From Pseudomonadota bacterium (lineage in GTDB: Bacteria > Pseudomonadota > Gammaproteobacteria > Steroidobacterales > Steroidobacteraceae), in assembly GCA_018241505.1 (NCBI GenBank), contig JAFEDS010000031.1:1-64000 (forward strand): DNA of 64,000 nucleotides, given 5' to 3'. The position numbers and the translations under genes are program-made. This document shows, one piece after another, positions 1-64,000 of this stretch. Position 1 is the stretch's first letter. The number at the start of each line of letters is the position of its first letter. Below the pieces are notes generated by a model. It ran no database searches. It was given only the letters and a program-made list of their open reading frames with translations, and was not told the origin of the DNA.

Positions 1-44
1 CCGGACTTCATTTTCCTAGCGAGAATGTGCGCCATCGAGCATCT

Positions 45-78
45 CCAAATGCTACGAACGATTCTCGTAGCAATTTGG
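45..78. promoter_or_regulatory. Imperfect inverted repeat upstream of dusA
   Basis: An almost perfect dyad: CCAAATGCTACGA is answered after a short loop by TCGTAGCAATTTGG, with one bulged base. It lies about 50 bp before the dusA start, in the most AT-rich part of the left end. It could be an operator or the end of a terminator for a gene outside the window. No T-run follows the right arm directly, so an operator or mRNA hairpin is slightly preferred. No promoter was recognised with confidence in bases 1-128. Confidence 0.4.
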
Positions 79-128
79 TAGCATTGGCAAGTGGAAAATG
101 AACACAAACCCACAGAAATAACGCAGAA

Positions 129-1313
129 ATGCCGATCATGGAAAACGCTGTAAAAGCAGGCGAAAACTTCGAGAAACAAAGCGTTTCGATCGATCGTCGC
201 ATCTCAGTTGCTCCCATGATGGACTGGACCGACCGTCATTGCCGCTACTTCCTCCGGGGCTTCGCACCCCACGCTCTGCTGTACACCGAAATGATCACCG
301 CCGCGGCCATCACCCGTGGCGACAAGGCCCGCTTGTTGGCCTTCGACCCGGAGGAACACCCGGTTGCGCTGCAATTGGGCGGCAGTAACCCCCGGGAGTT
401 GGCCGCCGCGGCCCGAGCGGGAGAGGAGGCCGGCTACGACGAAATCAACCTCAACTGCGGTTGTCCGAGCGACCGGGTGGCGAGCGGGTCATTCGGTGCG
501 TGCCTGATGCTCGAGCCCGACCTTGTGGCCGACTGCGTGGCGGCTATGCGGGCAGCAGTCAAAGTGCCGATCACCGTCAAAATGCGAGTAGGGGTAATCA
601 CCGCACAACGCGGCGGCAGGTCCAACTCCAAGGCGGGCAGGTCAACCAACACGGGTGTGTCGACTGGCGCGCACGGCACCGACAGCCCCCGCGGATCGAC
701 CGGCCCCCGTGGCTCCGACAGCCCCCGCACGTCACTCAAAGACGCCGTCTCGATGTTTGATGAAGCAGACTACGAGTCCCTCCACAACTTCGTGGCCAAA
801 ACTCACTCCGCGGGTTCCCAGGCGGCCATCATCCACGCCCGCAAAGCCGTGTTGGGCGGGCTGTCACCAAAAGACAATCGCGAGATTCCGCCCCTGCGCT
901 TTGATGTCGTCAAACGCATAAAACAGGCATTTCCGCACTTGCCGGTGATTGTGAACGGCGGGATTCGTGACAGCGCGGGCGCCCTGGAAGCTCTCACATG
1001 GTGCGAGGGCGTCATGCTGGGCCGCGAGGCTTACCATCGGCCTTTCGTCCTGAGGGAGCTGCACCATGAGTTACACCCGGACGAATCCGACCTGTTGACG
1101 TCGCGGGAGGAAATGCTGGAACGCATGGCGCGTTACGCACAGAAGGATCTGGCAAATGGCGGCCGGCTTTCCTCCATCACGAGACACATGCTGGGTCTAT
1201 ATGGCGGTCAACCCGGTGCCAAAGATTACCGCCGGTTTCTGAGCGAGGGATCCCGGCAAGCGGGTGCAGGCCCGGATGTCATCAGGAGCGCGGGCCGTTT
1301 GGCAGGAGGCTGA
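129..1313 (+). CDS. dusA: tRNA-dihydrouridine synthase A (DusA type) with an internal repeat insertion
   Basis: FMN-dependent enzyme that reduces uridines of the tRNA D-loop. The TIM-barrel start (SVAPMMDWTDRHCRYF) is at residues 25-42, and the NLNCGCPSDRV motif with the catalytic cysteine (Cys112) at about 107-117. HARKAVLGGLSPKDNREIPPL and VNGGI / GVMLGREAY, typical of DusA, follow. The protein has 394 residues against roughly 330-345 in the family. The excess is mostly residues 162-200, a Gly/Ser/Thr/Arg/Pro-rich repeat between the KMRVG strand and the DEADYESL segment. In DusA of other bacteria that place is a short loop. The start is the first ATG. No good ribosome-binding site is visible, and ATG 138 is an alternative. 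All conserved blocks on both sides remain in frame, so the enzyme is probably active. Confidence 0.93.
   Translation: MPIMENAVKAGENFEKQSVSIDRRISVAPMMDWTDRHCRYFLRGFAPHALLYTEMITAAAITRGDKARLLAFDPEEHPVALQLGGSNPRELAAAARAGEEAGYDEINLNCGCPSDRVASGSFGACLMLEPDLVADCVAAMRAAVKVPITVKMRVGVITAQRGGRSNSKAGRSTNTGVSTGAHGTDSPRGSTGPRGSDSPRTSLKDAVSMFDEADYESLHNFVAKTHSAGSQAAIIHARKAVLGGLSPKDNREIPPLRFDVVKRIKQAFPHLPVIVNGGIRDSAGALEALTWCEGVMLGREAYHRPFVLRELHHELHPDESDLLTSREEMLERMARYAQKDLANGGRLSSITRHMLGLYGGQPGAKDYRRFLSEGSRQAGAGPDVIRSAGRLAGG
612..728 (+). repeat. In-frame tandem repeats inside dusA (21-bp x3 then 18-bp x3)
   Basis: Two adjacent degenerate arrays. Bases 612-674 are three 21-bp units, GGRSNSK / AGRSTNT / GVSTGAH. 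Bases 675-728 are three 18-bp units, GTDSPR / GSTGPR / GSDSPR. Both unit lengths are multiples of three and the reading frame is kept. The first and third 18-bp units differ at only a few bases. This looks like slippage expansion inside a surface loop. Confidence 0.8.
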
Positions 1314-1322
1314 TGGGGCGCT

Positions 1323-1432
1323 GGCACCGCACCCGCGGCGTCCCAGAACTAGCGGCGCCATTGCCGTGGCACCGTAATCCTGCGGCGCTCCAGAACTTAC
1401 GGCGCCAATCCAGTGGCCCCCGAATCCAGCGG
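1323..1432. repeat. Degenerate tandem repeat between dusA and the cyclase gene
   Basis: Two and a half copies of a 45-47 bp unit start at 1323, 1368 and 1415. Each begins GGCACCG or GGCCCCCG and the full copies contain CCAGAACT-(T)A-CGGCGCCA. Bases 1314-1612 hold this repeat and the promoter candidate near 1543. No gene was seen there. The unit has no convincing open frame. Confidence 0.6.
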
Positions 1433-1516
1433 TGACGGCATTGGCGCCCGTTCATGGGCCGGTCACCGAAGCACCTTGTCTCATTCAAGCGACGCCGGCG
1501 AGGGGGTTGAGTCACG

Positions 1517-1548
1517 TTGCTAGCGGCTCTAGTACGGTCGCGTATAAT
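1517..1548 (+). promoter_or_regulatory. Candidate promoter with a perfect TATAAT box
   Basis: A perfect TATAAT lies at 1543-1548, about 65 bp before the start of the cyclase-FHA gene. The best upstream hexamer, TTGCTA at 1517-1522, is 20 bp away, which is longer than the usual 17. The -35 part is therefore weak, and an activator may be needed. Confidence 0.5.
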
Positions 1549-1612
1549 GATTTCAATTGCTTGAACTGCCGAGGAGTTTGCACCCGACCGACCCACGGTC
1601 TGCCTGCATTGC

Positions 1613-2515
1613 ATGGGCAAGGATATTGAACTAGCCATTTTGTTTGCTGATGTCGTGGGCTCTACGAGGCTCTATGAGCAGATGGGAGACCTGCGAGCGC
1701 GTGACATGGTCGCCATTTGCATCGACGTGATGCGCAGCGCTACGGAACAGCGCCAGGGGACCGTCATCAAGACGATGGGCGATGAGGTGATGTCGACCTT
1801 CCCCACCGCTGACGAGGCCTTGAACGCAGCGGCGCAAATGCAGCAACAGATCTCCACCCACGCTCAGCTCAAGGTGGATAACCAGGCTGTGGCCATCCGC
1901 ATTGGGTGTCACTTCGGTCCCGTCATGCTCGAGGCACGCGACGTTTTCGGCGCCACGGTGCATACGGCCAACCGGATGACCAGCCAGGCGAAGGCCGGTC
2001 AGATCATTACCACGGCGGCGACGGTGGAGCGGCTGTCACCCGAGTGGCGGGCCTCTTGCCGCCAGATCGATGTTGCAACTTTGAAGGGTCAAGGCAGTGA
2101 AGTGACCCTTTATGAAGTGCTCTGGCAGTCGGAAGACGTCACGAGCATGGTCCCGGCGATTGCCATGAACTCGCGCCCGGTGCGGCTGATGCGATTGAAG
2201 CTGCGCTGCCAGGACAAGGAAGTGACGCTTGATGAAACCCATTCGAGCATCACGATCGGGCGTGCCGAGGACAATGACATTGTCATCAAGGGCAACCTGA
2301 TCTCGCGTATTCACGCGCGGATCGAGATTAATCGCAGCAAGTTTGTGCTCATTGACCAGAGCACCAACGGCACGTTCGTGCAGACCGACGACGGCGAGGA
2401 ATCGTTCGTGCGGCGGGACAGCCTGCAGATCAAGGGAGAGGGAATGATTGGCCTGGGGCGTCTGCCCGAGCCGGACTCGCCCCAAACCATTCGCTTCGAG
2501 TGCGACGACAGCTAG
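1613..2515 (+). CDS. Class III adenylate/guanylate cyclase domain fused to an FHA domain
   Basis: Soluble 300-residue signalling protein. Residues 5-175 form a class III nucleotidyl cyclase domain, with the first metal aspartate in FADVVGSTRL (Asp13) and the second in KTMGDEVM (Asp57). The turn before the transition-state arginine reads VHTANR. The family normally has VN-x-A-x-R, so the asparagine is His117 here, while Arg121 is kept. Residues about 210-285 form an FHA phosphothreonine-binding domain (TIGRAEDNDIVI, ISRIHARI, STNGTFVQ). There is no signal peptide or membrane segment. The family converts ATP to cAMP (sometimes GTP to cGMP), and the FHA domain suggests recruitment to a phosphorylated partner. 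It appears monocistronic, with its own TATAAT box. The start ATG lacks an obvious Shine-Dalgarno. Activity is uncertain because of the His substitution. Confidence 0.85.
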   Translation: MGKDIELAILFADVVGSTRLYEQMGDLRARDMVAICIDVMRSATEQRQGTVIKTMGDEVMSTFPTADEALNAAAQMQQQISTHAQLKVDNQAVAIRIGCHFGPVMLEARDVFGATVHTANRMTSQAKAGQIITTAATVERLSPEWRASCRQIDVATLKGQGSEVTLYEVLWQSEDVTSMVPAIAMNSRPVRLMRLKLRCQDKEVTLDETHSSITIGRAEDNDIVIKGNLISRIHARIEINRSKFVLIDQSTNGTFVQTDDGEESFVRRDSLQIKGEGMIGLGRLPEPDSPQTIRFECDDS

Positions 2516-2642
2516 TCTGATTGCGGCGGCACTGGCCGCGAGGCGGTTACCCGCGAGTGCCCGGCGGCTGTGTCCGAGTGTGGGCGCCAGCGACACCCGG
2601 GCCGCATAGCACCGGGTCCGCTTCAGCCGCTAAAAGCAGGCG

Positions 2643-4418
2643 CTACGCACCCAGCTTCCGCGCCGTCTCCTGCAACTGCGCCGTCATTTCCGCAGGCAGC
2701 CGGGAGCCATACTGCTCGAGGTACTTACCGATCTCGGCCGTCTCCTTCTTCCACATTCCCGGCTCCACCGCCAGCAACTGCTGCAGGGCATCCGCACTGA
2801 CATTGAGTCCCTGCAGGTTCAGATCCGCCGGCACCGGCAGATTGCCAATGGCAGTCTCGTTGGCACCGACAGTCCCGGCGCACCGGCGCAGAACCCAGTC
2901 GAGCACCCGCAGGTTCTCGCCAAAGCCCGGCCACAGGAACTTGCCACCGGCATCGCGCCTGAACCAGTTCACGTGGAATATGCGCGGCGCCTTGCTCAAC
3001 TTGGCGCCGACATCGAGCCAGTGCTGCCAGTAGTCACCGAAGTTGTAGCCACAGAAGGGCTGCATGGCCATTGGGTCGCGGCGGACCACACCGGTCTGTC
3101 CGACGTTGGCGGCAGTAGTTTCAGACGCAACGGACGCGGCCACGAGGACGCCGTGCTTCCAGTTGCGCGCTTCATAAACGAGCGGTGCCACTTCCCGGCG
3201 GCGGCCGCCGAACACCAGCGCAGAAATGGGTACACCCTGCGGATCTTCGGAGCGGTGTGAGTAGCTCGGGTTGCGCTTTGCCGAAACGGTGAAGCGGGAG
3301 TTCGGGTGCGCAGCGGGTCCGCGCGCCGGATCGTACGGCCGCCCCTGCCAGTCGACCGCGGGTTTACCCGTGGTCAAACCCTCCCACCAGGGCTCGTTGT
3401 TGGCGGTCATTGCCACGTTGGTGAACAGCGTGTCGCGCCGGATCATGTCGTAGGCGTTGCGATTGGTTTCCGGGTTGGTCCCGGGAACGACACCGAAGTA
3501 GCCCGACTCGGGGTTGATGGCCCACAGCCGGCCATCCGCGCCCGGGTGCAACCAGGCGATATCGTCGCCCACCGTGAAAACCTTCCAACCCGGCAGCGAG
3601 TCGGGTGGGATCAGCATGGCGAGGTTGGTTTTACCGCAGGCGGACGGAAAGGCGCACGCAATGTAGTGCGTTTCGCCCTGCGGGTTCTGTAAACCAACAA
3701 TCAGCATGTGCTCGGCCAGCCAGCCCTCGCTGCGTGCCTGCCAGCTCGCGATCCGTAAGGCATGACACTTCTTGCCGAGCAGGGCGTTGCCGCCATAGCC
3801 GGACCCGAAGCTCTCGATGCTGAGCTCGTGGGGGAAGTGCATGATGAAACGCCGCTCGGGATCGAGCTCGCCGATAGAATGCAGCCCCCGCACAAACTTG
3901 CCCTCGCGCGCAATCCGCTCCAGCGCCGGGCGGCCCATGCGCGTCATGATCGACATGTTGATCACAACATAGGGACTGTCGGTAATCTCGACACCGCAGC
4001 GGGACAGCGGTGAGTTGATCGGACCCATGCAGTACGGCACGACGTACAACGTGCGGTCCTTCATGCAGCCGCGGAACAGGTCGCGCATCTTGGTATGCGC
4101 CTGGGCGGGGTCCATCCAGTTGTTGTTCGGGCCCGCGTCTTCCTTGTTCGGCGTGCAGATATAAGTGAGGTGCTCGACGCGCGCCACGTCGCTGGGGTTC
4201 GAGCGGGAGAGGTGACAACCCGGGAAGCTGTCCGGATTCAGTGTCTGCAGCTCGCCTTCCCGAACCAGCCTGGCGGTCAGCTCCCGGATTTCCTCATCGG
4301 AGCCGTCGCACCAGTGGATCGCACGCGGCTGCGTGAGCTCTCGTACCGAGTCCACCCACTTCGCCACATCGGGGCTCAACTGGGGCAGTGAACTAATCAG
4401 ATGTGCAGCAGTAGCCAT
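2643..4418 (-). CDS. pckG: Phosphoenolpyruvate carboxykinase (GTP)
   Basis: Converts oxaloacetate and GTP to PEP, GDP and CO2 in gluconeogenesis, in the cytosol. At 591 residues it has the usual length of the GTP-type enzyme. The hyper-reactive cysteine/P-loop segment FPSACGKTNLAMLIPP is at about residue 255-270, the kinase-2 motif VGDDIAWLHPGADG follows, and the guanine-binding FGGRRR is at about 405. The ATP-type enzyme lacks these. It stands alone on the minus strand, convergent with the cyclase gene. The 126-bp gap downstream shows no clear terminator. GTP-PEPCK is less common than the ATP enzyme in gammaproteobacteria, and this helps with the taxonomic guess. Confidence 0.97.
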   Translation of the reverse strand: MATAAHLISSLPQLSPDVAKWVDSVRELTQPRAIHWCDGSDEEIRELTARLVREGELQTLNPDSFPGCHLSRSNPSDVARVEHLTYICTPNKEDAGPNNNWMDPAQAHTKMRDLFRGCMKDRTLYVVPYCMGPINSPLSRCGVEITDSPYVVINMSIMTRMGRPALERIAREGKFVRGLHSIGELDPERRFIMHFPHELSIESFGSGYGGNALLGKKCHALRIASWQARSEGWLAEHMLIVGLQNPQGETHYIACAFPSACGKTNLAMLIPPDSLPGWKVFTVGDDIAWLHPGADGRLWAINPESGYFGVVPGTNPETNRNAYDMIRRDTLFTNVAMTANNEPWWEGLTTGKPAVDWQGRPYDPARGPAAHPNSRFTVSAKRNPSYSHRSEDPQGVPISALVFGGRRREVAPLVYEARNWKHGVLVAASVASETTAANVGQTGVVRRDPMAMQPFCGYNFGDYWQHWLDVGAKLSKAPRIFHVNWFRRDAGGKFLWPGFGENLRVLDWVLRRCAGTVGANETAIGNLPVPADLNLQGLNVSADALQQLLAVEPGMWKKETAEIGKYLEQYGSRLPAEMTAQLQETARKLGA

Positions 4419-4566
4419 CCACGAGTCCTCATAATTCTTGGTCTTCGGAACGAGCCGTGAGTGCTGTGCCCGCTTACCGTACTGGGCGGCCAGTTCGGGC
4501 GACTCCTTCAGCGGCGTGCAAATTATAGCTATCCACCGTCATGAGCCCTTCATAAATAGGACAATA

Positions 4567-4608
4567 CGCCCCATTTTGTACCTTTATCGAACAACTCGCC
4601 CCATTTTG
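4567..4608. repeat. Direct repeat CGCCCCATTTTG in the divergent pckG/yoaA promoter region
   Basis: CGCCCCATTTTG occurs at 4567-4578 and again at 4597-4608, 30 bp apart start to start (about three helical turns). The 253-bp gap 4419-4671 between the divergent genes pckG and yoaA holds this repeat and otherwise only AT-richer promoter-like sequence. A regulator binding both copies on one face of the helix is plausible but unproven. Confidence 0.4.
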
Positions 4609-4671
4609 GCCCGTTGAGGCCCGGAAATGTGCCTCGACAGTCTCCCCATCGCACGGTAGCGTGCGCCGCGA

Positions 4672-6582
4672 ATGCTTGATCTTGCTGACATATTCGGCCA
4701 CGGCGGTCCCCTCGAGCGCGCGTTGCCCGCCTTCAAGGTCCGCCGCCAGCAGTTGCGGATGGCGGAGCGGGTGGCCGCCGCGATCGCGGGTCGCGAGACA
4801 CTCGCCGTCGAAGCGGGCACCGGCACCGGCAAAACGTTCGCATATCTCGTACCTGCGCTGCTCGCGGGGGCGCGTGTCTTGGTTTCAACGGGAACGCGGA
4901 CGCTACAGGATCAACTGTTTTCCAAGGACCTGCCGCTGGTGGCCGGCGCCATCGGCCGGCCGGCCAAAGTGGCGCTGCTGAAGGGACGCTCGAATTATCT
5001 GTGTCGCTATCGTCTGGCCGCGGCCGGCACCGAAATCGAGCAACTCTCCTTCGATACCGACGCGCCCAAAAAAGACAACATGCTGGCGCGCATCCAGAGC
5101 TGGGCGCGCACGACCCGGCTCGGCGACCTGGCGGAAGTGCGCGGTCTGTCAGACTCCCACCCGGTGTGGCCGCGAGTTACCTCGACGCGTGAAAACTGTC
5201 TGGGCAAAGGCTGTGCCGAATTCGCGCGTTGTCATGTTGCAATCGCCCGGCGCCAGGCGCTCGAGTCAGACATTGTCATCGTCAATCACCACCTCCTGTT
5301 GGCCGACCTGGCCCTGAAGGAGGATGGTTTCGGTGACATTCTCGGTTCCTCCGATGCGGTCATACTCGATGAGGCGCACCAGATTCCGGACCTGGCAACC
5401 CAGTTCTTCGGCGCGAATGTCAGCAGCCGCCGCATCGTCGGCATTCTCCAGGACATCCAGGCGCAGATGGCCCATGCTCCCGAGCCGTTCGAAATCAACT
5501 CGGCGATCAGCAATGTCGAAGAGGCGCTGCGTCAGGTAACAGGGTCGCTGTCGGCGCAATGGACTCCCGTTCTCAATGCCGCGGTCGAGGATCTGTATCA
5601 TTCGATGCAGACCCTGCATTCGCGCCTGAGCACCCTCGAGGAGGAGAACCCGCTGGCTCAAAGCGGCGAGCGGGTCCACGACGTGGCCGCGAGCCTCGAG
5701 CGGATCTGTGCCATCGACGAGCTCGAGGGCGCGCGCTCGGCGGAACTGACACAGCGTGGATTTGCGCTCAGTCTCATGCCGTTTGATATTTCGACCCGCT
5801 TTCAGGCCATGCTGCAGGCGCGGCGTTGTGCCTGGATCTTTACTTCCGCGACCCTGTCGCTGGGCGAGGATTTCAGTCACTTCAGCGGCCGGCTCGGCCT
5901 GGGCGACACGCCCACGTTGAAAATCGACAGTCCCTTCGACTATGAGCGTCAGTGCCTGTTGTATCTGCCTGTTGGGTTGCGCGCGCCGTCCGCGCCGGGT
6001 TACCTCGATGAGGTCATGACGACCGCGTTGCCCCTGATCGAGGCCTCAAAAGGGGGCGCATTCATCTTGTTTACCAGCCATCGCGCTTTGGGGCAGGGGG
6101 CGGCGTGGCTGCGTGAGCGCTGGTCGAGTAGCTCACCCTACAAGTTGTTCGTGCAGGGCGAAGCCCCGCGGGAGCGCTTGTTGAAGGACTTCCGTGAAGA
6201 CGGCAACGGCGTGCTGTTGGGTACCACGAGCTTCTGGGAGGGTGTCGATGTCAAGGGCGATGCGCTGCGCCTGGTGATTATTGAAAAGTTGCCATTCGCG
6301 TCTCCCGACGATCCCCTCGTGCGGGCGCGCATCGAACACCTGAACGCCATTGGCGGCAATCCCTTCCGTGATTACCAGCTTCCCGAGGCTGCGCTTGCGC
6401 TCAAACAGGGCGTGGGGCGTTTGATCCGCAGCGAGGATGATTTCGGGGTGGTGGTGATCTGCGATCCCCGCATGGTCGGCAAAGGCTACGGCCGGGTGTT
6501 TGTTGCCGCCTTGCCGGTGATGAACGTGACGCGGGAAAGCGATGAAGCCGCACGCTTTCTGCGAACGAGAGTGGCCGGTTGA
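4672..6582 (+). CDS. yoaA: ATP-dependent DNA helicase YoaA (DinG/XPD family)
   Basis: Superfamily 2 iron-sulfur helicase, 636 residues. Walker A EAGTGTGKTF is at about residue 48-57 and the DEAH box LDEAHQIPD at about 233-241. Four cysteines suited to a 4Fe-4S cluster lie between them: one in NYLCRYR near 110, then three in NCLGKGCAEFARC near 180-195. C-terminal helicase motifs are TSATLSLG, GTTSFWEGVDVKG and QGVGRLIRS. The family unwinds DNA 5' to 3' and acts in repair of stalled replication. The length and the adjacency to tsaB match Escherichia coli yoaA. Its stop overlaps the TTG start of tsaB by four bases. Confidence 0.93.
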   Translation: MLDLADIFGHGGPLERALPAFKVRRQQLRMAERVAAAIAGRETLAVEAGTGTGKTFAYLVPALLAGARVLVSTGTRTLQDQLFSKDLPLVAGAIGRPAKVALLKGRSNYLCRYRLAAAGTEIEQLSFDTDAPKKDNMLARIQSWARTTRLGDLAEVRGLSDSHPVWPRVTSTRENCLGKGCAEFARCHVAIARRQALESDIVIVNHHLLLADLALKEDGFGDILGSSDAVILDEAHQIPDLATQFFGANVSSRRIVGILQDIQAQMAHAPEPFEINSAISNVEEALRQVTGSLSAQWTPVLNAAVEDLYHSMQTLHSRLSTLEEENPLAQSGERVHDVAASLERICAIDELEGARSAELTQRGFALSLMPFDISTRFQAMLQARRCAWIFTSATLSLGEDFSHFSGRLGLGDTPTLKIDSPFDYERQCLLYLPVGLRAPSAPGYLDEVMTTALPLIEASKGGAFILFTSHRALGQGAAWLRERWSSSSPYKLFVQGEAPRERLLKDFREDGNGVLLGTTSFWEGVDVKGDALRLVIIEKLPFASPDDPLVRARIEHLNAIGGNPFRDYQLPEAALALKQGVGRLIRSEDDFGVVVICDPRMVGKGYGRVFVAALPVMNVTRESDEAARFLRTRVAG

Positions 6583-7247
6583 ACATCCTGGCGTTGGACA
6601 CGGCTACCGAAAACTGCTCGGCAGCCCTATGGATCGACGGCCACGTGCTGCACCGTGAGCGCGAGGCCGAGCGTGGGCATGCCGAGCTCATCCTGAGCAT
6701 GATCGACGAGTTGCTGCGGGAGTCAGGTGCAACATTGCCCGAGCTGCAGGCAATAGCTTTCGGTCGCGGCCCGGGCTCTTTCACGGGAGTCCGGTTGGCT
6801 GCGAGCGTTACACAAGGACTCGCGTTTGGGGCAGGAGTTCCCGTTGTACCCGTTTCGGATCTGCGGGCGGTCGCGCAGCAAATAGAGTCTTCGCAGAATG
6901 TACTGGTCTGTAACGACGCACGGATGCAGGAAGTCTACTGGGGCTGTTTCACCCGCGGCGCGGATGGCCTGATGCTCCCCGTAACAGATGAGCGTGTCAG
7001 TAAACCGTCTGAGGTCCGCGTGCCTCCCGAATGGGTCAACACACCAGTGACTGGAGTCGGTCGCGGCTTCGCAGCGTATCCCGTGCTGGCCGATCCGTTG
7101 GCTCACATCGAGCCGGGTCTCCTTCCGCGAGCGCATGAAGTCGCCGTGCTGGCGGTCCCGGAGGTCCAGGCGGGGCGCGTCAAAGCGGCCGCGGAGGCAG
7201 TCCCGGTCTACATCCGGGACGATGTCGCGCGACCCAAACGACCGTAA
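6579..7247 (+). CDS. tsaB: tRNA threonylcarbamoyladenosine biosynthesis protein TsaB
   Basis: Partner of TsaD in making the universal t6A modification at A37 of ANN-decoding tRNAs. The ASKHA-fold N-terminus ILALDTATENCSAAL is at residues 3-17. The FGRGPGSFTGVRLAAS motif at about 62-77 is diagnostic. Length 222 residues is normal. The start is a TTG whose last two bases begin the yoaA stop (TTGA overlap), so the two genes are probably translationally coupled. Confidence 0.95.
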   Translation: MNILALDTATENCSAALWIDGHVLHREREAERGHAELILSMIDELLRESGATLPELQAIAFGRGPGSFTGVRLAASVTQGLAFGAGVPVVPVSDLRAVAQQIESSQNVLVCNDARMQEVYWGCFTRGADGLMLPVTDERVSKPSEVRVPPEWVNTPVTGVGRGFAAYPVLADPLAHIEPGLLPRAHEVAVLAVPEVQAGRVKAAAEAVPVYIRDDVARPKRP

Positions 7248-7299
7248 GCTGCACGGGTTGAATCAATTTTTTTGCGCGCTAGATCAATGACTAGACTCT

Positions 7300-7317
7300 T
7301 TGTCATGAATCTGCAAC
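7300..7317 (+). promoter_or_regulatory. PhoB box upstream of phoB
   Basis: Half-sites TTGTCAT (7300-7306) and CTGCAAC (7311-7317) are separated by four bases, the 11-bp spacing of the PhoB consensus. The site lies 42 bp before the phoB start. It implies that phoBR is autoregulated, as in other proteobacteria. Confidence 0.65.
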
Positions 7318-7358
7318 ATGACGCATCTGTAATACGCGCGCGCCACATTCAGTAACAC

Positions 7359-8054
7359 ATGCCCGCAAAACAGGTTCTGATAGTCGAGGATGAGCGCCCG
7401 ATCCGCGAGATGATCGCCTTCGGGTTGAAGCGTGCCGGCTTTGAGGTCCGGGAAGCTGAAGATTGCCGTGCCGCCCGGGCGGCGCTGGCAGACCAGCGGC
7501 CCGATCTCGTGCTCATTGATTGGATGCTCCCCGATATGAGCGGGCTCGAGCTCACGCGTGCTTTGAAGCGCGATCGCGAGACTCGTGAGCTGCCTGTCAT
7601 CATGCTGACCGCGCGCGCCGAAGAGGGCGACAAGGTCGCCGGCCTGGAGGGTGGGGCGGATGACTATGTCACCAAGCCTTTCTCGCCCCGTGAGCTGCTC
7701 GCCCGTATCAACGCCGTGCTGCGCCGAGCAACCGGGAACGGCGCTGACGAAATGATCGAGTTCGAAGGCCTGGCACTCGACCAGGCCAGCCACCGCGTCA
7801 TGGTGGCCGATCGGACGGTGCCGTTGGGACCGACCGAATACCGCATGCTCGAGTTCTTTATGACTCACCCCGAGCGTGTCTACACTCGCGATCAGCTTCT
7901 GGATCGTATCTGGGGCGGCAACGTCTATGTCGAAGAACGCACAATCGACGTGCACATTCGACGTCTGCGCAAGGCCCTCGAGGAATTCGGGTACGATCGG
8001 TTTGTACAGACGGTTCGGGGATCCGGATACCGCTTCTCGGCGAGAACCGTCTAA
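7359..8054 (+). CDS. phoB: Phosphate regulon response regulator PhoB
   Basis: OmpR/PhoB-type regulator of 231 residues. The receiver domain is residues 3-120, with the phosphorylation site Asp54 in [11 protein letters not shown] and the conserved lysine in [11 protein letters not shown]. The winged-helix DNA-binding domain is about 130-229 and ends in RGSGYRFS. Immediately upstream is a PhoB box, and 23 bp downstream is the histidine kinase phoR. The pair is surrounded by pst, phoU and PhoB-boxed genes, so the assignment as PhoB rather than another OmpR-family member is secure. Confidence 0.96.
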
Positions 8055-8077
8055 GACCGCGGAACAACGCAGGATTC

Positions 8078-9400
8078 ATGCAGCCAGCGACACAGGCTTG
8101 GTGGTTCGCAGTGGGCCGGCTTCTGGCCACGGCCCTCGTGGGCTTCGTGCTCGGCTGGCTGTTCGGCAATGTCTGGATTGGCCTGGGGGTGGCGCTGGCC
8201 CTGCACCTCGGCTGGCAACTCATCAACCTGTTTCGCCTGGAATGGTGGCTGCGACATCGCAGCTTCGCCGATCCGCCCGATGTCGGCGGTGTGTTCGGCG
8301 AAATCATTGCGCAGATTGTGCGGCTGCATCGGCGCAAGCGTTTCCACAAACAGCGCTTCGTCCAGCTCATGCGTCAGTTGCAACGCTCGACGGCGGCGCT
8401 GCCCAACGGCGTCGTCATATTGAATGCGCAACGGGAGATCATCTGGTTCAACCGGATGGCCGCGCGACTACTGGACCTGCGCCGCACCGCCGACCTGGGG
8501 CTGCGGATAGAGAATCTACTGCGTTCGCCGCAGTTTGCGCGCTACCTGGAAATCGGTGATTTCGCGAGCCCCATTGTCATTCGCACCACCCGGGGCGATG
8601 ACCAGTACCTGTCATTGCAGATGGTCCCATATGGTGAAGGGCAGCAGTTGCTGCTCGTCAGTGATGTCTCGCGCCAGATGCGCCTCGAAGCCATGCGCAA
8701 GGACTTCGTCGCCAACGCCTCGCACGAGCTGCGCTCGCCATTGACTGTCATTTCCGGGTACCTCGAGACGTTGAGTCAGGATCCCGCTCTCGATCGCGAT
8801 CTGCAGGGGCCGGTGACCGAGATGCGCCGCCAGGCCGAACGCATGACCGCAATCATCCGCGACCTGCTCGAGCTGTCGCGTCTCGAAGAGACCGACGAAA
8901 TGTTGGGCGGGGAGCCGATCGACATTGCGCCGTTATTGTCCATGTTGCGTAAAGACGTAGTTGCACGGCCCGTGCACCCACGGGATATCAAGATTCGTAT
9001 CGACAGCGACGCCCAACTTCTGGGTGACCAACCGGAGATCCATTCGGCGTTTTCCAACCTCGTCGACAATGCCGCGAAGTACACGTCGGCGGAAGGCTCA
9101 ATTGAGATGCGCTGGTGGGTGGACGACGAAGGCGCGCATTTCTCTGTTGCAGATACGGGTATGGGTATTCCGCCGGAGCACATTCCACGGCTGACAGAGC
9201 GTTTTTACAGGGTGGATGCCGGCCGCTCCCGCTCCACCGGCGGCTCAGGCCTCGGTCTGGCTATCGTGAAGCACGTTCTGCAACGCCACGGCGCCGAGTT
9301 GGAAGTGCAAAGCACCCTCGGCAGCGGTTCGCGCTTCATTTGCCATTTTCCACTGAGCCGGGTGCAGCTTGCCCGGGAATCGCGCAGCGAAGCGGTTTAA
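8078..9400 (+). CDS. phoR: Phosphate regulon sensor histidine kinase PhoR
   Basis: Inner-membrane kinase of 440 residues. Two hydrophobic N-terminal segments (about 8-30 and 32-50) form a hairpin with almost no periplasmic part, as in PhoR that senses through the Pst transporter. A basic stretch and a PAS domain (about 100-200) follow. The H-box ASHELRSPLTVISG carries His216. The ATPase domain shows the N-box DNAAKYT, G1 DTGMGIPPEH and G2 GSGLGLAIVKH. It phosphorylates PhoB under phosphate limitation and is kept off by Pst and PhoU. A weak hairpin with a T-rich tail (9410-9439) follows the gene. Confidence 0.96.
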   Translation: MQPATQAWWFAVGRLLATALVGFVLGWLFGNVWIGLGVALALHLGWQLINLFRLEWWLRHRSFADPPDVGGVFGEIIAQIVRLHRRKRFHKQRFVQLMRQLQRSTAALPNGVVILNAQREIIWFNRMAARLLDLRRTADLGLRIENLLRSPQFARYLEIGDFASPIVIRTTRGDDQYLSLQMVPYGEGQQLLLVSDVSRQMRLEAMRKDFVANASHELRSPLTVISGYLETLSQDPALDRDLQGPVTEMRRQAERMTAIIRDLLELSRLEETDEMLGGEPIDIAPLLSMLRKDVVARPVHPRDIKIRIDSDAQLLGDQPEIHSAFSNLVDNAAKYTSAEGSIEMRWWVDDEGAHFSVADTGMGIPPEHIPRLTERFYRVDAGRSRSTGGSGLGLAIVKHVLQRHGAELEVQSTLGSGSRFICHFPLSRVQLARESRSEAV

Positions 9401-9457
9401 GTTTTCCCCGCAACTCCATGTTGCACTTGCTTTATTTTTAAGAAATTGTTCGCCCGG

Positions 9458-9475
9458 CTGTCATCTGGACGACAC
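9458..9475 (+). promoter_or_regulatory. PhoB box upstream of the plcP-like operon
   Basis: CTGTCAT (9458-9464), four bases, then ACGACAC (9469-9475). The first half-site is a perfect match to the consensus CTGTCAT/C. The second keeps the 3' CAC and the spacing. It lies 23 bp before the phosphoesterase start. That is close, so the promoter geometry would be tight, or the true start is slightly downstream. Confidence 0.6.
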
Positions 9476-9497
9476 ACCGTTCTAAGACTCTGGGCGC

Positions 9498-10304
9498 ATG
9501 ACGAGCGGCCACGCCAAGCGATCTGTCAAAGTCCGCACCCTTTTTCTCTCCGATATCCATCTCGGCTACAAGCGTGCCCGCGCCCGGGAGCTGTCGGAGT
9601 TCCTGGCTGGCATTGATGCGGAGCGGATTGTCCTGGTCGGCGACATCATTGACGCCTTGAGCATGGGACAGCGCTTTTTCTGGAGCGCCGAGCACACGGA
9701 TGTCGTGCGTGCTTTGCTGGCAAAACGCCGCTCGGGTGCCCGGGTCATCTACATACCGGGCAATCACGATGCCAGCCTGGCCATGTTTGCCGAATTCCTC
9801 AGCGGCCAGTTTGAAGTGCATCGGGAGTGGGTCCATCGCACGACCCTGGGTCAGCGGCTGCTCGTGTGCCATGGCGACCGCTTCGACGGGATCGTTACTT
9901 GCGCCCCCTGGCTGGAAAAGCTGGGTGACGCGCTGTACTACATGGTGGTCGCCGCGAACCACTCTGTTAACAACGTGCGCCGGCGGTTGGGCAAGCCGTA
10001 CCTGCCGTTCGTAGAGCGCATCAAGCTCGGCATTGGCCCGAGCGTCCGGTACATTGAGAGATATGAGGAAGCGGCAACGAGGCACGCGCGAGCGGAAGGC
10101 TACGACGGAATCGTCTGCGGCCACATACACCGTGCCAACCTGCGGCAAATCGATGGTACTGTCTACTGCAATACTGGGGACTGGGTCGAATCCTGCTCAG
10201 CACTGATAGAAACACTGGACGGCGAGCTGCAGTTGCTGCGGTGGCCAAATGGTCGGCATCCGGCGCGCCGAACGACGACGCGCCTGGTGGCGGATGCCGC
10301 TTGA
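9498..10304 (+). CDS. PlcP-like metallophosphoesterase (annotated family: UDP-2,3-diacylglucosamine diphosphatase)
   Basis: Calcineurin-like phosphoesterase, 268 residues, no signal peptide. Metal-binding motifs in order: SDIHLG (Asp19, His21), VGDIID (Asp49), PGNHD, HGDRFD and GHIH near 215. The GDWVESC ending of the core is typical of the branch often annotated as LpxH-like. Members of that branch linked to a GT4 gene and a PhoB box are PlcP, which removes the phospho-head group of phospholipids to leave diacylglycerol (shown in Sinorhizobium and marine bacteria). Here the gene follows phoR, has its own PhoB box, overlaps the glycosyltransferase gene by four bases and is followed by phoU. 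I therefore infer a lipid-remodelling role. A genuine LpxH function in lipid A synthesis cannot be excluded from sequence alone, and I saw no other lpxH in the window. Confidence 0.8.
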   Translation: MTSGHAKRSVKVRTLFLSDIHLGYKRARARELSEFLAGIDAERIVLVGDIIDALSMGQRFFWSAEHTDVVRALLAKRRSGARVIYIPGNHDASLAMFAEFLSGQFEVHREWVHRTTLGQRLLVCHGDRFDGIVTCAPWLEKLGDALYYMVVAANHSVNNVRRRLGKPYLPFVERIKLGIGPSVRYIERYEEAATRHARAEGYDGIVCGHIHRANLRQIDGTVYCNTGDWVESCSALIETLDGELQLLRWPNGRHPARRTTTRLVADAA

Positions 10305-11401
10305 GAGTCTGTATCGCAACGGACGCGTGGGAGCCGCAAACCAACGGCGTCGTCACCACCCTCAAGGCTACGATCGCCCAGCTCGGTGTTATGGGCCACG
10401 AAGTGCGGGTCATTTCGCCCAACGGCATGGCGAGTATCCCCGCGCCCAGCTACCCGGAAATCCGCTTGGCGATTTTCCCGGGCTTTCACATCGCACGCGC
10501 GATCGAGTCGTTCCGCCCCCATGCGATCCACATCGCAACCGAGGGCCCGATCGGCGTCGCGATGCGCCGCTATTGCCGCCGGCACAAGTTGCCTTTCACC
10601 ACGGCATATCACACACGCTATCCCGAATATCTCAACGCACGGTGGCCGATTCCTTTGGGCGTCAGCTACGCCTGGTTGCGAAGGTTTCACGGTGCCGCGG
10701 CTCGAACCTTCGTCAGCAGCAACAGCCTGAGCGAGCAGTTGTCGGCCATGCGGTTCGAGCACCTGCATCGCTGGCAGCGTGGTGTGAACCTGGAGTTGTT
10801 TCGGCCGGTGGCGGGACCCTTGCCCGCGGAGCTGGCAGGGGTACCGCGGCCCATCATGGCCTACATGGGCCGGGTGGCCGTGGAGAAGAACATCGAGGCT
10901 TTCCTGCGGCTGCAGGTGTCCGGCACCAAGTTGGTCATTGGCAATGGCCCGGCGCGCGAGGCTCTGAGCAAGAGCCACCCCGATGCGCTGTTCATTGGCT
11001 ATCGCTTTGGCGATGAGTTGGCAGCCATGCTGAGCGCGGCCGATGTATTCGTCTTTCCGAGCCTCACGGATACCTTCGGGCTGGCAATGATCGAAGCGTT
11101 GGCCTGCGGCGTACCGGTGGCCGCATTCCCGGTTCCAGGGCCCATCGACGTCATCGAGCCAGGTGTGACTGGCGTCCTGAATGACGATCTGGCGGCTGCT
11201 ATACAGGGAGCCTTGGGGCTCAACCGACAGGTGTGCGCCGAGCGTGCCAAGGCATTTACGTGGGAGGCGGCCACCGAGCAGTTTCTCGACGGACTCGCAC
11301 CCATCCCGGCTACTGCACGCGCCGCGCTGTCCGGTTCCGGTTCGGCTATGATCGCGAGCAATGGCGCTCGCAGTCAGCCCCGCGCCGGAGATGCCAACTA
11401 A
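10301..11401 (+). CDS. GT4-family glycosyltransferase (Agt-like, probable glycolipid synthase)
   Basis: Retaining GT-B glycosyltransferase. The N-terminal Rossmann half begins RVCIATDAWEPQTNGVVTTL. The C-terminal half has the nucleotide-sugar motif PSLTDTFGLAMIEALACGVPVAAFP (E-x7-E type) at about 265-290 of this start. I chose TTG 10301 because it overlaps the upstream stop as TTGA and places the usual N-terminus at residue 2. ATG 10241 would overlap the phosphoesterase by 64 bases. Coupled to a PlcP-like gene, the best guess is transfer of a hexose or uronic acid to diacylglycerol during phosphate starvation. The sugar donor cannot be read from sequence. Its stop overlaps the phoU start (TAATG). 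Confidence 0.82.
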   Translation: MRVCIATDAWEPQTNGVVTTLKATIAQLGVMGHEVRVISPNGMASIPAPSYPEIRLAIFPGFHIARAIESFRPHAIHIATEGPIGVAMRRYCRRHKLPFTTAYHTRYPEYLNARWPIPLGVSYAWLRRFHGAAARTFVSSNSLSEQLSAMRFEHLHRWQRGVNLELFRPVAGPLPAELAGVPRPIMAYMGRVAVEKNIEAFLRLQVSGTKLVIGNGPAREALSKSHPDALFIGYRFGDELAAMLSAADVFVFPSLTDTFGLAMIEALACGVPVAAFPVPGPIDVIEPGVTGVLNDDLAAAIQGALGLNRQVCAERAKAFTWEAATEQFLDGLAPIPATARAALSGSGSAMIASNGARSQPRAGDAN

Positions 11402-12147
11402 TGGAAACAGCGGATCTCAGTCACCACATCTCACGCCGCTTCAACGAAGATCTCGAGCGGGTGCGCAGCAAAGTGCTGGGCATGGGTGGTTTTGTGGAGC
11501 AACAGCTCCACAAGGCAGTGACCGCGCTGGTCGAAGGCGATAGCACCCTGGGCGAATCGGTCGCGATGGACGACTACCAGGTCAACAACATGGAAGTCTC
11601 CATTGACGAAGAGTGCAGCCGCATTCTCGCGACCCGTGCCCCCGCGGCGGGCGACCTCCGGGTCATTGTCGCCATCATCAAGACCATCACCGATCTCGAG
11701 CGAATTGGCGACGAGGGTGAAAAGATCGGCTACATCGCTTCGCGTCTGGCGACGATGGAGCGTCCCGCGGACAAGTATCGCGAGATCAAGCATCTCGGTC
11801 GCGTCGTGTCGGAGATGGTCCACGATGCGTTGGATGCGTTCGCGCGAATGGACGTTGAGTCAGCTCTGCGAGTGGCCCGTCAAGACCGGCTGGTAGATGA
11901 AGAATACGAGTCGATCCAGCGTCAGGGCATTACATTCATGATGGAAGATCCCCGCACCATCCGCCGGATGCTGGATGTCATGTGGGTGGTTCGCGCATTG
12001 GAACGCATTGGCGACCACGCTAAGAACATCAGCGAATACGTTATCTATATGGTCCACGGAAAGGACATCCGTCACACGTCTCTGGACGATGTGGAGCGCG
12101 AACTGCGGAACGGGCGTGCCGCGGACGGCGCGACCGCAACTTCCTGA
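11401..12147 (+). CDS. phoU: Phosphate transport regulator PhoU (first copy)
   Basis: All-helical protein of 248 residues with two three-helix bundles and the metal-binding motifs of PhoU: DLERIGDEGEKIGY (about 99-112) and ALERIGDHAKNISEY (about 198-212). It links Pst to PhoR and keeps PhoR in its phosphatase state when phosphate is plentiful. It starts one base inside the glycosyltransferase stop, so it belongs to the plcP-GT4 operon rather than to pst. A second, shorter phoU closes the pst operon at 18739. Confidence 0.95.
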   Translation: METADLSHHISRRFNEDLERVRSKVLGMGGFVEQQLHKAVTALVEGDSTLGESVAMDDYQVNNMEVSIDEECSRILATRAPAAGDLRVIVAIIKTITDLERIGDEGEKIGYIASRLATMERPADKYREIKHLGRVVSEMVHDALDAFARMDVESALRVARQDRLVDEEYESIQRQGITFMMEDPRTIRRMLDVMWVVRALERIGDHAKNISEYVIYMVHGKDIRHTSLDDVERELRNGRAADGATATS

Positions 12148-12182
12148 TGCCATAAGGGCTTCCGTCGAGTACGATCGCGTTC

Positions 12183-12701
12183 GTGTCGACCAATCGCCGC
12201 CTCCTGAATTTCGCCGGCTTCATAGCCTGCGTTGCGCTTCTAGGCTATGCCTACTACACGCAATATGTCCTCGGCCTCGAGCCGTGTCCCTTGTGCATTT
12301 TTCAGCGTATCGGTGTTGCCGCGACCGGGGTGCTGTTCCTGATCGCAGGACTGCACAATCCGCGAGGGTGGGGTGCCCGGACCTACGCGGTGTTGATTGG
12401 TGTAGCTGCCCTCACCACCGCAGGCGTCGCTATTCGGCATCTCTACGTTCAGAGCCTGCCGCCCGGAACGATTCCGGCGTGCGGTGCGCCGCTCGATGTA
12501 CTGCTGCAGTTCACGCCCGTAACGGAGGTCATCCGCAAGGTCTTGACCGGCAGCGGCGAATGCAGCCAGGTCAACTGGAAGTTTCTCGGCCTCGCCATGC
12601 CCGCGTGGGTGCTGATTTGCGCCCTGGGCCTCGGCGCGCTGGGTGTGGTCACCAACACCCGGATCGGCCGGGCTAAGCCAGCAGGTTTCGCAATACGTTG
12701 A
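12183..12701 (+). CDS. dsbB: Disulfide bond formation protein DsbB
   Basis: Four-helix inner-membrane quinone reductase that reoxidises DsbA. The first periplasmic loop has the redox pair CPLC ([13 protein letters not shown], residues about 33-45). The second loop has two further cysteines (PACGAP and SGECSQ). Four hydrophobic segments match DsbB, and 172 residues is normal. The start is GTG, 35 bp after phoU. The 3' end overlaps the convergent dapE gene by 29 bp. Confidence 0.93.
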
Positions 12702-13800
12702 CGTAGATCTGGTGGAGCTTGTCGATTTCCTCCACCCGGACGCACTCGTTCACCTTGTGAATGGTCGCATTCACCACCCCGAGCTCCACCACCTGCGCGC
12801 CCAGCGGCGCAATGAACCGCCCGTCGGAAGTGCCGCCCCCGGTCGAAATCTTCGGGCGCGAACCGGTCACTTCATGGACCGCAGCTCCCACAGCCTCCGA
12901 TAACGCCCCCGGCGCCGTGTAGAAAGGCTCGCCTGACACGTACCAGTCGATGGTGAATCGGACGCCGTGCTTCCTCAGGATGCCCTCAACTGTCTCCTTG
13001 AGGCGCTCCTGTGTCTGTATGGGCGAGTAGCGCAGATTGAAGCGGGCCTTCAGCTCACCGGGAATCACATTGGGCGCACCGGTGCCGGCATTGAAGTTGG
13101 AGATCTGAAAGCTGGTCGGCTGGAAGTGTTCCGTGCCTTCGTCCCATACGCGGCTCGTCAATTCGGCCAACGCGGGTGCAAAGGTATGCACGGGATTTTC
13201 AGCCAGGTGAGGGTAGGCCACGTGACCCTGCACACCGTGCACGGTGAGGCGACCGCTGAACGATCCGCGGCGACCGACCTTGATGGTGTCGCCAATCGCG
13301 GTCTCGCTCGAGGGCTCGCCAACAATGCAGTAGTCGATGCGTTCCTTCCGAGCGGCGAGGGTTTCGACTACACGCTTCGTGCCATCGACCGAGGGGCCTT
13401 CCTCATCGCTCGTGATCAAAAACGCAATGGTGCCTTTGTGATTCGGGTGGGCAGCTACGAACGCTTCGCAGGCCGTGACCATGGCCGCGAGGCCACTCTT
13501 CATGTCGGCGGCACCACGTCCATACAGCACGCCATCCTTGATGCTGGGAACGAACGGGTCGGTGCGCCATTCTTCCAGGGGACCCGTGGGGACGACGTCG
13601 GTATGGCCCGCAAAACAGAATACCGGGCCGCCGGACCCACGCCGGGCCCAGAAGTTCTCGACCGTGCCATACCGCAGAGTCTCAATCTGAAATCCGGCCG
13701 CGGCCAGGCGGGCGGTCATCACTGCCTGGCATCCCTCATCGGCGGGTGTCACCGAGGCGCGTGCCATCAGATCTTTAGTGAGCTCGAGGGTTTGCGACAT
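12673..13800 (-). CDS. dapE: Succinyl-diaminopimelate desuccinylase DapE
   Basis: M20-family di-zinc hydrolase giving LL-diaminopimelate and succinate in lysine and peptidoglycan synthesis. Motifs: GHTDVVPTG (His ligand) at about 68-76, [11 protein letters not shown] (bridging Asp) at about 97-107, and [11 protein letters not shown] (catalytic Glu) at about 132-142. GGTSDGRFI with the C-terminal histidine region follows. Start ATG 13800 gives 375 residues, the standard length, and [11 protein letters not shown] is the normal N-terminus. An in-frame ATG at 13926 would add 42 residues that look like leader sequence. dapD and dapC of the same pathway are at 36.7-38.8 kb. Confidence 0.95.
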
Positions 13801-13916
13801 GGGTGCAGGCGTGTCCTGGTGCACTGGGAGCGGGGAATCCGTGGGCCCGCGTTTATACGGCGGCCACCGCCCCACAGCAAGCCGTTTATTCCGGCGGATG
13901 AAAGGTTGAGGAAGGC

Positions 13917-13945
13917 CTGTCATCAAATCGTCACATTCCGGTCAT
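13917..13945 (+). promoter_or_regulatory. PhoB box upstream of pstS (three half-sites)
   Basis: CTGTCAT (13917-13923), TCGTCAC (13928-13934) and CGGTCAT (13939-13945), each 11 bp after the previous one. This is the clearest PhoB site in the window. It lies 89 bp before the pstS start, a normal distance for a class of promoter in which PhoB replaces the -35 element. It falls just upstream of dapE, outside its coding region. Confidence 0.85.
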
Positions 13946-14033
13946 GTAATGCGCTCCTGCGATGCGAGATGCTCGCCGGCGGCTGCCTGCCGCGCGGCAG
14001 CCTGCGGAAAATTTCTAAATGAGGAGGCGATCG

Positions 14034-15074
14034 ATGAATTTATTCAGCGTGCGACGAGTGCTCGTGGCGGCGGCAACGCTGTCGCTGGCCGTGACCGCGC
14101 AGGCGGCCGATATCTCGGGTGCCGGCGCAACGTTCCCCTATCCTGTGTACTCCAAGTGGGCGGATGCCTATAAGACGCAGACCGGTGTCGGATTGAACTA
14201 TCAGTCCATCGGCTCGGGCGGCGGCATCAAGCAGATCAAGGCAAAGACGGTGACCTTCGGCGCCACCGACAAGCCTCTGGAGCCGAAGGAGCTGCAGGAG
14301 GCGGGCCTGGTGCAATTCCCGATGATCATTGGCGGCGTGGTGCCGGTGGTCAATATCAAAGGCATCAAGGGTGGCGCGCTGACACTCGATGGCGCCACAG
14401 TGGCGAGCATCTACCTGGGCGAGATCACCAAGTGGAATGACCCGAAGATCAAGAAGCTGAACCCGAAGCTGGCTCTGCCGGCCACCGACATTGCCCCGGT
14501 GTATCGCTCGGACGGCTCGGGAACCAACTTCCTGTTCACGGACTACCTGTCGAAGTCCAGCCCGAAGTTCAAGGAGTCGATCGGTGCCAACGCCTCCGTG
14601 CAGTGGCCCACGGGCATCGGCGCCAAGGGCAACGAGGGCGTGGCCAACATGACCACCCAGACTGACGGTGCCATCGGCTATGTTGAGTATGCCTTTGCGA
14701 AGCAGAACAGCATGGCGTATGCCCTGTTGGTCAACAAGGGCGGCAAGGCCGTCTCGCCCAGCGCCGAGAGCTTCCAGGCTGCCGCCTCGAACGCCGACTG
14801 GGCGCACGCGCCCGGCTATTACCTGATCCTGACGGACCAGGCGGGGGCTGCGAGCTGGCCCATCACCGGCGCAAGCTTCATCCTCGTCTATGGCAATCCG
14901 CCCAAGCCCGCCGAAACGGCCGAAGCGCTCAAGTTCTTCGATTGGGCCTACCAAAAGGGTGCGAAAATGGCGGCCGACCTGGACTACGTACCGCTGCCGG
15001 AAGGCCTGATCAAGCAGGTACGCGCGACCTGGAAGTCGGACATCAAGGGTATACCGGCCATTGCGGCCAAGTAG
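14034..15074 (+). CDS. pstS: Phosphate ABC transporter substrate-binding protein PstS
   Basis: Periplasmic phosphate-binding protein, 346 residues. The signal peptide is about residues 1-25 (VLVAAATLSLAVTAQAA). The mature protein begins ADISGAGATFPYPVYSKWAD, whose AGATFP and later YRSDGSGTNFLFTDYL supply phosphate ligands. The start is ATG 14034 because AGGAGG sits at 14022-14027. That AGGAGG would lie inside the gene if ATG 14019 were used. First gene of pstSCAB1B2-phoU2, under the PhoB box at 13917. Confidence 0.97.
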   Translation: MNLFSVRRVLVAAATLSLAVTAQAADISGAGATFPYPVYSKWADAYKTQTGVGLNYQSIGSGGGIKQIKAKTVTFGATDKPLEPKELQEAGLVQFPMIIGGVVPVVNIKGIKGGALTLDGATVASIYLGEITKWNDPKIKKLNPKLALPATDIAPVYRSDGSGTNFLFTDYLSKSSPKFKESIGANASVQWPTGIGAKGNEGVANMTTQTDGAIGYVEYAFAKQNSMAYALLVNKGGKAVSPSAESFQAAASNADWAHAPGYYLILTDQAGAASWPITGASFILVYGNPPKPAETAEALKFFDWAYQKGAKMAADLDYVPLPEGLIKQVRATWKSDIKGIPAIAAK

Positions 15075-15093
15075 ACTCACTGGCAAACAGCCG

Positions 15094-15154
15094 GCCCCGC
15101 GCAATCGTGCCCGGGGCGTTCATAGCGGCGGCTGTCCCACGGGGGACGGCCGCC
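15094..15154 (+). promoter_or_regulatory. Two stem-loops between pstS and pstC
   Basis: Hairpin 1 pairs GCCCCG (15094-15099) with CGGGGC (15112-15117). Hairpin 2 pairs 15127-15138 with 15143-15154, twelve base pairs with one G-U and a four-base loop, ending ten bases before the pstC ribosome-binding site. No T-run follows, so these are not plain terminators. The likely role is to protect the pstS mRNA end and lower permease expression relative to the binding protein. Confidence 0.6.
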
Positions 15155-15170
15155 ATTTGCGTTGGAGATC

Positions 15171-16142
15171 ATGAATACAACGGCCGCTGCATTTGATACA
15201 CGGCATGCCGCCAGGCAGCGTTTCCGGGAAAATCTGTTCAAGGGAGCCACGCTGTGCGCAGCGTTGCTCGTGCTTCTGCTGTTGGGCGGTGTGGTGCTGT
15301 CACTGTTGCACGGCTCCTGGCCCGCCTTCTCGCACTTCAAATTCGCCTTCCTGACGCGCGAGGTCTGGAATCCGGTCACCGATGAGTTTGGGGCCCTTGC
15401 GCCCGTGTACGGCACACTGGTGACTTCGCTGATTGCGATGCTCATCGCGATCCCCATCAGCTTCGGCATCGCCATGTTCCTCACCGAGCTGGCACCGGCC
15501 TGGCTGAAGCGCCCCGTGGGTGTGGCAATCGAGTTGCTCGCCGCGGTGCCCAGCATCATCTTCGGCATCTGGGGCCTGTTTGTGCTGGCGCCGGTGCTGC
15601 AGCGTCACGTGCAACCGACGCTGATTGAGTATCTCGGACCGTTGCCGATCGTCGGCAAGCTGTTTCATGGACCGCCGTTCGGTATCGGCGTGCTCACCGC
15701 ATCCATTGTGCTGGCGATCATGGTGTTGCCGTTCATCTCGGCGGTGATGCGCGACGTGTTTGAAACCGTACCGGATGTGTTGAAGGAGTCCGGCTACGGA
15801 CTCGGCGCCACCACCTGGGAAGTTGTCTGGAAAGTCGTCGTGCCGTATTCGCGCACCGGCATCGTCGGCGGCATCATGTTGGGATTGGGGCGTGCGCTGG
15901 GGGAGACGATGGCCGTTACCTTCGTGATCGGTAACGCGCATCGCATCAGTCCTTCGCTGCTCGCGCCCGGCACGACCATCTCGGCCTCGATTGCCAATGA
16001 ATTCACCGAAGCGGTGGGGGATTTGTATACCTCATCGCTCGTCGCGCTCGGTGCGCTGCTGTTCCTGATCACCTTCGTGGTGATCGCGGCCGCGCGATTC
16101 ATGCTGCTGCGCCTCGACCGGCGCGCGCTCTCATCGGTATGA
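15171..16142 (+). CDS. pstC: Phosphate ABC transporter permease PstC
   Basis: Inner-membrane permease subunit, 323 residues from ATG 15171 (GGAG at 15164). Six hydrophobic segments are visible. The phosphate-permease signature [21 protein letters not shown] is at about 122-142. The ABC coupling loop [25 protein letters not shown] (EAA-type, at about 205-229) is followed by [16 protein letters not shown]. Forms the channel with PstA. A TTG at 15162 is a poorer start. Confidence 0.96.
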
Positions 16143-16155
16143 GGAGGGCACTCGC

Positions 16156-17004
16156 GTGAAACGTCGAATGATGCGCAAAGTCACCAACGTCGTCGCCCTG
16201 TGTCTGTCGGGATTGGCTACGGCGATTGGTTTGTTCTTCCTCGGCGCCATTCTCTGGACTCTGTTCTCGAAAGGCATCGCCGGAATGTCGGTCGCGCTGT
16301 TCACCCAGAACACACCGCCGCCCGGCAGCTCCGGCGGACTCCTGAACGCAATCTACGGCAGCGTGGTCATGACGCTGATCGGCATTCTCGTCGGCGCCCC
16401 GATCGGCATGTTGGCGGGAACTTACCTGGCGGAGTACGGCCGCGGCTCGCGCCTGAGCGCGGTGATCCGCTTCGTCAACGATGTGTTGTTGAGCGCGCCG
16501 TCGATCATCATCGGCCTGTTCATCTACGAATTGCTCGTCATCCGGATGGGGCACTTCTCGGCGCTCGCCGGCGGTGTTGCATTGGCGGTGATTGCGATCC
16601 CCGTGACGGTGCGTACCACCGAGGACATGTTGAATCTCGTGCCGCAGGGAATGAAGGACGCCTCCACCGCAATGGGGGCCTATCCCTGGCGAACCATCAC
16701 GAGCATCATCTACCCGGCAGCCCGCAGCGGTATTGTCACGGGTCTGTTGCTTGCCGTCGCGCGCATCAGCGGTGAGACCGCGCCGCTGTTGTTCACGGCC
16801 CTCAACAATCAATTCTGGAGCACCAACCTGCAGGCGCCGATGGCCAACCTGCCGGTGGACATCTTCCTGTTCGCGCTCAGCCCGTACAAGAACTGGCAGT
16901 CACTGGCCTGGTCGGGTGCGCTGCTGGTGACGCTGACGATCCTGTTGCTCAGCATCTCGGCGCGGATTGCCGTGTCCGCATCGGGCGGAGGGGCCAAGCG
17001 TTGA
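16156..17004 (+). CDS. pstA: Phosphate ABC transporter permease PstA
   Basis: Second permease half, 282 residues. It starts with GTG preceded by GAGGAGG at 16141. Six membrane segments. [18 protein letters not shown] and the coupling loop [25 protein letters not shown] with [14 protein letters not shown] are the family blocks. It overlaps pstB1 by four bases (TTGA). Confidence 0.96.
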
Positions 17005-17798
17005 ACGCCGTAGCGGCCGAGAAGGGTGTCGCGGCAAGTGCCCGTCCGCCCAAGTTTGAAGTCAAACATCTCGATTTCTATTACGGGCCGAATCGAGCCC
17101 TGAAGGACATCAATCTCACGCTCGCCGATCGCAGCATCACGGCCTTCATCGGCCCGTCCGGCTGCGGCAAGTCGACCCTGCTTCGCGTATTTAACCGAAT
17201 GTACGCGCTATATCCGGGGCATCGGGCGACGGGCGACGTGCTGCTCGATGGCGAAAACATCCTGGCAGCCACTGTTGATCTGTCCAGCCTGCGTTTCCGC
17301 GTGGGGATGGTTTTCCAGAAGGCCACCCCGTTTCCCATGTCGATTTTCGACAATGTGGCCTTCGGGCTGCGCCTGGCGCGCCGGATCCCGCGATCCGAGC
17401 TCGTGGGCCGCGTTGAGGTCGCCCTTCGGGATGCGGCAATGTGGGATGAAGTGAAGGACAAGCTGAACGAGGATGGCCGGGGTCTCTCGGGAGGTCAGCA
17501 GCAGCGATTGTGCATAGCGCGTACAATCGCGCTCGAACCTGAGGTCGTGCTTCTCGATGAGCCGACCGCAGCATTGGACCCCATATCCACACTTCGCGTC
17601 GAAGAGACTCTGCAAAGCCTCCGCGAGAAGTATTGCCTGGCCATTGTCACGCACAACCTGCAGCAGGCGGCGCGCGTGTCGAATGTCACGGCATTCATGT
17701 ACATGGGCGAGCTGGTGGAGATCGGACCGACGGAGCAGATGTTTACCTCTCCGAAGGACCGCAAGACCGATGACTATGTCACGGGAAGGTTTGGCTGA
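17001..17798 (+). CDS. pstB: Phosphate ABC transporter ATPase PstB, first copy
   Basis: ABC ATPase of 265 residues driving phosphate import. Walker [18 protein letters not shown] is at about 50-66, Q-loop [20 protein letters not shown], signature [16 protein letters not shown], Walker [15 protein letters not shown]-loop [13 protein letters not shown]. The sequence after the Q-loop diverges more from the usual PstB (KPNPFP is KATPFP) than the second copy does. TTG start in TTGA overlap with pstA. A further PstB follows directly. Confidence 0.94.
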
Positions 17799-18739
17799 TG
17801 GCGACCACCCACGAAAGTGTCCAGGAGCGAAATACGGTGAGCGCACTGACCGCGTCCGGGGATCCGAGCCGCAAGCGCCCGATTGAGGCGGGTCTCAATC
17901 TCAAACCCAGCGGCCGGGTGCCGGCACCGACTTCGCTCGAGCACAAGAGCGGCGACCGCACGGTCGGTCAATTCACTGTCGATGATGCGGTGTTCGCCTG
18001 CCGCGATGTGAATGTTTTCTACGGCAGCAAGCACGCCCTGCGCAACGTCAACATCGACGTGGCGCGCAAACAGGTGCTGGCCATGATCGGACCGTCCGGC
18101 TGCGGCAAATCAACTTTCCTGCGCTGTCTGAACCGCATGAACGATACCGTGCCGGGTGCGCGGGTGACCGGTTCCATCAAGTTGGATGGCAAGGACATCC
18201 AGGAGTCGGCGACGGACGTGGTGCAACTCCGGGCGCGTGTCGGCATGGTGTTCCAGAAGCCGAATCCGTTTCCCAAGTCGATTTATGACAACGTCGCGTA
18301 CGGGCCGCGAATTCACGGCATTACGCGCAGTCGCGCGGATCTCGATGACATCGTGTGCACGAGCTTGCAGCGCGCAGGATTGTGGGACGAGGTGAAAGAC
18401 CGCCTCAGCAAGCCGGGGACGGGTCTGTCGGGCGGTCAGCAGCAGCGCCTGTGTATTGCCCGGGCGATCGCCATTCAGCCTGAAGTGATCTTGATGGACG
18501 AGCCTTGCTCGGCGCTGGATCCCATCGCCACGGCGCGCGTGGAGGATCTGATCGAAGTGCTGCGCGAGAGCTATGCGATCGTCATTGTCACGCATTCGAT
18601 GCAACAGGCGGCGCGCGTTTCGCAGCGCACGGCGTATTTCCACATGGGCGAGCTGATCGAGGTCGGTGAAACCGATCGCGTGTTCACCAATCCGCGTCAT
18701 CGGCTCACTGAAGATTACATTACGGGTCGATTTGGCTGA
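17798..18739 (+). CDS. pstB: Phosphate ABC transporter ATPase PstB, second copy
   Basis: Second PstB, 313 residues, starting on the last base of the first copy's stop (TGATG). About 60 extra N-terminal residues precede the ABC core and are not obviously structured. The core is canonical: [93 protein letters not shown]. Both copies keep all ATP-site residues. A PstB1-PstB2 heterodimer or condition-specific use are both possible. Confidence 0.94.
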
Positions 18740-19386
18740 TGCTCGAAGGCCATATCAGCCGGGCATTCGACGGCGCATTGGCGGCGCTTCACATTCGCGT
18801 AGTGGAAATGGGCGGCCTGGTGCTCGACCAGGTGCGCGAGGCGGCGGCGGCTTACACTGAATGGCTGGTGGCGCCCGCCCAGCACGTGTTGGAACGCGAA
18901 ACGGAAGTCAACGACTACAACACCCGTCTCAATGAAGAGCAGCTCACCCTGATTGCCCGGCGTCAACCGGTGGCGGGGGACCTGCGGGCCACCATTGCTA
19001 TGGCCAGTGTGGTGGCCGAGCTCGAGCGCGCCGGCGATGAGGCGAAAAAGATCGCCCGCACAGTCATTGCCCAAGGCAGCAGGCCGGGCCCCGCAACCTC
19101 ACGTGACGTCCGGCACCTCGGCAATCTCGCCGTAAGATTGCTGCGTACCGCGCTCGAATCGTTTGATCGCCTGGACCCGTCTCTGGCTGCCGAAGTCATC
19201 GCACAGGACAAGGAGCTGGACGAGGAATACGCTGCGGGTTTGCGTCGTTTGATGACACGCGCAATGGAGGACCCACGCCAGGTGACAGTGGCCCTCGAAG
19301 CTGCGTTTGCGCTGAAGTCGCTGGAGCGAATCGGCGACCACGCGCGCAATCTCGCGCGCCGCGTTCTCGCCATCGGCGGAGAATAG
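18739..19386 (+). CDS. phoU: PhoU family protein (second copy)
   Basis: Shorter PhoU of 215 residues with both metal-site motifs in altered form: ELERAGDEAKKIART (about 94-108) and SLERIGDHARNLARR (about 194-208). It starts on the last base of the pstB2 stop (TGATG) and is the last gene of the pst operon. Compared with the copy at 11401 it lacks about 30 residues, mainly at the ends. It probably tunes PhoR signalling or Pst activity together with or instead of the first copy. Confidence 0.93.
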   Translation: MLEGHISRAFDGALAALHIRVVEMGGLVLDQVREAAAAYTEWLVAPAQHVLERETEVNDYNTRLNEEQLTLIARRQPVAGDLRATIAMASVVAELERAGDEAKKIARTVIAQGSRPGPATSRDVRHLGNLAVRLLRTALESFDRLDPSLAAEVIAQDKELDEEYAAGLRRLMTRAMEDPRQVTVALEAAFALKSLERIGDHARNLARRVLAIGGE

Positions 19387-19420
19387 ACTTCGGGCTGCGC
19401 GCGGCCAGTGCCGCGCCAAT

Positions 19421-19447
19421 AAGAAGACCGGGCACGCAGACCCGGCC
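19421..19447 (-). terminator. Terminator-like hairpin after the DcaP-like porin
   Basis: Read on the minus strand, CCGGG (19445-19441) pairs with CCCGG (19432-19428) around an eight-base loop and is followed by TCTTCTTATT. The stem is short and the tail imperfect. It lies 17 bp after the porin stop and 35 bp after the convergent phoU2, so it may serve the porin. Confidence 0.45.
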
Positions 19448-19463
19448 TTCGGTGACGTCAGTC

Positions 19464-21080
19464 TTACTTCTGGAACGGATAGTACCGGAACGAGGCCATC
19501 AGGATGTTGATGTTGGTGCTGGGGTCGCCACCTTTACCACTGAAGATCTCACGCTTGAGCCAGGTGTCCGCCAGGCCGAACTGGGCGTTGCCCAGGAAGC
19601 CCGAGTAGAACTTCCACCAGCCGCCGACGGCGCCGCTCACGATACGTGAGGTGTTGGCCGCGCAGGCAGTGCCGCCTTCCACGAAACAACCGGTGTTGTC
19701 GTACAGTGGGTTGCCGTAACCGTAGTTGGTGGTCTTGCCGCCCGCGGTGACGGTCCACGACGCCTTGCTGACCTGTTCTTCACCCACGTAGGCATAGAGG
19801 GTCAAGGCTGGATCTGGTTTCACGACCAGGCCCGCGAGAGCCGAGAAGCCGCGCAGCGGCTCGAGACCACGGGTCGAGTCCGGGTTGATTGTGGCATCGG
19901 GGAGCTGCGCCGATCCGTAACGCCCCACGCCGCGGCCACCCAGGAAGCTTGCCTGGAAGTCGACGATCTTCGGCACCACCGGCAGGATCAAGTTGCCGCC
20001 AAAGGCGGTGGCGTTGCTCTTGGCGTTGGTCTGCTGGCCGGTGATGATGTCACGCGCCCGGAAGAAGCGCTCAGTGGCAAAGAGCTCGTAGTGGCCGAAG
20101 CCCGGGTCGATTGCCACCTTCGCGACGAAGTCCGGCAGATAGTCGAGCGTGACGTTGTTGGACGCGAACGCGCCGCCGTTCGGAGGCGAGAACGAGTTGC
20201 CGGCGCCCGGGTTGTTGAAGATCGTGCCCGGAACAGCGGTGCCGGACACCAATACCGCCGGATTTTCCACTGACACGGCCGCCGTGATCATGTCGTTCAC
20301 TTTCTGCGTGAAGCGGATCTGCGGGACGCGCAGCCAGTTGAAGCCCGGCACGTACTGTCCGTCGATGGTCAGCGGAATGTTTTCACCGCGCGGGGTGATG
20401 CCGGTCTTGTTGCCTGTCACGAGGCTCCACAACTGACCGAACAGCAGGTTCGAGCCGGTGGGCTTGTAGGTGAGATCGGCGAAGTAGTGGCGCATGCGCG
20501 GCGAGAAGCTGTTGCTCTCGTTGTAGTTGGCCGTGCCGCCGGCGCCGCCGAAGTCGCTTTCGATATAGGCTTCGGTCGCCCAGGTCTCATTGTCCGGACC
20601 CTGGAACAGGGCCTGCACGCGGCTTTGGCGCTCGGTCAGGTGAAACTCGCTGACATAGTAGTTGTGCGAGTTCGGGAATGGGATGCCGGTGTTGTAGTTC
20701 GAGGCCCAATCCGCGGACTCATTGCGGTTACGGTCAATCACCATCAATTCCACGAAGCCGCCCAGAGTCACTTTGACGGGGCCGGCCATGAAAGTCGGAG
20801 CGGCCGCGCCGCCGGAGGCGGGCTTGGCAGCGGCCGTGGGGGCCGGGGTCGCCTGGGGCTGCTGCGCCTGCTGAGCCTGCTGGGCCTTCATGCGATCCAT
20901 CTCGCGCTGCAGCTTGTTGATCTGATTCTGGAGGCCCTGCAGGTCCGCGGTGTCCGCCGACATGGCAGGTACAGAGAACACGCCTAGGGCCGTCGCAACC
21001 GCAGCCGCCACCAGCGTCTGGCGCGCCCGGCCGACGCGGCCTAGCGTTGAAGGGTGCAAAGGATTACGGGTAGGTGTCAT
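19464..21080 (-). CDS. DcaP-like outer-membrane porin with N-terminal coiled coil
   Basis: 538 residues from ATG 21080 (AGGAAA upstream). A long signal peptide (about 1-44, ending VPAMSA) precedes DLQGLQNQINKLQREMDRM, a heptad coiled coil (about 48-72), then a Gln/Ala/Pro linker. From about 95 on comes a beta-barrel with alternating strands (VTLGGFVELMVIDRN, YYVSEFHLTERQSRVQALF, ESDFGGAGGT) ending ILMASFRYYPFQK with a terminal aromatic-rich strand. This layout matches DcaP-type trimeric channels, which take up negatively charged solutes. Four PhoB half-sites lie upstream, and the gene is convergent with the pst operon. I infer phosphate or organophosphate entry under phosphate starvation. Substrate is not proven. 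Confidence 0.82.
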   Translation of the reverse strand: MTPTRNPLHPSTLGRVGRARQTLVAAAVATALGVFSVPAMSADTADLQGLQNQINKLQREMDRMKAQQAQQAQQPQATPAPTAAAKPASGGAAAPTFMAGPVKVTLGGFVELMVIDRNRNESADWASNYNTGIPFPNSHNYYVSEFHLTERQSRVQALFQGPDNETWATEAYIESDFGGAGGTANYNESNSFSPRMRHYFADLTYKPTGSNLLFGQLWSLVTGNKTGITPRGENIPLTIDGQYVPGFNWLRVPQIRFTQKVNDMITAAVSVENPAVLVSGTAVPGTIFNNPGAGNSFSPPNGGAFASNNVTLDYLPDFVAKVAIDPGFGHYELFATERFFRARDIITGQQTNAKSNATAFGGNLILPVVPKIVDFQASFLGGRGVGRYGSAQLPDATINPDSTRGLEPLRGFSALAGLVVKPDPALTLYAYVGEEQVSKASWTVTAGGKTTNYGYGNPLYDNTGCFVEGGTACAANTSRIVSGAVGGWWKFYSGFLGNAQFGLADTWLKREIFSGKGGDPSTNINILMASFRYYPFQK

Positions 21081-21208
21081 CGTCGAGTTTCCTATTCGTG
21101 CTTTTGAAAAATACGTTCGTAGCTTGGACGCAACGCCAGGCCAACCGGCCAGCGCCGCATATGCGCAACGGCTACGGGATCTCGTAAGAGATTGGCGCCG
21201 CACACTGT

Positions 21209-21248
21209 GCTGCAGTTGTGTGACAGCGAGACTGCGGGAAAATGACAA
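21209..21248 (-). promoter_or_regulatory. Four-half-site PhoB box upstream of the DcaP-like porin
   Basis: On the minus strand: TTGTCAT (21248-21242), CCGCAGT (21237-21231), CTGTCAC (21226-21220) and CTGCAGC (21215-21209), each 11 bp apart. The first and third are near-perfect half-sites. The array lies about 130 bp before the porin start. The 389-bp gap 21081-21469 also holds the porin leader, an AT-rich stretch with TATAAG (near 21286), and the small hairpin GGATG-TTGT-CATCC just before the downstream response regulator. Confidence 0.75.
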
Positions 21249-21469
21249 TTTTATTTCAGTGCGCCGGGCACGGGTGTGGTTTTTTTGTATAAGGGTGCTA
21301 TGCACACGGGAATATTGCGTAGCCACCCGGCCCAGATGGGGCTCGCGCTACGAATTGCGCGAATTCAGTGCTCCGACCCGCACCGCCGCGTTTCTGAATG
21401 AAAATTAATCGCCCGTTGGCTGCGTTTTAATTCCCGGATGTTGTCATCCAGAACCTGGAAATCGATGCC

Positions 21470-22150
21470 ATGCGAATCCTCATAGTCGAAGACGAGAAGA
21501 AGCTGTGCGAGCTGATCGCCCGGGCACTGAAAGCGGAACGCTTCGCTGTCGACGAAGCTACCGACGGCAACCAGGGTGGGTTGCTCGCGGACTCGTACGA
21601 GTACGACCTCATCATTCTCGACTTGATGTTACCGGGTATGGGGGGCGCTGAAATCCTGCGGCGCATCCGGCTCAAGAACCAACAGGTGCCGATTCTCATC
21701 CTGACCGCGCAGGACGCGACGGACGAGAAGGTTCGCAATTTCGAAGCGGGTGCGGACGACTATCTGACCAAGCCTTTTGCCTTCGCGGAGTTGGTCATAA
21801 GAGTGAAGGCGCTGCTGCGCCGCGGTCCGGTGACGCGCGCCAGCGTGCTGCGCGTCGGCGATCTCGAGGTCGACCGGCTGTCGCAGCATGTGAAGCGCGC
21901 CGGGAAGAAAATTGAGCTCACACCCAAGGAGTACGCACTGCTCGAGTACCTCGCGGCCAACCCCGGCCGCGTCTTCTCCCGCACCATGATTATCGAGCAC
22001 GTGTGGGATCAGAGCTTCGAGGGGTTGACCAACATCGTGGACGTCTACGTGCGCCACCTGCGCAGCAAAGTGGACGATCCGTTCCCCACCAAGTTGATTC
22101 GAACCGTGCGCGGTGTCGGGTATGGCCTGGGCGAGAGCGTCGACTCATGA
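21470..22150 (+). CDS. OmpR-family response regulator
   Basis: 226 residues. The receiver domain has acidic pocket residues in IVEDEKKLCELI, phospho-acceptor Asp51 in LIILDLMLPGM, and YLTKPFAFAEL. The winged-helix domain (about 125-222) includes ELTPKEYALLEYLAANPGRVFSR and RGVGYGLGES. It resembles heavy-metal/QseB/MprA-type regulators, and is very close in sequence to the regulator at 32507. It overlaps its histidine kinase by four bases (ATGA). The target genes are unknown. Confidence 0.93.
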   Translation: MRILIVEDEKKLCELIARALKAERFAVDEATDGNQGGLLADSYEYDLIILDLMLPGMGGAEILRRIRLKNQQVPILILTAQDATDEKVRNFEAGADDYLTKPFAFAELVIRVKALLRRGPVTRASVLRVGDLEVDRLSQHVKRAGKKIELTPKEYALLEYLAANPGRVFSRTMIIEHVWDQSFEGLTNIVDVYVRHLRSKVDDPFPTKLIRTVRGVGYGLGESVDS

Positions 22151-23550
22151 ACACGCGCTCGTTGAGCTTCCGCTTGGTCACCTGGTACGCCGGAGTGCTG
22201 ACGCTCGTCTTCGTGGTGCTCGGAAGCTTGACCTTGATCTTTTTACGCCACTACCTCGAGTCCGCGGTACTGGACACACAGGCCCGCCGTGCACGACAAA
22301 TCGCTGACACTTTGCTTGCATCCGTCGACCGAACCGGTGAGCAGGCCATCACACGCCAGGTCGAAGAGTTGTATTCCCCCCAGGTGAACGACCGTTTCAT
22401 TCGCATCACGGGCACGCGCGGCCGCGTTCTGTACATCTCCGGCCCACCCCACGACGGGACATTTGTACCGGCTGATGTGGCCCGCCCCGAGGCGGCGTCC
22501 TTTGACCGCCAGGGCGTTTTCGAGCGCCGGGAGAGTGTGCGCTCCGGCTCCGTACTGATCGGCGCGGTCGCCAGCCGTAACTACATTGTCGAAGTGGGTG
22601 TTTCGACTCAGCGCACCGAAGAAACCCTGAGCCAGGTTTTGTTGCTGCTCGCGGTCGGGCTTCCCGTCGGCGTATTGATTGCCGTAAGCGGTGGCTTCGT
22701 CCTGGTGCGGCGTGCCCTCAAGCCCGTCAATCGGATCGCGCAGAAGGCCGAGGACATCAGTCAGCACAATCTCAGCGAGCGGCTGCCGGTCGTGCAAAGC
22801 GGTGACGAGCTCGAGCGGCTGTCGATATCGCTCAACAATATGATTGCGCGCCTCGAGGACGCCGTTCAGAGCTCCAAGCGGTTTGTAGCGGATGCTTCAC
22901 ATGAGCTGCGCACGCCGCTGACGGTTCTGCGTGGGGAGCTGGAGAGCCTGGCGCAGGATGTGCAACTGAAAGCGCATACCCGCGAGAGCCTCGGTAGCCT
23001 GCTCGAGGAGGTCGACCGGCTGGCCGAGGTGGTGGAGAGCCTGCTGGCCCTGTCCAAGCTCGATGCCGGCGAGGCCAGTGCCGAGCGCGTGCGGTTTGAT
23101 CTCGCCGAGCTGGTGACCACCACCGCGGAGCAGATGAGCCTGCTCGCTGAAGACAAGAACATCCGGGTTGAATGCGACGCTGCCCGCAACGTGATCGTGG
23201 AGGGCGACCGTTCTCGAATGAAGCAAGTCGTCGTCAATCTGCTCGACAATGCCATCAAGTACACGCCCAACGGCGGCAATGTCCTGCTGCGAATTGCCCG
23301 CGAAAGCGACAACGCCATTCTGGAAGTCGCCGACAACGGAGTCGGCATCCCAGCCGATGCGCTTCCTCACATGTTCAAGCGCTTCTTCCGCGTCGATGAC
23401 TCGCGCTCCCGCGAGCAGGGCGGCGCCGGGCTCGGCCTTTCCATCGTCAAATCCATCTGCGCGGCGCAGGGCGCCGAAGTCGATGTCACGAGCCGACCGG
23501 GCGGCGGTAGCTGTTTTCGGGTCCGCCAGCCGCTGGCGCGGGGGGTCTAG
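22147..23550 (+). CDS. Sensor histidine kinase, partner of the regulator at 21470
   Basis: 467 residues from ATG 22147. First membrane helix about 10-35, periplasmic sensor about 36-165, second helix about 168-190 (VLLLLAVGLPVGVLIAVSGG), then a HAMP domain (RRALKPVNRIAQKAEDIS). The H-box is FVADASHELRTPLTVLRGE with His252. N-box LLDNAIKYTPNGG, G1 DNGVGIPADALPHMF and G2 GGAGLGLSIVKSI complete the ATPase. It looks like the CusS/HprS/MprB group. The signal it senses is not evident. Its end faces the ClC gene across only 19 bp. Confidence 0.93.
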   Translation: MNTRSLSFRLVTWYAGVLTLVFVVLGSLTLIFLRHYLESAVLDTQARRARQIADTLLASVDRTGEQAITRQVEELYSPQVNDRFIRITGTRGRVLYISGPPHDGTFVPADVARPEAASFDRQGVFERRESVRSGSVLIGAVASRNYIVEVGVSTQRTEETLSQVLLLLAVGLPVGVLIAVSGGFVLVRRALKPVNRIAQKAEDISQHNLSERLPVVQSGDELERLSISLNNMIARLEDAVQSSKRFVADASHELRTPLTVLRGELESLAQDVQLKAHTRESLGSLLEEVDRLAEVVESLLALSKLDAGEASAERVRFDLAELVTTTAEQMSLLAEDKNIRVECDAARNVIVEGDRSRMKQVVVNLLDNAIKYTPNGGNVLLRIARESDNAILEVADNGVGIPADALPHMFKRFFRVDDSRSREQGGAGLGLSIVKSICAAQGAEVDVTSRPGGGSCFRVRQPLARGV

Positions 23551-23569
23551 CGAGCCGGTGTCATGAGAT

Positions 23570-25330
23570 TTATTTTGGAAAGGTCAGCCGATCCTGAATG
23601 GCCAGCAACACATCATTGCGCGAGACTTCTCCCAACAGCGTATTTCGCCATTGACCGGGCGTTACCGGCAGGACCGTTGTTTGCTCGCGCAGGAACCCGT
23701 CCAGCGCCGCGCACAGCGACATATCCGGGGCCAACGTAAAATTCAGAGGTCTTGCGACCGATTCGACCGGGGTATGAGCCTCAATCTGGCGCTTCTTGAC
23801 GCGCTCCAGAAGATCCCGCGGATCGAGCCAGGCAGTGATCTCGTCGCCATCCACCACATACACGCGACTGACGGGTTTGTTGGGCAGCTTGGCAAACATC
23901 TGCTGCAGGGTGGTTGTGGGCGCAACGACCGCGACTGCAGGCTTCACCAGCAGTTCCACTGTCTTCAGGCGCCAGTCGTCGTCAGCGCCCATGGAAATCC
24001 CGCGACTGATTGAAGTGTGGTAAACAGACTCGCCGCGCCGGTAGACTTTGGCCGTGTAGTGCGCTGTTACGCAGGCCAACATGAGCGGCAGGACGATATC
24101 GTAGTCCAGGGTCATCTCAAACAACATCAACATGGATGTCAGGGGAGCGTGAGTCGTTGCGGCCAAAAAGCCCCCCATGCCGACCAGTGCATACGCGGCG
24201 GGAACAGACGTGATGGCGGGCATCATGCCGTGCAGCACCTCTCCAGTCAGCGCGCCCACAGCGCAACCGATGAACAGACTCGGCGTAAACACACCGCCAA
24301 CCGCGCCAGACCCGACCGTGGCAGACGTTGCCAGCACCTTCGCGGCAAGCACCGCCAGCAGCCAGATGCCGACTACTTCGCTGGAGAGGATATTGCCTAC
24401 AACACTGTAACCGTTGCCCCACACCTGCGGCACGAAGATCGAAATGATACCGACAACCAGGCCACCCAGGCCGAGTTGCCAATATAACGGCAGTTGCAAG
24501 CGGGCGAAGCGAGCCTTCATATACTCCAACAGTCCGAGGAACGGCGGCGCCAGATGTCCGAGTAGAACACCCAGAATCACATAGAATATCAGTTCCCAAT
24601 TGGAGGCGAACTGAACGTGCGGGACCACGTAGACCGGTCCGACGCCCAGAAACCTGTGAGCCGTCGCGCTCGCCGTCACGGATGCCACCACGAGCGGCCC
24701 AAAACTTTCCATCGCCGTGGACCCGAGTACGATCTCCGAGACAAACAGCGCACCCGAGATGGGCGCGTTGTAGGCGGAAGCAATTCCCGCCGCGCCGCCG
24801 CAAGCGACCATCAGACGCAGGCGCGGTACCGGGGATCGCGCCAACAGTCCGAGCTTTGAGCCGAGCATCGCCGCCAACTGCACCATCGGACCCTCGCGCC
24901 CGATGGAACCGCCGGAAGCGATGGACAGCAGCGATGAAAGGCTGTTCAACACAGTGGCGCGCATGCCGATTCGACCATCGCCCACCAGGATTGCCTCCAT
25001 GTAATCAACCGGTCGCGGGCCGCTGAGTGTGCGGCCGACCAGGTGCAAAACCAGCCCGGCGAGCGCGCCGCCTATGGGAGGAACCAGCGCACGATGCCAC
25101 CAGACCAGATCCGATGCCGCATGCACCAGACTGATCGATTGCCCCGTGAAGAGGATTTCGAACAGATGAATGCCGTCGCGGAACAGGACGCTCGCCAGCG
25201 CTCCGCAAAAGCCGACGAGTGCTGCCCAGAACACAATGGCGGCCAGGTCTTCATGACCGAGAAGAACCAGCCTGAGCCGTGTCAGTAACGATAGAGGCAG
25301 CCGGGCGAGCCCCTGGACGTGCGCGTGCAT
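23570..25330 (-). CDS. ClC-family chloride channel/transporter with C-terminal CBS domains (ClcB-like)
   Basis: 586 residues. The membrane part is about 1-430: GGSIGREGPMVQ with the gating glutamate near 145, and GSGAVGGVFTPSLFIG near 350. The N-terminal anion motif GSGIP is not recognisable (LSGPRPVDY instead). At the place of the internal proton glutamate (the EE of E. coli ClcA) the sequence is FVSEIVLG, with isoleucine at the second position, which fits ClcB-like or channel-like members rather than a classic 2Cl/H antiporter. A pair of CBS domains (about 465-585) could bind adenine nucleotides. The gene stands alone and convergent with the kinase. Confidence 0.92.
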   Translation of the reverse strand: MHAHVQGLARLPLSLLTRLRLVLLGHEDLAAIVFWAALVGFCGALASVLFRDGIHLFEILFTGQSISLVHAASDLVWWHRALVPPIGGALAGLVLHLVGRTLSGPRPVDYMEAILVGDGRIGMRATVLNSLSSLLSIASGGSIGREGPMVQLAAMLGSKLGLLARSPVPRLRLMVACGGAAGIASAYNAPISGALFVSEIVLGSTAMESFGPLVVASVTASATAHRFLGVGPVYVVPHVQFASNWELIFYVILGVLLGHLAPPFLGLLEYMKARFARLQLPLYWQLGLGGLVVGIISIFVPQVWGNGYSVVGNILSSEVVGIWLLAVLAAKVLATSATVGSGAVGGVFTPSLFIGCAVGALTGEVLHGMMPAITSVPAAYALVGMGGFLAATTHAPLTSMLMLFEMTLDYDIVLPLMLACVTAHYTAKVYRRGESVYHTSISRGISMGADDDWRLKTVELLVKPAVAVVAPTTTLQQMFAKLPNKPVSRVYVVDGDEITAWLDPRDLLERVKKRQIEAHTPVESVARPLNFTLAPDMSLCAALDGFLREQTTVLPVTPGQWRNTLLGEVSRNDVLLAIQDRLTFPK

Positions 25331-25377
25331 TATTCTTCAACACTCTCAGGCATGCCGGCGCTCGCGCGCGCAGCGCG

Positions 25378-25914
25378 CTAACGGCATGCGCTCGAGTGGC
25401 AGTCCGCTTGCCATCCCACGACATGTCCGTTCGGCAACCGGACCCATTTTCCCCGGCCCGTGTCACCTTGGGGCAATGCCGTTCCATCCAGGTCGACGAC
25501 CGTGGTTTTTTCCGCCACAACAATCACGGTCACAATGACCTCGCCCGAGTCGGAGTTCAGCGCCTTGATCCGGTAGCGGCCCGGAGGCAGGGACACCCGC
25601 TCGGGATCCTGATTGAACGAGCCTGACAAGTTCTCGATCCGCCGCACCATCTTGTTGTCGAGCGAGTAAATCGTGTATGCCGTGTGAACCGGGTATTCCG
25701 ATTGGGCATACGTTGCCGCGCGCTCCGCGGAATACACCACGAGATTGCCTTGCGTCGCCGCAGGAGTGATTCGCTCGACCTCGGGGCCAACAGGCTGCCG
25801 GACCACCAGGGGCGGGCGCGCGGCACACGCTGTCAGGGACGCAAGCGCCAGTAACCATATGGCAGGCGAGCCAGGTTTCACGATCCAACTCCACAGATGT
25901 TTGCACGGGGTCAT
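25378..25914 (-). CDS. Hypothetical lipoprotein ending the efflux operon
   Basis: 178 residues. A charged N-terminus and hydrophobic segment end in the lipobox LTAC, with the lipidated cysteine at about 31. The second half has a PEGA-like beta pattern (VSLPPGRYRIKALNSDSGEVIVTVIV), which suggests a small beta-sandwich. Two further cysteines lie at the C-terminus (DCHSSACR). It overlaps the TolC-like gene by four bases, so it is probably made with the efflux system and anchored in the outer membrane facing the periplasm. I do not recognise a named family. Confidence 0.75.
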   Translation of the reverse strand: MTPCKHLWSWIVKPGSPAIWLLALASLTACAARPPLVVRQPVGPEVERITPAATQGNLVVYSAERAATYAQSEYPVHTAYTIYSLDNKMVRRIENLSGSFNQDPERVSLPPGRYRIKALNSDSGEVIVTVIVVAEKTTVVDLDGTALPQGDTGRGKWVRLPNGHVVGWQADCHSSACR

Positions 25915-27359
25915 TTCGACGCAGCGCCCGGGCCCGCGGCGCCCAGCGCGCCAAGCTGATAGTTCAATGCAGACTGCTGAATCAGGACGTCGTAGCGCGA
26001 GCCGGTCTCGGATATCTGGGCTGAGGTCAACTCGAGCTGCGCCTGGCTGAGCTCCACAATCGAGCTGCTGCCCGCCTTGTAGCGCGCCGCGGCGAGCTCG
26101 TATGCGTTCGCGGCATAGCGACTCAACTGTTGTGTTGTACGAAATCGCTCGCGGGCATTGTTGAGATTCAGCCAGGCAATGCGCACATCCCGGCTGATCG
26201 AATCCTCCAGGCTGCGCAGCGACTCCCCAGCGGCCTTGGCACGCAACTCAGCCTCGTGTTGCCGTGCCTGATAGAGGCCACCCGCAAACAAGGGGACGCT
26301 CACCTGGATGCCTCCCGCCGTATAGCTGTCAGGCAGGTGCACGTCATGAGAAGGTGCATCGCCACTCACAATGGCGGCGGAAATGCTCGGCAGCCGGGCG
26401 TCCCGTAGCGAACGCGCCAGGCGCTGGGCGGCATCGCGCTCGTCGCGGAAGCTCGCCAACTCCGGGCGGTCCTGCAGCGCCTGGTCGATCAACGTGGCGA
26501 CATCGTTGCCTGAGCTCACGGCCATGGGGTTGGACTCCACCAGGTCGAAGTGCTGCTGCTCGCGATAGCCCAGCACGGCTGACAAGGATGCCAGGGCCGA
26601 GTCAAAGTCGTTCTGAGCTCTCTGCAGCAGCAACCGGCCGTCCTCGAGCGCCACGCGGGCAAAACTGACATCCAGATCGGATTTGAGCTTGTTGGATGCC
26701 AGAATACTCACCCGATCGAGCAGCAGTTGACGGGTATCCACGGTCTGCTGCGCGACGTTGACAACCGCCTGCGCCTGCAGAACGCCGAAAAAGTCTCGAT
26801 CCACATCGAGCAGCACCTGCTCGCGGGTGGCGCGGGCATTGTGACCTTCGGCGCTGGCTCGCAGCTTGGTGCTCGCGGCCAGGTTGTAAGTGCGGCCAAA
26901 GTCGGTAATGAGTTGGCTGAGACCGGCGCCGAACGCGGCTCGGTTGAACACGCTGGGATTATTGATCCCGCCGGCAAGAATGCGCGTGTTGGCCGATTCC
27001 GCCTGGACAATGGAGCCGTAGAGATTCACCTGCGGCAACAGACCCGAGCGCGCCTGCTTGTAGACCTCGCCTTCGGCCAGGGCACGATAGTCCGCCGCGG
27101 CGATGCCGGGATGATTCTTCAGGGCAATCGCATGCGCTTGCTCCAGCGTCAGCGTCTGCGAAGGCGCTGTGGTCTGTGGCTCTGCAGCCGAAGCGGCTGA
27201 AGATTGTTGGGCGAGCACCACTGCCTGAGCAACGCTTGGCAGGGCCGCGATGAGGTTGTCCTTGGTTGCAACATTTGCGTCCGCTGCCACGGCCATCTGC
27301 GGCGACTGTGCCGCGACCAAAACAATTGCGCCGAGTCCTGCCAACACCGACTGCTTCAT
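25911..27359 (-). CDS. TolC-family outer-membrane efflux protein
   Basis: 482 residues. The signal peptide is about 1-25 (LGAIVLVAAQSPQMAVAA). Two OEP repeats of long alpha-helices with short barrel hairpins follow: TLEQAHAIALKNHPGIAAADYRALAEGEVYKQARSGLLPQVNL at the start of the first, and DRPELASFRDERDAAQRLARSLRDARLPSIS at the start of the second. It should form the trimeric exit duct for the RND pump encoded just upstream, whose stop it overlaps by four bases (ATGA). Confidence 0.93.
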   Translation of the reverse strand: MKQSVLAGLGAIVLVAAQSPQMAVAADANVATKDNLIAALPSVAQAVVLAQQSSAASAAEPQTTAPSQTLTLEQAHAIALKNHPGIAAADYRALAEGEVYKQARSGLLPQVNLYGSIVQAESANTRILAGGINNPSVFNRAAFGAGLSQLITDFGRTYNLAASTKLRASAEGHNARATREQVLLDVDRDFFGVLQAQAVVNVAQQTVDTRQLLLDRVSILASNKLKSDLDVSFARVALEDGRLLLQRAQNDFDSALASLSAVLGYREQQHFDLVESNPMAVSSGNDVATLIDQALQDRPELASFRDERDAAQRLARSLRDARLPSISAAIVSGDAPSHDVHLPDSYTAGGIQVSVPLFAGGLYQARQHEAELRAKAAGESLRSLEDSISRDVRIAWLNLNNARERFRTTQQLSRYAANAYELAAARYKAGSSSIVELSQAQLELTSAQISETGSRYDVLIQQSALNYQLGALGAAGPGAASK

Positions 27360-30300
27360 TGATTCGCTACCGCGCCGATCACATCCTGCGGACCCGCGCT
27401 TCCTCCAGCTCGGGGGCGCACTTCGTCGCGCCTGTGAACGATGTAGTAGGCCGCGGGGACAATGAAGACCGTCAAAACCACCGACACGGCGAGGCCGCCG
27501 ATGATCGCGCGGGCCAGCGGCGCATAGGCCTCACTTCCGGTGCCGAGCTTCAGCGCCATGGGGATCAGGCCCATGAGTGTCGCCAGCGATGTCATCAACA
27601 CCGGACGCAAACGTACCCGGCATGCGAGCGAGACGGCCTCACGCAGCGGGTGACCTTCCTCCCGGAGGCGATTGGTGAATTCAACTATCAGAATGCTGTT
27701 GGAGACCACGATACCCACCATCATCACAACACCCATCAGCGACATGACGTTGAGGGTCGTTCCGGTGAGAAAGAGGATCAGGAGCACTCCCGTGAGCCCG
27801 GTGGGCACAGCAAGCAGAATGAGCAAGGGATCCATGAAGGACTGAAACTGCGCCACGAGTATCAGGTACACGAGCAGCGTCGCCAGAATCAGACCGAAGC
27901 CGAATGCGCTGAAGGAAGTCCGCATTGCTTCGGCGGAGCCGCGGACCGTCACTCGGACACCCTCCGGCAATTGAGTGCCCTTGATGATGTTTTGCACCTG
28001 ATTGAGTACGCCGCTCAGGTCCTCACCGGACGGCGCCACATAGACGTCCATCTCGCGCCGCAACTGGTAATGATCCACTTCCGTGGGTGACTGGATATGC
28101 CGCAGGGTGCTCACAGTATCCAACTGTGTCGGGCGATCCGAACGCACGCCGCGCAGCGGCACCGCGGACAAATCGGCGAAGTTCCTGATCAGGTTCTCCG
28201 GATACTGCACGGTCAGCAGATAATCGTTGCCGCTCTTGGGGTCGACCCAATAGCTCGGCGCGATCATCTGGTTGGAGGTCAGCGCGGTGATGACATTGCC
28301 GACGACCTCCTTTTCATTGAGACCGAGCTCACTGGCGTGGATGCGGTCAACGTCGAGCTTCAGGGAAGGGTAGTCGATGTCCTGCGGGACCAGCACGTCA
28401 CTCACGCCCCTCAGGGCGCGGGCGCGTCTGGCAATGTCGTTAGCGACGTGATGAGCTGCTGCGAGGTTGGTGCCGCTTACCTGGATATCCAGCGGCGCCG
28501 GCAAACCCAGGTTCAGTACGGCATCGACCAGTCCGCCTGTCTGGAAATAGGCGGCGAGCTGCGGCATGCGTTCGCGCAGCCGCGCGCGCACGCGATCCAT
28601 GTATTGAAAGCTGCTGAGGCTGTGCTCATCTTCCAATCCGACCTGGACGAAAGCGGTGTGCGGTCCCGAGTTGGAGGTATACATGGATGAAAACCCGGGA
28701 GTCGTGCCGATGTTGGACACGATGATCTTCAGCTCCTTGGGGGGCACGACCGAGCGCACGATCTGCTCAACCTGGTTGACAATCTGATCGGTGATCTCCA
28801 GCCGCGTGCCGGTCGGCGCCTTGAGATTGATTACGAACTGGGCGGGATCGGTGCGCGGAAAGTAGGACTTGCCGACCAACGGATATAAACCCAGGCTGAG
28901 AATGAAGACTCCGGTGATGCCAAGCACGGTGGCCAGCGGTCGAAGCAGCGCCCGGCCGAGCATGCCTTCGTAGCGGTCGAGCATGCGGGTGAAGCCACTG
29001 TTGAATCGTTGGTTGAAGCGCTGGCCCCAGGAGAGGTGCTCACCGGCTGCGGCAGCGGACTCAGCGCCCCCGGCCGCGGCGGGCGTCTCATGGCCATGTA
29101 CGCCCTTGATCCACTTTGCACAAAACAGCGGCACCACCGTCATGGCGACGAAATACGACGCGAACAAGGAGAGCACCACGGCGAGCGCAAGGGCGGTAAA
29201 CAAAAACCGGCTCACGCCATAGAGGAAAGTCACCGGGAAGAACACGATCGCGGTGGTGAGGGTGGCCGCGAGCACCGGCAGCGCCACTTCCTTACCGCCA
29301 CGCTCGGCGGCTACCTCTGGAGGTTCACCGAGCTCCATGTGCCGAAAGATGTTCTCCAGGACCACGACCGAGTTGTCGATCAGCCTGGAAAATGCAAGCG
29401 CGAGACCTCCGAGGATCATTGCGTTGACCGTATTGTCGCCCACCGACAAGGCAATGAATGCGGCGAGCGCCGACAACGGAATCGACAGGAACACCGCCGC
29501 GGTAGCCCGCATGCTGCCAAGAAACACCAGGATCATGATCCCGGTCAGCGCAAGTCCGATGGCGCCTTCGTGGATCAGGTTCTCGATCGCGCTGCGGACG
29601 AATTTCGATTGATCGAACACGACTTTGGCGACGAGCTGCTTCGGAACGTCCAACAGCCGTGACACACCGGCTTTGATTCCGTCGACTACCGCAATGGTGT
29701 TGGCGTCGCCGCCTTGCTTGAGCACCGGTAGATAGACGGACGGTTGCCCGTCCACCCGCACGATGTTGTTCTGGATCTGGGCGGCGTCCTGGGCTTTACC
29801 GACATCCTGGACGAGCACCGACGCATTGCCGACGGTCTTGAGCGGCAGGCGATTGATATCCGATATCGAATTCACCTGGCTGTTGGCATACAGGTTGTAA
29901 TCGTAAGGCCCGATCTTGACATCACCCGCGGGGAGAATCAGGTTGGCCTCGTTGACGGTGCGTACCACATCCATGACGCTCAACTGGTGGGCCTGCAGCT
30001 TGAGTGGATCCACGTACACCATGATCTGCCGATACCGGCCGCCGAAGGGTTGCGGAACCGACGCGCCGGGAACGTTCGCGATCTGATTGCGGACATCGTA
30101 TTGACCGATGTCGCGCAGCTTTGCCTCATTCAACCCCGCCCCCTTCAAGGTAACCAGACAGACCGGCAGGCTGGAGGCGTCGAATTTCAATACCACCGGC
30201 GGCAGGGTTCCGGGTGGCAGCTTGCGCAGGTCCGCCATCGCCAGGTTGGCGATGCTCGTGACCGCGGAGTCGGCATTGAATCCAGGTTGGAAGTAGATTT

Positions 30301-30568
30301 TGATCAGACTCACGCCCGGAAGTGAGCGCGACTCAATGTGATCGACACCGCTTGCCAGAGTGAAGAACCGCTCGAAACGGCCGGTAATGTCGGTCTCGAC
30401 CTGTTCCGGCGGCATTCCGGAAAAGAACGTCGCGACCACCACGACGGGTATGCGGATGGCCGGAAACAGATCGACCGGCATTTTCACGACACTGGTGACC
30501 CCGACCACGCAGGTGATCAGGCAAATAACAATGACCAGGTACGGAAAGCGGATGGCAAAGCGTGACAT
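27356..30568 (-). CDS. RND efflux transporter permease
   Basis: About 1070 residues from MSRFAIRFPYLVIVICLI (ATG 30568). An in-frame ATG at 30652 would add an unlikely leader. Twelve membrane helices and two large periplasmic loops give the AcrB/CzcA fold. The proton-relay residues differ from AcrB. TM4 reads RLIDNSVVVLENI, so the double aspartate is Asp398-Asn399. TM10 reads GIVVSNSILIVEF, with Ser956 where AcrB has its lysine. This fits a distinct RND subfamily, and the substrate is not known. It is encoded between the RraA-like gene (20 bp upstream) and the TolC-like gene. Confidence 0.93.
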   Translation of the reverse strand: MSRFAIRFPYLVIVICLITCVVGVTSVVKMPVDLFPAIRIPVVVVATFFSGMPPEQVETDITGRFERFFTLASGVDHIESRSLPGVSLIKIYFQPGFNADSAVTSIANLAMADLRKLPPGTLPPVVLKFDASSLPVCLVTLKGAGLNEAKLRDIGQYDVRNQIANVPGASVPQPFGGRYRQIMVYVDPLKLQAHQLSVMDVVRTVNEANLILPAGDVKIGPYDYNLYANSQVNSISDINRLPLKTVGNASVLVQDVGKAQDAAQIQNNIVRVDGQPSVYLPVLKQGGDANTIAVVDGIKAGVSRLLDVPKQLVAKVVFDQSKFVRSAIENLIHEGAIGLALTGIMILVFLGSMRATAAVFLSIPLSALAAFIALSVGDNTVNAMILGGLALAFSRLIDNSVVVLENIFRHMELGEPPEVAAERGGKEVALPVLAATLTTAIVFFPVTFLYGVSRFLFTALALAVVLSLFASYFVAMTVVPLFCAKWIKGVHGHETPAAAGGAESAAAAGEHLSWGQRFNQRFNSGFTRMLDRYEGMLGRALLRPLATVLGITGVFILSLGLYPLVGKSYFPRTDPAQFVINLKAPTGTRLEITDQIVNQVEQIVRSVVPPKELKIIVSNIGTTPGFSSMYTSNSGPHTAFVQVGLEDEHSLSSFQYMDRVRARLRERMPQLAAYFQTGGLVDAVLNLGLPAPLDIQVSGTNLAAAHHVANDIARRARALRGVSDVLVPQDIDYPSLKLDVDRIHASELGLNEKEVVGNVITALTSNQMIAPSYWVDPKSGNDYLLTVQYPENLIRNFADLSAVPLRGVRSDRPTQLDTVSTLRHIQSPTEVDHYQLRREMDVYVAPSGEDLSGVLNQVQNIIKGTQLPEGVRVTVRGSAEAMRTSFSAFGFGLILATLLVYLILVAQFQSFMDPLLILLAVPTGLTGVLLILFLTGTTLNVMSLMGVVMMVGIVVSNSILIVEFTNRLREEGHPLREAVSLACRVRLRPVLMTSLATLMGLIPMALKLGTGSEAYAPLARAIIGGLAVSVVLTVFIVPAAYYIVHRRDEVRPRAGGSAGPQDVIGAVANQ

Positions 30569-30588
30569 AGGCAACAACCGGCGCGAGT

Positions 30589-31284
30589 TTACTTCTGGGA
30601 TTCCGCGACCAAGGCGCGAAGCTTTTCGACTGTAAAATCGGCGGAGCGGCACAGGGCAATCAACGCCTGTTCGCGCGCCCGGAGCCGCTCCGCTGTTTCA
30701 GGAATCAAAGGCGCGATGGCCATCGGTATGGACTGCACACCGTGAAGATCCCCATGCAGCAGATCACCCGATTGAATGCAAAGTCCGCCGACCTTCACAG
30801 GTTGCCCAAAGTCAACGATGTGAACGTAGCCGTGGGATACCGACACGCTGCCCGCGAAGTAGTGAAAGCCGGCAGCGCGCGCCGCAGGGATGTCGCGCAC
30901 CGCTCCGTTGGTAACCACACCCACGCAATGCAACGCCTTCAGGATGCTCATGTGTACTTCCCCTACGAGCGAGCACAAACCCGGTTGCGTCGCGGTGTCT
31001 TCGACTACTACGACGCGCGGCGCCGGAAGCGAACAGACGTAGTCCCACCAATCGGTCCTGTCCGGGTAGACACCGCTCGTAGTGGGAGGAGATGAGCCGC
31101 GTATTTTCACGGTCGCGGCATAACCCACCATGGGCGTGAGCTCCGGGAACAGGCTGCGCACACTGTGATTGACGAAGCCTTCGTTACGCAGCCGCTGATG
31201 GAAAGTCTCAATTGTATTGGCCAGCGTGCACGCATCGAGGCGGCCCAGTGACTGCAACAGTTGTTCGTCGAGCATGGTTGTCAT
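30589..31284 (-). CDS. RraA-like / HMG-aldolase-fold protein inside the efflux operon
   Basis: 231 residues. The RraA fold shows VVVVEDTA, GVVTNGAVRDIPAARAAGFHYFAG, and PVKVGGLCIQSGDLLHGDLHGVQSIP. The Arg-Asp pair (VRD) and preceding Gly used by HMG/CHA aldolases are present. The usual GDADGVVVVP is GDLHGVQSIP, so one metal-site-like residue may differ. Relatives are either divalent-metal aldolases acting on 4-hydroxy-4-methyl-2-oxoglutarate or the RNase E inhibitor RraA. It overlaps the adaptor gene by four bases. A lyase or RNase regulator here is unusual and may point to the pump's substrate. Confidence 0.85.
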   Translation of the reverse strand: MTTMLDEQLLQSLGRLDACTLANTIETFHQRLRNEGFVNHSVRSLFPELTPMVGYAATVKIRGSSPPTTSGVYPDRTDWWDYVCSLPAPRVVVVEDTATQPGLCSLVGEVHMSILKALHCVGVVTNGAVRDIPAARAAGFHYFAGSVSVSHGYVHIVDFGQPVKVGGLCIQSGDLLHGDLHGVQSIPMAIAPLIPETAERLRAREQALIALCRSADFTVEKLRALVAESQK

Positions 31285-32471
31285 TCGCGCGCCAGGGGAG
31301 CCGTGATTCGCGGGTCGACCTTTTGCCCTACCGTCACCTGGGCAGGATTGCCGAGCATCACCAGATCCCCCTCCGCGAGGCCGGAGAGGACTTCATACTT
31401 GGAGGGGGTTTCGATGCCGAGTTTCACGGGGCGCTCTTCAACCTGGTGGGCGGCGTTCACCACGAGCACCGATTTGCCTCCGGGCGGGATCGCTTCGACC
31501 GGAATTGCCAGCGCATTCGAGCGCTGATCCACCTTCAGGGTCACGTTGGCATACATCCCGGGGACCAACTCGAGAGTCGGGTTTGGCACTTCCATCTCCA
31601 CGATCATGGTCCGTGTGCTGTCATCGATCTGGTTCGAGAAGCGGGCCACTTTGCCCTCGAAGGTGCGATTGCCGAGCGAATCCACTTTGACCGAGACTGC
31701 GGCGTTTCGCTGTATGCCGCTGACATAGTCCACCGATACCGGGAAGTCGAGGCGCAGCAGATTGTTGTCAGACAGGCGCACCAACGGCATGGTCTGTTGA
31801 GATGCGGTGCCGGCCTGGATCAGCGCCCCCGGATCGGCGTAGCGTTTGGTGATCACCCCGCCAAAGGGCGCGGTGATTTGGGTGTAGCTCACCAGGGTGC
31901 GGAATTTCTGCACGTCCGATCGGGCCCCGGCAAGCGCGCCTTGGGCGGTTGCGTCCCTGGCCTCCGCGGTATCCAGGTCCTGCTGCGCAATGAGGTTGGG
32001 ATGCGCCTTGTTGACTTCCAGCAGGCGCGTATACGCCAGGTGCGCATCCTTGTAATCGGCCGCGGCCCGTTGTTCGGCAGCACTGGCATGATCGAGCTCG
32101 TCGTGAAGCTCCGGAATCTCGAGGACGGCCAGAAGTTGCCCCGCCTGCACCTTGTCGCCGATATCCACATTCATTCGTTGCACATATCCGGACACCTTGG
32201 CGTGCAGATCCACTTCGTTGTACGGCCGGAATTCCGCCGGAATGGTCAGCTCCTTGAAGAGATCTTCTCGATCCACTTTCACAACGGCCACGCTGGAAGT
32301 GGTCGCCGCCGCATCTGTTTGCGCGTGCGCGGTTCGGTGCCAGGACCAGGCAACCACGAGACCTGCGACAATCGCGCCCAGGAGCAGCGATACGCTCCAG
32401 CCGAGTCGTTTGCGTGAGGTGAGCGGATGCGAAGTCCAGGGGCGCCCGGTCGGCATGTTGGTGTTGTTCAT
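31281..32471 (-). CDS. RND efflux periplasmic adaptor (HlyD/MFP family)
   Basis: 396 residues. One N-terminal membrane anchor (about 25-46, VSLLLGAIVAGLVVAW). Lipoyl half VSGYVQRMNVDIGDKVQAGQLLAVLE, a coiled-coil hairpin (about 118-195), the second lipoyl half ITAPFGGVITKRYADPGALIQAG, then beta-barrel and membrane-proximal domains. It bridges the RND pump and the TolC-like duct. It is the second gene of the unit, 35 bp after the response regulator stop. Confidence 0.93.
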   Translation of the reverse strand: MNNTNMPTGRPWTSHPLTSRKRLGWSVSLLLGAIVAGLVVAWSWHRTAHAQTDAAATTSSVAVVKVDREDLFKELTIPAEFRPYNEVDLHAKVSGYVQRMNVDIGDKVQAGQLLAVLEIPELHDELDHASAAEQRAAADYKDAHLAYTRLLEVNKAHPNLIAQQDLDTAEARDATAQGALAGARSDVQKFRTLVSYTQITAPFGGVITKRYADPGALIQAGTASQQTMPLVRLSDNNLLRLDFPVSVDYVSGIQRNAAVSVKVDSLGNRTFEGKVARFSNQIDDSTRTMIVEMEVPNPTLELVPGMYANVTLKVDQRSNALAIPVEAIPPGGKSVLVVNAAHQVEERPVKLGIETPSKYEVLSGLAEGDLVMLGNPAQVTVGQKVDPRITAPLARE

Positions 32472-32506
32472 GAGAGTGTTTGCACGAAAGGAAAATTCAC
32501 CGCTCG

Positions 32507-33178
32507 TCAGCCCTCGGTCAGGCCGTAGCCCACGCCGCGTACCATGCGGATCAATTTGGTAGGGAAGGGGTCATCGACTTTGCGCCGCAGATGGCGGACA
32601 TACACATCGACAATGTTGTTCAGTCCTTCGAAGCTCCGATCCCACACATGCTCGATGATCGTGGTTCGGGACAATACCCGGCCGGGGTTCGTGGCCAGGT
32701 ACTCGAGCAGGGAATACTCCTTGGGAGTGAGCTCAATCTTGTGGCCGTCCCGCTTGACCTGGTGCAGAAGGCGATCGACCTCGAGATCGCCCACACGCAG
32801 GATGGCGGCACGGCTCAGGGATCCCCGTCGCAAGAGCGCCTTCACCCGCATGACCAACTCTGCAAGCACGAACGGCTTGGTGACGTAGTCATCGGCCCCT
32901 GCCTCGAAGTGCTCGAGTTTGGCCTCAGGCAGATCGCGCGCGCTCAGGATGAGGATCGGAACTTCCCGGTTCCGGTGGCGCACACGTCTCAGGACCTCCG
33001 TACCACTCAGTTGCGGCAACATCAAATCCAGGATGATGAGATCGTAGTCATGGGCTTGGGCCATCTCCCAAGCCGTGTTCCCATCCAGCGCAACCGCCAC
33101 CGCGTACCGTTCGGCCTCGAGCGCCCGTGCAATCAAATTGCAGAGCTTCTTCTCGTCCTCAACCAATAGGATGCGCAT
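32507..33178 (-). CDS. OmpR-family response regulator without an adjacent kinase
   Basis: 223 residues, receiver with Asp51 in LIILDLMLPQL and YVTKPFVLAEL, winged helix with ELTPKEYSLLEYLATNPGRVLSR and RGVGYGLTEG. Large stretches match the regulator at 21470 residue for residue (LRVGDLEVDRL, MIIEHVWD/TIIEHVWD, NIVDVYVRHLR). No histidine kinase is next to it on either side. It opens the efflux operon and probably controls it. Cross-phosphorylation by the kinase at 22147 is an obvious possibility. Confidence 0.93.
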   Translation of the reverse strand: MRILLVEDEKKLCNLIARALEAERYAVAVALDGNTAWEMAQAHDYDLIILDLMLPQLSGTEVLRRVRHRNREVPILILSARDLPEAKLEHFEAGADDYVTKPFVLAELVMRVKALLRRGSLSRAAILRVGDLEVDRLLHQVKRDGHKIELTPKEYSLLEYLATNPGRVLSRTTIIEHVWDRSFEGLNNIVDVYVRHLRRKVDDPFPTKLIRMVRGVGYGLTEG

Positions 33179-33294
33179 GGGTCGGCTTCGCGGGGCACCG
33201 GGAAGGTGGGCCGACCATAGGAGAACACGCCAACATGAAGCGGTGGCGTATGGTGGATTAAAATCCTTTCAGAAAAGGGAGGCTGAAACGGGCC

Positions 33295-34845
33295 TCAATA
33301 GACCAGCGAGAACCGCGTCAAGAACGCATTCTCTCCCGCCCGGTCGTTGCCGGCCGGTGCGCCGCCGGCAAATCGCGTCCGCTCGTAATCAAACATCCAT
33401 TTGACATTCTGGTTGAGATACCAGTTGATCCCAATACCGGCCGCGGTCGCTTTGCGAGGCGCCGCGTTCGGATCGGCGAATGATGAGGCACCGTCCGCGA
33501 ATGCCGCTTCGTCAATCCGCAACTGGTGAAATCGCGCCACCAGCTCCCACGCACCCCAGCCGGGCTTGCCGGGCTCGAAGGTCGACTTCGGGGTGAAGCT
33601 GTTGTATGTGGCACGCTCTCCCGTCAGGAAGTACGACAGCGAGACCTGCCACGCCTGGTTGTCCATGGTGTCAGAACGAGTCAGTGAGCCTGACACCTGT
33701 CGTCTGACTTGCTGGTTTGCCTGCACATACTCGCCAATCACACCCAGACTACCGGCGTAGTAGTAAAACTGCGGCGTCCACCGCTCGCGCTTGCCGTCGG
33801 CATACGTAGCGCTCGTCCCCGTGCGATACGTGAAGAAGGTCTGCTGGCCCGGCGTCTTATAACTTGCCAACAGGGTGTTGGTGGCGGAGCCGGTGGTATT
33901 GACGTAAGTGCCGCCGATGCCAAATCCCAAGCCCCGTAAATAGGGATTCCCGGACTTGACGAAAGGTTGGGCGAACAGGCGGCCCTCCCAGTCGCGCTTG
34001 CCGTCGTTGTCGACGTCCGGTGTCGTGTTGGCATCCGTGCTCGTACCATCCGTCGTGCCGTCGAAGTACCCGATGGCATAACCCAATGCGCCGCCGGCGA
34101 TATCGCCGCCGATCTGCACCCCCAGGTCGCGGTTTGGAACCAGCGCCGAGGGGAAACCCAGCTCCAGGAAGCGGTTGAACTGATCCGGCTGCAATCTCTC
34201 CAGCCCCACCGGCCCCTTGAACTTGCCGGCCTGCACGGCCAACCACGGCGCAAAGCGTCCGGTCACGAACGCGTCCACCACGATCGACCTGCCGTTGCCG
34301 AAGTCCGGCATGAACCGAAAGTCATAGATGCGGTCCAGCGTGCCTTCGAAGTACGGGCGCACGCGCCGGAACGTCCAGGTTTCCGCCGTGTTGGGGGTGC
34401 TGTGGTCGGAAAAGAAACGGCCGTCGACGGCGAGGTTGCCGCGGAAGCGAATGACATTGGCGCCGTCTGCGCTCGAAATGAACAACCCGGAGGGACCGGC
34501 TACGACAGTACCCGCCGCGCCCTGTTGCGTGCCCGCGGGGCCTGTGTTGGTGGATGCCTCGATCGCCGCCTTTCCCGAAACCGCTGCGGTCGCGCCGGCA
34601 GTTGCCGTAGAGGAGGGTGTTGGTGTGGCATTGCGCTCGGCTTCCTGTCGGGCGGCGGCCTGCGCGATTTCTTCCTTCTGCTCTTGCAACTCGTGCTCGA
34701 GGGCCTCGATCCGCTTCTCCTGCGCATCCAACTTCTCGAGCAGGGCTTTCATGTCGGGTGCGCTTTGCGCCAGCGCGCCATTGACGTGCAGGCCCATGGG
34801 CAGAGACAGGGCGGTGAGGACCGCGAGCCGAATGCGAGGGGTCAT
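33295..34845 (-). CDS. OprO/OprP-type phosphate-selective porin family protein
   Basis: 516 residues. Signal peptide about 1-26 (SLPMGLHVNGALA). A strong coiled coil follows, DMKALLEKLDAQEKRIEALE continuing to about residue 70, then a Ser/Thr/Ala linker. From about 125 the barrel begins (GANVIRFRGNLAVDGRFFSD). Family blocks are RRVRPYFEGTLDRIYDFRFMPDFG, GKFKGPVGLERLQPD and the end FLTRFSLVY with terminal tyrosine. The family forms anion or polyphosphate channels. The upstream region has one perfect PhoB half-site with poor neighbours. It is separated by 116 bp from the response regulator and is probably its own unit. Confidence 0.88.
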   Translation of the reverse strand: MTPRIRLAVLTALSLPMGLHVNGALAQSAPDMKALLEKLDAQEKRIEALEHELQEQKEEIAQAAARQEAERNATPTPSSTATAGATAAVSGKAAIEASTNTGPAGTQQGAAGTVVAGPSGLFISSADGANVIRFRGNLAVDGRFFSDHSTPNTAETWTFRRVRPYFEGTLDRIYDFRFMPDFGNGRSIVVDAFVTGRFAPWLAVQAGKFKGPVGLERLQPDQFNRFLELGFPSALVPNRDLGVQIGGDIAGGALGYAIGYFDGTTDGTSTDANTTPDVDNDGKRDWEGRLFAQPFVKSGNPYLRGLGFGIGGTYVNTTGSATNTLLASYKTPGQQTFFTYRTGTSATYADGKRERWTPQFYYYAGSLGVIGEYVQANQQVRRQVSGSLTRSDTMDNQAWQVSLSYFLTGERATYNSFTPKSTFEPGKPGWGAWELVARFHQLRIDEAAFADGASSFADPNAAPRKATAAGIGINWYLNQNVKWMFDYERTRFAGGAPAGNDRAGENAFLTRFSLVY

Positions 34846-34902
34846 GAATTCTCCCGGATAGTGATCCGGAAGGATGCTAGGCAGTGACCGGTTATGAAGT
34901 CA

Positions 34903-34931
34903 GTCGATAGGCGGTGACAGAGTGGTCACGA
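34903..34931 (-). promoter_or_regulatory. Weak PhoB-like site upstream of the OprP-like porin
   Basis: On the minus strand TCGTGAC (34931-34925), CTGTCAC (34920-34914) and TATCGAC (34909-34903) keep the 11-bp spacing, but only the middle one matches the consensus well. It is 69 bp or more from the porin start. The family's role in phosphate uptake makes it worth listing. Confidence 0.35.
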
Positions 34932-35026
34932 CGTCCGGCAGCACTCAATTCAATACGTTGGGAAAATGCGACCCGGGCCCCCGGGGCGGCGGCTCGGCTC
35001 GCCTGAACACATATATCTGGTGACAC

Positions 35027-35055
35027 CTTTTTGGGGCTCGGGAACCCTCAAAAAG
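35027..35055. promoter_or_regulatory. Ten-base-pair hairpin in the AT-rich leader between two porin genes
   Basis: CTTTTTGGGG (35027-35036) pairs with CCTCAAAAAG (35046-35055), with one G-T pair. The T-run precedes the GC core and an A-run follows it, so it is not a normal terminator on either strand. The 383-bp gap 34846-35228 holds the weak PhoB site, a GC-rich patch near 34970, this hairpin, and an AT-rich stretch with TGATCA-AAG-TGATCA at 35150-35164. No gene was seen in it. Confidence 0.45.
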
Positions 35056-35228
35056 CGAAAAACGACAAAACTGGACGGATCTCTCGACATTAGCAGTGCC
35101 CAGCCGCTTACACTGCCGCTTATATACAGAATAATGCTTGTAAAATATCTGATCAAAGTGATCATGGAAGCATGGAATAATCGATTTGCGGTTGTCGGGA
35201 TTGTGCAACGCACTCCAGGGGGTTTGTC

Positions 35229-36749
35229 ATGAGGGATAGGACAGCGTCCAGGCAGTTGGCCGCAACCATTGCGGGACTGTTAGCTTTCGGCGGTTACGCC
35301 GGCCACGCATGGGCGGATGAGCGTTCCGATCGGGACTTGCGGGACCAGGTCAAAGCCCTGCAGAAGCAGGTGGAAGAGCTAACGAAAAAGGTGAATGGCG
35401 GCCAGGGCGGCAGCGCGCAAGCGCCCAAAGCAGTGGCCGAACCGAGCCCGCCATCCAATGCCAAGGCGCCAGAGCCGGCTCCCAAAACGGCGGGACCGCC
35501 GCCCATTTCGTGGAACGGAATCACCTTCTACGGAACAATCGACATTGGGGTTGCCTACCTGACTCACGGCGCGCCCCTGAGCCCCAGCTACGCTCCGGGT
35601 CTGCCGTTTACGCTGCAGAGTTTCAGCAACCATCCCATCACCTCACTGGCCCCCAACGGGCTCAGTCAGTCGAAAGTCGGCATCTCCGGCGTCGAGCCGC
35701 TGGGAGTCGCCGACCTCAAGGGCATCTTCAAGCTCGAGACCGGCTTCAATCCGACTTCCGGACGTCTGGTCGATGGGCCCAAGTCACTGATTGAAAATAA
35801 TGGCCGCCCCAACAACCAACGTGTCACGGCCAGTGACTCGAGCCGCGCGGGCCAGGCATTCCAGGGCCCGGCCTATGTCGGTATCGCCTCCAACCTTCTA
35901 GGAATCCTGACATTCGGGCGGCAGAACTCGCTGATGGCCGATGACCTGCTCAAGTACGACCCGCAGTTGCAGGCCCAGGCATTCTCGCCGATCGCCTATT
36001 CGGGTACTTCCGGCGGTCTCGGTGATACCGAGGACAAGGCGTTGGATGACACGATCAAGTACACCTACGCGTACGGTCCGGCCCGCATTGCCGTGCTGTA
36101 TCAATTCGGTCAGCGCGGCACTGAGCCCGAGGGGGCCGAGTCCGTCGATGTAGGCGCCGACTACGCGGGGCTGTCAGTGGACGCCCTGTATGGCGAGGTG
36201 CGCGGCGCTGTCTCAGCCTCCTCTCTGACAGCCGCCCAGAATGCCGTGGCGCCCGGTACTCTGGCCGGTACGATTTCCGACAACACCGCGTATGCGCTCA
36301 TGGGCACCTACACCCGGCGGCCGCTCGAGATCTATGCCGGCTACGAGCACATGAAGTACGCCGACCCAAAAGACCCGCTTCCGGTCGGTACGGTGACCAT
36401 CGGCGGTTATGTGCTGAGCGTGGTCAACAACACGGCCTTCAAGATCAACAAGATTCTGGAATATAGCTGGACGGGTGCACGTTACGCGTTCAATCCGAAG
36501 TTCGACGTGACCGCGGCGTACTACCACTTCAAGCAGAACAGCTTCAACGCCAACCATTGCTCCAATACCAGCGCCACCTCCTGCTCGGGATTGTTCCACG
36601 ACGCCTCGCTCGTAGCCGATTACCGCTGGACGCGCCGATTCGACACCTACGGGGGCGTCAACTACTCCAGCGCCGCCGATGGGCTCGCCTCGGGCTTTCT
36701 CTTCAAAGTTGACTGGGCACCGATGCTCGGTGCCCGTTTCAACTTCTAG
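35229..36749 (+). CDS. General porin (Gram-negative porin family) with N-terminal coiled coil
   Basis: 506 residues. Signal peptide about 1-29 ([13 protein letters not shown]). A short coiled coil [20 protein letters not shown] (about 35-54) and a Pro/Ala linker follow. The barrel starts at about 95 with [17 protein letters not shown]. Porin blocks include [26 protein letters not shown] and [20 protein letters not shown]. The end, MLGARFNF, has the terminal phenylalanine used for outer-membrane insertion. The specificity is unknown. The stop overlaps that of dapD by four bases. Confidence 0.88.
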
Positions 36750-37579
36750 TCGATTGCGCGCAGCAGGTCATTGATGGACGTCTTGGAGCGGGTCTGTGCA
36801 TCGACCCGCTTCACGATCACCGCACAGTAGAGCCCAACCTTGCCGTCCGCGGACGGCAAGGTCCCCGGCACGACCACCGAGCCGGCCGGGACGCGGCCCT
36901 GGAGGATCTTGCCGGTGGTGCGGTCGTAAATGCGTGTGCTTTGGCCGATGTACACGCCCATGGATATGACCGAGCCTGCTTCCACAACCACGCCTTCGAC
37001 AACTTCCGAGCGGGCGCCGATGAAGCAGTCGTCTTCGATGATGGTGGGGCTCGCTTGCAGCGGTTCCAGAACACCGCCAATACCAACACCCCCTGACAGA
37101 TGCACGTTACGTCCGATCTGCGCGCACGATCCCACGGTCGCCCAGGTATCCACCATGGTGCCGGAACCTACATGGGCGCCGATGTTGACGTAGCTCGGCA
37201 TCAGCACAACGTTCGGGGCGATGTAAGAGCCTTTCCTGACCACGGCGTGCGGCACGACACGCGCGCCGCCAGCTTTGAAATCGGCATCGGAGCTCGCGGC
37301 GTACTTCAGCGGAACTTTGTCGTAGAAGCGGGTAAAGCCGGACTCCATGACGACGTTGTCGTGCGAGCGGAAGTACAGCAGCACCGCCTTTTTCAGCCAC
37401 TCATTGACCACCCAGCGGCCGTCCTTCGGCTCCGCGACGCGCGCGCGCCCACTGTCCAACAGCTCGATGCACTCGTCGATGGCCGCTCCCAGATCGGCGG
37501 ACAGGTTTCTGGGAGTCAGCTCGGCCCGGCGCTCGAATGCGGCGTCAATGAGGGATTGGAGCCTGGCACTGTCGGTCAT
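36746..37579 (-). CDS. dapD: 2,3,4,5-tetrahydropyridine-2,6-dicarboxylate N-succinyltransferase DapD
   Basis: Succinyl-CoA-dependent step of diaminopimelate synthesis. 277 residues. The helical N-terminal domain is followed by a left-handed beta-helix of hexapeptide repeats ([46 protein letters not shown] from about 123). [18 protein letters not shown] is a family block. It lies two bases after dapC, its next enzyme, and shares a unit with glnD. Confidence 0.96.
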
Positions 37580-37581
37580 GT

Positions 37582-38766
37582 TTATCCTTTGATGAGGGAG
37601 CGGATGCGTTCGGCGGCATCGACACAGCTTGCAACGGTCGGAACCAGTGAAATCCGGACGCGGCCCGCACCGGGATTGACACCCGCCGCGGCCCGCGCGA
37701 GGTAACTGCCCGGCAGAACGGTTACATTCTGTTGAGCAAACAAATCGCGTGTGAATTTCTCATCATCGCCGCGCACATCCGTCCACAGGTAAAACCCGCC
37801 CTGTGGACGCTCGACGTCCAGCACATCGGACAGTATCGGAATCACCTTGTCGTATTTCTCCTGGTACAGGCGGCGGTTCGCAACCACGTGCGTATCCTCG
37901 TCCCAGGCCGCGATACTCGCGAGTTGAGTCGGCACCGACATCGCGCTGCCGTGATAGGTTCGATACAGCAGGTACTTCGCCATGACCTGCGCATCGCCCG
38001 CGACAAAACCCGAACGCAGGCCCGGGACGCTGGAGCGCTTGGACAGGCTGTGAAACACCACGCAGCGCTGGAACCGGTCGTGGCCGGCCGCCAGCGCCGC
38101 CTGCAGGAGCCCGGGAGGCCGGGCGGCCTCATCGGGATACAACTCGGAATAACATTCATCCGCGGCAATGACGAAATTCCAACGTTCCGCCAGGGCGAGG
38201 GCCTGGCGCAAAAATTCCAGTGACAACACCGCGCCGCTCGGGTTGCCTGGACTGCACAGAAACAACACCTGGCAGCGGCGCCAGACATCGTCGGCGACGG
38301 CGGCGAGGTCTGGAACGTAACCCGTCGCGGCGGTTGTATTGAGAAAACAGGGCGCGGCACCCGCCAGCAGGGCGGCGCCTTCGTAGATCTGATAAAACGG
38401 GTTCGGCATGGCCACAATCGGGTTGTTGCGATCGTCTACCACCGCCTGAACGAATGCGAACAGCGCTTCGCGGGTGCCATTCACAGGCAACACCATCGTG
38501 TCCGGATCTACGTCGACTGCGAACCGGCGTTGCAGCCAGCCGGCGGCCGATGCACGAAACTCCGGCATTCCGGCGGTCGCCGGATAGCTGCCGAGGCGGT
38601 GCAGATTCTGCCTGAGCGCCTCCAGCACAAACGCCGGAGGGGTGTGCTGGGGCTCGCCGATCGACATGGCGATGTGCTGCAAATGGGCGGGCGGTGTGAC
38701 GCCCGCCTTCAGGCGCGCAAGACGTTCGAATGGATAGGCGTGTAGCCGGTCGAGCCGCGGATTCAT
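37582..38766 (-). CDS. dapC: Succinyldiaminopimelate transaminase DapC
   Basis: PLP-dependent class I aminotransferase, 394 residues. The N-terminus [19 protein letters not shown] is characteristic of proteobacterial Dap[29 protein letters not shown] (Asn/Pro binding site), [13 protein letters not shown] (Asp for the pyridine N), and [20 protein letters not shown] with the Schiff-base lysine at about 244. It makes N-succinyl-LL-diaminopimelate between DapD and DapE. It is three bases from glnD. Confidence 0.95.
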
Positions 38767-38769
38767 GGT

Positions 38770-41469
38770 TCAGGCGGCTCGCCGCCGATCCAGGGCCTGC
38801 ATCAGCTTTTCGCGCAGAGTCTGCGCCGCCTCCGCTGTGAGTGGACGCTGCTCGAAGTCGGTAATGTAGAAAACGTCCTCGGCGCGTTCACCGACGGTCA
38901 TGATCTTCGCATCGTGCAATTGCAGGTGTTGCTCCATCAGCACTTTGCCGATGTCACTCAAGAGGCCCGGCCGGTCGCCGGCCGTGAGCTCCAGCACGGA
39001 ACGACGGTTGCGGTCGTCCACGTTCAATTGAATCTGGGTCGGGGTATTGAACATCCGGGCCTGCCGTGGCGCGCGCCGCGAGACCGCGAATGGGGTGTCT
39101 TCCGGCCGTTGCAGTGAGCGCCAGATGGCGTGTTCGATTTCGCTCTTACGGTCGTGGTCGCTGATGGGCGCGCCGTCGTCCTCCAGCACGTGGTACAGAT
39201 CGAGGCTGAAGCCATCTTCGGTTGGCGTAATGCGCGCATCGACGATGTTCAGGCCCAATTGGTCGAGAACCGCTGTGGTACGGGCAAATCCGTGCCGGCT
39301 GGGGCGCGCGAATATCAACACGGAAGTGGTCCCTCGCACGCCACGCGCATCGAGCGCCACGAGCGGCTCATCGGAGCCCACGTCGCGCTCGGTCAGCAAT
39401 CGAGTGTGCAACGCAACTTCATCCGGCGTGTGCCGCAGGAAGTAGGGCGCACCAAAGCGGGCCCACGCCTGCACCACTTCGGCGTCGGAAATCCCGTGCT
39501 CGGTCAACAACCGGCGCGCGGCCTCCTGCGTCTCCCGTACCAGTTGTTCCTGGTCGATCGGGCTCTCCAGGCCACGGCGCAAAGCGCGTTTGACGCGGTC
39601 ATAGAACTCGTGGAACAGCGAGGCTTTCCAGGAATTCCACAGCTTCGGGTTGGTCCCGCGCACATCGGCGCAAGTCAATACATACAGATAGTCGAGATGC
39701 GTTTCGTCGCCGACCTTGCGCGCGAAGGCGTTGATGACCTGCGGATCGGCGATGTCCTGCTTCTGAGCCGTGATCGACAGCTCCAGGTGATTGCGTACCA
39801 GCCACGCAACGAGCCGCGCATCGTACGGCGACAGGCCCTGCTCCAGGCAGAAGGCCTCTGCATCCACGGCTCCCAATTCGGAGTGATCGCCGCCGCGGCC
39901 CTTGGCGATGTCATGGAAGAGGGCGGCCAGATAGACGATCTCGGTACGCGGCAGCGACTGCATGATCCGCGATGCCGCCGGCAATTCGTGGTCATAACGG
40001 TGGATCGCGAACCGGCGCAAGTTGCTTACAACAAACAACGTGTGCGCATCGACCGTGTACGCATGAAACAAGTCGTATTGCATGCGCCCGACGATGCGCC
40101 CGAACGCAGGAATGTATCGGCCCAACACGCCGTAGGTGTTCATTCGACGCAACTCGTGCGTCACACCTACGGGTGCACGCACGATCTCCAGGAACAGGCG
40201 GTGGTTGCGCGGATTCTGCCGGAACTCCTCGTCTATGAGCCACAGGTTGCGCGCGACCGCGCGCATGGTCGAGGCGCGCACTCCGTTGATGTCGGGATTC
40301 TGCTGCAGCAGAACAAACATCTCGAGAATGGCCGACGGCGTGCGCGCAAACACATCGCCGCTGACCGCCTCTAGCGAGCCGTTGCGCACCTGGAAGCGCG
40401 CATTCAGCGGCCGCGGCGGTTCGCTTTCGCTGAGAATGGCCTCGCGAAACAACTGCAGCAACAGCTCGTTCAGCAGGCTGACATCCATGACGGTACGGTA
40501 GTACCGCTGCATGAATTGCTCGACCGCCAGCGTGTAGGAGGCATCCTCGTAACCGAACGACTGCGCGAGCCGGATCTGGTGATCGAACAGCAGGCGGTCT
40601 TCGCGCCGGCCCGTGGCAATGTGCAGCGCGAACCGCACTTTCCACAGGAAGGCCTGTGCCTGCTTGAGGCGGCGCAGCTCCGCAACCGAGAGAAAGCCGC
40701 GGGTGGCGAGCCCATCGAGTGTGTCGGAGCTGAAATAGCGCTTGGCGACCCAGGCAATGGTTTGAATGTCGCGCAGCCCGCCCGGTCCCGTTTTGACATT
40801 GGGCTCGAGGTTGTAGGCGGTGTCGTTGGCCTTGGTGTGCCGCTCCGCCTGTTCGCGCACCTTGGCATCAAAAAACTCCTTGACCGGCCAGAGGTGCTGC
40901 GGAGAGAGCGCTTCGCGCATTCGCTCAACCAGCAGCGAGCTTCCTGCGAGCTGCCGTGCCTCCAGGAGCGTCGTCATGACGCTGACATCGGCGCTGCTTT
41001 CCTGAACGCACTCTTCAACTGTACGGACGCTGTGGCCGACTTCGAGGCCGATGTCCCAAAAGAAAGTGACGAGCCGCTCCAGCTTTCCGCGGCCTTCGGC
41101 ATCGGGCGGCTCAGGCACCAACACCATGATGTCGATGTCAGAGCACGGATGTAGCTCGCCGCGCCCATAACCACCCACTGCGACGAGGGCCCAGGTCCCG
41201 ACATCGGTGAGATGCTGAGTGCGCCAGGCTTCGCGCAGCACGACATCAATCACCGCCGCCCGCGCATGAACCAGCTCTTCAATGGGGTCTTCCGCCAGGA
41301 AACGGGCTTTCAGCTCTTCGTGTGCCTGGCGCAGATAATCGCGATACGCGGCGGGAGAGCCGTTCGCTTCCGCCAGCAGGGCAGGCAGTCGATTCAGCAA
41401 TGGCCACGGGGCGCTACGCGTCGGTAGCGGCAGCGGCTCTTCCAGGATGTCGATGTCACCGACCGGCAT
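38770..41469 (-). CDS. glnD: Bifunctional uridylyltransferase/uridylyl-removing enzyme GlnD
   Basis: Main nitrogen sensor: uridylylates PII (GlnB/GlnK) at low glutamine and removes UMP at high glutamine. 899 residues. The nucleotidyltransferase domain has GGYGRGELHPCSDIDIMVL at about 98-116, the HD hydrolase domain has ALFHDIAKGRGGDHSELG at about 515-532, and two ACT domains occupy about 710-895 (ends with ITDFEQRPLTAEAAQTLREKL). All catalytic blocks are intact. It stands between dapC and map, as in Pseudomonas and Xanthomonas. Confidence 0.97.
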   Translation of the reverse strand: MPVGDIDILEEPLPLPTRSAPWPLLNRLPALLAEANGSPAAYRDYLRQAHEELKARFLAEDPIEELVHARAAVIDVVLREAWRTQHLTDVGTWALVAVGGYGRGELHPCSDIDIMVLVPEPPDAEGRGKLERLVTFFWDIGLEVGHSVRTVEECVQESSADVSVMTTLLEARQLAGSSLLVERMREALSPQHLWPVKEFFDAKVREQAERHTKANDTAYNLEPNVKTGPGGLRDIQTIAWVAKRYFSSDTLDGLATRGFLSVAELRRLKQAQAFLWKVRFALHIATGRREDRLLFDHQIRLAQSFGYEDASYTLAVEQFMQRYYRTVMDVSLLNELLLQLFREAILSESEPPRPLNARFQVRNGSLEAVSGDVFARTPSAILEMFVLLQQNPDINGVRASTMRAVARNLWLIDEEFRQNPRNHRLFLEIVRAPVGVTHELRRMNTYGVLGRYIPAFGRIVGRMQYDLFHAYTVDAHTLFVVSNLRRFAIHRYDHELPAASRIMQSLPRTEIVYLAALFHDIAKGRGGDHSELGAVDAEAFCLEQGLSPYDARLVAWLVRNHLELSITAQKQDIADPQVINAFARKVGDETHLDYLYVLTCADVRGTNPKLWNSWKASLFHEFYDRVKRALRRGLESPIDQEQLVRETQEAARRLLTEHGISDAEVVQAWARFGAPYFLRHTPDEVALHTRLLTERDVGSDEPLVALDARGVRGTTSVLIFARPSRHGFARTTAVLDQLGLNIVDARITPTEDGFSLDLYHVLEDDGAPISDHDRKSEIEHAIWRSLQRPEDTPFAVSRRAPRQARMFNTPTQIQLNVDDRNRRSVLELTAGDRPGLLSDIGKVLMEQHLQLHDAKIMTVGERAEDVFYITDFEQRPLTAEAAQTLREKLMQALDRRRAA

Positions 41470-41510
41470 GGGCCCATTATGCCGTGCCGGGCGCGCTGGT
41501 GCTGGGTGCG

Positions 41511-42278
41511 TTAGTGCTTGCCCGCTGCACCAAGAGTGAGCACTTCAACACCTGTATCAGTAACGAGCACTGTGTGCTCCCACTGCGCAGATAATGAGTG
41601 ATCCTTCGTGATCACCGTCCAGCCGTCCGGCAGCAAGCGCACATGCCGCTTGCCCGCATTCACCATGGGCTCCACTGTAAAAGTCATGCCCTTTTTCAGC
41701 TCGAAGCCCGTGCCCGGCTCGCCGTAATGGAGGACCTGCGGGTCCTCGTGATACACGCGACCGATGCCGTGACCGCAGTATTCGCGCACTACCGAGTAGT
41801 TGCGCTCTTCCACAAACGCCTGGATGGCGTGGCCGATGTCACCTAGGCGGGTGCCGGGCTTCACGGTTTCGATCCCGCGCCACATTGCTTCAAAACAGGT
41901 TTCGGCCAGCCGCTGCGCATGTGTTGGCGGCTTGCCGACGAAATACATCCGGCTGGTATCGCCGTGAAAGCCATCGCGGATCACCGTCACGTCAATGTTG
42001 ACGATGTCGCCGGCCTTGAGGCGCTTGTCATTCGGAATTCCGTGACACACCACGTGATTCACCGAAGTACAGATGGTCTTCGGGAAGCCGCGATAATTGA
42101 GATTGGCGGGAATGGAGCGCTGCACATCGACAATGTAGTCGTGGCAGATCTTGTCGAGCTCTTCGGTGGTCACTCCCGGCACCACGTGCTCGCCGATCAT
42201 GTCCAGCACTTGCGCGGCCAGGCGCCCGGCCACACGCATTTTTTCCTGCTCTTCAGGGGTCTTGATGGTCACATGCAT
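41511..42278 (-). CDS. map: Methionine aminopeptidase, type I
   Basis: Removes the initiator methionine. 255 residues from ATG 42278 (MHVTIKTPEEQEKMRVAGR). An in-frame ATG at 42365 would add 29 residues unlike the family. Metal ligands are seen in NIDVTVIRDGFHGDTSRM (two Asp), the His in GHGIGRVYHEDP, and Glu in FTVEPM and the C-terminal WEHTVLVTDTGVEVLT. It is divergent from rpsB, with 216 bp between the two start codons. That gap holds the rpsB promoter. Confidence 0.96.
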   Translation of the reverse strand: MHVTIKTPEEQEKMRVAGRLAAQVLDMIGEHVVPGVTTEELDKICHDYIVDVQRSIPANLNYRGFPKTICTSVNHVVCHGIPNDKRLKAGDIVNIDVTVIRDGFHGDTSRMYFVGKPPTHAQRLAETCFEAMWRGIETVKPGTRLGDIGHAIQAFVEERNYSVVREYCGHGIGRVYHEDPQVLHYGEPGTGFELKKGMTFTVEPMVNAGKRHVRLLPDGWTVITKDHSLSAQWEHTVLVTDTGVEVLTLGAAGKH

Positions 42279-42317
42279 AGATTCAGTGGGAGTCTTCCGG
42301 TAGGCGCGCGTAAGGCA

Positions 42318-42346
42318 TTGTTCAGACTCGACCGACATGCTATAAA
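42318..42346 (+). promoter_or_regulatory. Sigma-70 promoter of rpsB-tsf
   Basis: -35 TTGTTC (42318-42323), exactly 17 bp, -10 TATAAA (42341-42346). A GC-rich start region (GCGCGGCC) follows, as is common in stringently controlled ribosomal promoters. Transcription from about 42353 would give a leader of about 140 bases before rpsB, long enough for an S2-binding structure. Confidence 0.75.
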
Positions 42347-42494
42347 GCGCGGCCTTTTTTGGCAACGCAACCCCACACGCGCATCAAATAAACCGAGTAG
42401 CTGGGTGCCTTGGACGTAAATGGAGCCGTAAAGCTTCTGCGTCAAGGGTGGCTACCGGGATGTGCGGAGGCCCAACCCAAACTGGAGAATTCAT

Positions 42495-43517
42495 ATGCCC
42501 GGCGTGTCAATGCGACAGATGCTGGAAGCGGGCGTCCATTTCGGACATCAGACCCGCTTCTGGAACCCGAAGATGGCCCAATTCATCTTTGGCGAACGCA
42601 ACAAGATCCACATCATCAATCTCGAGAAGACGCAGCCCCTGTATTCCGAGGCCGCGAACTTCGTCAAAAGCGTGGTGGCCGACGGCGGCACCGTGCTTTT
42701 CGTGGGCACTAAACGTTCTGCCCGCGAAGCCGTGCAGCGCGAAGCTGCGCGCTCCGGCCAGCCGTTTGTGAACCAGCGCTGGCTGGGCGGCATGCTCACC
42801 AACTTCAAGACCATCCGCCAGTCCATCAAGCGGCTGGCCGAAATCACCGAGCTTGCCTCCTCGGGCGCGCTGGACAAGCGCGGCAAGAAGGAAGCGACGC
42901 AGTTGCGCCGCGAAATGGACAAGCTCGAGCGCAGTCTCGGCGGCATCAAGGACATGGAATCCCTGCCGGATGCCATGTTCGTTATCGACGTGGGCCACGA
43001 GAAGATTGCCATTCACGAGGCGAAGAAGCTCGGTATCCCGGTCGTCGCGATTGTGGATACCAATTGCTCTCCGGACGGAATCGACTACGTCATTCCGGGT
43101 AACGACGACGCGATGCGCGCTGTTCAGTTGTATACAACGGGCATGGCGGATGCTGTCATCGAGGGCAAGGAATCGGTGCCGGCCGCGCCTGTGGGCGAGG
43201 ACGAGTTCGTAGAGCTCGATGAAGCTGGCAATCCGCGCAAGAAGGCCGCCAAGGGCGGTCGTCCGCGTCCCGCTGCCAACGTCCGGAAGAAAGCTCCGGC
43301 ACGCGGCCGCAGGCCGGGTGCTCCGGCGCCGGTGGCGGATGAGACCGGTGAGGTCCAGGAGTCGGGTATCGCCGAAGACTTGGACAGCGAGGACCCGGCG
43401 CTGGTGGCGGCTGCGGTCGGCCTCCAGCCGGCGCCTGCCGCTCCGACGGATCGCCGGCCCGCCGGCGGTCAGCGACGCGGTGGCAGAGGCGGTGGTCGCT
43501 CTGGCGGTCGCGAGTAA
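42495..43517 (+). CDS. rpsB: 30S ribosomal protein S2 with a long basic C-terminal tail
   Basis: Small-subunit protein S2. ATG 42495 with GGAG at 42484 gives [27 protein letters not shown], the standard start. The normal S2 body ends near residue 225 ([26 protein letters not shown]). The protein has 340 residues against about 240-250 in most bacteria. The extra part of about 110 residues is Lys/Arg/Ala/Pro-rich, contains an acidic patch ([20 protein letters not shown]) and ends in an RGG-type motif ([14 protein letters not shown]). The tail is probably disordered and may contact rRNA or mRNA. tsf follows after 12 bp. Confidence 0.96.
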
Positions 43518-43529
43518 AGGATCTTTTTT

Positions 43530-44414
43530 ATGACTATTACTGCAGATGCGGTCAAGCAGCTCCGCGAGCGTACCGGCGCGGGCATGATGGAATGCAAGAA
43601 AGCCCTGGTGGAAACCAAGGGCGACCTGGACGCCGCTGCCGAGCTGATGCGCAAGCAAGGGCTCGCCAAGGCCGACAAGAAGGCCGCCCGTGTTGCCGCG
43701 GAAGGCGTCATTGTGGTGGAGAAGTCGGCCGATGGCCGCAAGGCCGCCATGGTGGAAATCAACTGCGAGACCGATTTCGTGGCTCGCGAGCAGGACTTCC
43801 GTGGCTTTGCGCAGGCCGTGGCCGCCAAGGCCCTGGCAACCGGCTCGGGAACGCTGGAGTCGCTGCTGGCCGGCAAGTTGGATAGCGGAGAGACGATCGA
43901 CGAGCGCCGCCGTGCGCTGGTCGCGAAGATCGGTGAAAACATCAGCGTTCGCCGCTACACCGTGCTCACTTCCGAGGGTGGCCTCGGTGCGTATGTGCAC
44001 GGAACGCGCATTGGCGCGCTGGTTGCGGTGAAGGGTGGCGATGCCACGCTCGCGCATGATCTGGCCATGCATGTGGCGGCCAGCAATCCGAAGTACCGCA
44101 CCATGGCCGATGTTCCGGCCGAGGTGGTTGCCAAGGAGCGCGAGATCCTCACGGAGCAGGCTCAGGGCGAGGGCAAGCCGCCGGAGATCGTTGCCAAGAT
44201 GGTCGAGGGCCGTCTGCGCAAGTCTCTGGGCGAGATTACGCTGCTCGGACAGCCGTTCGTGAAGGACCCCGACCAGACGATTGAAAAGCTCATCAAGAGC
44301 GCCAAGGCGGAAGTCGTGGCGTTCGAGCGTTACGAGGTCGGTGCCGGCATCGAGAAGAAGCAGGACGACTTCGTGGCTGAGGTGATGGCACAGGTGAAGG
44401 GAGCAACCCACTAA
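43530..44414 (+). CDS. tsf: Elongation factor Ts
   Basis: Nucleotide exchange factor for EF-Tu, 294 residues. N-terminal UBA-like domain with [22 protein letters not shown], core motif [13 protein letters not shown] at about 79-91, and dimerisation domain with [23 protein letters not shown]. It is co-transcribed with rpsB and followed by a strong terminator at 44437. Confidence 0.97.
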
Positions 44415-44436
44415 GGGTTTGCGGACTCTCACGAAG

Positions 44437-44462
44437 AACCCCGCCTCGCGCGGGGTTTTTTT
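44437..44462 (+). terminator. Rho-independent terminator after tsf
   Basis: AACCCCGC (44437-44444), loop CTCGC, GCGGGGTT (44450-44457), then a run of T to 44462. The perfect eight-base-pair stem and T-tail make this the best intrinsic terminator in the window. Some read-through into pyrH is usual in this gene order, since pyrH starts 22 bp later. Confidence 0.9.
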
Positions 44463-44484
44463 CAAGGCAACACTGGGGCGCTGA

Positions 44485-45213
44485 ATGAACGAACCTGCAA
44501 AACCGCGCTTTTCGCGCATTCTGGTGAAGCTGTCGGGTGAGGCGCTGCTCGGCTCCGTCGAGTATGGCGTCGATCCGGTCGTGCTCAAGCGTATCGCCGG
44601 CGAGCTTCAGGAAATTGTGCAGATGGGCGTGCAGACCGCCGTCGTCATCGGGGGTGGCAACATCTTCCGCGGTGCCGGCCTGGCTCGCGCCGGCATGGAT
44701 CGCGTCGCCGCGGATCACATGGGCATGCTCGCCACTGTCATGAATTCCCTCGCCATGCAGGACGCGCTCGAAGCGTTGGGCATGTATGCGCGCGTCATGT
44801 CGGCGATCAGGATCAATGAGGTCTGCGAGGACTACATCCGCCGCCGCGCCGTCCGGCACCTCGAGAAGGGGCGGGTGGTCATTTTCGCGGCGGGCACCGG
44901 CAATCCGTTTTTCACGACGGACACGGCGGCATCGTTGCGTGCGATCGAAATCAACGCCGATGTGCTGCTCAAGGCGACGAAGGTCAATGGCGTGTATTCC
45001 GACGATCCGGTGCGGAACGCCGCCGCCGTTCGTTACTCCACCTTGACATTCGACAAGGTCCTCACGGACAAGTTGAATGTGATGGATGCGACCGCCATTG
45101 TCATGTGTCGTGACAACCGCTTGCCTTTGCGGGTGTTCAATCTCAACAATTCGGGCGACCTGACCCGCATCGTGAAGGGCGAGGATGTCGGGACGTTGGT
45201 AACGAACGAATAG
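44485..45213 (+). CDS. pyrH: Uridylate kinase (UMP kinase)
   Basis: Phosphorylates UMP to UDP. Hexameric amino-acid-kinase fold, 242 residues. Motifs: [13 protein letters not shown] (Gly-rich, lysine), [50 protein letters not shown] and [15 protein letters not shown]. All are typical. It lies between tsf and frr as in most proteobacteria. Confidence 0.97.
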
Positions 45214-45242
45214 ACGACAGTTTTTTCCAGGAGAGCGAACCT

Positions 45243-45800
45243 ATGCTCGACGATATCAAGAAGGACGCGCAGGTGCGCATGGCCAAGTGCGTCCAGACGT
45301 TCCAGGCTGACATGAAGAAGCTGCGCACCGGCCGCGCTCATCCCAGCTTGATTGAGCATCTGAAGGTCGACTATTACGGCAACGAGACACCGCTGCAGCA
45401 GGTTGCCAACATCGCGGTCGAGGATGGACGTACGCTGGTGGTCTCGCCGTGGGAAAAGTCGATGGTGCAACCCATCGAGAAGGCGATCTACAAATCCGAC
45501 CTCGGCCTCACTCCGATGACGGCGGGAACGATCATTCGTATTCCCATGCCGCCGCTCACCGAGGAGCGTCGCCGCGACATTACGAAGATTCTGCGCCAAG
45601 ACGCCGAAGGCGCACGCGTGGCCGTGCGCAATGTGCGCCGTGACGTCATGAGTGACATCAAGGATCTGTTGAAAGAGAAGATGATTTCGCAGGACGAAGA
45701 GCGCAAGGCGGAAGGTGACATTCAGAAGCTGACCGACAAGCACGTGGCCGACATCGAACAGTTGCTGACCGCCAAGGAAAAAGAGGTCATGCAGGTTTGA
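45243..45800 (+). CDS. frr: Ribosome recycling factor
   Basis: Splits post-termination ribosomes together with EF-G. 185 residues, the standard length. LRTGRAHPSLIEHLKVDYYGNETPLQQVANI at about 29-59 and IRIPMPPLTEERRRDITK at about 98-115 are signatures. AGGAGAG is at 45230. Its stop overlaps the TTG start of uppS (TTGA). Confidence 0.97.
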   Translation: MLDDIKKDAQVRMAKCVQTFQADMKKLRTGRAHPSLIEHLKVDYYGNETPLQQVANIAVEDGRTLVVSPWEKSMVQPIEKAIYKSDLGLTPMTAGTIIRIPMPPLTEERRRDITKILRQDAEGARVAVRNVRRDVMSDIKDLLKEKMISQDEERKAEGDIQKLTDKHVADIEQLLTAKEKEVMQV

Positions 45801-46564
45801 CGCAACTGCCGCGCCATGTCGCGATCATCATGGATGGTAACGGACGCTGGGCACAATCCCAGGGCGTCCCGCGCGCTGCCGGACACCGGGCGGGGCTGAA
45901 GCCCACGCGCATGTCGATTCAGGAGTGCGCGCGGCGTGGTATCGAAGCGCTCACCCTGTTCGCCTTTTCGAGCGAGAACTGGAACCGGCCCGCGGATGAG
46001 GTCTCCAGTCTGATGAACCTGTTCGTGGATTCACTCGACCGTGAAATCGACGAGCTGCATGCCAGCCGGGTACGGGTGCGTTTCATCGGAGATCGCAAGC
46101 AGCTCGCGGTCCGGCTTCAGACGCGGATTGCGGCCGCCGAACAACGCACGGGCGACAATGACGGCCTGCGATTGCAGATTGCCATGAGTTATGGCGGTCG
46201 GTGGGATATAGTGCAAGCTGCTCAAGAACTTGCACGCCAATGCTCAAGTGGATCCATACGTCCCGCCGACATCGACGAAGCCCGTTTCGCCGCGCACATG
46301 CAGCTCGCGGGCGTGCCCGAGGTCGATCTCATGATCCGCACCGGGGGCGAGCAGCGGATCAGCAATTTCCTGCTCTGGCATGCCGCCTACGCCGAGCTGT
46401 ACTTCAGCGCAATGCTGTGGCCCCAGTTCGATGTGGCCGAGCTCGAAGCCGCTCTGAGCTTCTTTGCGGGCCGCGAACGGCGCTTTGGCCTGACACAGGC
46501 GCAGTTGTCTGATCCTGCGGGGCGGTCTGATCCTGCGGGGCAGCCTGGGCGCGCGGGCCAATGA
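45797..46564 (+). CDS. uppS: Isoprenyl transferase UppS (undecaprenyl diphosphate synthase)
   Basis: Cis-prenyltransferase that makes the C55 carrier lipid of peptidoglycan and O-antigen. 255 residues. HVAIIMDGNGRWAQSQGVPRAAGHRAG has the catalytic Asp. FAFSSENWNRP, LMIRTGGEQRISNFLLWHAAYAELYF and WPQF are family blocks. The last 18 residues are a tandem repeat (SDPAGR / SDPAGQ / PGRAGQ) outside the normal fold. TTG start, coupled to frr. Confidence 0.96.
   Translation: MTQLPRHVAIIMDGNGRWAQSQGVPRAAGHRAGLKPTRMSIQECARRGIEALTLFAFSSENWNRPADEVSSLMNLFVDSLDREIDELHASRVRVRFIGDRKQLAVRLQTRIAAAEQRTGDNDGLRLQIAMSYGGRWDIVQAAQELARQCSSGSIRPADIDEARFAAHMQLAGVPEVDLMIRTGGEQRISNFLLWHAAYAELYFSAMLWPQFDVAELEAALSFFAGRERRFGLTQAQLSDPAGRSDPAGQPGRAGQ
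46508..46561 (+). repeat. Three 18-bp tandem units at the 3' end of uppS
   Basis: Units at 46508, 46526 and 46544. The first two are identical in 17 of 18 bases (TCTGATCCTGCGGGGCGG against ...CAG). The third is degenerate. They code SDPAGR, SDPAGQ and PGRAGQ directly before the stop codon. Confidence 0.85.
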
Positions 46565-46580
46565 TGAAAGTACGCCAGCC

Positions 46581-47393
46581 GTGAATGACGGTTTGCGAAA
46601 GCGCATCAGCACCGCGATCGTGCTCGCCGCGGGCTTCCTGGCGATCGTGCTGCTATTGCCTGACGTGGCCACTCTCGTTTTGTTGACGCTGTTGTTTCTC
46701 GCCGGCGCCTGGGAATGGTCGGCGTTTTTGAAGTTGCGTAGCGTAGGCGCGCGTGCGCTGTATGTTGCGTTCATCGCGGCGATGTTGTGGCTCGTTCGGC
46801 TCGTGACCGATTCAGCGGAGGGCCGCGAAATCGTCCTGGCGGTGGCGGTCGTGTGGTGGGTGATTGCGTTGGTGTGGATCGCATTCGCGCCGCAACGTGT
46901 AACGCCACTGTTGGCTGGCCTCGCCGGATTGTTGGCGCTGGTTCCGGCCTGGCTGGCGCTCGTGCGGCTGCGCTTCGACCTGGCGCACGGCGCACAATGG
47001 ATGCTGTTCACTTTTCTGCTGGTCATTGCAGCGGACGTCGGTGCGTTTTTTGCGGGCCGGCAGTTTGGGCGCTTGCGCCTGGCACCCGCGGTCTCACCCG
47101 GCAAGACCTGGGAGGGCGTGTTGGGTGGTGTTGCCGGCGGCGGGATTCTGGCACTCTGCGGCAGTGCCTGGTTCGCGTTGCCGGCGTATGCATTTGTGCC
47201 CCTGTGTCTGGCGGCCGTGGTTTTCTCTATCATCGGTGACCTGACAGAGAGTCTCCTGAAGCGGTTTGCCGGCCTCAAGGACAGCGGTACGCTGCTTCCG
47301 GGACACGGCGGCGTGATGGACCGCATCGACAGCGTGACCGGCGCGGCGCCGGTGCTGCTGTTTGGATTAACCGTAATGGGAGTCGCGGCATGA
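46581..47393 (+). CDS. cdsA: Phosphatidate cytidylyltransferase
   Basis: Makes CDP-diacylglycerol, the precursor of all phospholipids. Inner-membrane protein of 270 residues with about eight hydrophobic segments. The signature is [12 protein letters not shown] at about 172-183 and [25 protein letters not shown] at about 228-252. GTG start 16 bp after uppS. It overlaps dxr by four bases (ATGA). Confidence 0.95.
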
Positions 47394-48616
47394 TTGGCGT
47401 TGCCGTACTGGGTTCAACCGGCTCGATTGGCGAAAGCACGCTCGATGTGCTCGGCCGCCACCCGGACAAGTTCAAACTCGTGGCACTGGGCGCGAATCGC
47501 AGTGTTGCCAAGTTGGCGGCTCAAGTGTTGCGTTGGCGTCCGGCTTACGCCGTGCTTGCCGATGAGAACGCCGCTCGCGAGCTCGTGAAGACACTCGGCA
47601 ACCAGGCGCCCGGAACCCGGGTGCTCAGTGGTCAGGATGGCCTGATCGAGGTCGCGACCCTCAGCGAGACCGACTGTGTGATGGCGGCGATTGTCGGCGC
47701 CGCGGGACTGCCGTCGACGCTTGCGGCCGCGCGCGCAGGCAAACGCCTGCTGCTCGCGAACAAGGAGTCGCTCGTGATGGCCGGGCCGCTGTTGATGTCA
47801 GCGGTCAAGACATCGGATGCGACGCTGCTGCCCATCGACAGCGAACACAACGCGATTTTCCAGTGCATGCCGCCTCAGGCTCGTACAGGTGAACCGGCAC
47901 CCGGCGTACGCAAGATTCTGCTCACCGCATCGGGCGGCCCTTTCCGCGAGACGCCGCGCGAGGCATTGGCGGCCGTAACTCCGGAAGCGGCGTGCGCCCA
48001 TCCCAACTGGGTGATGGGGCGGAAGATTTCGGTTGATTCCGCGACGCTCATGAACAAGGGCCTCGAGCTCATTGAGGCATGTTTTCTCTTCGGCCTGCCG
48101 CCGGCCCAGGTCGAAATCGTGGTGCATCCCCAGAGCATCGTGCACTCGATGGTTGAATACCTCGATGGTTCGGTACTCGCGCAGCTCGGCTCGCCTGACA
48201 TGCGGACCCCGATCGCCCATGCGCTGGCGTGGCCCGAGCGTATCGCCTCCGGTGTAGACTTCCTGGATCTGGTACGGGCGGGCAGGCTGGACTTTCGCGC
48301 CCCGGACTATGAAAAGTTCCACTGCCTGACGCTGGCGCAGGCGGCGGCCCGGACCGGCGGACTGCAGCCGGCCACCTTGAATGCAGCGAACGAGGTTGCA
48401 GTGCAGGCGTTCCTGGACCGGCAATTGAACTTTATCGGCATCCCAACGGTCATTGAAGCCGTCATCACTAAGAGCACCGGCGGCAAGATCGGTGGTCTCG
48501 ACGACGTTCTGGCCGCGGATGCCGAGGCGCGCCGACTGGCTCGCGATGCCGTGAGCGCATCGGCCGCCGGTACCCGGCCCGTTTACAGTGGGGTAGTTAG
48601 GGACGCTCACGCATGA
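47390..48616 (+). CDS. dxr: 1-deoxy-D-xylulose 5-phosphate reductoisomerase
   Basis: Second enzyme of the MEP isoprenoid pathway, NADPH and metal dependent. 408 residues. NADPH loop [16 protein letters not shown] at about 6-21, [15 protein letters not shown], metal-binding [12 protein letters not shown], and [27 protein letters not shown] with the substrate loop. It supplies the isoprenoid units that UppS upstream condenses. Coupled to cdsA and rseP by ATGA overlaps. Confidence 0.97.
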
Positions 48617-49977
48617 ATCTGGCCTGGTACGCGCTGTGGTTTATTGTGGCCGTGAGCCTGCTCGTCACGGTGCACGAGTTCGGGCACTACTGGGTGGCCC
48701 GGCGGCTCGGCTTCAAGGTGCTGCGCTTCTCCGTCGGCTTTGGCCGGCCCCTGTTCAGCCGTACCGCCGGTCCCGATCAAACCGAATATGTTGTGGCCGC
48801 GATTCCCCTGGGCGGCTACGTCAAGATGCTGGATGAGCGCGAAGGGCCCGTGGCCCGCGAAGACCTCGCCCGCTCTTTCACCCGCAGGCCCCCCTGGCAG
48901 CGCATAGCGGTGCTGCTCGCCGGCCCCGCATTCAACATCGCGTTTGCCATCCTCGTGCTGTGGGGCATGTTCTGGGTCTCCGGCATCACCGAGTTCAAAC
49001 CGGTGGTGGGCGATGTGCTGAAGGATTCGATTGCCGCTCACGGCGGGCTGCGCTCAGGCGATGAAATCCTGACCATCAACGGTGCCGCCGTCGTCGGCCA
49101 GCGCGACGTCATGTTTGATCTGCTCGATGCGGTCAGCTCGCGTGGCATCGCGAACCTGACCGTGCGCGGCAAGGATGGCGTCACCCGCGCGGCCAACCTC
49201 AATGTGCCGGACCGTGCCGAGCGGGTGCGCCTCACCGAGCCGGCCGCGCTGTTGCAGGGCTTGGGATTTGAATTCTGGCTGCCGCCGCTGCCCGCGGTGC
49301 TCGGCAAGGTGCTGGCCGGCGGTCCCGCGGAGAAAGCGGGCCTGCAGAGCGGCGACCGGATCACTGCCATCAACGGCGAGTCCGTGGCGCAATTCCGGGA
49401 CATTGTGAGCCGCGTCAGTGCTCATCCCGGCGAGACCCTGACTTTCGATTACGAGCGCGGCGGCACGAGCCACACGGTGAAGATACCCGTGGCCAGCGAA
49501 CGGGACGGCGGCAAGCTCATTGGCCGCATCCAGGCCGGCCCGCCGAAGCCCCCTGATGAGTTGGTCATGCAGATCGAGCTGTCGCCGGGAGCGGCGCTCG
49601 GCCGCGCGGCCGAAGAGGCCTGGAACATGACGGCCCTGCAGGGGCGGTTGTTCTGGCGCATGGTGCTCGGCCAGTTTTCCATGAAAAATTTGAATGGCCC
49701 ATTGTCGATCGCCGAATATGCGGGCGACTCGGCCGAGGCGGGGGTCGCCTCGTTCATGAGCTTCCTGGTGCTGATATCGCTGTCGCTCGGCTTTCTCAAC
49801 CTGCTGCCCATCCCGATCCTGGACGGGGGACAGATTGTCTTTCAGCTCGTGGAATGGCTGAAGGGCAGTCCGCTCTCGGAACGGGCCCAGGCGTTCGGAC
49901 AGCAGGTTGGTATTGCGTTGCTCATCCTGCTGATGGGCGTCGCATTGTTCAACGACATCGCGCGCCAACTGAGTTGA
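48613..49977 (+). CDS. rseP: Site-2 zinc metalloprotease RseP
   Basis: Intramembrane protease that cuts the anti-sigma factor RseA and remnant signal peptides. 454 residues. [13 protein letters not shown] (zinc HExxH) at about 22-34 in the first helix, two PDZ domains (about 115-195 and 215-290), and the second metal motif [13 protein letters not shown] at about 396-408. Four membrane segments. Followed by bamA after 60 bp. Confidence 0.96.
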
Positions 49978-50037
49978 CGTACCGCCAACACCAACAGCGC
50001 ATTGCGCGCGAAAGAAAGTAATTTTTGTGAGTGAAGC

Positions 50038-52491
50038 ATGAAGGCTCGTGCCGTCCTGGCCTCCGTTGCGTTGTTTACGCGTTGTGCAATCACCATTGCC
50101 CAGGCGCCCATGGCGCAACCGCAGACTTCCGCGAGTGATGCGGATTTTGTAGTCGGCGACATCCGTGTCGAAGGCCTGCAACGCGTATCCGAGGGTACCG
50201 TCTACAACTATCTGCCGGTCAACATCGGCGATCACCTGAATGCCACGCGCGTGCGCGAAGCGATCCGGGCGCTGTACGCGACGGGATTCTTCCGCGACGT
50301 GCAGTTGCGCCGCGACGGCAACACGCTGCTGGTTGTGTTGCTGGAGCGTCCGTCCATCGAGAGTTTCGAGATCACCGGTAACAAGGACATCAAGACCGAG
50401 GATCTGCAGAAGTCATTGCGCAACGTGGGTCTCGCCACCGGCAAGACCTTCGACCGCTCGGTTCTCGAGGACGTGACCGGTTACCTGACCGACCAGTATT
50501 ACAGCCGCGGCAAGTACGCCGTGCGCGTCAATACGAAGGTCGAGGAGGAGTCCGGCAACCGCGTGAAGGTGAAGATTGAAATCAAGGAAGGCAAACGCGC
50601 CAAGATCCGCCAGATCAACCTGGTGGGTAACCACACGTACAAACAGAAGGACGTGCTGGATACCTTCGAGCTGAAGACGCCGAACTGGAAGTCCTGGTAC
50701 AAGCAGGACGACCGCTACTCGCGCGAGTCACTGCAGGGCGACCTGGAAAAGCTGCGCAATTACTACATGGACCGTGGCTACGCGAACTTCCAGATTGAGT
50801 CCACGCAGGTGGCCATTGCGCCTGAGAAGGACGACATCTTCATTACCGTCAACCTGCAGGAAGGCGAGGTCTTCAAGATCTCCGATGTGAAGCTGGCAGG
50901 TACGTTCGTGGTGCCGAAAGCCGAGCTGGAGAAGCTTATCCTGGTGAAGCCGGGACAGACCTTCAACCAGAAGCTGATTACCACCACCCAGGAGTTGATC
51001 CAGAACCGCCTGGGAATGGACGGCTATGCCTTCGCGAAGGTGGACCCGGTTCCGACTCCCAACAATCAGACCCACGAAGTATCGCTGACCTTCTTCGTGG
51101 ACCCGGGCAACCGGGTTTATGTCCGTAACATCTCGTACACCGGCTCCACCCGAATCAACGACGAAGTGTTGCGACGTGAGATGCGCCAGCTCGAAGGCGG
51201 CTGGTTGTCGAACACTTCACTGGAGCGTTCCAAACAGCGTGTCCAGCGCCTACCGTACGTCAAGAACGTATCGTTTGAGACGACACCGGTCACCGGCTCG
51301 CCCGACCAGGTCGATGTGGCATTCAAGATCGAAGAGGGCCCGAGCGCTCAGTTGGGCGGCGGTATCGGTTACTCCGAGACCTACAAGTTCCAGTTGAACG
51401 GCAGTTACACGGATGCCAACTTCGTCGGCAGCGGACAGCGTATCTCGGTGGAGCTGAACGGCGGTGCTTTCAGCAAGGTCTACAGCCTGCAACACACCAA
51501 CCCGTACACCAGCATCGACGGCGTGTCGCGCACCGAATCCCTGACTTACCGCGACGTCACGCAGTTCGTATCGTCCTCGTCCAACTTCTCGTCGAAGACG
51601 ATCAGCGGCGGCGTGACCTGGGACTACCCGATCACCGAGTACCAGTACTTGCGTGTGGGCGGCTCCCTCGACAGCTCCCAGTTGCTCACCAACTCACTGG
51701 GCAGCGCGCTGCAGGCTCAGGAGTGGGTGCAGAACAACGGCCATCCGTACCAGCGTATCGCCCATGACGATACGACGAACAACGAGTACGTGTTCTACGG
51801 AACCAACTTCAAGACGTTCGAGGGCCTCATCGGCTGGGGCTGGGATACCCGCAACCGCACCCTGTTTGCCGATCGCGGCATGCGACAGACGATTTCCTTG
51901 TCCAGCACGATCCCGGGCAGCAACGTCCAATACTGGGTTGGCAGCTACAACTTCCTGCAGTACGTACCGATTTATGGGCCTGTGGCCTACTCGTTCAGCC
52001 TGGCGGTGGATTACGGCGCACCCATGGGCCATACCACCGCGCTGCCGCCGTACCGGAACTACTTCGGCGGCGGCCCAGATGACGTCCGAGGCTTCCGTGA
52101 GAGCCGCCTGGGTCCCAAGGACCAGTTCGGTAACCCCTACGGCGGCAATATGAAGGCCGTCAACCGCAACGAGATCATTCTGCCCATGCCCGCCAAGTGG
52201 CGCAGTACGGCCCGGGTGAGCCTGTTCTTCGACCAGGGCGGCGTGTTCAATACCAATAAGAACCTGATTTTCTACGGGCCAAACCAGGCGTCCATTCAGA
52301 ACTATAATTTCAGCCTGTCGGACATCAAGCGTTCTGCCGGCATCTCAGTACAATGGCTGGCTCCGTTGGGCCTGTTCCGGTTCAGCCTGGGTGTGCCGCT
52401 CAATGCCAAGCATGGCGACCCCACGCAGCAGAACCGGTTCTACGGGGATGAAACTGAGGTCTTCCAGTTCTCCATCGGACAGGCATTTTAG
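50038..52491 (+). CDS. bamA: Outer membrane protein assembly factor BamA
   Basis: Core of the BAM machine that inserts beta-barrel proteins. 817 residues. Signal peptide about 1-22, five POTRA domains (about 35-440, beginning FVVGDIRVEGLQRVSEGTVYNYLPV), and a 16-strand barrel. The barrel has the L6 motif VRGF near 682 (GGPDDVRGFRESRLGP) and the C-terminal beta signal FQFSIGQAF ending in phenylalanine. The chaperone skp follows. Confidence 0.97.
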   Translation: MKARAVLASVALFTRCAITIAQAPMAQPQTSASDADFVVGDIRVEGLQRVSEGTVYNYLPVNIGDHLNATRVREAIRALYATGFFRDVQLRRDGNTLLVVLLERPSIESFEITGNKDIKTEDLQKSLRNVGLATGKTFDRSVLEDVTGYLTDQYYSRGKYAVRVNTKVEEESGNRVKVKIEIKEGKRAKIRQINLVGNHTYKQKDVLDTFELKTPNWKSWYKQDDRYSRESLQGDLEKLRNYYMDRGYANFQIESTQVAIAPEKDDIFITVNLQEGEVFKISDVKLAGTFVVPKAELEKLILVKPGQTFNQKLITTTQELIQNRLGMDGYAFAKVDPVPTPNNQTHEVSLTFFVDPGNRVYVRNISYTGSTRINDEVLRREMRQLEGGWLSNTSLERSKQRVQRLPYVKNVSFETTPVTGSPDQVDVAFKIEEGPSAQLGGGIGYSETYKFQLNGSYTDANFVGSGQRISVELNGGAFSKVYSLQHTNPYTSIDGVSRTESLTYRDVTQFVSSSSNFSSKTISGGVTWDYPITEYQYLRVGGSLDSSQLLTNSLGSALQAQEWVQNNGHPYQRIAHDDTTNNEYVFYGTNFKTFEGLIGWGWDTRNRTLFADRGMRQTISLSSTIPGSNVQYWVGSYNFLQYVPIYGPVAYSFSLAVDYGAPMGHTTALPPYRNYFGGGPDDVRGFRESRLGPKDQFGNPYGGNMKAVNRNEIILPMPAKWRSTARVSLFFDQGGVFNTNKNLIFYGPNQASIQNYNFSLSDIKRSAGISVQWLAPLGLFRFSLGVPLNAKHGDPTQQNRFYGDETEVFQFSIGQAF

Positions 52492-52527
52492 GCCACAATA
52501 GGCCGCATTTATTTGAGGTGGGTATCC

Positions 52528-53109
52528 GTGAAGGATTTGATGACACTAAAAGCGTGGTTGGGGATCGTGGCACTGGTGGGGACTTTGATCGCTGCCCCCG
52601 CCTGGGCCGCTGAGCTGAAAATCGGCGTGGTGGACTACGGCCGGCTGGTCGAAGAGTCGCCACAGGCGAAGACAGCGCTGGAAGCCATCCGCACCGAGTT
52701 CACGCCCCGGCAACGCGACCTGCAGAATCAGCAGGCATCGCTGAAGTCGAAGGAAGACCGGCTGCAGAAGGACGGGGCGACCATGTCCCCGGACCAGCGC
52801 AGTAATTCCGAGAAGGACTTGCGCGACAGCTATCGCGAGCTGCAACGCAAGCAGCAGGAAGTCCAGGACGACTTCAATGCCCGGCGCAACGAGGAAATGT
52901 CGCGTCTGCAGAAGACCCTCATTGAGCAGGTTCGAACCTACGCCAAGGCGCAGAATTTCGACCTGGTCATTGCGGATGGCGTGATCTACGCGACGCCGAC
53001 AATCGACATGACCCCGGCGATCCTGTCGCAGCTTCAGGCCGCTCCGAGCGCGAAGGCGGCGCCCGCGAAGGCTCCCGCGACCCCGGCGCCCAAGCCGCCC
53101 GGGAAGTAG
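52528..53109 (+). CDS. skp: Periplasmic chaperone Skp (OmpH family)
   Basis: Trimeric jellyfish-shaped chaperone for unfolded outer-membrane proteins. The GTG at 52528 has GAGGTGG at 52515. The alternatives TTG 52513 and ATG 52540 are less well placed. Signal peptide about 1-27 (GTLIAAPAWA), then LKIGVVDYGRLVEESPQAK and long alpha-helical arms (about 45-140) rich in Gln, Lys and Glu. An Ala/Pro/Lys tail (about 170-193) is longer than in E. coli Skp. Confidence 0.92.
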   Translation: MKDLMTLKAWLGIVALVGTLIAAPAWAAELKIGVVDYGRLVEESPQAKTALEAIRTEFTPRQRDLQNQQASLKSKEDRLQKDGATMSPDQRSNSEKDLRDSYRELQRKQQEVQDDFNARRNEEMSRLQKTLIEQVRTYAKAQNFDLVIADGVIYATPTIDMTPAILSQLQAAPSAKAAPAKAPATPAPKPPGK

Positions 53110-53133
53110 CCCTCCGGCCTCTGGCACGGCGCA

Positions 53134-54186
53134 ATGGCCGTTTCGCTCGGGGAACTCGCTGTTCGATTCGGCTGTGAGCTTCGCGGCAATCCCGATACGC
53201 TGGTTGAGCGTATCGGGACGCTTGCGAATGCTGACAGCCATTGCGTCGCGTACCTGTCGGAATCCCGCAATCGACGCGAGTTGGCGGCGACACGCGCGGC
53301 CGTGGTCGTTCTCGAACCTGCGGCTGCCGACGCGTGTCCCACAGCATCTCTGATATCCAAGAACCCGCGCGCGACGTTCGCGCGGATTACTACCCTGTTA
53401 CATCCGCGGCCTGACAGGCCGGCTGGAATCCATCCGTCGGCGATCGTTTCGCCAACCGCCCTGGTCGACCCATCAGCGCACATTGGGGCGCTCGCCGTCA
53501 TCGCAGATCGCGCGGTCATTGGAGCGCGCGTGCATGTCGGGCTGCGGTGTGTTGTCGAAGAGGACGTTGTTGTCGAAGAGGATGTGAATCTCGTTGCCAG
53601 TGTGACCCTGTGCCATGGCGTGAAGATCGGGGCGCGCACGATCATTCAGCCAGGCGTCGTGATTGGCGGGGATGGCTTTGGATTTGCGCCGGAGCAGGGC
53701 AAGTGGGTGAAGGTGCCCCAGGTGGGCTCCGTCAGGATTGGCTGCGATGTGGAAATTGGAGCCAACACGACAATCGACCGGGGAGCGATTGAAGATACGG
53801 TGGTCGAGGAGGGCGTGAAGCTCGACAACCAGATCCAGCTCGGGCACGGCGTGCGTGTGGGCGCGCACACGGTGATTGCCGGCTGCACGGGCATCTCGGG
53901 AAGTACCGTCATCGGAAAGCACTGCATCATTGGCGGGGCTTGTGGAATTGCCGGGCACTTGACGATCGGCGACGAAGTCGTGATCACGGGCTTCGGCATG
54001 GTCAGCCGCTCGCTCGCCGGCCCGGGTGTTTACTCCAGTGGCCTTCCCATAACAGAATCAAAAATTTGGCGTCGCCAGGTCGCGCGGGTTCGCAATCTCG
54101 AGTCGTTGTTCGACCGGGTGAAGCGACTCGAGGGCGCCGCAGGCACCGCACAGGATGAGAATGATGACGGACCCGATCACACTTGA
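53134..54186 (+). CDS. lpxD: UDP-3-O-(3-hydroxyacyl)glucosamine N-acyltransferase
   Basis: Third step of lipid A synthesis. 350 residues. N-terminal uridine-binding domain (about 1-100), then hexapeptide repeats of a left-handed beta-helix. The catalytic histidine is in [17 protein letters not shown] at about 229-245. [19 protein letters not shown] and a C-terminal helix ([21 protein letters not shown]) end it. It overlaps fabZ by 26 bases. Confidence 0.96.
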
Positions 54187-54619
54187 TATCAGTGCAATTT
54201 TGCAGCTTCTGCCGCACCGCTACCCGTTTCTGCTGGTGGACCGGGTGCTCGAATGCATTCCGGGCAAGAGTATTCGCGCGCTGAAGAACGTGACCTACAA
54301 CGAGCCGTTCTTTCCGGGCCACTTTCCCGGGCGCCCCCTGATGCCGGGCGTCATGATCATTGAAGCGCTGGCACAGACCGCGGGCATCCTGGCTTTTGTC
54401 AGCGCCGGCGTTGTGCCCAATCACGAGACGAAGTTCTACTTTGTGGGCATCGACAAGGCCCGCTTCAGAAAGCCGGTGGAGCCGGGCGACCAGCTCATTC
54501 TGACCGTCTCCCTGGAACGTGCCCTGAAGGGCATCTGGAAGTTCTCTTCGGCGGCCCTCGTGGGCGAGACTGAAGTGGCTCACGCTGAAATGATGGTGGC
54601 GCCGGAGACCGGCAAGTGA
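54161..54619 (+). CDS. fabZ: 3-hydroxyacyl-ACP dehydratase FabZ
   Basis: Hot-dog fold dehydratase of fatty acid synthesis, competing with LpxA for hydroxyacyl-ACP. ATG 54161 with AGGA at 54152 is chosen. ATG 54155 and 54164 are also in frame. 152 residues. [19 protein letters not shown] and [23 protein letters not shown], which contain the catalytic His and Glu, are diagnostic. It overlaps lpxD and lpxA (GTGA). Confidence 0.95.
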
Positions 54620-55386
54620 TCGATCCTCGTGCCATCGTATCGCCACAAGCGGAGCTTGCGGCGGACGTCACCGTGGGTCCTTTCAGCATCATTGGTCCCG
54701 GTGTGCAGATTGGTCCGCGCACCGTCGTCGGGCCGCATGTCGTACTCAACGGGCCGACGAAGATCGGTGCCGACAACAAGATCTTTCAGTTCGCGTCCAT
54801 TGGCGATGCGCCCCAGGACAAGAAATACAACGGCGAGCCCACACGCCTGGAAATCGGCGACCGCAACATCTTCCGGGAAAGCTGCACGATCAATCGCGGT
54901 ACGGCCCAGGGTCACGGCGTCACGCGCATCGGCGATGACAACCTGTTCATGGCGTATTCGCACGTTGCACATGACTGCATCGTCGGCAACAAGGTCGTGT
55001 TCGCGAATTGCGCGGCGCTCGCGGGCCACGTCGAGATCGGCGATTGGGTCATTCTCGGTGGCCTGACGGCGGTACACCAGTTCGTCAAGATCGGCGCCCA
55101 CGCATTCCTCGCGGGCGGAGCGATTGTGCAGCGGGACGTCCCCCCGTATGTAATGGTCGCGGGTAATCCAGCGACGCCTCACATGGTGAATGCGGAAGGC
55201 TTGAAGCGCCGTGGCTTCAATGAAGAGCAGGTGAAGAACGTCCGCACCGCGTATCGCATCCTCTACCGCTCCGATCTCAAGCTGGCCGACGCCATGGAGA
55301 AGTTGCAGGTCATGGCGGCAACGCAACCTGAGGTCAAGGCGCTCGTTGACTTCATTGCCAGCTCGACTCGCAGCTTAGTGCGATGA
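54616..55386 (+). CDS. lpxA: UDP-N-acetylglucosamine O-acyltransferase LpxA
   Basis: First step of lipid A synthesis. 256 residues of hexapeptide repeats. GTG start overlapping the fabZ stop. [27 protein letters not shown] begins the helix. The catalytic histidine is in [14 protein letters not shown] at about 115-128. C-terminal helical bundle with [12 protein letters not shown] and [10 protein letters not shown]-type sequence (about 195-256). Confidence 0.96.
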
Positions 55387-56720
55387 TCATGGCCGCTGAG
55401 TCGACGGCCACGAAGGCGTCGGCTCACTCGTCCGCGGCGCCTCTGCGTGTTGGCATCGTCGCTGGCGAATCATCGGGCGACACTCTCGGTGCGGCTCTCA
55501 TCCATGCCTTGCGTGCACGCATTCCCAACGTGGAATGCTTTGGAGTTGCGGGTCCGAAAATGGTTGCGGCTGGCTGCGAGGCGTGGGCATCCGCTGATGA
55601 GCTCGCCGTAATGGGGCTCGCAGAGATTGTCCATCACCTGCCGCGTCTTCTTCGCTTGCGCAAGTCGCTCCTGAAACGATTCACAGCAGCGCGTCCCGAC
55701 GTGTTTGTCGGTATCGACTCGCCGGAATTCAACCTTGGCGTGGCCAAGAGGCTGAAGCAGCGCGGGCTCAAGACTGTCCAGTACGTCAGCCCGCAGGTGT
55801 GGGCGTGGCGGCAGGGGCGAGTGCGCACGATCGGCAAAGCCTGCGATCTCGTGTTGTGCCTGCTGCCGTTCGAGACAGATTTCTACGCGCAGCATGGCGT
55901 GCACGCCGTGTTTGTCGGGCATCCACTTGCGGATCAGATTCCACTCGAGGTTGATCGCGGAGAAGCGCGTCGCGCATTGGGAATCGAGTCCGACGCGACA
56001 GTCGTTGCGCTCTTGCCCGGTAGTCGCATGGGCGAGGTGGAGCGGCTTGGCGCCGATTTTGCCGCCGCGGCTTCGTGGATTGCGGAACGGCGGCCGGACG
56101 TGCGCTTCGTCGCGCCGATGGCGTCCGCGCGCGTGCGGGCGGCATTTGAGCGTCATGTGACAGCGTCCGGAGCCGCGTTGGCCCCGGCGTCAGGCGCCAC
56201 GTCGTCACCTGGCGCCGCGTTGGCCCCGGCATCCGGCGCCGCGCGGTCGCCTGGCGCGACATCGGCCCCGCGTGCGCCGGCGTCAATGCCCGTGGTCGCG
56301 TCGCGCACGGCGACCATCACCCTGCTCGACGGTCAGGCGCAACGGGCACTTGCAGCGTCCGATGGTGTCATCGTTGCGTCCGGCACCGCGACGCTTGAGA
56401 CTCTTCTCACCGGACGCCCCATGGTTGTCGCGTATCGACTGAGTGCGATGACCGCATTTCTGTTGCGTACACTCGGGCTGGTCAAGGTGCCATACTTCTC
56501 GCAACCCAACCTGCTCGTGGGACGACGACTGGTGCCCGAATTCTTCCAAGAAGCAGTCAGCGGGGCCGCCCTGGGCGCGGCGTTGCTGCAAGAGATTGAA
56601 GATCCACAACACGTCGGTGAGCTCACCCGCGAATTTCGATCCGTGCACGAGGTATTGCGACGCGGGGGCGCCGATCGCGCGGCCAGCGCGATCCTGGAAT
56701 GTGTGCGAGGTGCCGAATGA
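55383..56720 (+). CDS. lpxB: Lipid-A-disaccharide synthase LpxB with an internal repeat
   Basis: GT19 enzyme joining UDP-diacylglucosamine and lipid X. 445 residues against about 380-390 normally. [19 protein letters not shown] (about 22-40), [14 protein letters not shown] (about 138-151), [37 protein letters not shown], and [15 protein letters not shown] are all present. About 45 extra residues (263-305) rich in Ala, Ser, Gly and Pro replace a short loop before the ITLLDGQ segment. This is the 42-bp tandem repeat. The ATGA start overlaps lpxA. Confidence 0.95.
56169..56270 (+). repeat. 42-bp tandem repeat inside lpxB
   Basis: Two full 42-bp units at 56169-56210 and 56211-56252, coding [14 protein letters not shown] and [14 protein letters not shown], and a partial third (GATSAP) to 56270. 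The two full units differ at a handful of positions, so the duplication is recent or kept similar. The frame is preserved and the gene remains intact. Confidence 0.85.
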
Positions 56721-57335
56721 AGTTCAGGCGACGGGGCGAAGGTATTCGCTGTGCCGGTGTGGATGAAGCGGGCAGGGGCCCGCTGGCGGGCCCGGTGGTC
56801 GCCGCCGCGGTGATTCTGAATCCCAACCGTCGCATTCATGGTCTGGGTGACTCGAAAGCACTCACTGAGGAAGAGCGCGACTGCCTCGCGCCGATCATTC
56901 GCGAGCGCGCCCTTGCGTGGGCGGTTGCCTGGGCGGATCGCGACGAAATTGACAGTCTCAACATTCTGGGTGCGACTTTCCTGGCCATGCGCCGCGCGCT
57001 GTTGGCCTTGCCGGTGTGCCCGACGCACATCCAGGTAGACGGGAACCAGCTACCGCGGATCGATGACCTGAATCTCGGCTGCACTGTTGAATACATCATT
57101 GAAGGCGACGCCAAGCTCAGCTCCATTGGCGCCGCGTCGATTCTGGCCAAGACCTGCCGCGATGCCATGATGCAGAAGCTGGATGTGTGTTATCCCGGCT
57201 TCCAGTTCGCGGACCACAAGGGCTACGGCACGCCGGCCCACCTGGCGGCTTTGCGGCGCCAGGAGCCGTCGCCACTGCATCGCAAGTCGTTCAGCCCCGT
57301 CAAGGTGGCCTTCGAGATGAACGGGGTGGTGGCGA

Positions 57336-57343
<8 letters not shown>
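56717..57343 (+). CDS. rnhB: Ribonuclease HII
   Basis: Removes ribonucleotides and RNA primers from DNA. 208 residues from ATG 56717, which overlaps the lpxB stop (ATGA). An upstream ATG at 56699 is less likely. [21 protein letters not shown] holds the first catalytic Asp-Glu. [20 protein letters not shown] and [18 protein letters not shown] complete the fold. Overlaps dnaE by eight bases. Confidence 0.96.
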
Positions 57344-60848
<3,505 letters not shown>

Positions 60849-60921
60849 ATTGGCGCCGTTTGCTACCAGACCGGCACTCCCGTAACCTCCGCCAGCTTTA
60901 GGTTGCGGAGAACATTCGTAC

Positions 60922-61887
60922 ATGGCCGTTGCGTTCCTGGACTTTGAACAGCCCATTGCCGAGCTCGAAGCAAAGATCGAGGAGCTGAAGCACGTCACCT
61001 CGGAATCCGAGGTCAACATCCAGGACGAGATCAACCGCCTGCAGGCCAAGAGCCGGCAGCTCACCACCAGCATATTCGCGAGCCTGACCCCCTGGCAGAT
61101 CACTCAACTCGCCCGCCATCCGCATCGCCCGTACACGTTGGATTATGTTCAGTCGATCTTCAACGACTTCCAGGAGCTGCACGGGGACCGCATGTACGCG
61201 GACGATCTCGCCATCGTGGGCGGGTTAGGGCGGCTCGACGATCGTCCTATCATGATCATCGGCCACCAAAAGGGCCGTGACACCAAAGAACGTGTGCGCC
61301 GCAACTACGGCATGCCGAAGCCGGAGGGTTATCGGAAGGCGTTGCGCCTGATGCACCTGGCTGAGCGATTCGGGTTACCGCTCGTGACGTTGATTGATAC
61401 TCAAGGTGCGTATCCCGGAGTCGGCGCGGAAGAGCGCGGCCAGAGTGAGGCCATTGCCCGCAACCTGTTTGAGATGTCAGTCCTCAGCGTGCCGATTGTC
61501 ACTGTTGTGACGGGTGAGGGCGGCTCCGGCGGTGCGTTGGCGATCGGCGTGTGCGATCGGCTGTTGATGCTTCAGTACAGCACCTATTCGGTCATCTCAC
61601 CCGAAGGCTGCGCCTCCATTCTGTGGAAGAGCCAGGACAAGAAGGAAGCTGCGGCGGAGGCGTTGAACCTCACGGCCGACCGTCTCAGCAAACTGAAGTT
61701 GGTAGACGAAGTTGTCGAAGAGCCGTTGGGCGGTGCCCACCGCGATCCGGCGGAGACCGCGGCGCGCCTGAAGGCCGCCATCACTCGCCACCTCGACCAG
61801 TTGTCGTCCATGCCGCGCGATGAGCTGCGTGCGCAGCGTGCTGCCCGCATTGCTTCGTTCGGCGAGTTCTCCGAAACGAAGGAATAG
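60922..61887 (+). CDS. accA: Acetyl-CoA carboxylase carboxyltransferase subunit alpha
   Basis: Alpha half of the carboxyltransferase making malonyl-CoA. 321 residues. [82 protein letters not shown] and [21 protein letters not shown] are the family blocks. The 73-bp gap before it contains CTCCGC...GCGGAG, which may form a small hairpin. Confidence 0.97.
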
Positions 61888-61938
61888 ACGGCCACGCACC
61901 CGTTCGGCACGCAGTGGCTCGCTTCGCGCCTGGCTGAA

Positions 61939-63354
61939 TTGCTGCCGGGCTTTCCCGATGTTCGCCTGGTTGTTGCGCTCAGCGGCGGAGTGGATTCGTC
62001 GGTGTTGCTGGCGGCGTTGGCGTCGCACGGCGCTGGGCGATTGCGGGCGGTGCATATCAACCACGGCATTCACCCTAACGCCGCGAAATGGGCGGCTCAT
62101 TGCCGCGCATTAGGCCGCCGTCTGGGTGTCAATGTCCGCGTGTTGAAAACCAAAGTTGCGCGCTCGCCGGGCGAGTCGCTCGAGGCCGCGGCCCGCGACG
62201 CCCGTTACGCCCTGTTGGCGCAAGACCTCGAGCGCGGCGAGTTCCTGCTGACAGGTCACCACGAAGACGATCAACTCGAGACCGTGCTATTGCAGTTGTT
62301 CCGCGGCGCGGGCCTCGCAGGTCTCGCGGCGATGCCGCCAGTCATGCCTTTCGCCCGCGGCTGGCTCGTTCGCCCCCTGTTGTCGCGTTCTCGCACTGAG
62401 TTGGAAGACTACGCGCGCGGCACGGGACTGAGTTGGGTGGATGACGACACGAACGCTGACGAATCACTCGACCGCAATTACTTACGGCGCCAGGTGCTCC
62501 CCCTGATTCGTGAGCGTTGGAAGGGCGCGGGAGCGGCCGTATCCCGAAGCGCGCGCCACGCTGCCGAAGGGCAGCACTTGCTCGACATGCTCGCGCGCAA
62601 TGATGTAGAGCGCGCTTCGAGCGGCGCAGCGTTGTTTGTGCCCGCGCTGCGTGCATTGCAGCCCGATCGGCGGCGCAACGCACTGCGATTCTGGATTATG
62701 CAATGCGGCGTGCGCGTTCCGGACACGACGCGCTTGGAGGAGCTCGCAGGGCCCTTGATCGATGCGCGCCCCGATTCGAACCCCAGCGTGACCTGGGGTG
62801 ACGTCGAAGTGCAGCGCCACGCGGATTTGCTGACCATCGCGCGTGTTAGTCGCAACGGCGCCGAAGGTGCCGGCGGCGTCGCAGGGCGCGTGGAGCGCCG
62901 CAGGCCGCTCGTTGATGCACCGATGCGCCACAGGTCGCTCACTGAAGCGCCCACACGCCGCGGGCGCGATTCGGCGGCGGACGACGGCTATGCCGCACCT
63001 GTTGAATGGGCGTGGAGGACCACGCCGTGCCTCGAGCTCCCCGAGGGAGGTACGCTCGAGCTGAAGGCCGACCCACATGGTCCCATCGACCTCGACATTC
63101 TCCCAGCGCTCGTCACTGTGAGTCGCCGGAGCGGCGGCGAGCGCCTGCGGCCGCGACGTGGCGGTCCACGCCGCACACTCAAGAGCTTATTGCAGGAATC
63201 TCATCTTCCGATTGCGCAGCGGAGCTGCCTTCCCCTCGTCTTTTCGGGGGTGACGCTGCTTGCGGTGGGCGCCCTTTGGGTTGACGAGTCGATTCAAGTG
63301 ACGCCGGGCACGCGCAGCCGGGCTCGCCTGATTCACTCGCAGCCCGTAAGTTGA
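61939..63354 (+). CDS. tilS: tRNA(Ile)-lysidine synthetase TilS with an internal repeat
   Basis: Converts C34 to lysidine in the AUA-reading tRNA(Ile). 471 residues. The PP-loop VALSGGVDSSVLLAAL is at about 12-27, HINHGIHPNAAKWAAHC and LTGHHEDDQLETVLLQLFRGAGLAGLAAM follow. The C-terminal substrate-binding domain has SGGERLRPRRGGPRRTLKSLLQE near 395-417. TTG 61939 is the first possible standard start after the accA stop, though family N-termini suggest a few more residues upstream. Residues about 310-355 are an Arg-rich insertion carrying a 30-bp tandem repeat between the middle and C-terminal domains. Confidence 0.92.
   Translation: MLPGFPDVRLVVALSGGVDSSVLLAALASHGAGRLRAVHINHGIHPNAAKWAAHCRALGRRLGVNVRVLKTKVARSPGESLEAAARDARYALLAQDLERGEFLLTGHHEDDQLETVLLQLFRGAGLAGLAAMPPVMPFARGWLVRPLLSRSRTELEDYARGTGLSWVDDDTNADESLDRNYLRRQVLPLIRERWKGAGAAVSRSARHAAEGQHLLDMLARNDVERASSGAALFVPALRALQPDRRRNALRFWIMQCGVRVPDTTRLEELAGPLIDARPDSNPSVTWGDVEVQRHADLLTIARVSRNGAEGAGGVAGRVERRRPLVDAPMRHRSLTEAPTRRGRDSAADDGYAAPVEWAWRTTPCLELPEGGTLELKADPHGPIDLDILPALVTVSRRSGGERLRPRRGGPRRTLKSLLQESHLPIAQRSCLPLVFSGVTLLAVGALWVDESIQVTPGTRSRARLIHSQPVS
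62893..62982 (+). repeat. Three 30-bp tandem units inside tilS
   Basis: Units at 62893, 62923 and 62953 code ERRRPLVDAP, MRHRSLTEAP and TRRGRDSAAD. The first two are clearly related, the third only in its first half. They lie in the linker between domains and keep the frame. Confidence 0.7.
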
Positions 63355-63422
63355 CACTCCAAGGCCCTCCGGCCTCAATCATCTGCGCGTAAGGGGTCGC
63401 GGTGGCGTTCGAGTTGTGGTAA

Positions 63423-64000
<578 letters not shown>

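Follow-up and report, generated by a model that had tools for sequence, protein, structure and literature searches.

A predicted PhoB-controlled plcP-agt-phoU operon with a conserved element embedded upstream of phoU in an uncultured bacterial genus

Organization of the locus

The window (the whole 64-kb stretch of DNA that was analyzed) was found to carry phoB and phoR followed by a Pho box, a plcP-like phosphoesterase gene, a GT4 glycosyltransferase gene, and phoU (Table 1). This layout had been proposed in a sequence-only reading and was borne out by the ORFs and profile scores; the same is true of its details, including (i) GDWVESC in the plcP-like ORF; (ii) the 4-nt overlap (TTGA) of the GT4 start with the phosphoesterase stop; and (iii) the single base (TAATG) that the phoU start and GT4 stop have in common. 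Absent from that reading was a conserved -10-like element, TTNNGYTATSATC, located upstream of phoU inside the coding end of the GT4 gene. The gene identities, the overlaps, the box, and the embedded element with its conservation are established by the DNA itself. Further 3′, the pst genes were named by reading translations, not by family search, and their ORFs were used as tblastn queries. The second PhoU was 36% identical to the first over residues 6-216; when the first was scored against a second PhoU model it reached 298.9 bits, below the cut-off of 342.

Table 1. Coordinates of the phosphate-related features, numbered from the first base of the window
Feature	Position	Strand	Basis or remark
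phoB, response regulator	7359..8054	+	TIGR02154 349 bits, cut-off 296
phoR, sensor kinase	8078..9400	+	TIGR02966 399 bits, cut-off 334
weak Pho-box-like site upstream of phoB	7300..7317	+	3 mismatches to gap motif
Pho box CTGTCATCTGGACGACAC	9458..9475	+	13/14 to motif of relatives' gaps; reached by 1/2000 shuffles
possible -10 of Pho promoter, GACTCT	9486..9491	+	conserved stretch 3′ of box, counted by eye
plcP-like phosphoesterase, 268 aa	9498..10304	+	ORF, alignment, tree
agt-like GT4, 366 aa, TTG start	10301..11401	+	C-terminal extension ending at phoU
conserved -10-like element TTCGGCTATGATC in GT4 3′ end	11341..11353	+	TATGAT 11347-11352; 54 nt upstream of phoU
phoU, 248 aa, ATG start	11401..12147	+	TIGR02135 235.9 bits, cut-off 130.25
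Pho-box-like site upstream of pstS	13917..13934	+	2 mismatches to gap motif
pstS-pstC-pstA-pstB1-pstB2, pstB twice in tandem	14019..18739	+	ORFs; named by reading translations
second phoU, immediately 3′ of pstB2	18739..19386	+	similarity to first PhoU

The order plcP-GT4-phoU, whose recurrence in related genomes had been put forward as a check, was found to recur within the genus, which probably belongs to the Steroidobacteraceae. Operon-type PlcP (at least 63% identity) is carried by 22 of the 58 genus genomes, in all 22 within a phoR, phoU, or GT4-phoU neighborhood, and GT4 is also present in 20 of these; PlcP identity was 41-44% in 8 further genomes, and the 28 genomes without a PlcP match were obtained by subtraction from the 58. 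The plcP-GT4 overlap was exactly 4 nt in all 20 genus loci having both genes, though as relatives these 20 sequences are not 20 independent trials. GT4 and phoU shared 1 nt in 17/21 loci. The two genes do not always occur as a pair: GT4 is missing beside plcP at two genus loci, and plcP is missing beside GT4 at one; no Agt-like match was detected in G075 at E 1e-40 and no PlcP match in G035 at E 1e-20. Some relatives have lost one or both genes. Among the named plcP loci listed, phoU was near plcP in 3 of 80, and these three apparently belong to this genus. The species tree was built from the 53 loci having both phoR and phoU. The genus is described as uncultured soil bacteria.

Identity of the phosphoesterase and glycosyltransferase

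Assignment of the phosphoesterase to PlcP instead of LpxH was supported by missed LpxH cut-offs, by grouping with PlcP, and by a separate lpxH in the genome. The protein shares its superfamily with LpxH and matched the LpxH models weakly, at 34.3 bits (cut-off 134) and 26.4 bits (cut-off 190), thus far from reaching either cut-off. The tree of PlcP and LpxH sequences that the sequence-only reading had called for (87 rows) placed the phosphoesterase with P. aeruginosa PlcP and an S. meliloti row, the latter being a PlcP homologue from one record that may not be the tested gene itself, while all 14 LpxH rows lay across a long branch (support 100). The separate lpxH whose presence was likewise to be checked was located at C1:76412-77092 (283 bits); LpxH exceeded the cut-off in 14 of 15 genomes searched, and the best local match between the phosphoesterase and the true LpxH of its genome spanned just 42 columns. 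Based on the scores, the separate lpxH, the tree separation, and this short match, the LpxH reading was ruled out at the sequence level: that the enzyme serves lipid A synthesis and lies beside phoBR incidentally is extremely improbable, even though 24 of 32 records of plasmid homologues carry the name UDP-2,3-diacylglucosamine diphosphatase. The usual automatic name for such proteins, an LpxH name, misleads.

By local alignment, the phosphoesterase was 43% identical to P. aeruginosa PlcP. Residues D19, H21, D49, N89, H90, H125, H209, and H211, which we take to be metal or catalytic residues of metallophosphoesterases, were invariant across 17 aligned sequences. A search of solved-structure sequences was uninformative, with only 2 hits at E up to 1 (the better at 0.32). 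The GT4 had been read as Agt, and its 50% identity by local alignment to P. aeruginosa Agt1, the glycosyltransferase adjoining PlcP in that organism, together with conservation of the pair, argues for this assignment. Operon GT4s formed their own clade (20 rows, support 99), with the P. aeruginosa row on a long branch; L076, whose GT4 matched in two pieces, was excluded from this tree and from the codon counts.

The operon PlcPs likewise formed one clade (24 rows, support 100; the PlcP tree omits stretches of <150 aa, L076 and L233), and its long stem (0.68 changes per column) and differences at positions conserved in other PlcPs mean that the substrate may have shifted. The PlcP- and Agt-like enzymes could then serve another phosphate-saving or envelope reaction, acting on a different lipid or glycan. 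Consistent with such a shift, three other genera of the family have plcP flanked by phoR and phoU, with agt missing from the locus, and one such genome (G532, 88% complete) had no Agt-like match at E 1e-40; the remaining genomes of these genera have Agt elsewhere. The operon PlcP nonetheless retains the recognized residues, and its partner is an Agt-like GT4 in the gene order and with the 4-nt overlap of the P. aeruginosa pair. We consider a changed reaction unlikely and favor a PlcP-Agt pair acting in lipid remodeling.

The Pho box and the element upstream of phoU

Pho control of the operon, as proposed from the window, is supported by a box conserved across the phoR-plcP gaps of relatives. 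In the 64-kb window, 26 matches with at most 3 mismatches to CTGTCAYNNNNCYGACAY were found versus 30 expected, and the site at 9458 was the only match with a single mismatch. A box scoring at least 12/14 was present in 17 of 20 gaps, with no gap's score attained by more than 6 in 2000 of its single-base shuffles, and the remaining three had a poor box (11/14) equaled by 43 to 63 of 2000 shuffles; these scores are partly circular because the motif form came from the same gaps. Free of this circularity is the recurring position, with the box starting 44-45 nt past the phoR stop in 12 of 20 gaps (57 nt in the window). Against the published consensus CTGTCATNNNNCTGTCAT, the window box scored 10/14 (4 mismatches), and a scan of the window for that consensus allowing up to 3 mismatches did not pick up the 9458 site. 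A possible -10 of the Pho promoter, GACCCT in 10 of 20 plcP gaps and GACTCT in the window, lies 10 nt from the box and matches TATAAT weakly. With its conserved upstream Pho box, plcP-agt-phoU is a predicted member of the Pho regulon.

The embedded element was recognized across a wider set of 59 loci: 55 have TATSAT in the 110 nt preceding phoU, and 56 have either TATSAT or TATTAT when the range is extended to 130 nt. Of 5000 random stretches of 130 nt, 117 contained TATSAT. L094, with a contig start inside GT4, is placed in the TATSAT counts among loci without GT4 because its match fell below the score limit. When sequences were anchored on TATSAT, two wobble positions at the element were T in all 20 GT4 genes, against a background of 10.7% of 6346 codons and 5.9% of 1416 Ala/Val codons. 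A codon test on the gapped protein alignment, in which the GT4 tail was not lined up, gave no invariant-T wobble column. In relatives without agt, the same element was found directly before phoU.

These findings bear on the earlier proposal that phoU is expressed in one transcript with plcP and agt. The gene overlaps make such a transcript plausible, but this picture is incomplete given the conserved -10-like element within the GT4 end, which makes an additional promoter dedicated to phoU probable. Complete dependence of phoU on the Pho promoter would agree with the conserved box and the 1-nt agt-phoU overlap, yet it leaves unexplained the wobble-level conservation of the element and its retention directly before phoU when agt is missing; moreover, a box of at least 12/14 occurs in just 2 of 28 gaps where phoU directly follows phoR. 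Co-transcription alone is thus quite improbable, and phoU is probably driven by both the Pho promoter and an embedded promoter of its own.

Whether the element is a promoter was weighed against its acting on phoU as a regulator-binding site or RNA element. The latter would fit (i) the lack of a recognizable -35 at the expected spacing of 16-18 nt; (ii) a conserved core of unusual length, which takes in TT at -6/-5; and (iii) a GC-rich inverted repeat noted by eye after the element in several loci. Counter to it, TATSAT agrees with the -10 hexamer at 5 of 6 positions, and its spacing from phoU ranges between 13 and 108 nt across loci, unlike that of a ribosome-binding element. A sigma-70 scan of 7200-14100 found 0 promoters versus 1.9 expected. 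Genome-wide, TTNNGYTATSATC was detected at 3 sites (2 in the control) and its core GYTATSATC at 61 (45 in the control); among the 30 of these 61 that were classified, 5 were followed within 120 nt by the start of a sense gene, compared with 4.0% of random positions, a modest enrichment that weakly suggests a general promoter motif. Overall, the regulator-site or RNA reading appears doubtful.

Proposed function and relation to known systems

We consider it likely that these genes form a PhoB-controlled membrane-remodeling operon in which phoU keeps its own embedded element; enzyme activity, lipid product, and transcription from either the Pho box or the embedded site are features that we infer. 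Under phosphate starvation, phosphorylated PhoB would bind the box at 9458 and activate both plcP and agt. Glycerophospholipids would be split by PlcP into diacylglycerol and a phosphorylated head group, and the diacylglycerol would be converted by the Agt-like GT4 into a glycolipid free of phosphorus. phoU, which encodes the brake of PhoR, would be the next gene translated in this array, raising brake and enzymes in step, and the -10-like element in the agt 3′ coding end would supply basal PhoU when the Pho promoter is off. More tentatively, the arrangement may be a two-promoter device, in which a constitutive phoU promoter overprinted by the tail of the glycosyltransferase gene gives a permanent floor level of PhoU, and firing of the Pho promoter adds PhoU in proportion to the enzymes that release membrane phosphate. 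If so, PhoU dosed with PlcP would silence PhoR once membrane phosphate recovered.

The pathway is already known; the gene arrangement appears to be new. It places the signal brake, PhoU, in a single array with the genes for the predicted output, salvage of membrane phosphate, and it provides genomic evidence pointing to glycolipid remodeling in a Steroidobacteraceae-like genus. A coding sequence also seems to have grown over the regulatory element of its neighbor, which is still conserved. In agreement with the sequence-only reading, the portions consulted of the literature mentioning PlcP and phoU contained no account of phoU linked to plcP-agt.

A similar layout is that of another gammaproteobacterial family (L225, L226, and L227), where plcP-agt also directly follows phoBR; there, phoU is not joined to agt in L225 and L226 but follows it at a distance of 3.3 and 3.6 kb, L227 stops short of any phoU, and PlcP falls outside the operon PlcP clade. 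In P. aeruginosa, the stretch seen was a plasmid copy that, judging by its neighbors, is presumably the counterpart of PA3219-PA3218; its genes likewise overlap, in PlcP-Agt order, but cyaB, not phoU, comes next, and no phoBR occurs in that stretch. For plcP-agt1 (PA3219-PA3218) itself, a Pho box upstream is reported, and PA3218 yielded MGDG in E. coli, according to the text available (PMC8528852). Marine plcP contexts are divided into types 1-6, of which type 2 has agt downstream of plcP as here, and Pho boxes were predicted for the clusters; unlike here, phoU does not appear in the main text as available (PMC4796936). Methanotrophs, including USC-gamma MAGs, also have agt directly 3′ of plcP, and glycolipid loss was shown for a mutant of M. 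trichosporium OB3b, with phoU again absent from the accessible main text, unlike here (PMC9239053). Alternative internal promoters within a phosphate operon have a precedent in E. coli, where, in the part of the source seen (cited in PMC12096839), they lie inside the pst operon, whereas the element described here lies inside a lipid glycosyltransferase gene.

Gene order and identity of the encoded proteins

The window (bases 1-64000 of contig C24 in a genome of 7.88 Mb) was found to read dinG-tsaB-phoB-phoR-plcP-GT4-phoU-dsbB-(dapE, opposite)-pstS-pstC-pstA-pstB1-pstB2-phoU2, where phoB, phoR, plcP, GT4, and phoU were assigned by family scans and the remaining genes were named from their translations. 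The sequence-only reading had described overlapping plcP, GT4, and phoU genes directly after phoBR, and its coordinates and overlaps proved correct. The second PhoU was 36% identical to the first; a search at E 1e-30 detected it in four of the 58 genomes of the genus (G000, G005, G034, and G077).

Features of the array and of the downstream pst region
Feature	Position	Remark
phoB-phoR-plcP-GT4-phoU	7359..12147	
Putative Pho box	9458-9475	phoR-plcP gap
plcP	9498..10304	
GT4	10301..11401	agt-like
TATGAT	11347-11352	-54 relative to phoU
Inverted repeat	11354-11371	GCGAGC...GCTCGC, by eye
phoU	11401..12147	
pstB1-pstB2-phoU2	17001-19386	two pstB in tandem; second phoU overlaps pstB2

An LpxH identity for the phosphoesterase was rejected, as (i) it scored 34.3 and 26.4 bits against two LpxH models with cut-offs of 134 and 190, respectively; (ii) the one match above the LpxH cut-off in this genome lay at another place (283 bits); and (iii) an 87-row tree separated the PlcP rows, among them one P. 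aeruginosa PlcP and one S. meliloti homologue, from all 14 LpxH (support 100). The phosphoesterase was the single PlcP of the genome at E 0.01. The P. aeruginosa sequence in this tree comes from a plasmid-borne copy, identified by its flanks (azoR3 on the upstream side, a glycosyltransferase gene and cyaB on the downstream side), which suggest that it corresponds to PA3219-PA3218. In the P. aeruginosa plasmid CP075839.1 (L125), plcP-agt1 appears to be accompanied by its neighbor genes from the chromosome. The PlcP homologue was labeled UDP-2,3-diacylglucosamine diphosphatase, an LpxH name, in 24 of 32 plasmid records. The S. meliloti record titled pSymB (CP090106.1, L124) is 3.7 Mb in length, which suggests that chromosome and plasmid names may have been swapped.

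The GT4 protein matched Pfam GT4 families, was 50% identical over 340 columns to the glycosyltransferase beside P. aeruginosa PlcP, and was the one Agt-like GT4 of the genome at E 1e-40.

Distribution of the array and its linkage to phoU

Searches with PhoU matched 51 of 58 genus genomes (E 1e-30), and searches with PlcP matched 140 of 217 family genomes (E 1e-20). Operon-type PlcP was present in 22 genus genomes and in all 22 stood in the array, adjoining phoR, GT4-phoU, or both (in L071 and L076 the contig start cuts off the stretch where phoR would lie). GT4 was also there in 20 of these 22; plcP and GT4 overlapped by 4 nt in 20 of 20, and GT4 and phoU overlapped by 1 nt in 17 of 21. Of the other four loci, three leave 3, 3, and 20 nt between the two genes and one has a broken GT4. 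In G014 (L076/L039), GT4 was matched as two overlapping pieces, and the gene is probably frameshifted in the assembly. Elsewhere in the family, phoR-plcP-phoU occurred without GT4 in three other genera (g295, g301, and g302; L230-L232), with a partial g301 locus (L233) agreeing on plcP-phoU; plcP followed phoB-phoR-phoU-dsbB in G591 and phoR, near a contig end, in G097. In the trees, PlcP and GT4 of G555, also of this family, differed very little from their Peristeroidobacter agariperforans counterparts, so that the family is probably Steroidobacteraceae.

Among named genomes, flanks of up to 5 kb were scanned at 80 plcP loci (the best 80 of at least 569), and the window PhoU or PhoU2 was matched (tblastn, 1e-8) at three (L127-L129), apparently members of the window's own genus. 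In the class, PlcP was detected in 103 of 369 genomes (E 1e-40); leaving aside the window's genome, 102 remained, of which 80 were searched for phoU and 76 gave a match, and in none of these 76 was it adjacent to plcP when coordinates were compared by eye. The closest cases were family f58, with phoB-phoR-plcP-agt and phoU 3.3-3.6 kb after agt, and two genomes with phoU upstream of plcP at about 4 kb (G186) and about 5.7 kb (G165). At the loci of f58, another gammaproteobacterial family (L225, L226, and L227), the opposite strand bears a further GT4 gene; L226 also has a porin-like reading frame before phoU.

Loss of the array was examined in a flanking-gene tree (53 rows, short search), in which loci with neither plcP nor GT4 (L072, L073, L077, and L098) were nested among array-bearing loci, the first three as sister to array-bearing L084 (99). 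L077 retains a Pho box (13/14), and the stretch before its phoU resembles, by eye, a GT4 3′ end and is read as a deletion scar. Partial arrays were seen as plcP without GT4 (L078 and L089) and GT4 without plcP (L093). Eight genus members without the operon-type PlcP encode another PlcP elsewhere, of 41-44% identity (L033-L037, L240, and L244, that is G002, G007, G031, G017, G010, G079, and G068; G080 by the family PlcP search only). An Agt-like gene adjoins this PlcP in most of these genomes, and those put in trees grouped near Burkholderiales or other beta-proteobacterial rows, which looks like replacement by transfer. Each of the 30 genus genomes with a PlcP gave a single match, so the two types never occurred together.

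Candidate promoter elements of plcP and phoU

A -10-like element, TATSAT, was found upstream of phoU in the context TTNNGYTATSATC. It was positioned (i) between -31 and -37 in the majority of loci with phoU directly after phoR, and near -57 in L072, L073, and L098; (ii) between -13 and -108 in loci with plcP alone before phoU; and (iii) between -33 and -72, within the GT4 reading frame, where GT4 precedes phoU. TATSAT lay ≤110 nt from phoU in 55 of 59 loci; TATSAT or TATTAT lay ≤130 nt away in 56 of 59, the misses (L225, L226, and L243) all being outside the array-bearing clade. Of 5,000 random 130-nt stretches, 117 contained TATSAT. Within the 20 intact GT4 genes, which are related and thus not 20 independent trials, the GYT codon (14 Ala, 6 Val) had a wobble T in 20 of 20, as did the codon two before it, against a background of 10.7% overall and 5.9% in Ala/Val codons. 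Since the second base of GYT varies while the wobble T stays, the pattern is not explained by selection on the protein. Operon GT4 proteins were 358-367 aa long (median 366, n = 20), with 38 other compared GT4s at 331 to 371 aa (group medians 335 to 351); the additional length is a C-terminal tail, whose end coincides with the phoU start in most operon GT4s. The simplest reading of these sequences is that the GT4 gene may have grown over the phoU promoter. Counting against this overgrowth, the promoter scan found neither a -35 at the embedded element nor a consensus promoter, and genome-wide support for the element as a promoter motif was weak. In several GT4-bearing loci, a GC-rich inverted repeat was noted by eye after TATSAT.

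Upstream of plcP, GACCCT was counted by eye in 10 of 20 gaps (GACTCT in the window) at a 10-nt spacing after the Pho box, and is possibly a weak -10. Pho-box-like sites were also present upstream of pstS (2 mismatches) and phoB (3 mismatches), though the number of 2-/3-mismatch matches in the window was not significant by count alone. A two-promoter model for the brake gene phoU is offered as testable.

Comparison with known Pho-linked systems

Within the literature searched, no description of phoU joined to plcP was found in the accessible portions of reports naming both, and the word phoU was absent from the main text, as available, of PMC4796936, PMC8528852, and PMC9239053. Overall, the sequences give good support to a PlcP-Agt operon with a predicted function, to which phoU is joined in a new way. 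In the portions of the reports consulted, the Phaeobacter locus tags of PlcP and of PhoU, beside PstB, are far apart, and PlcP and PhoU of one Pseudomonas are reported to be PhoBR-dependent (PMC5082522).
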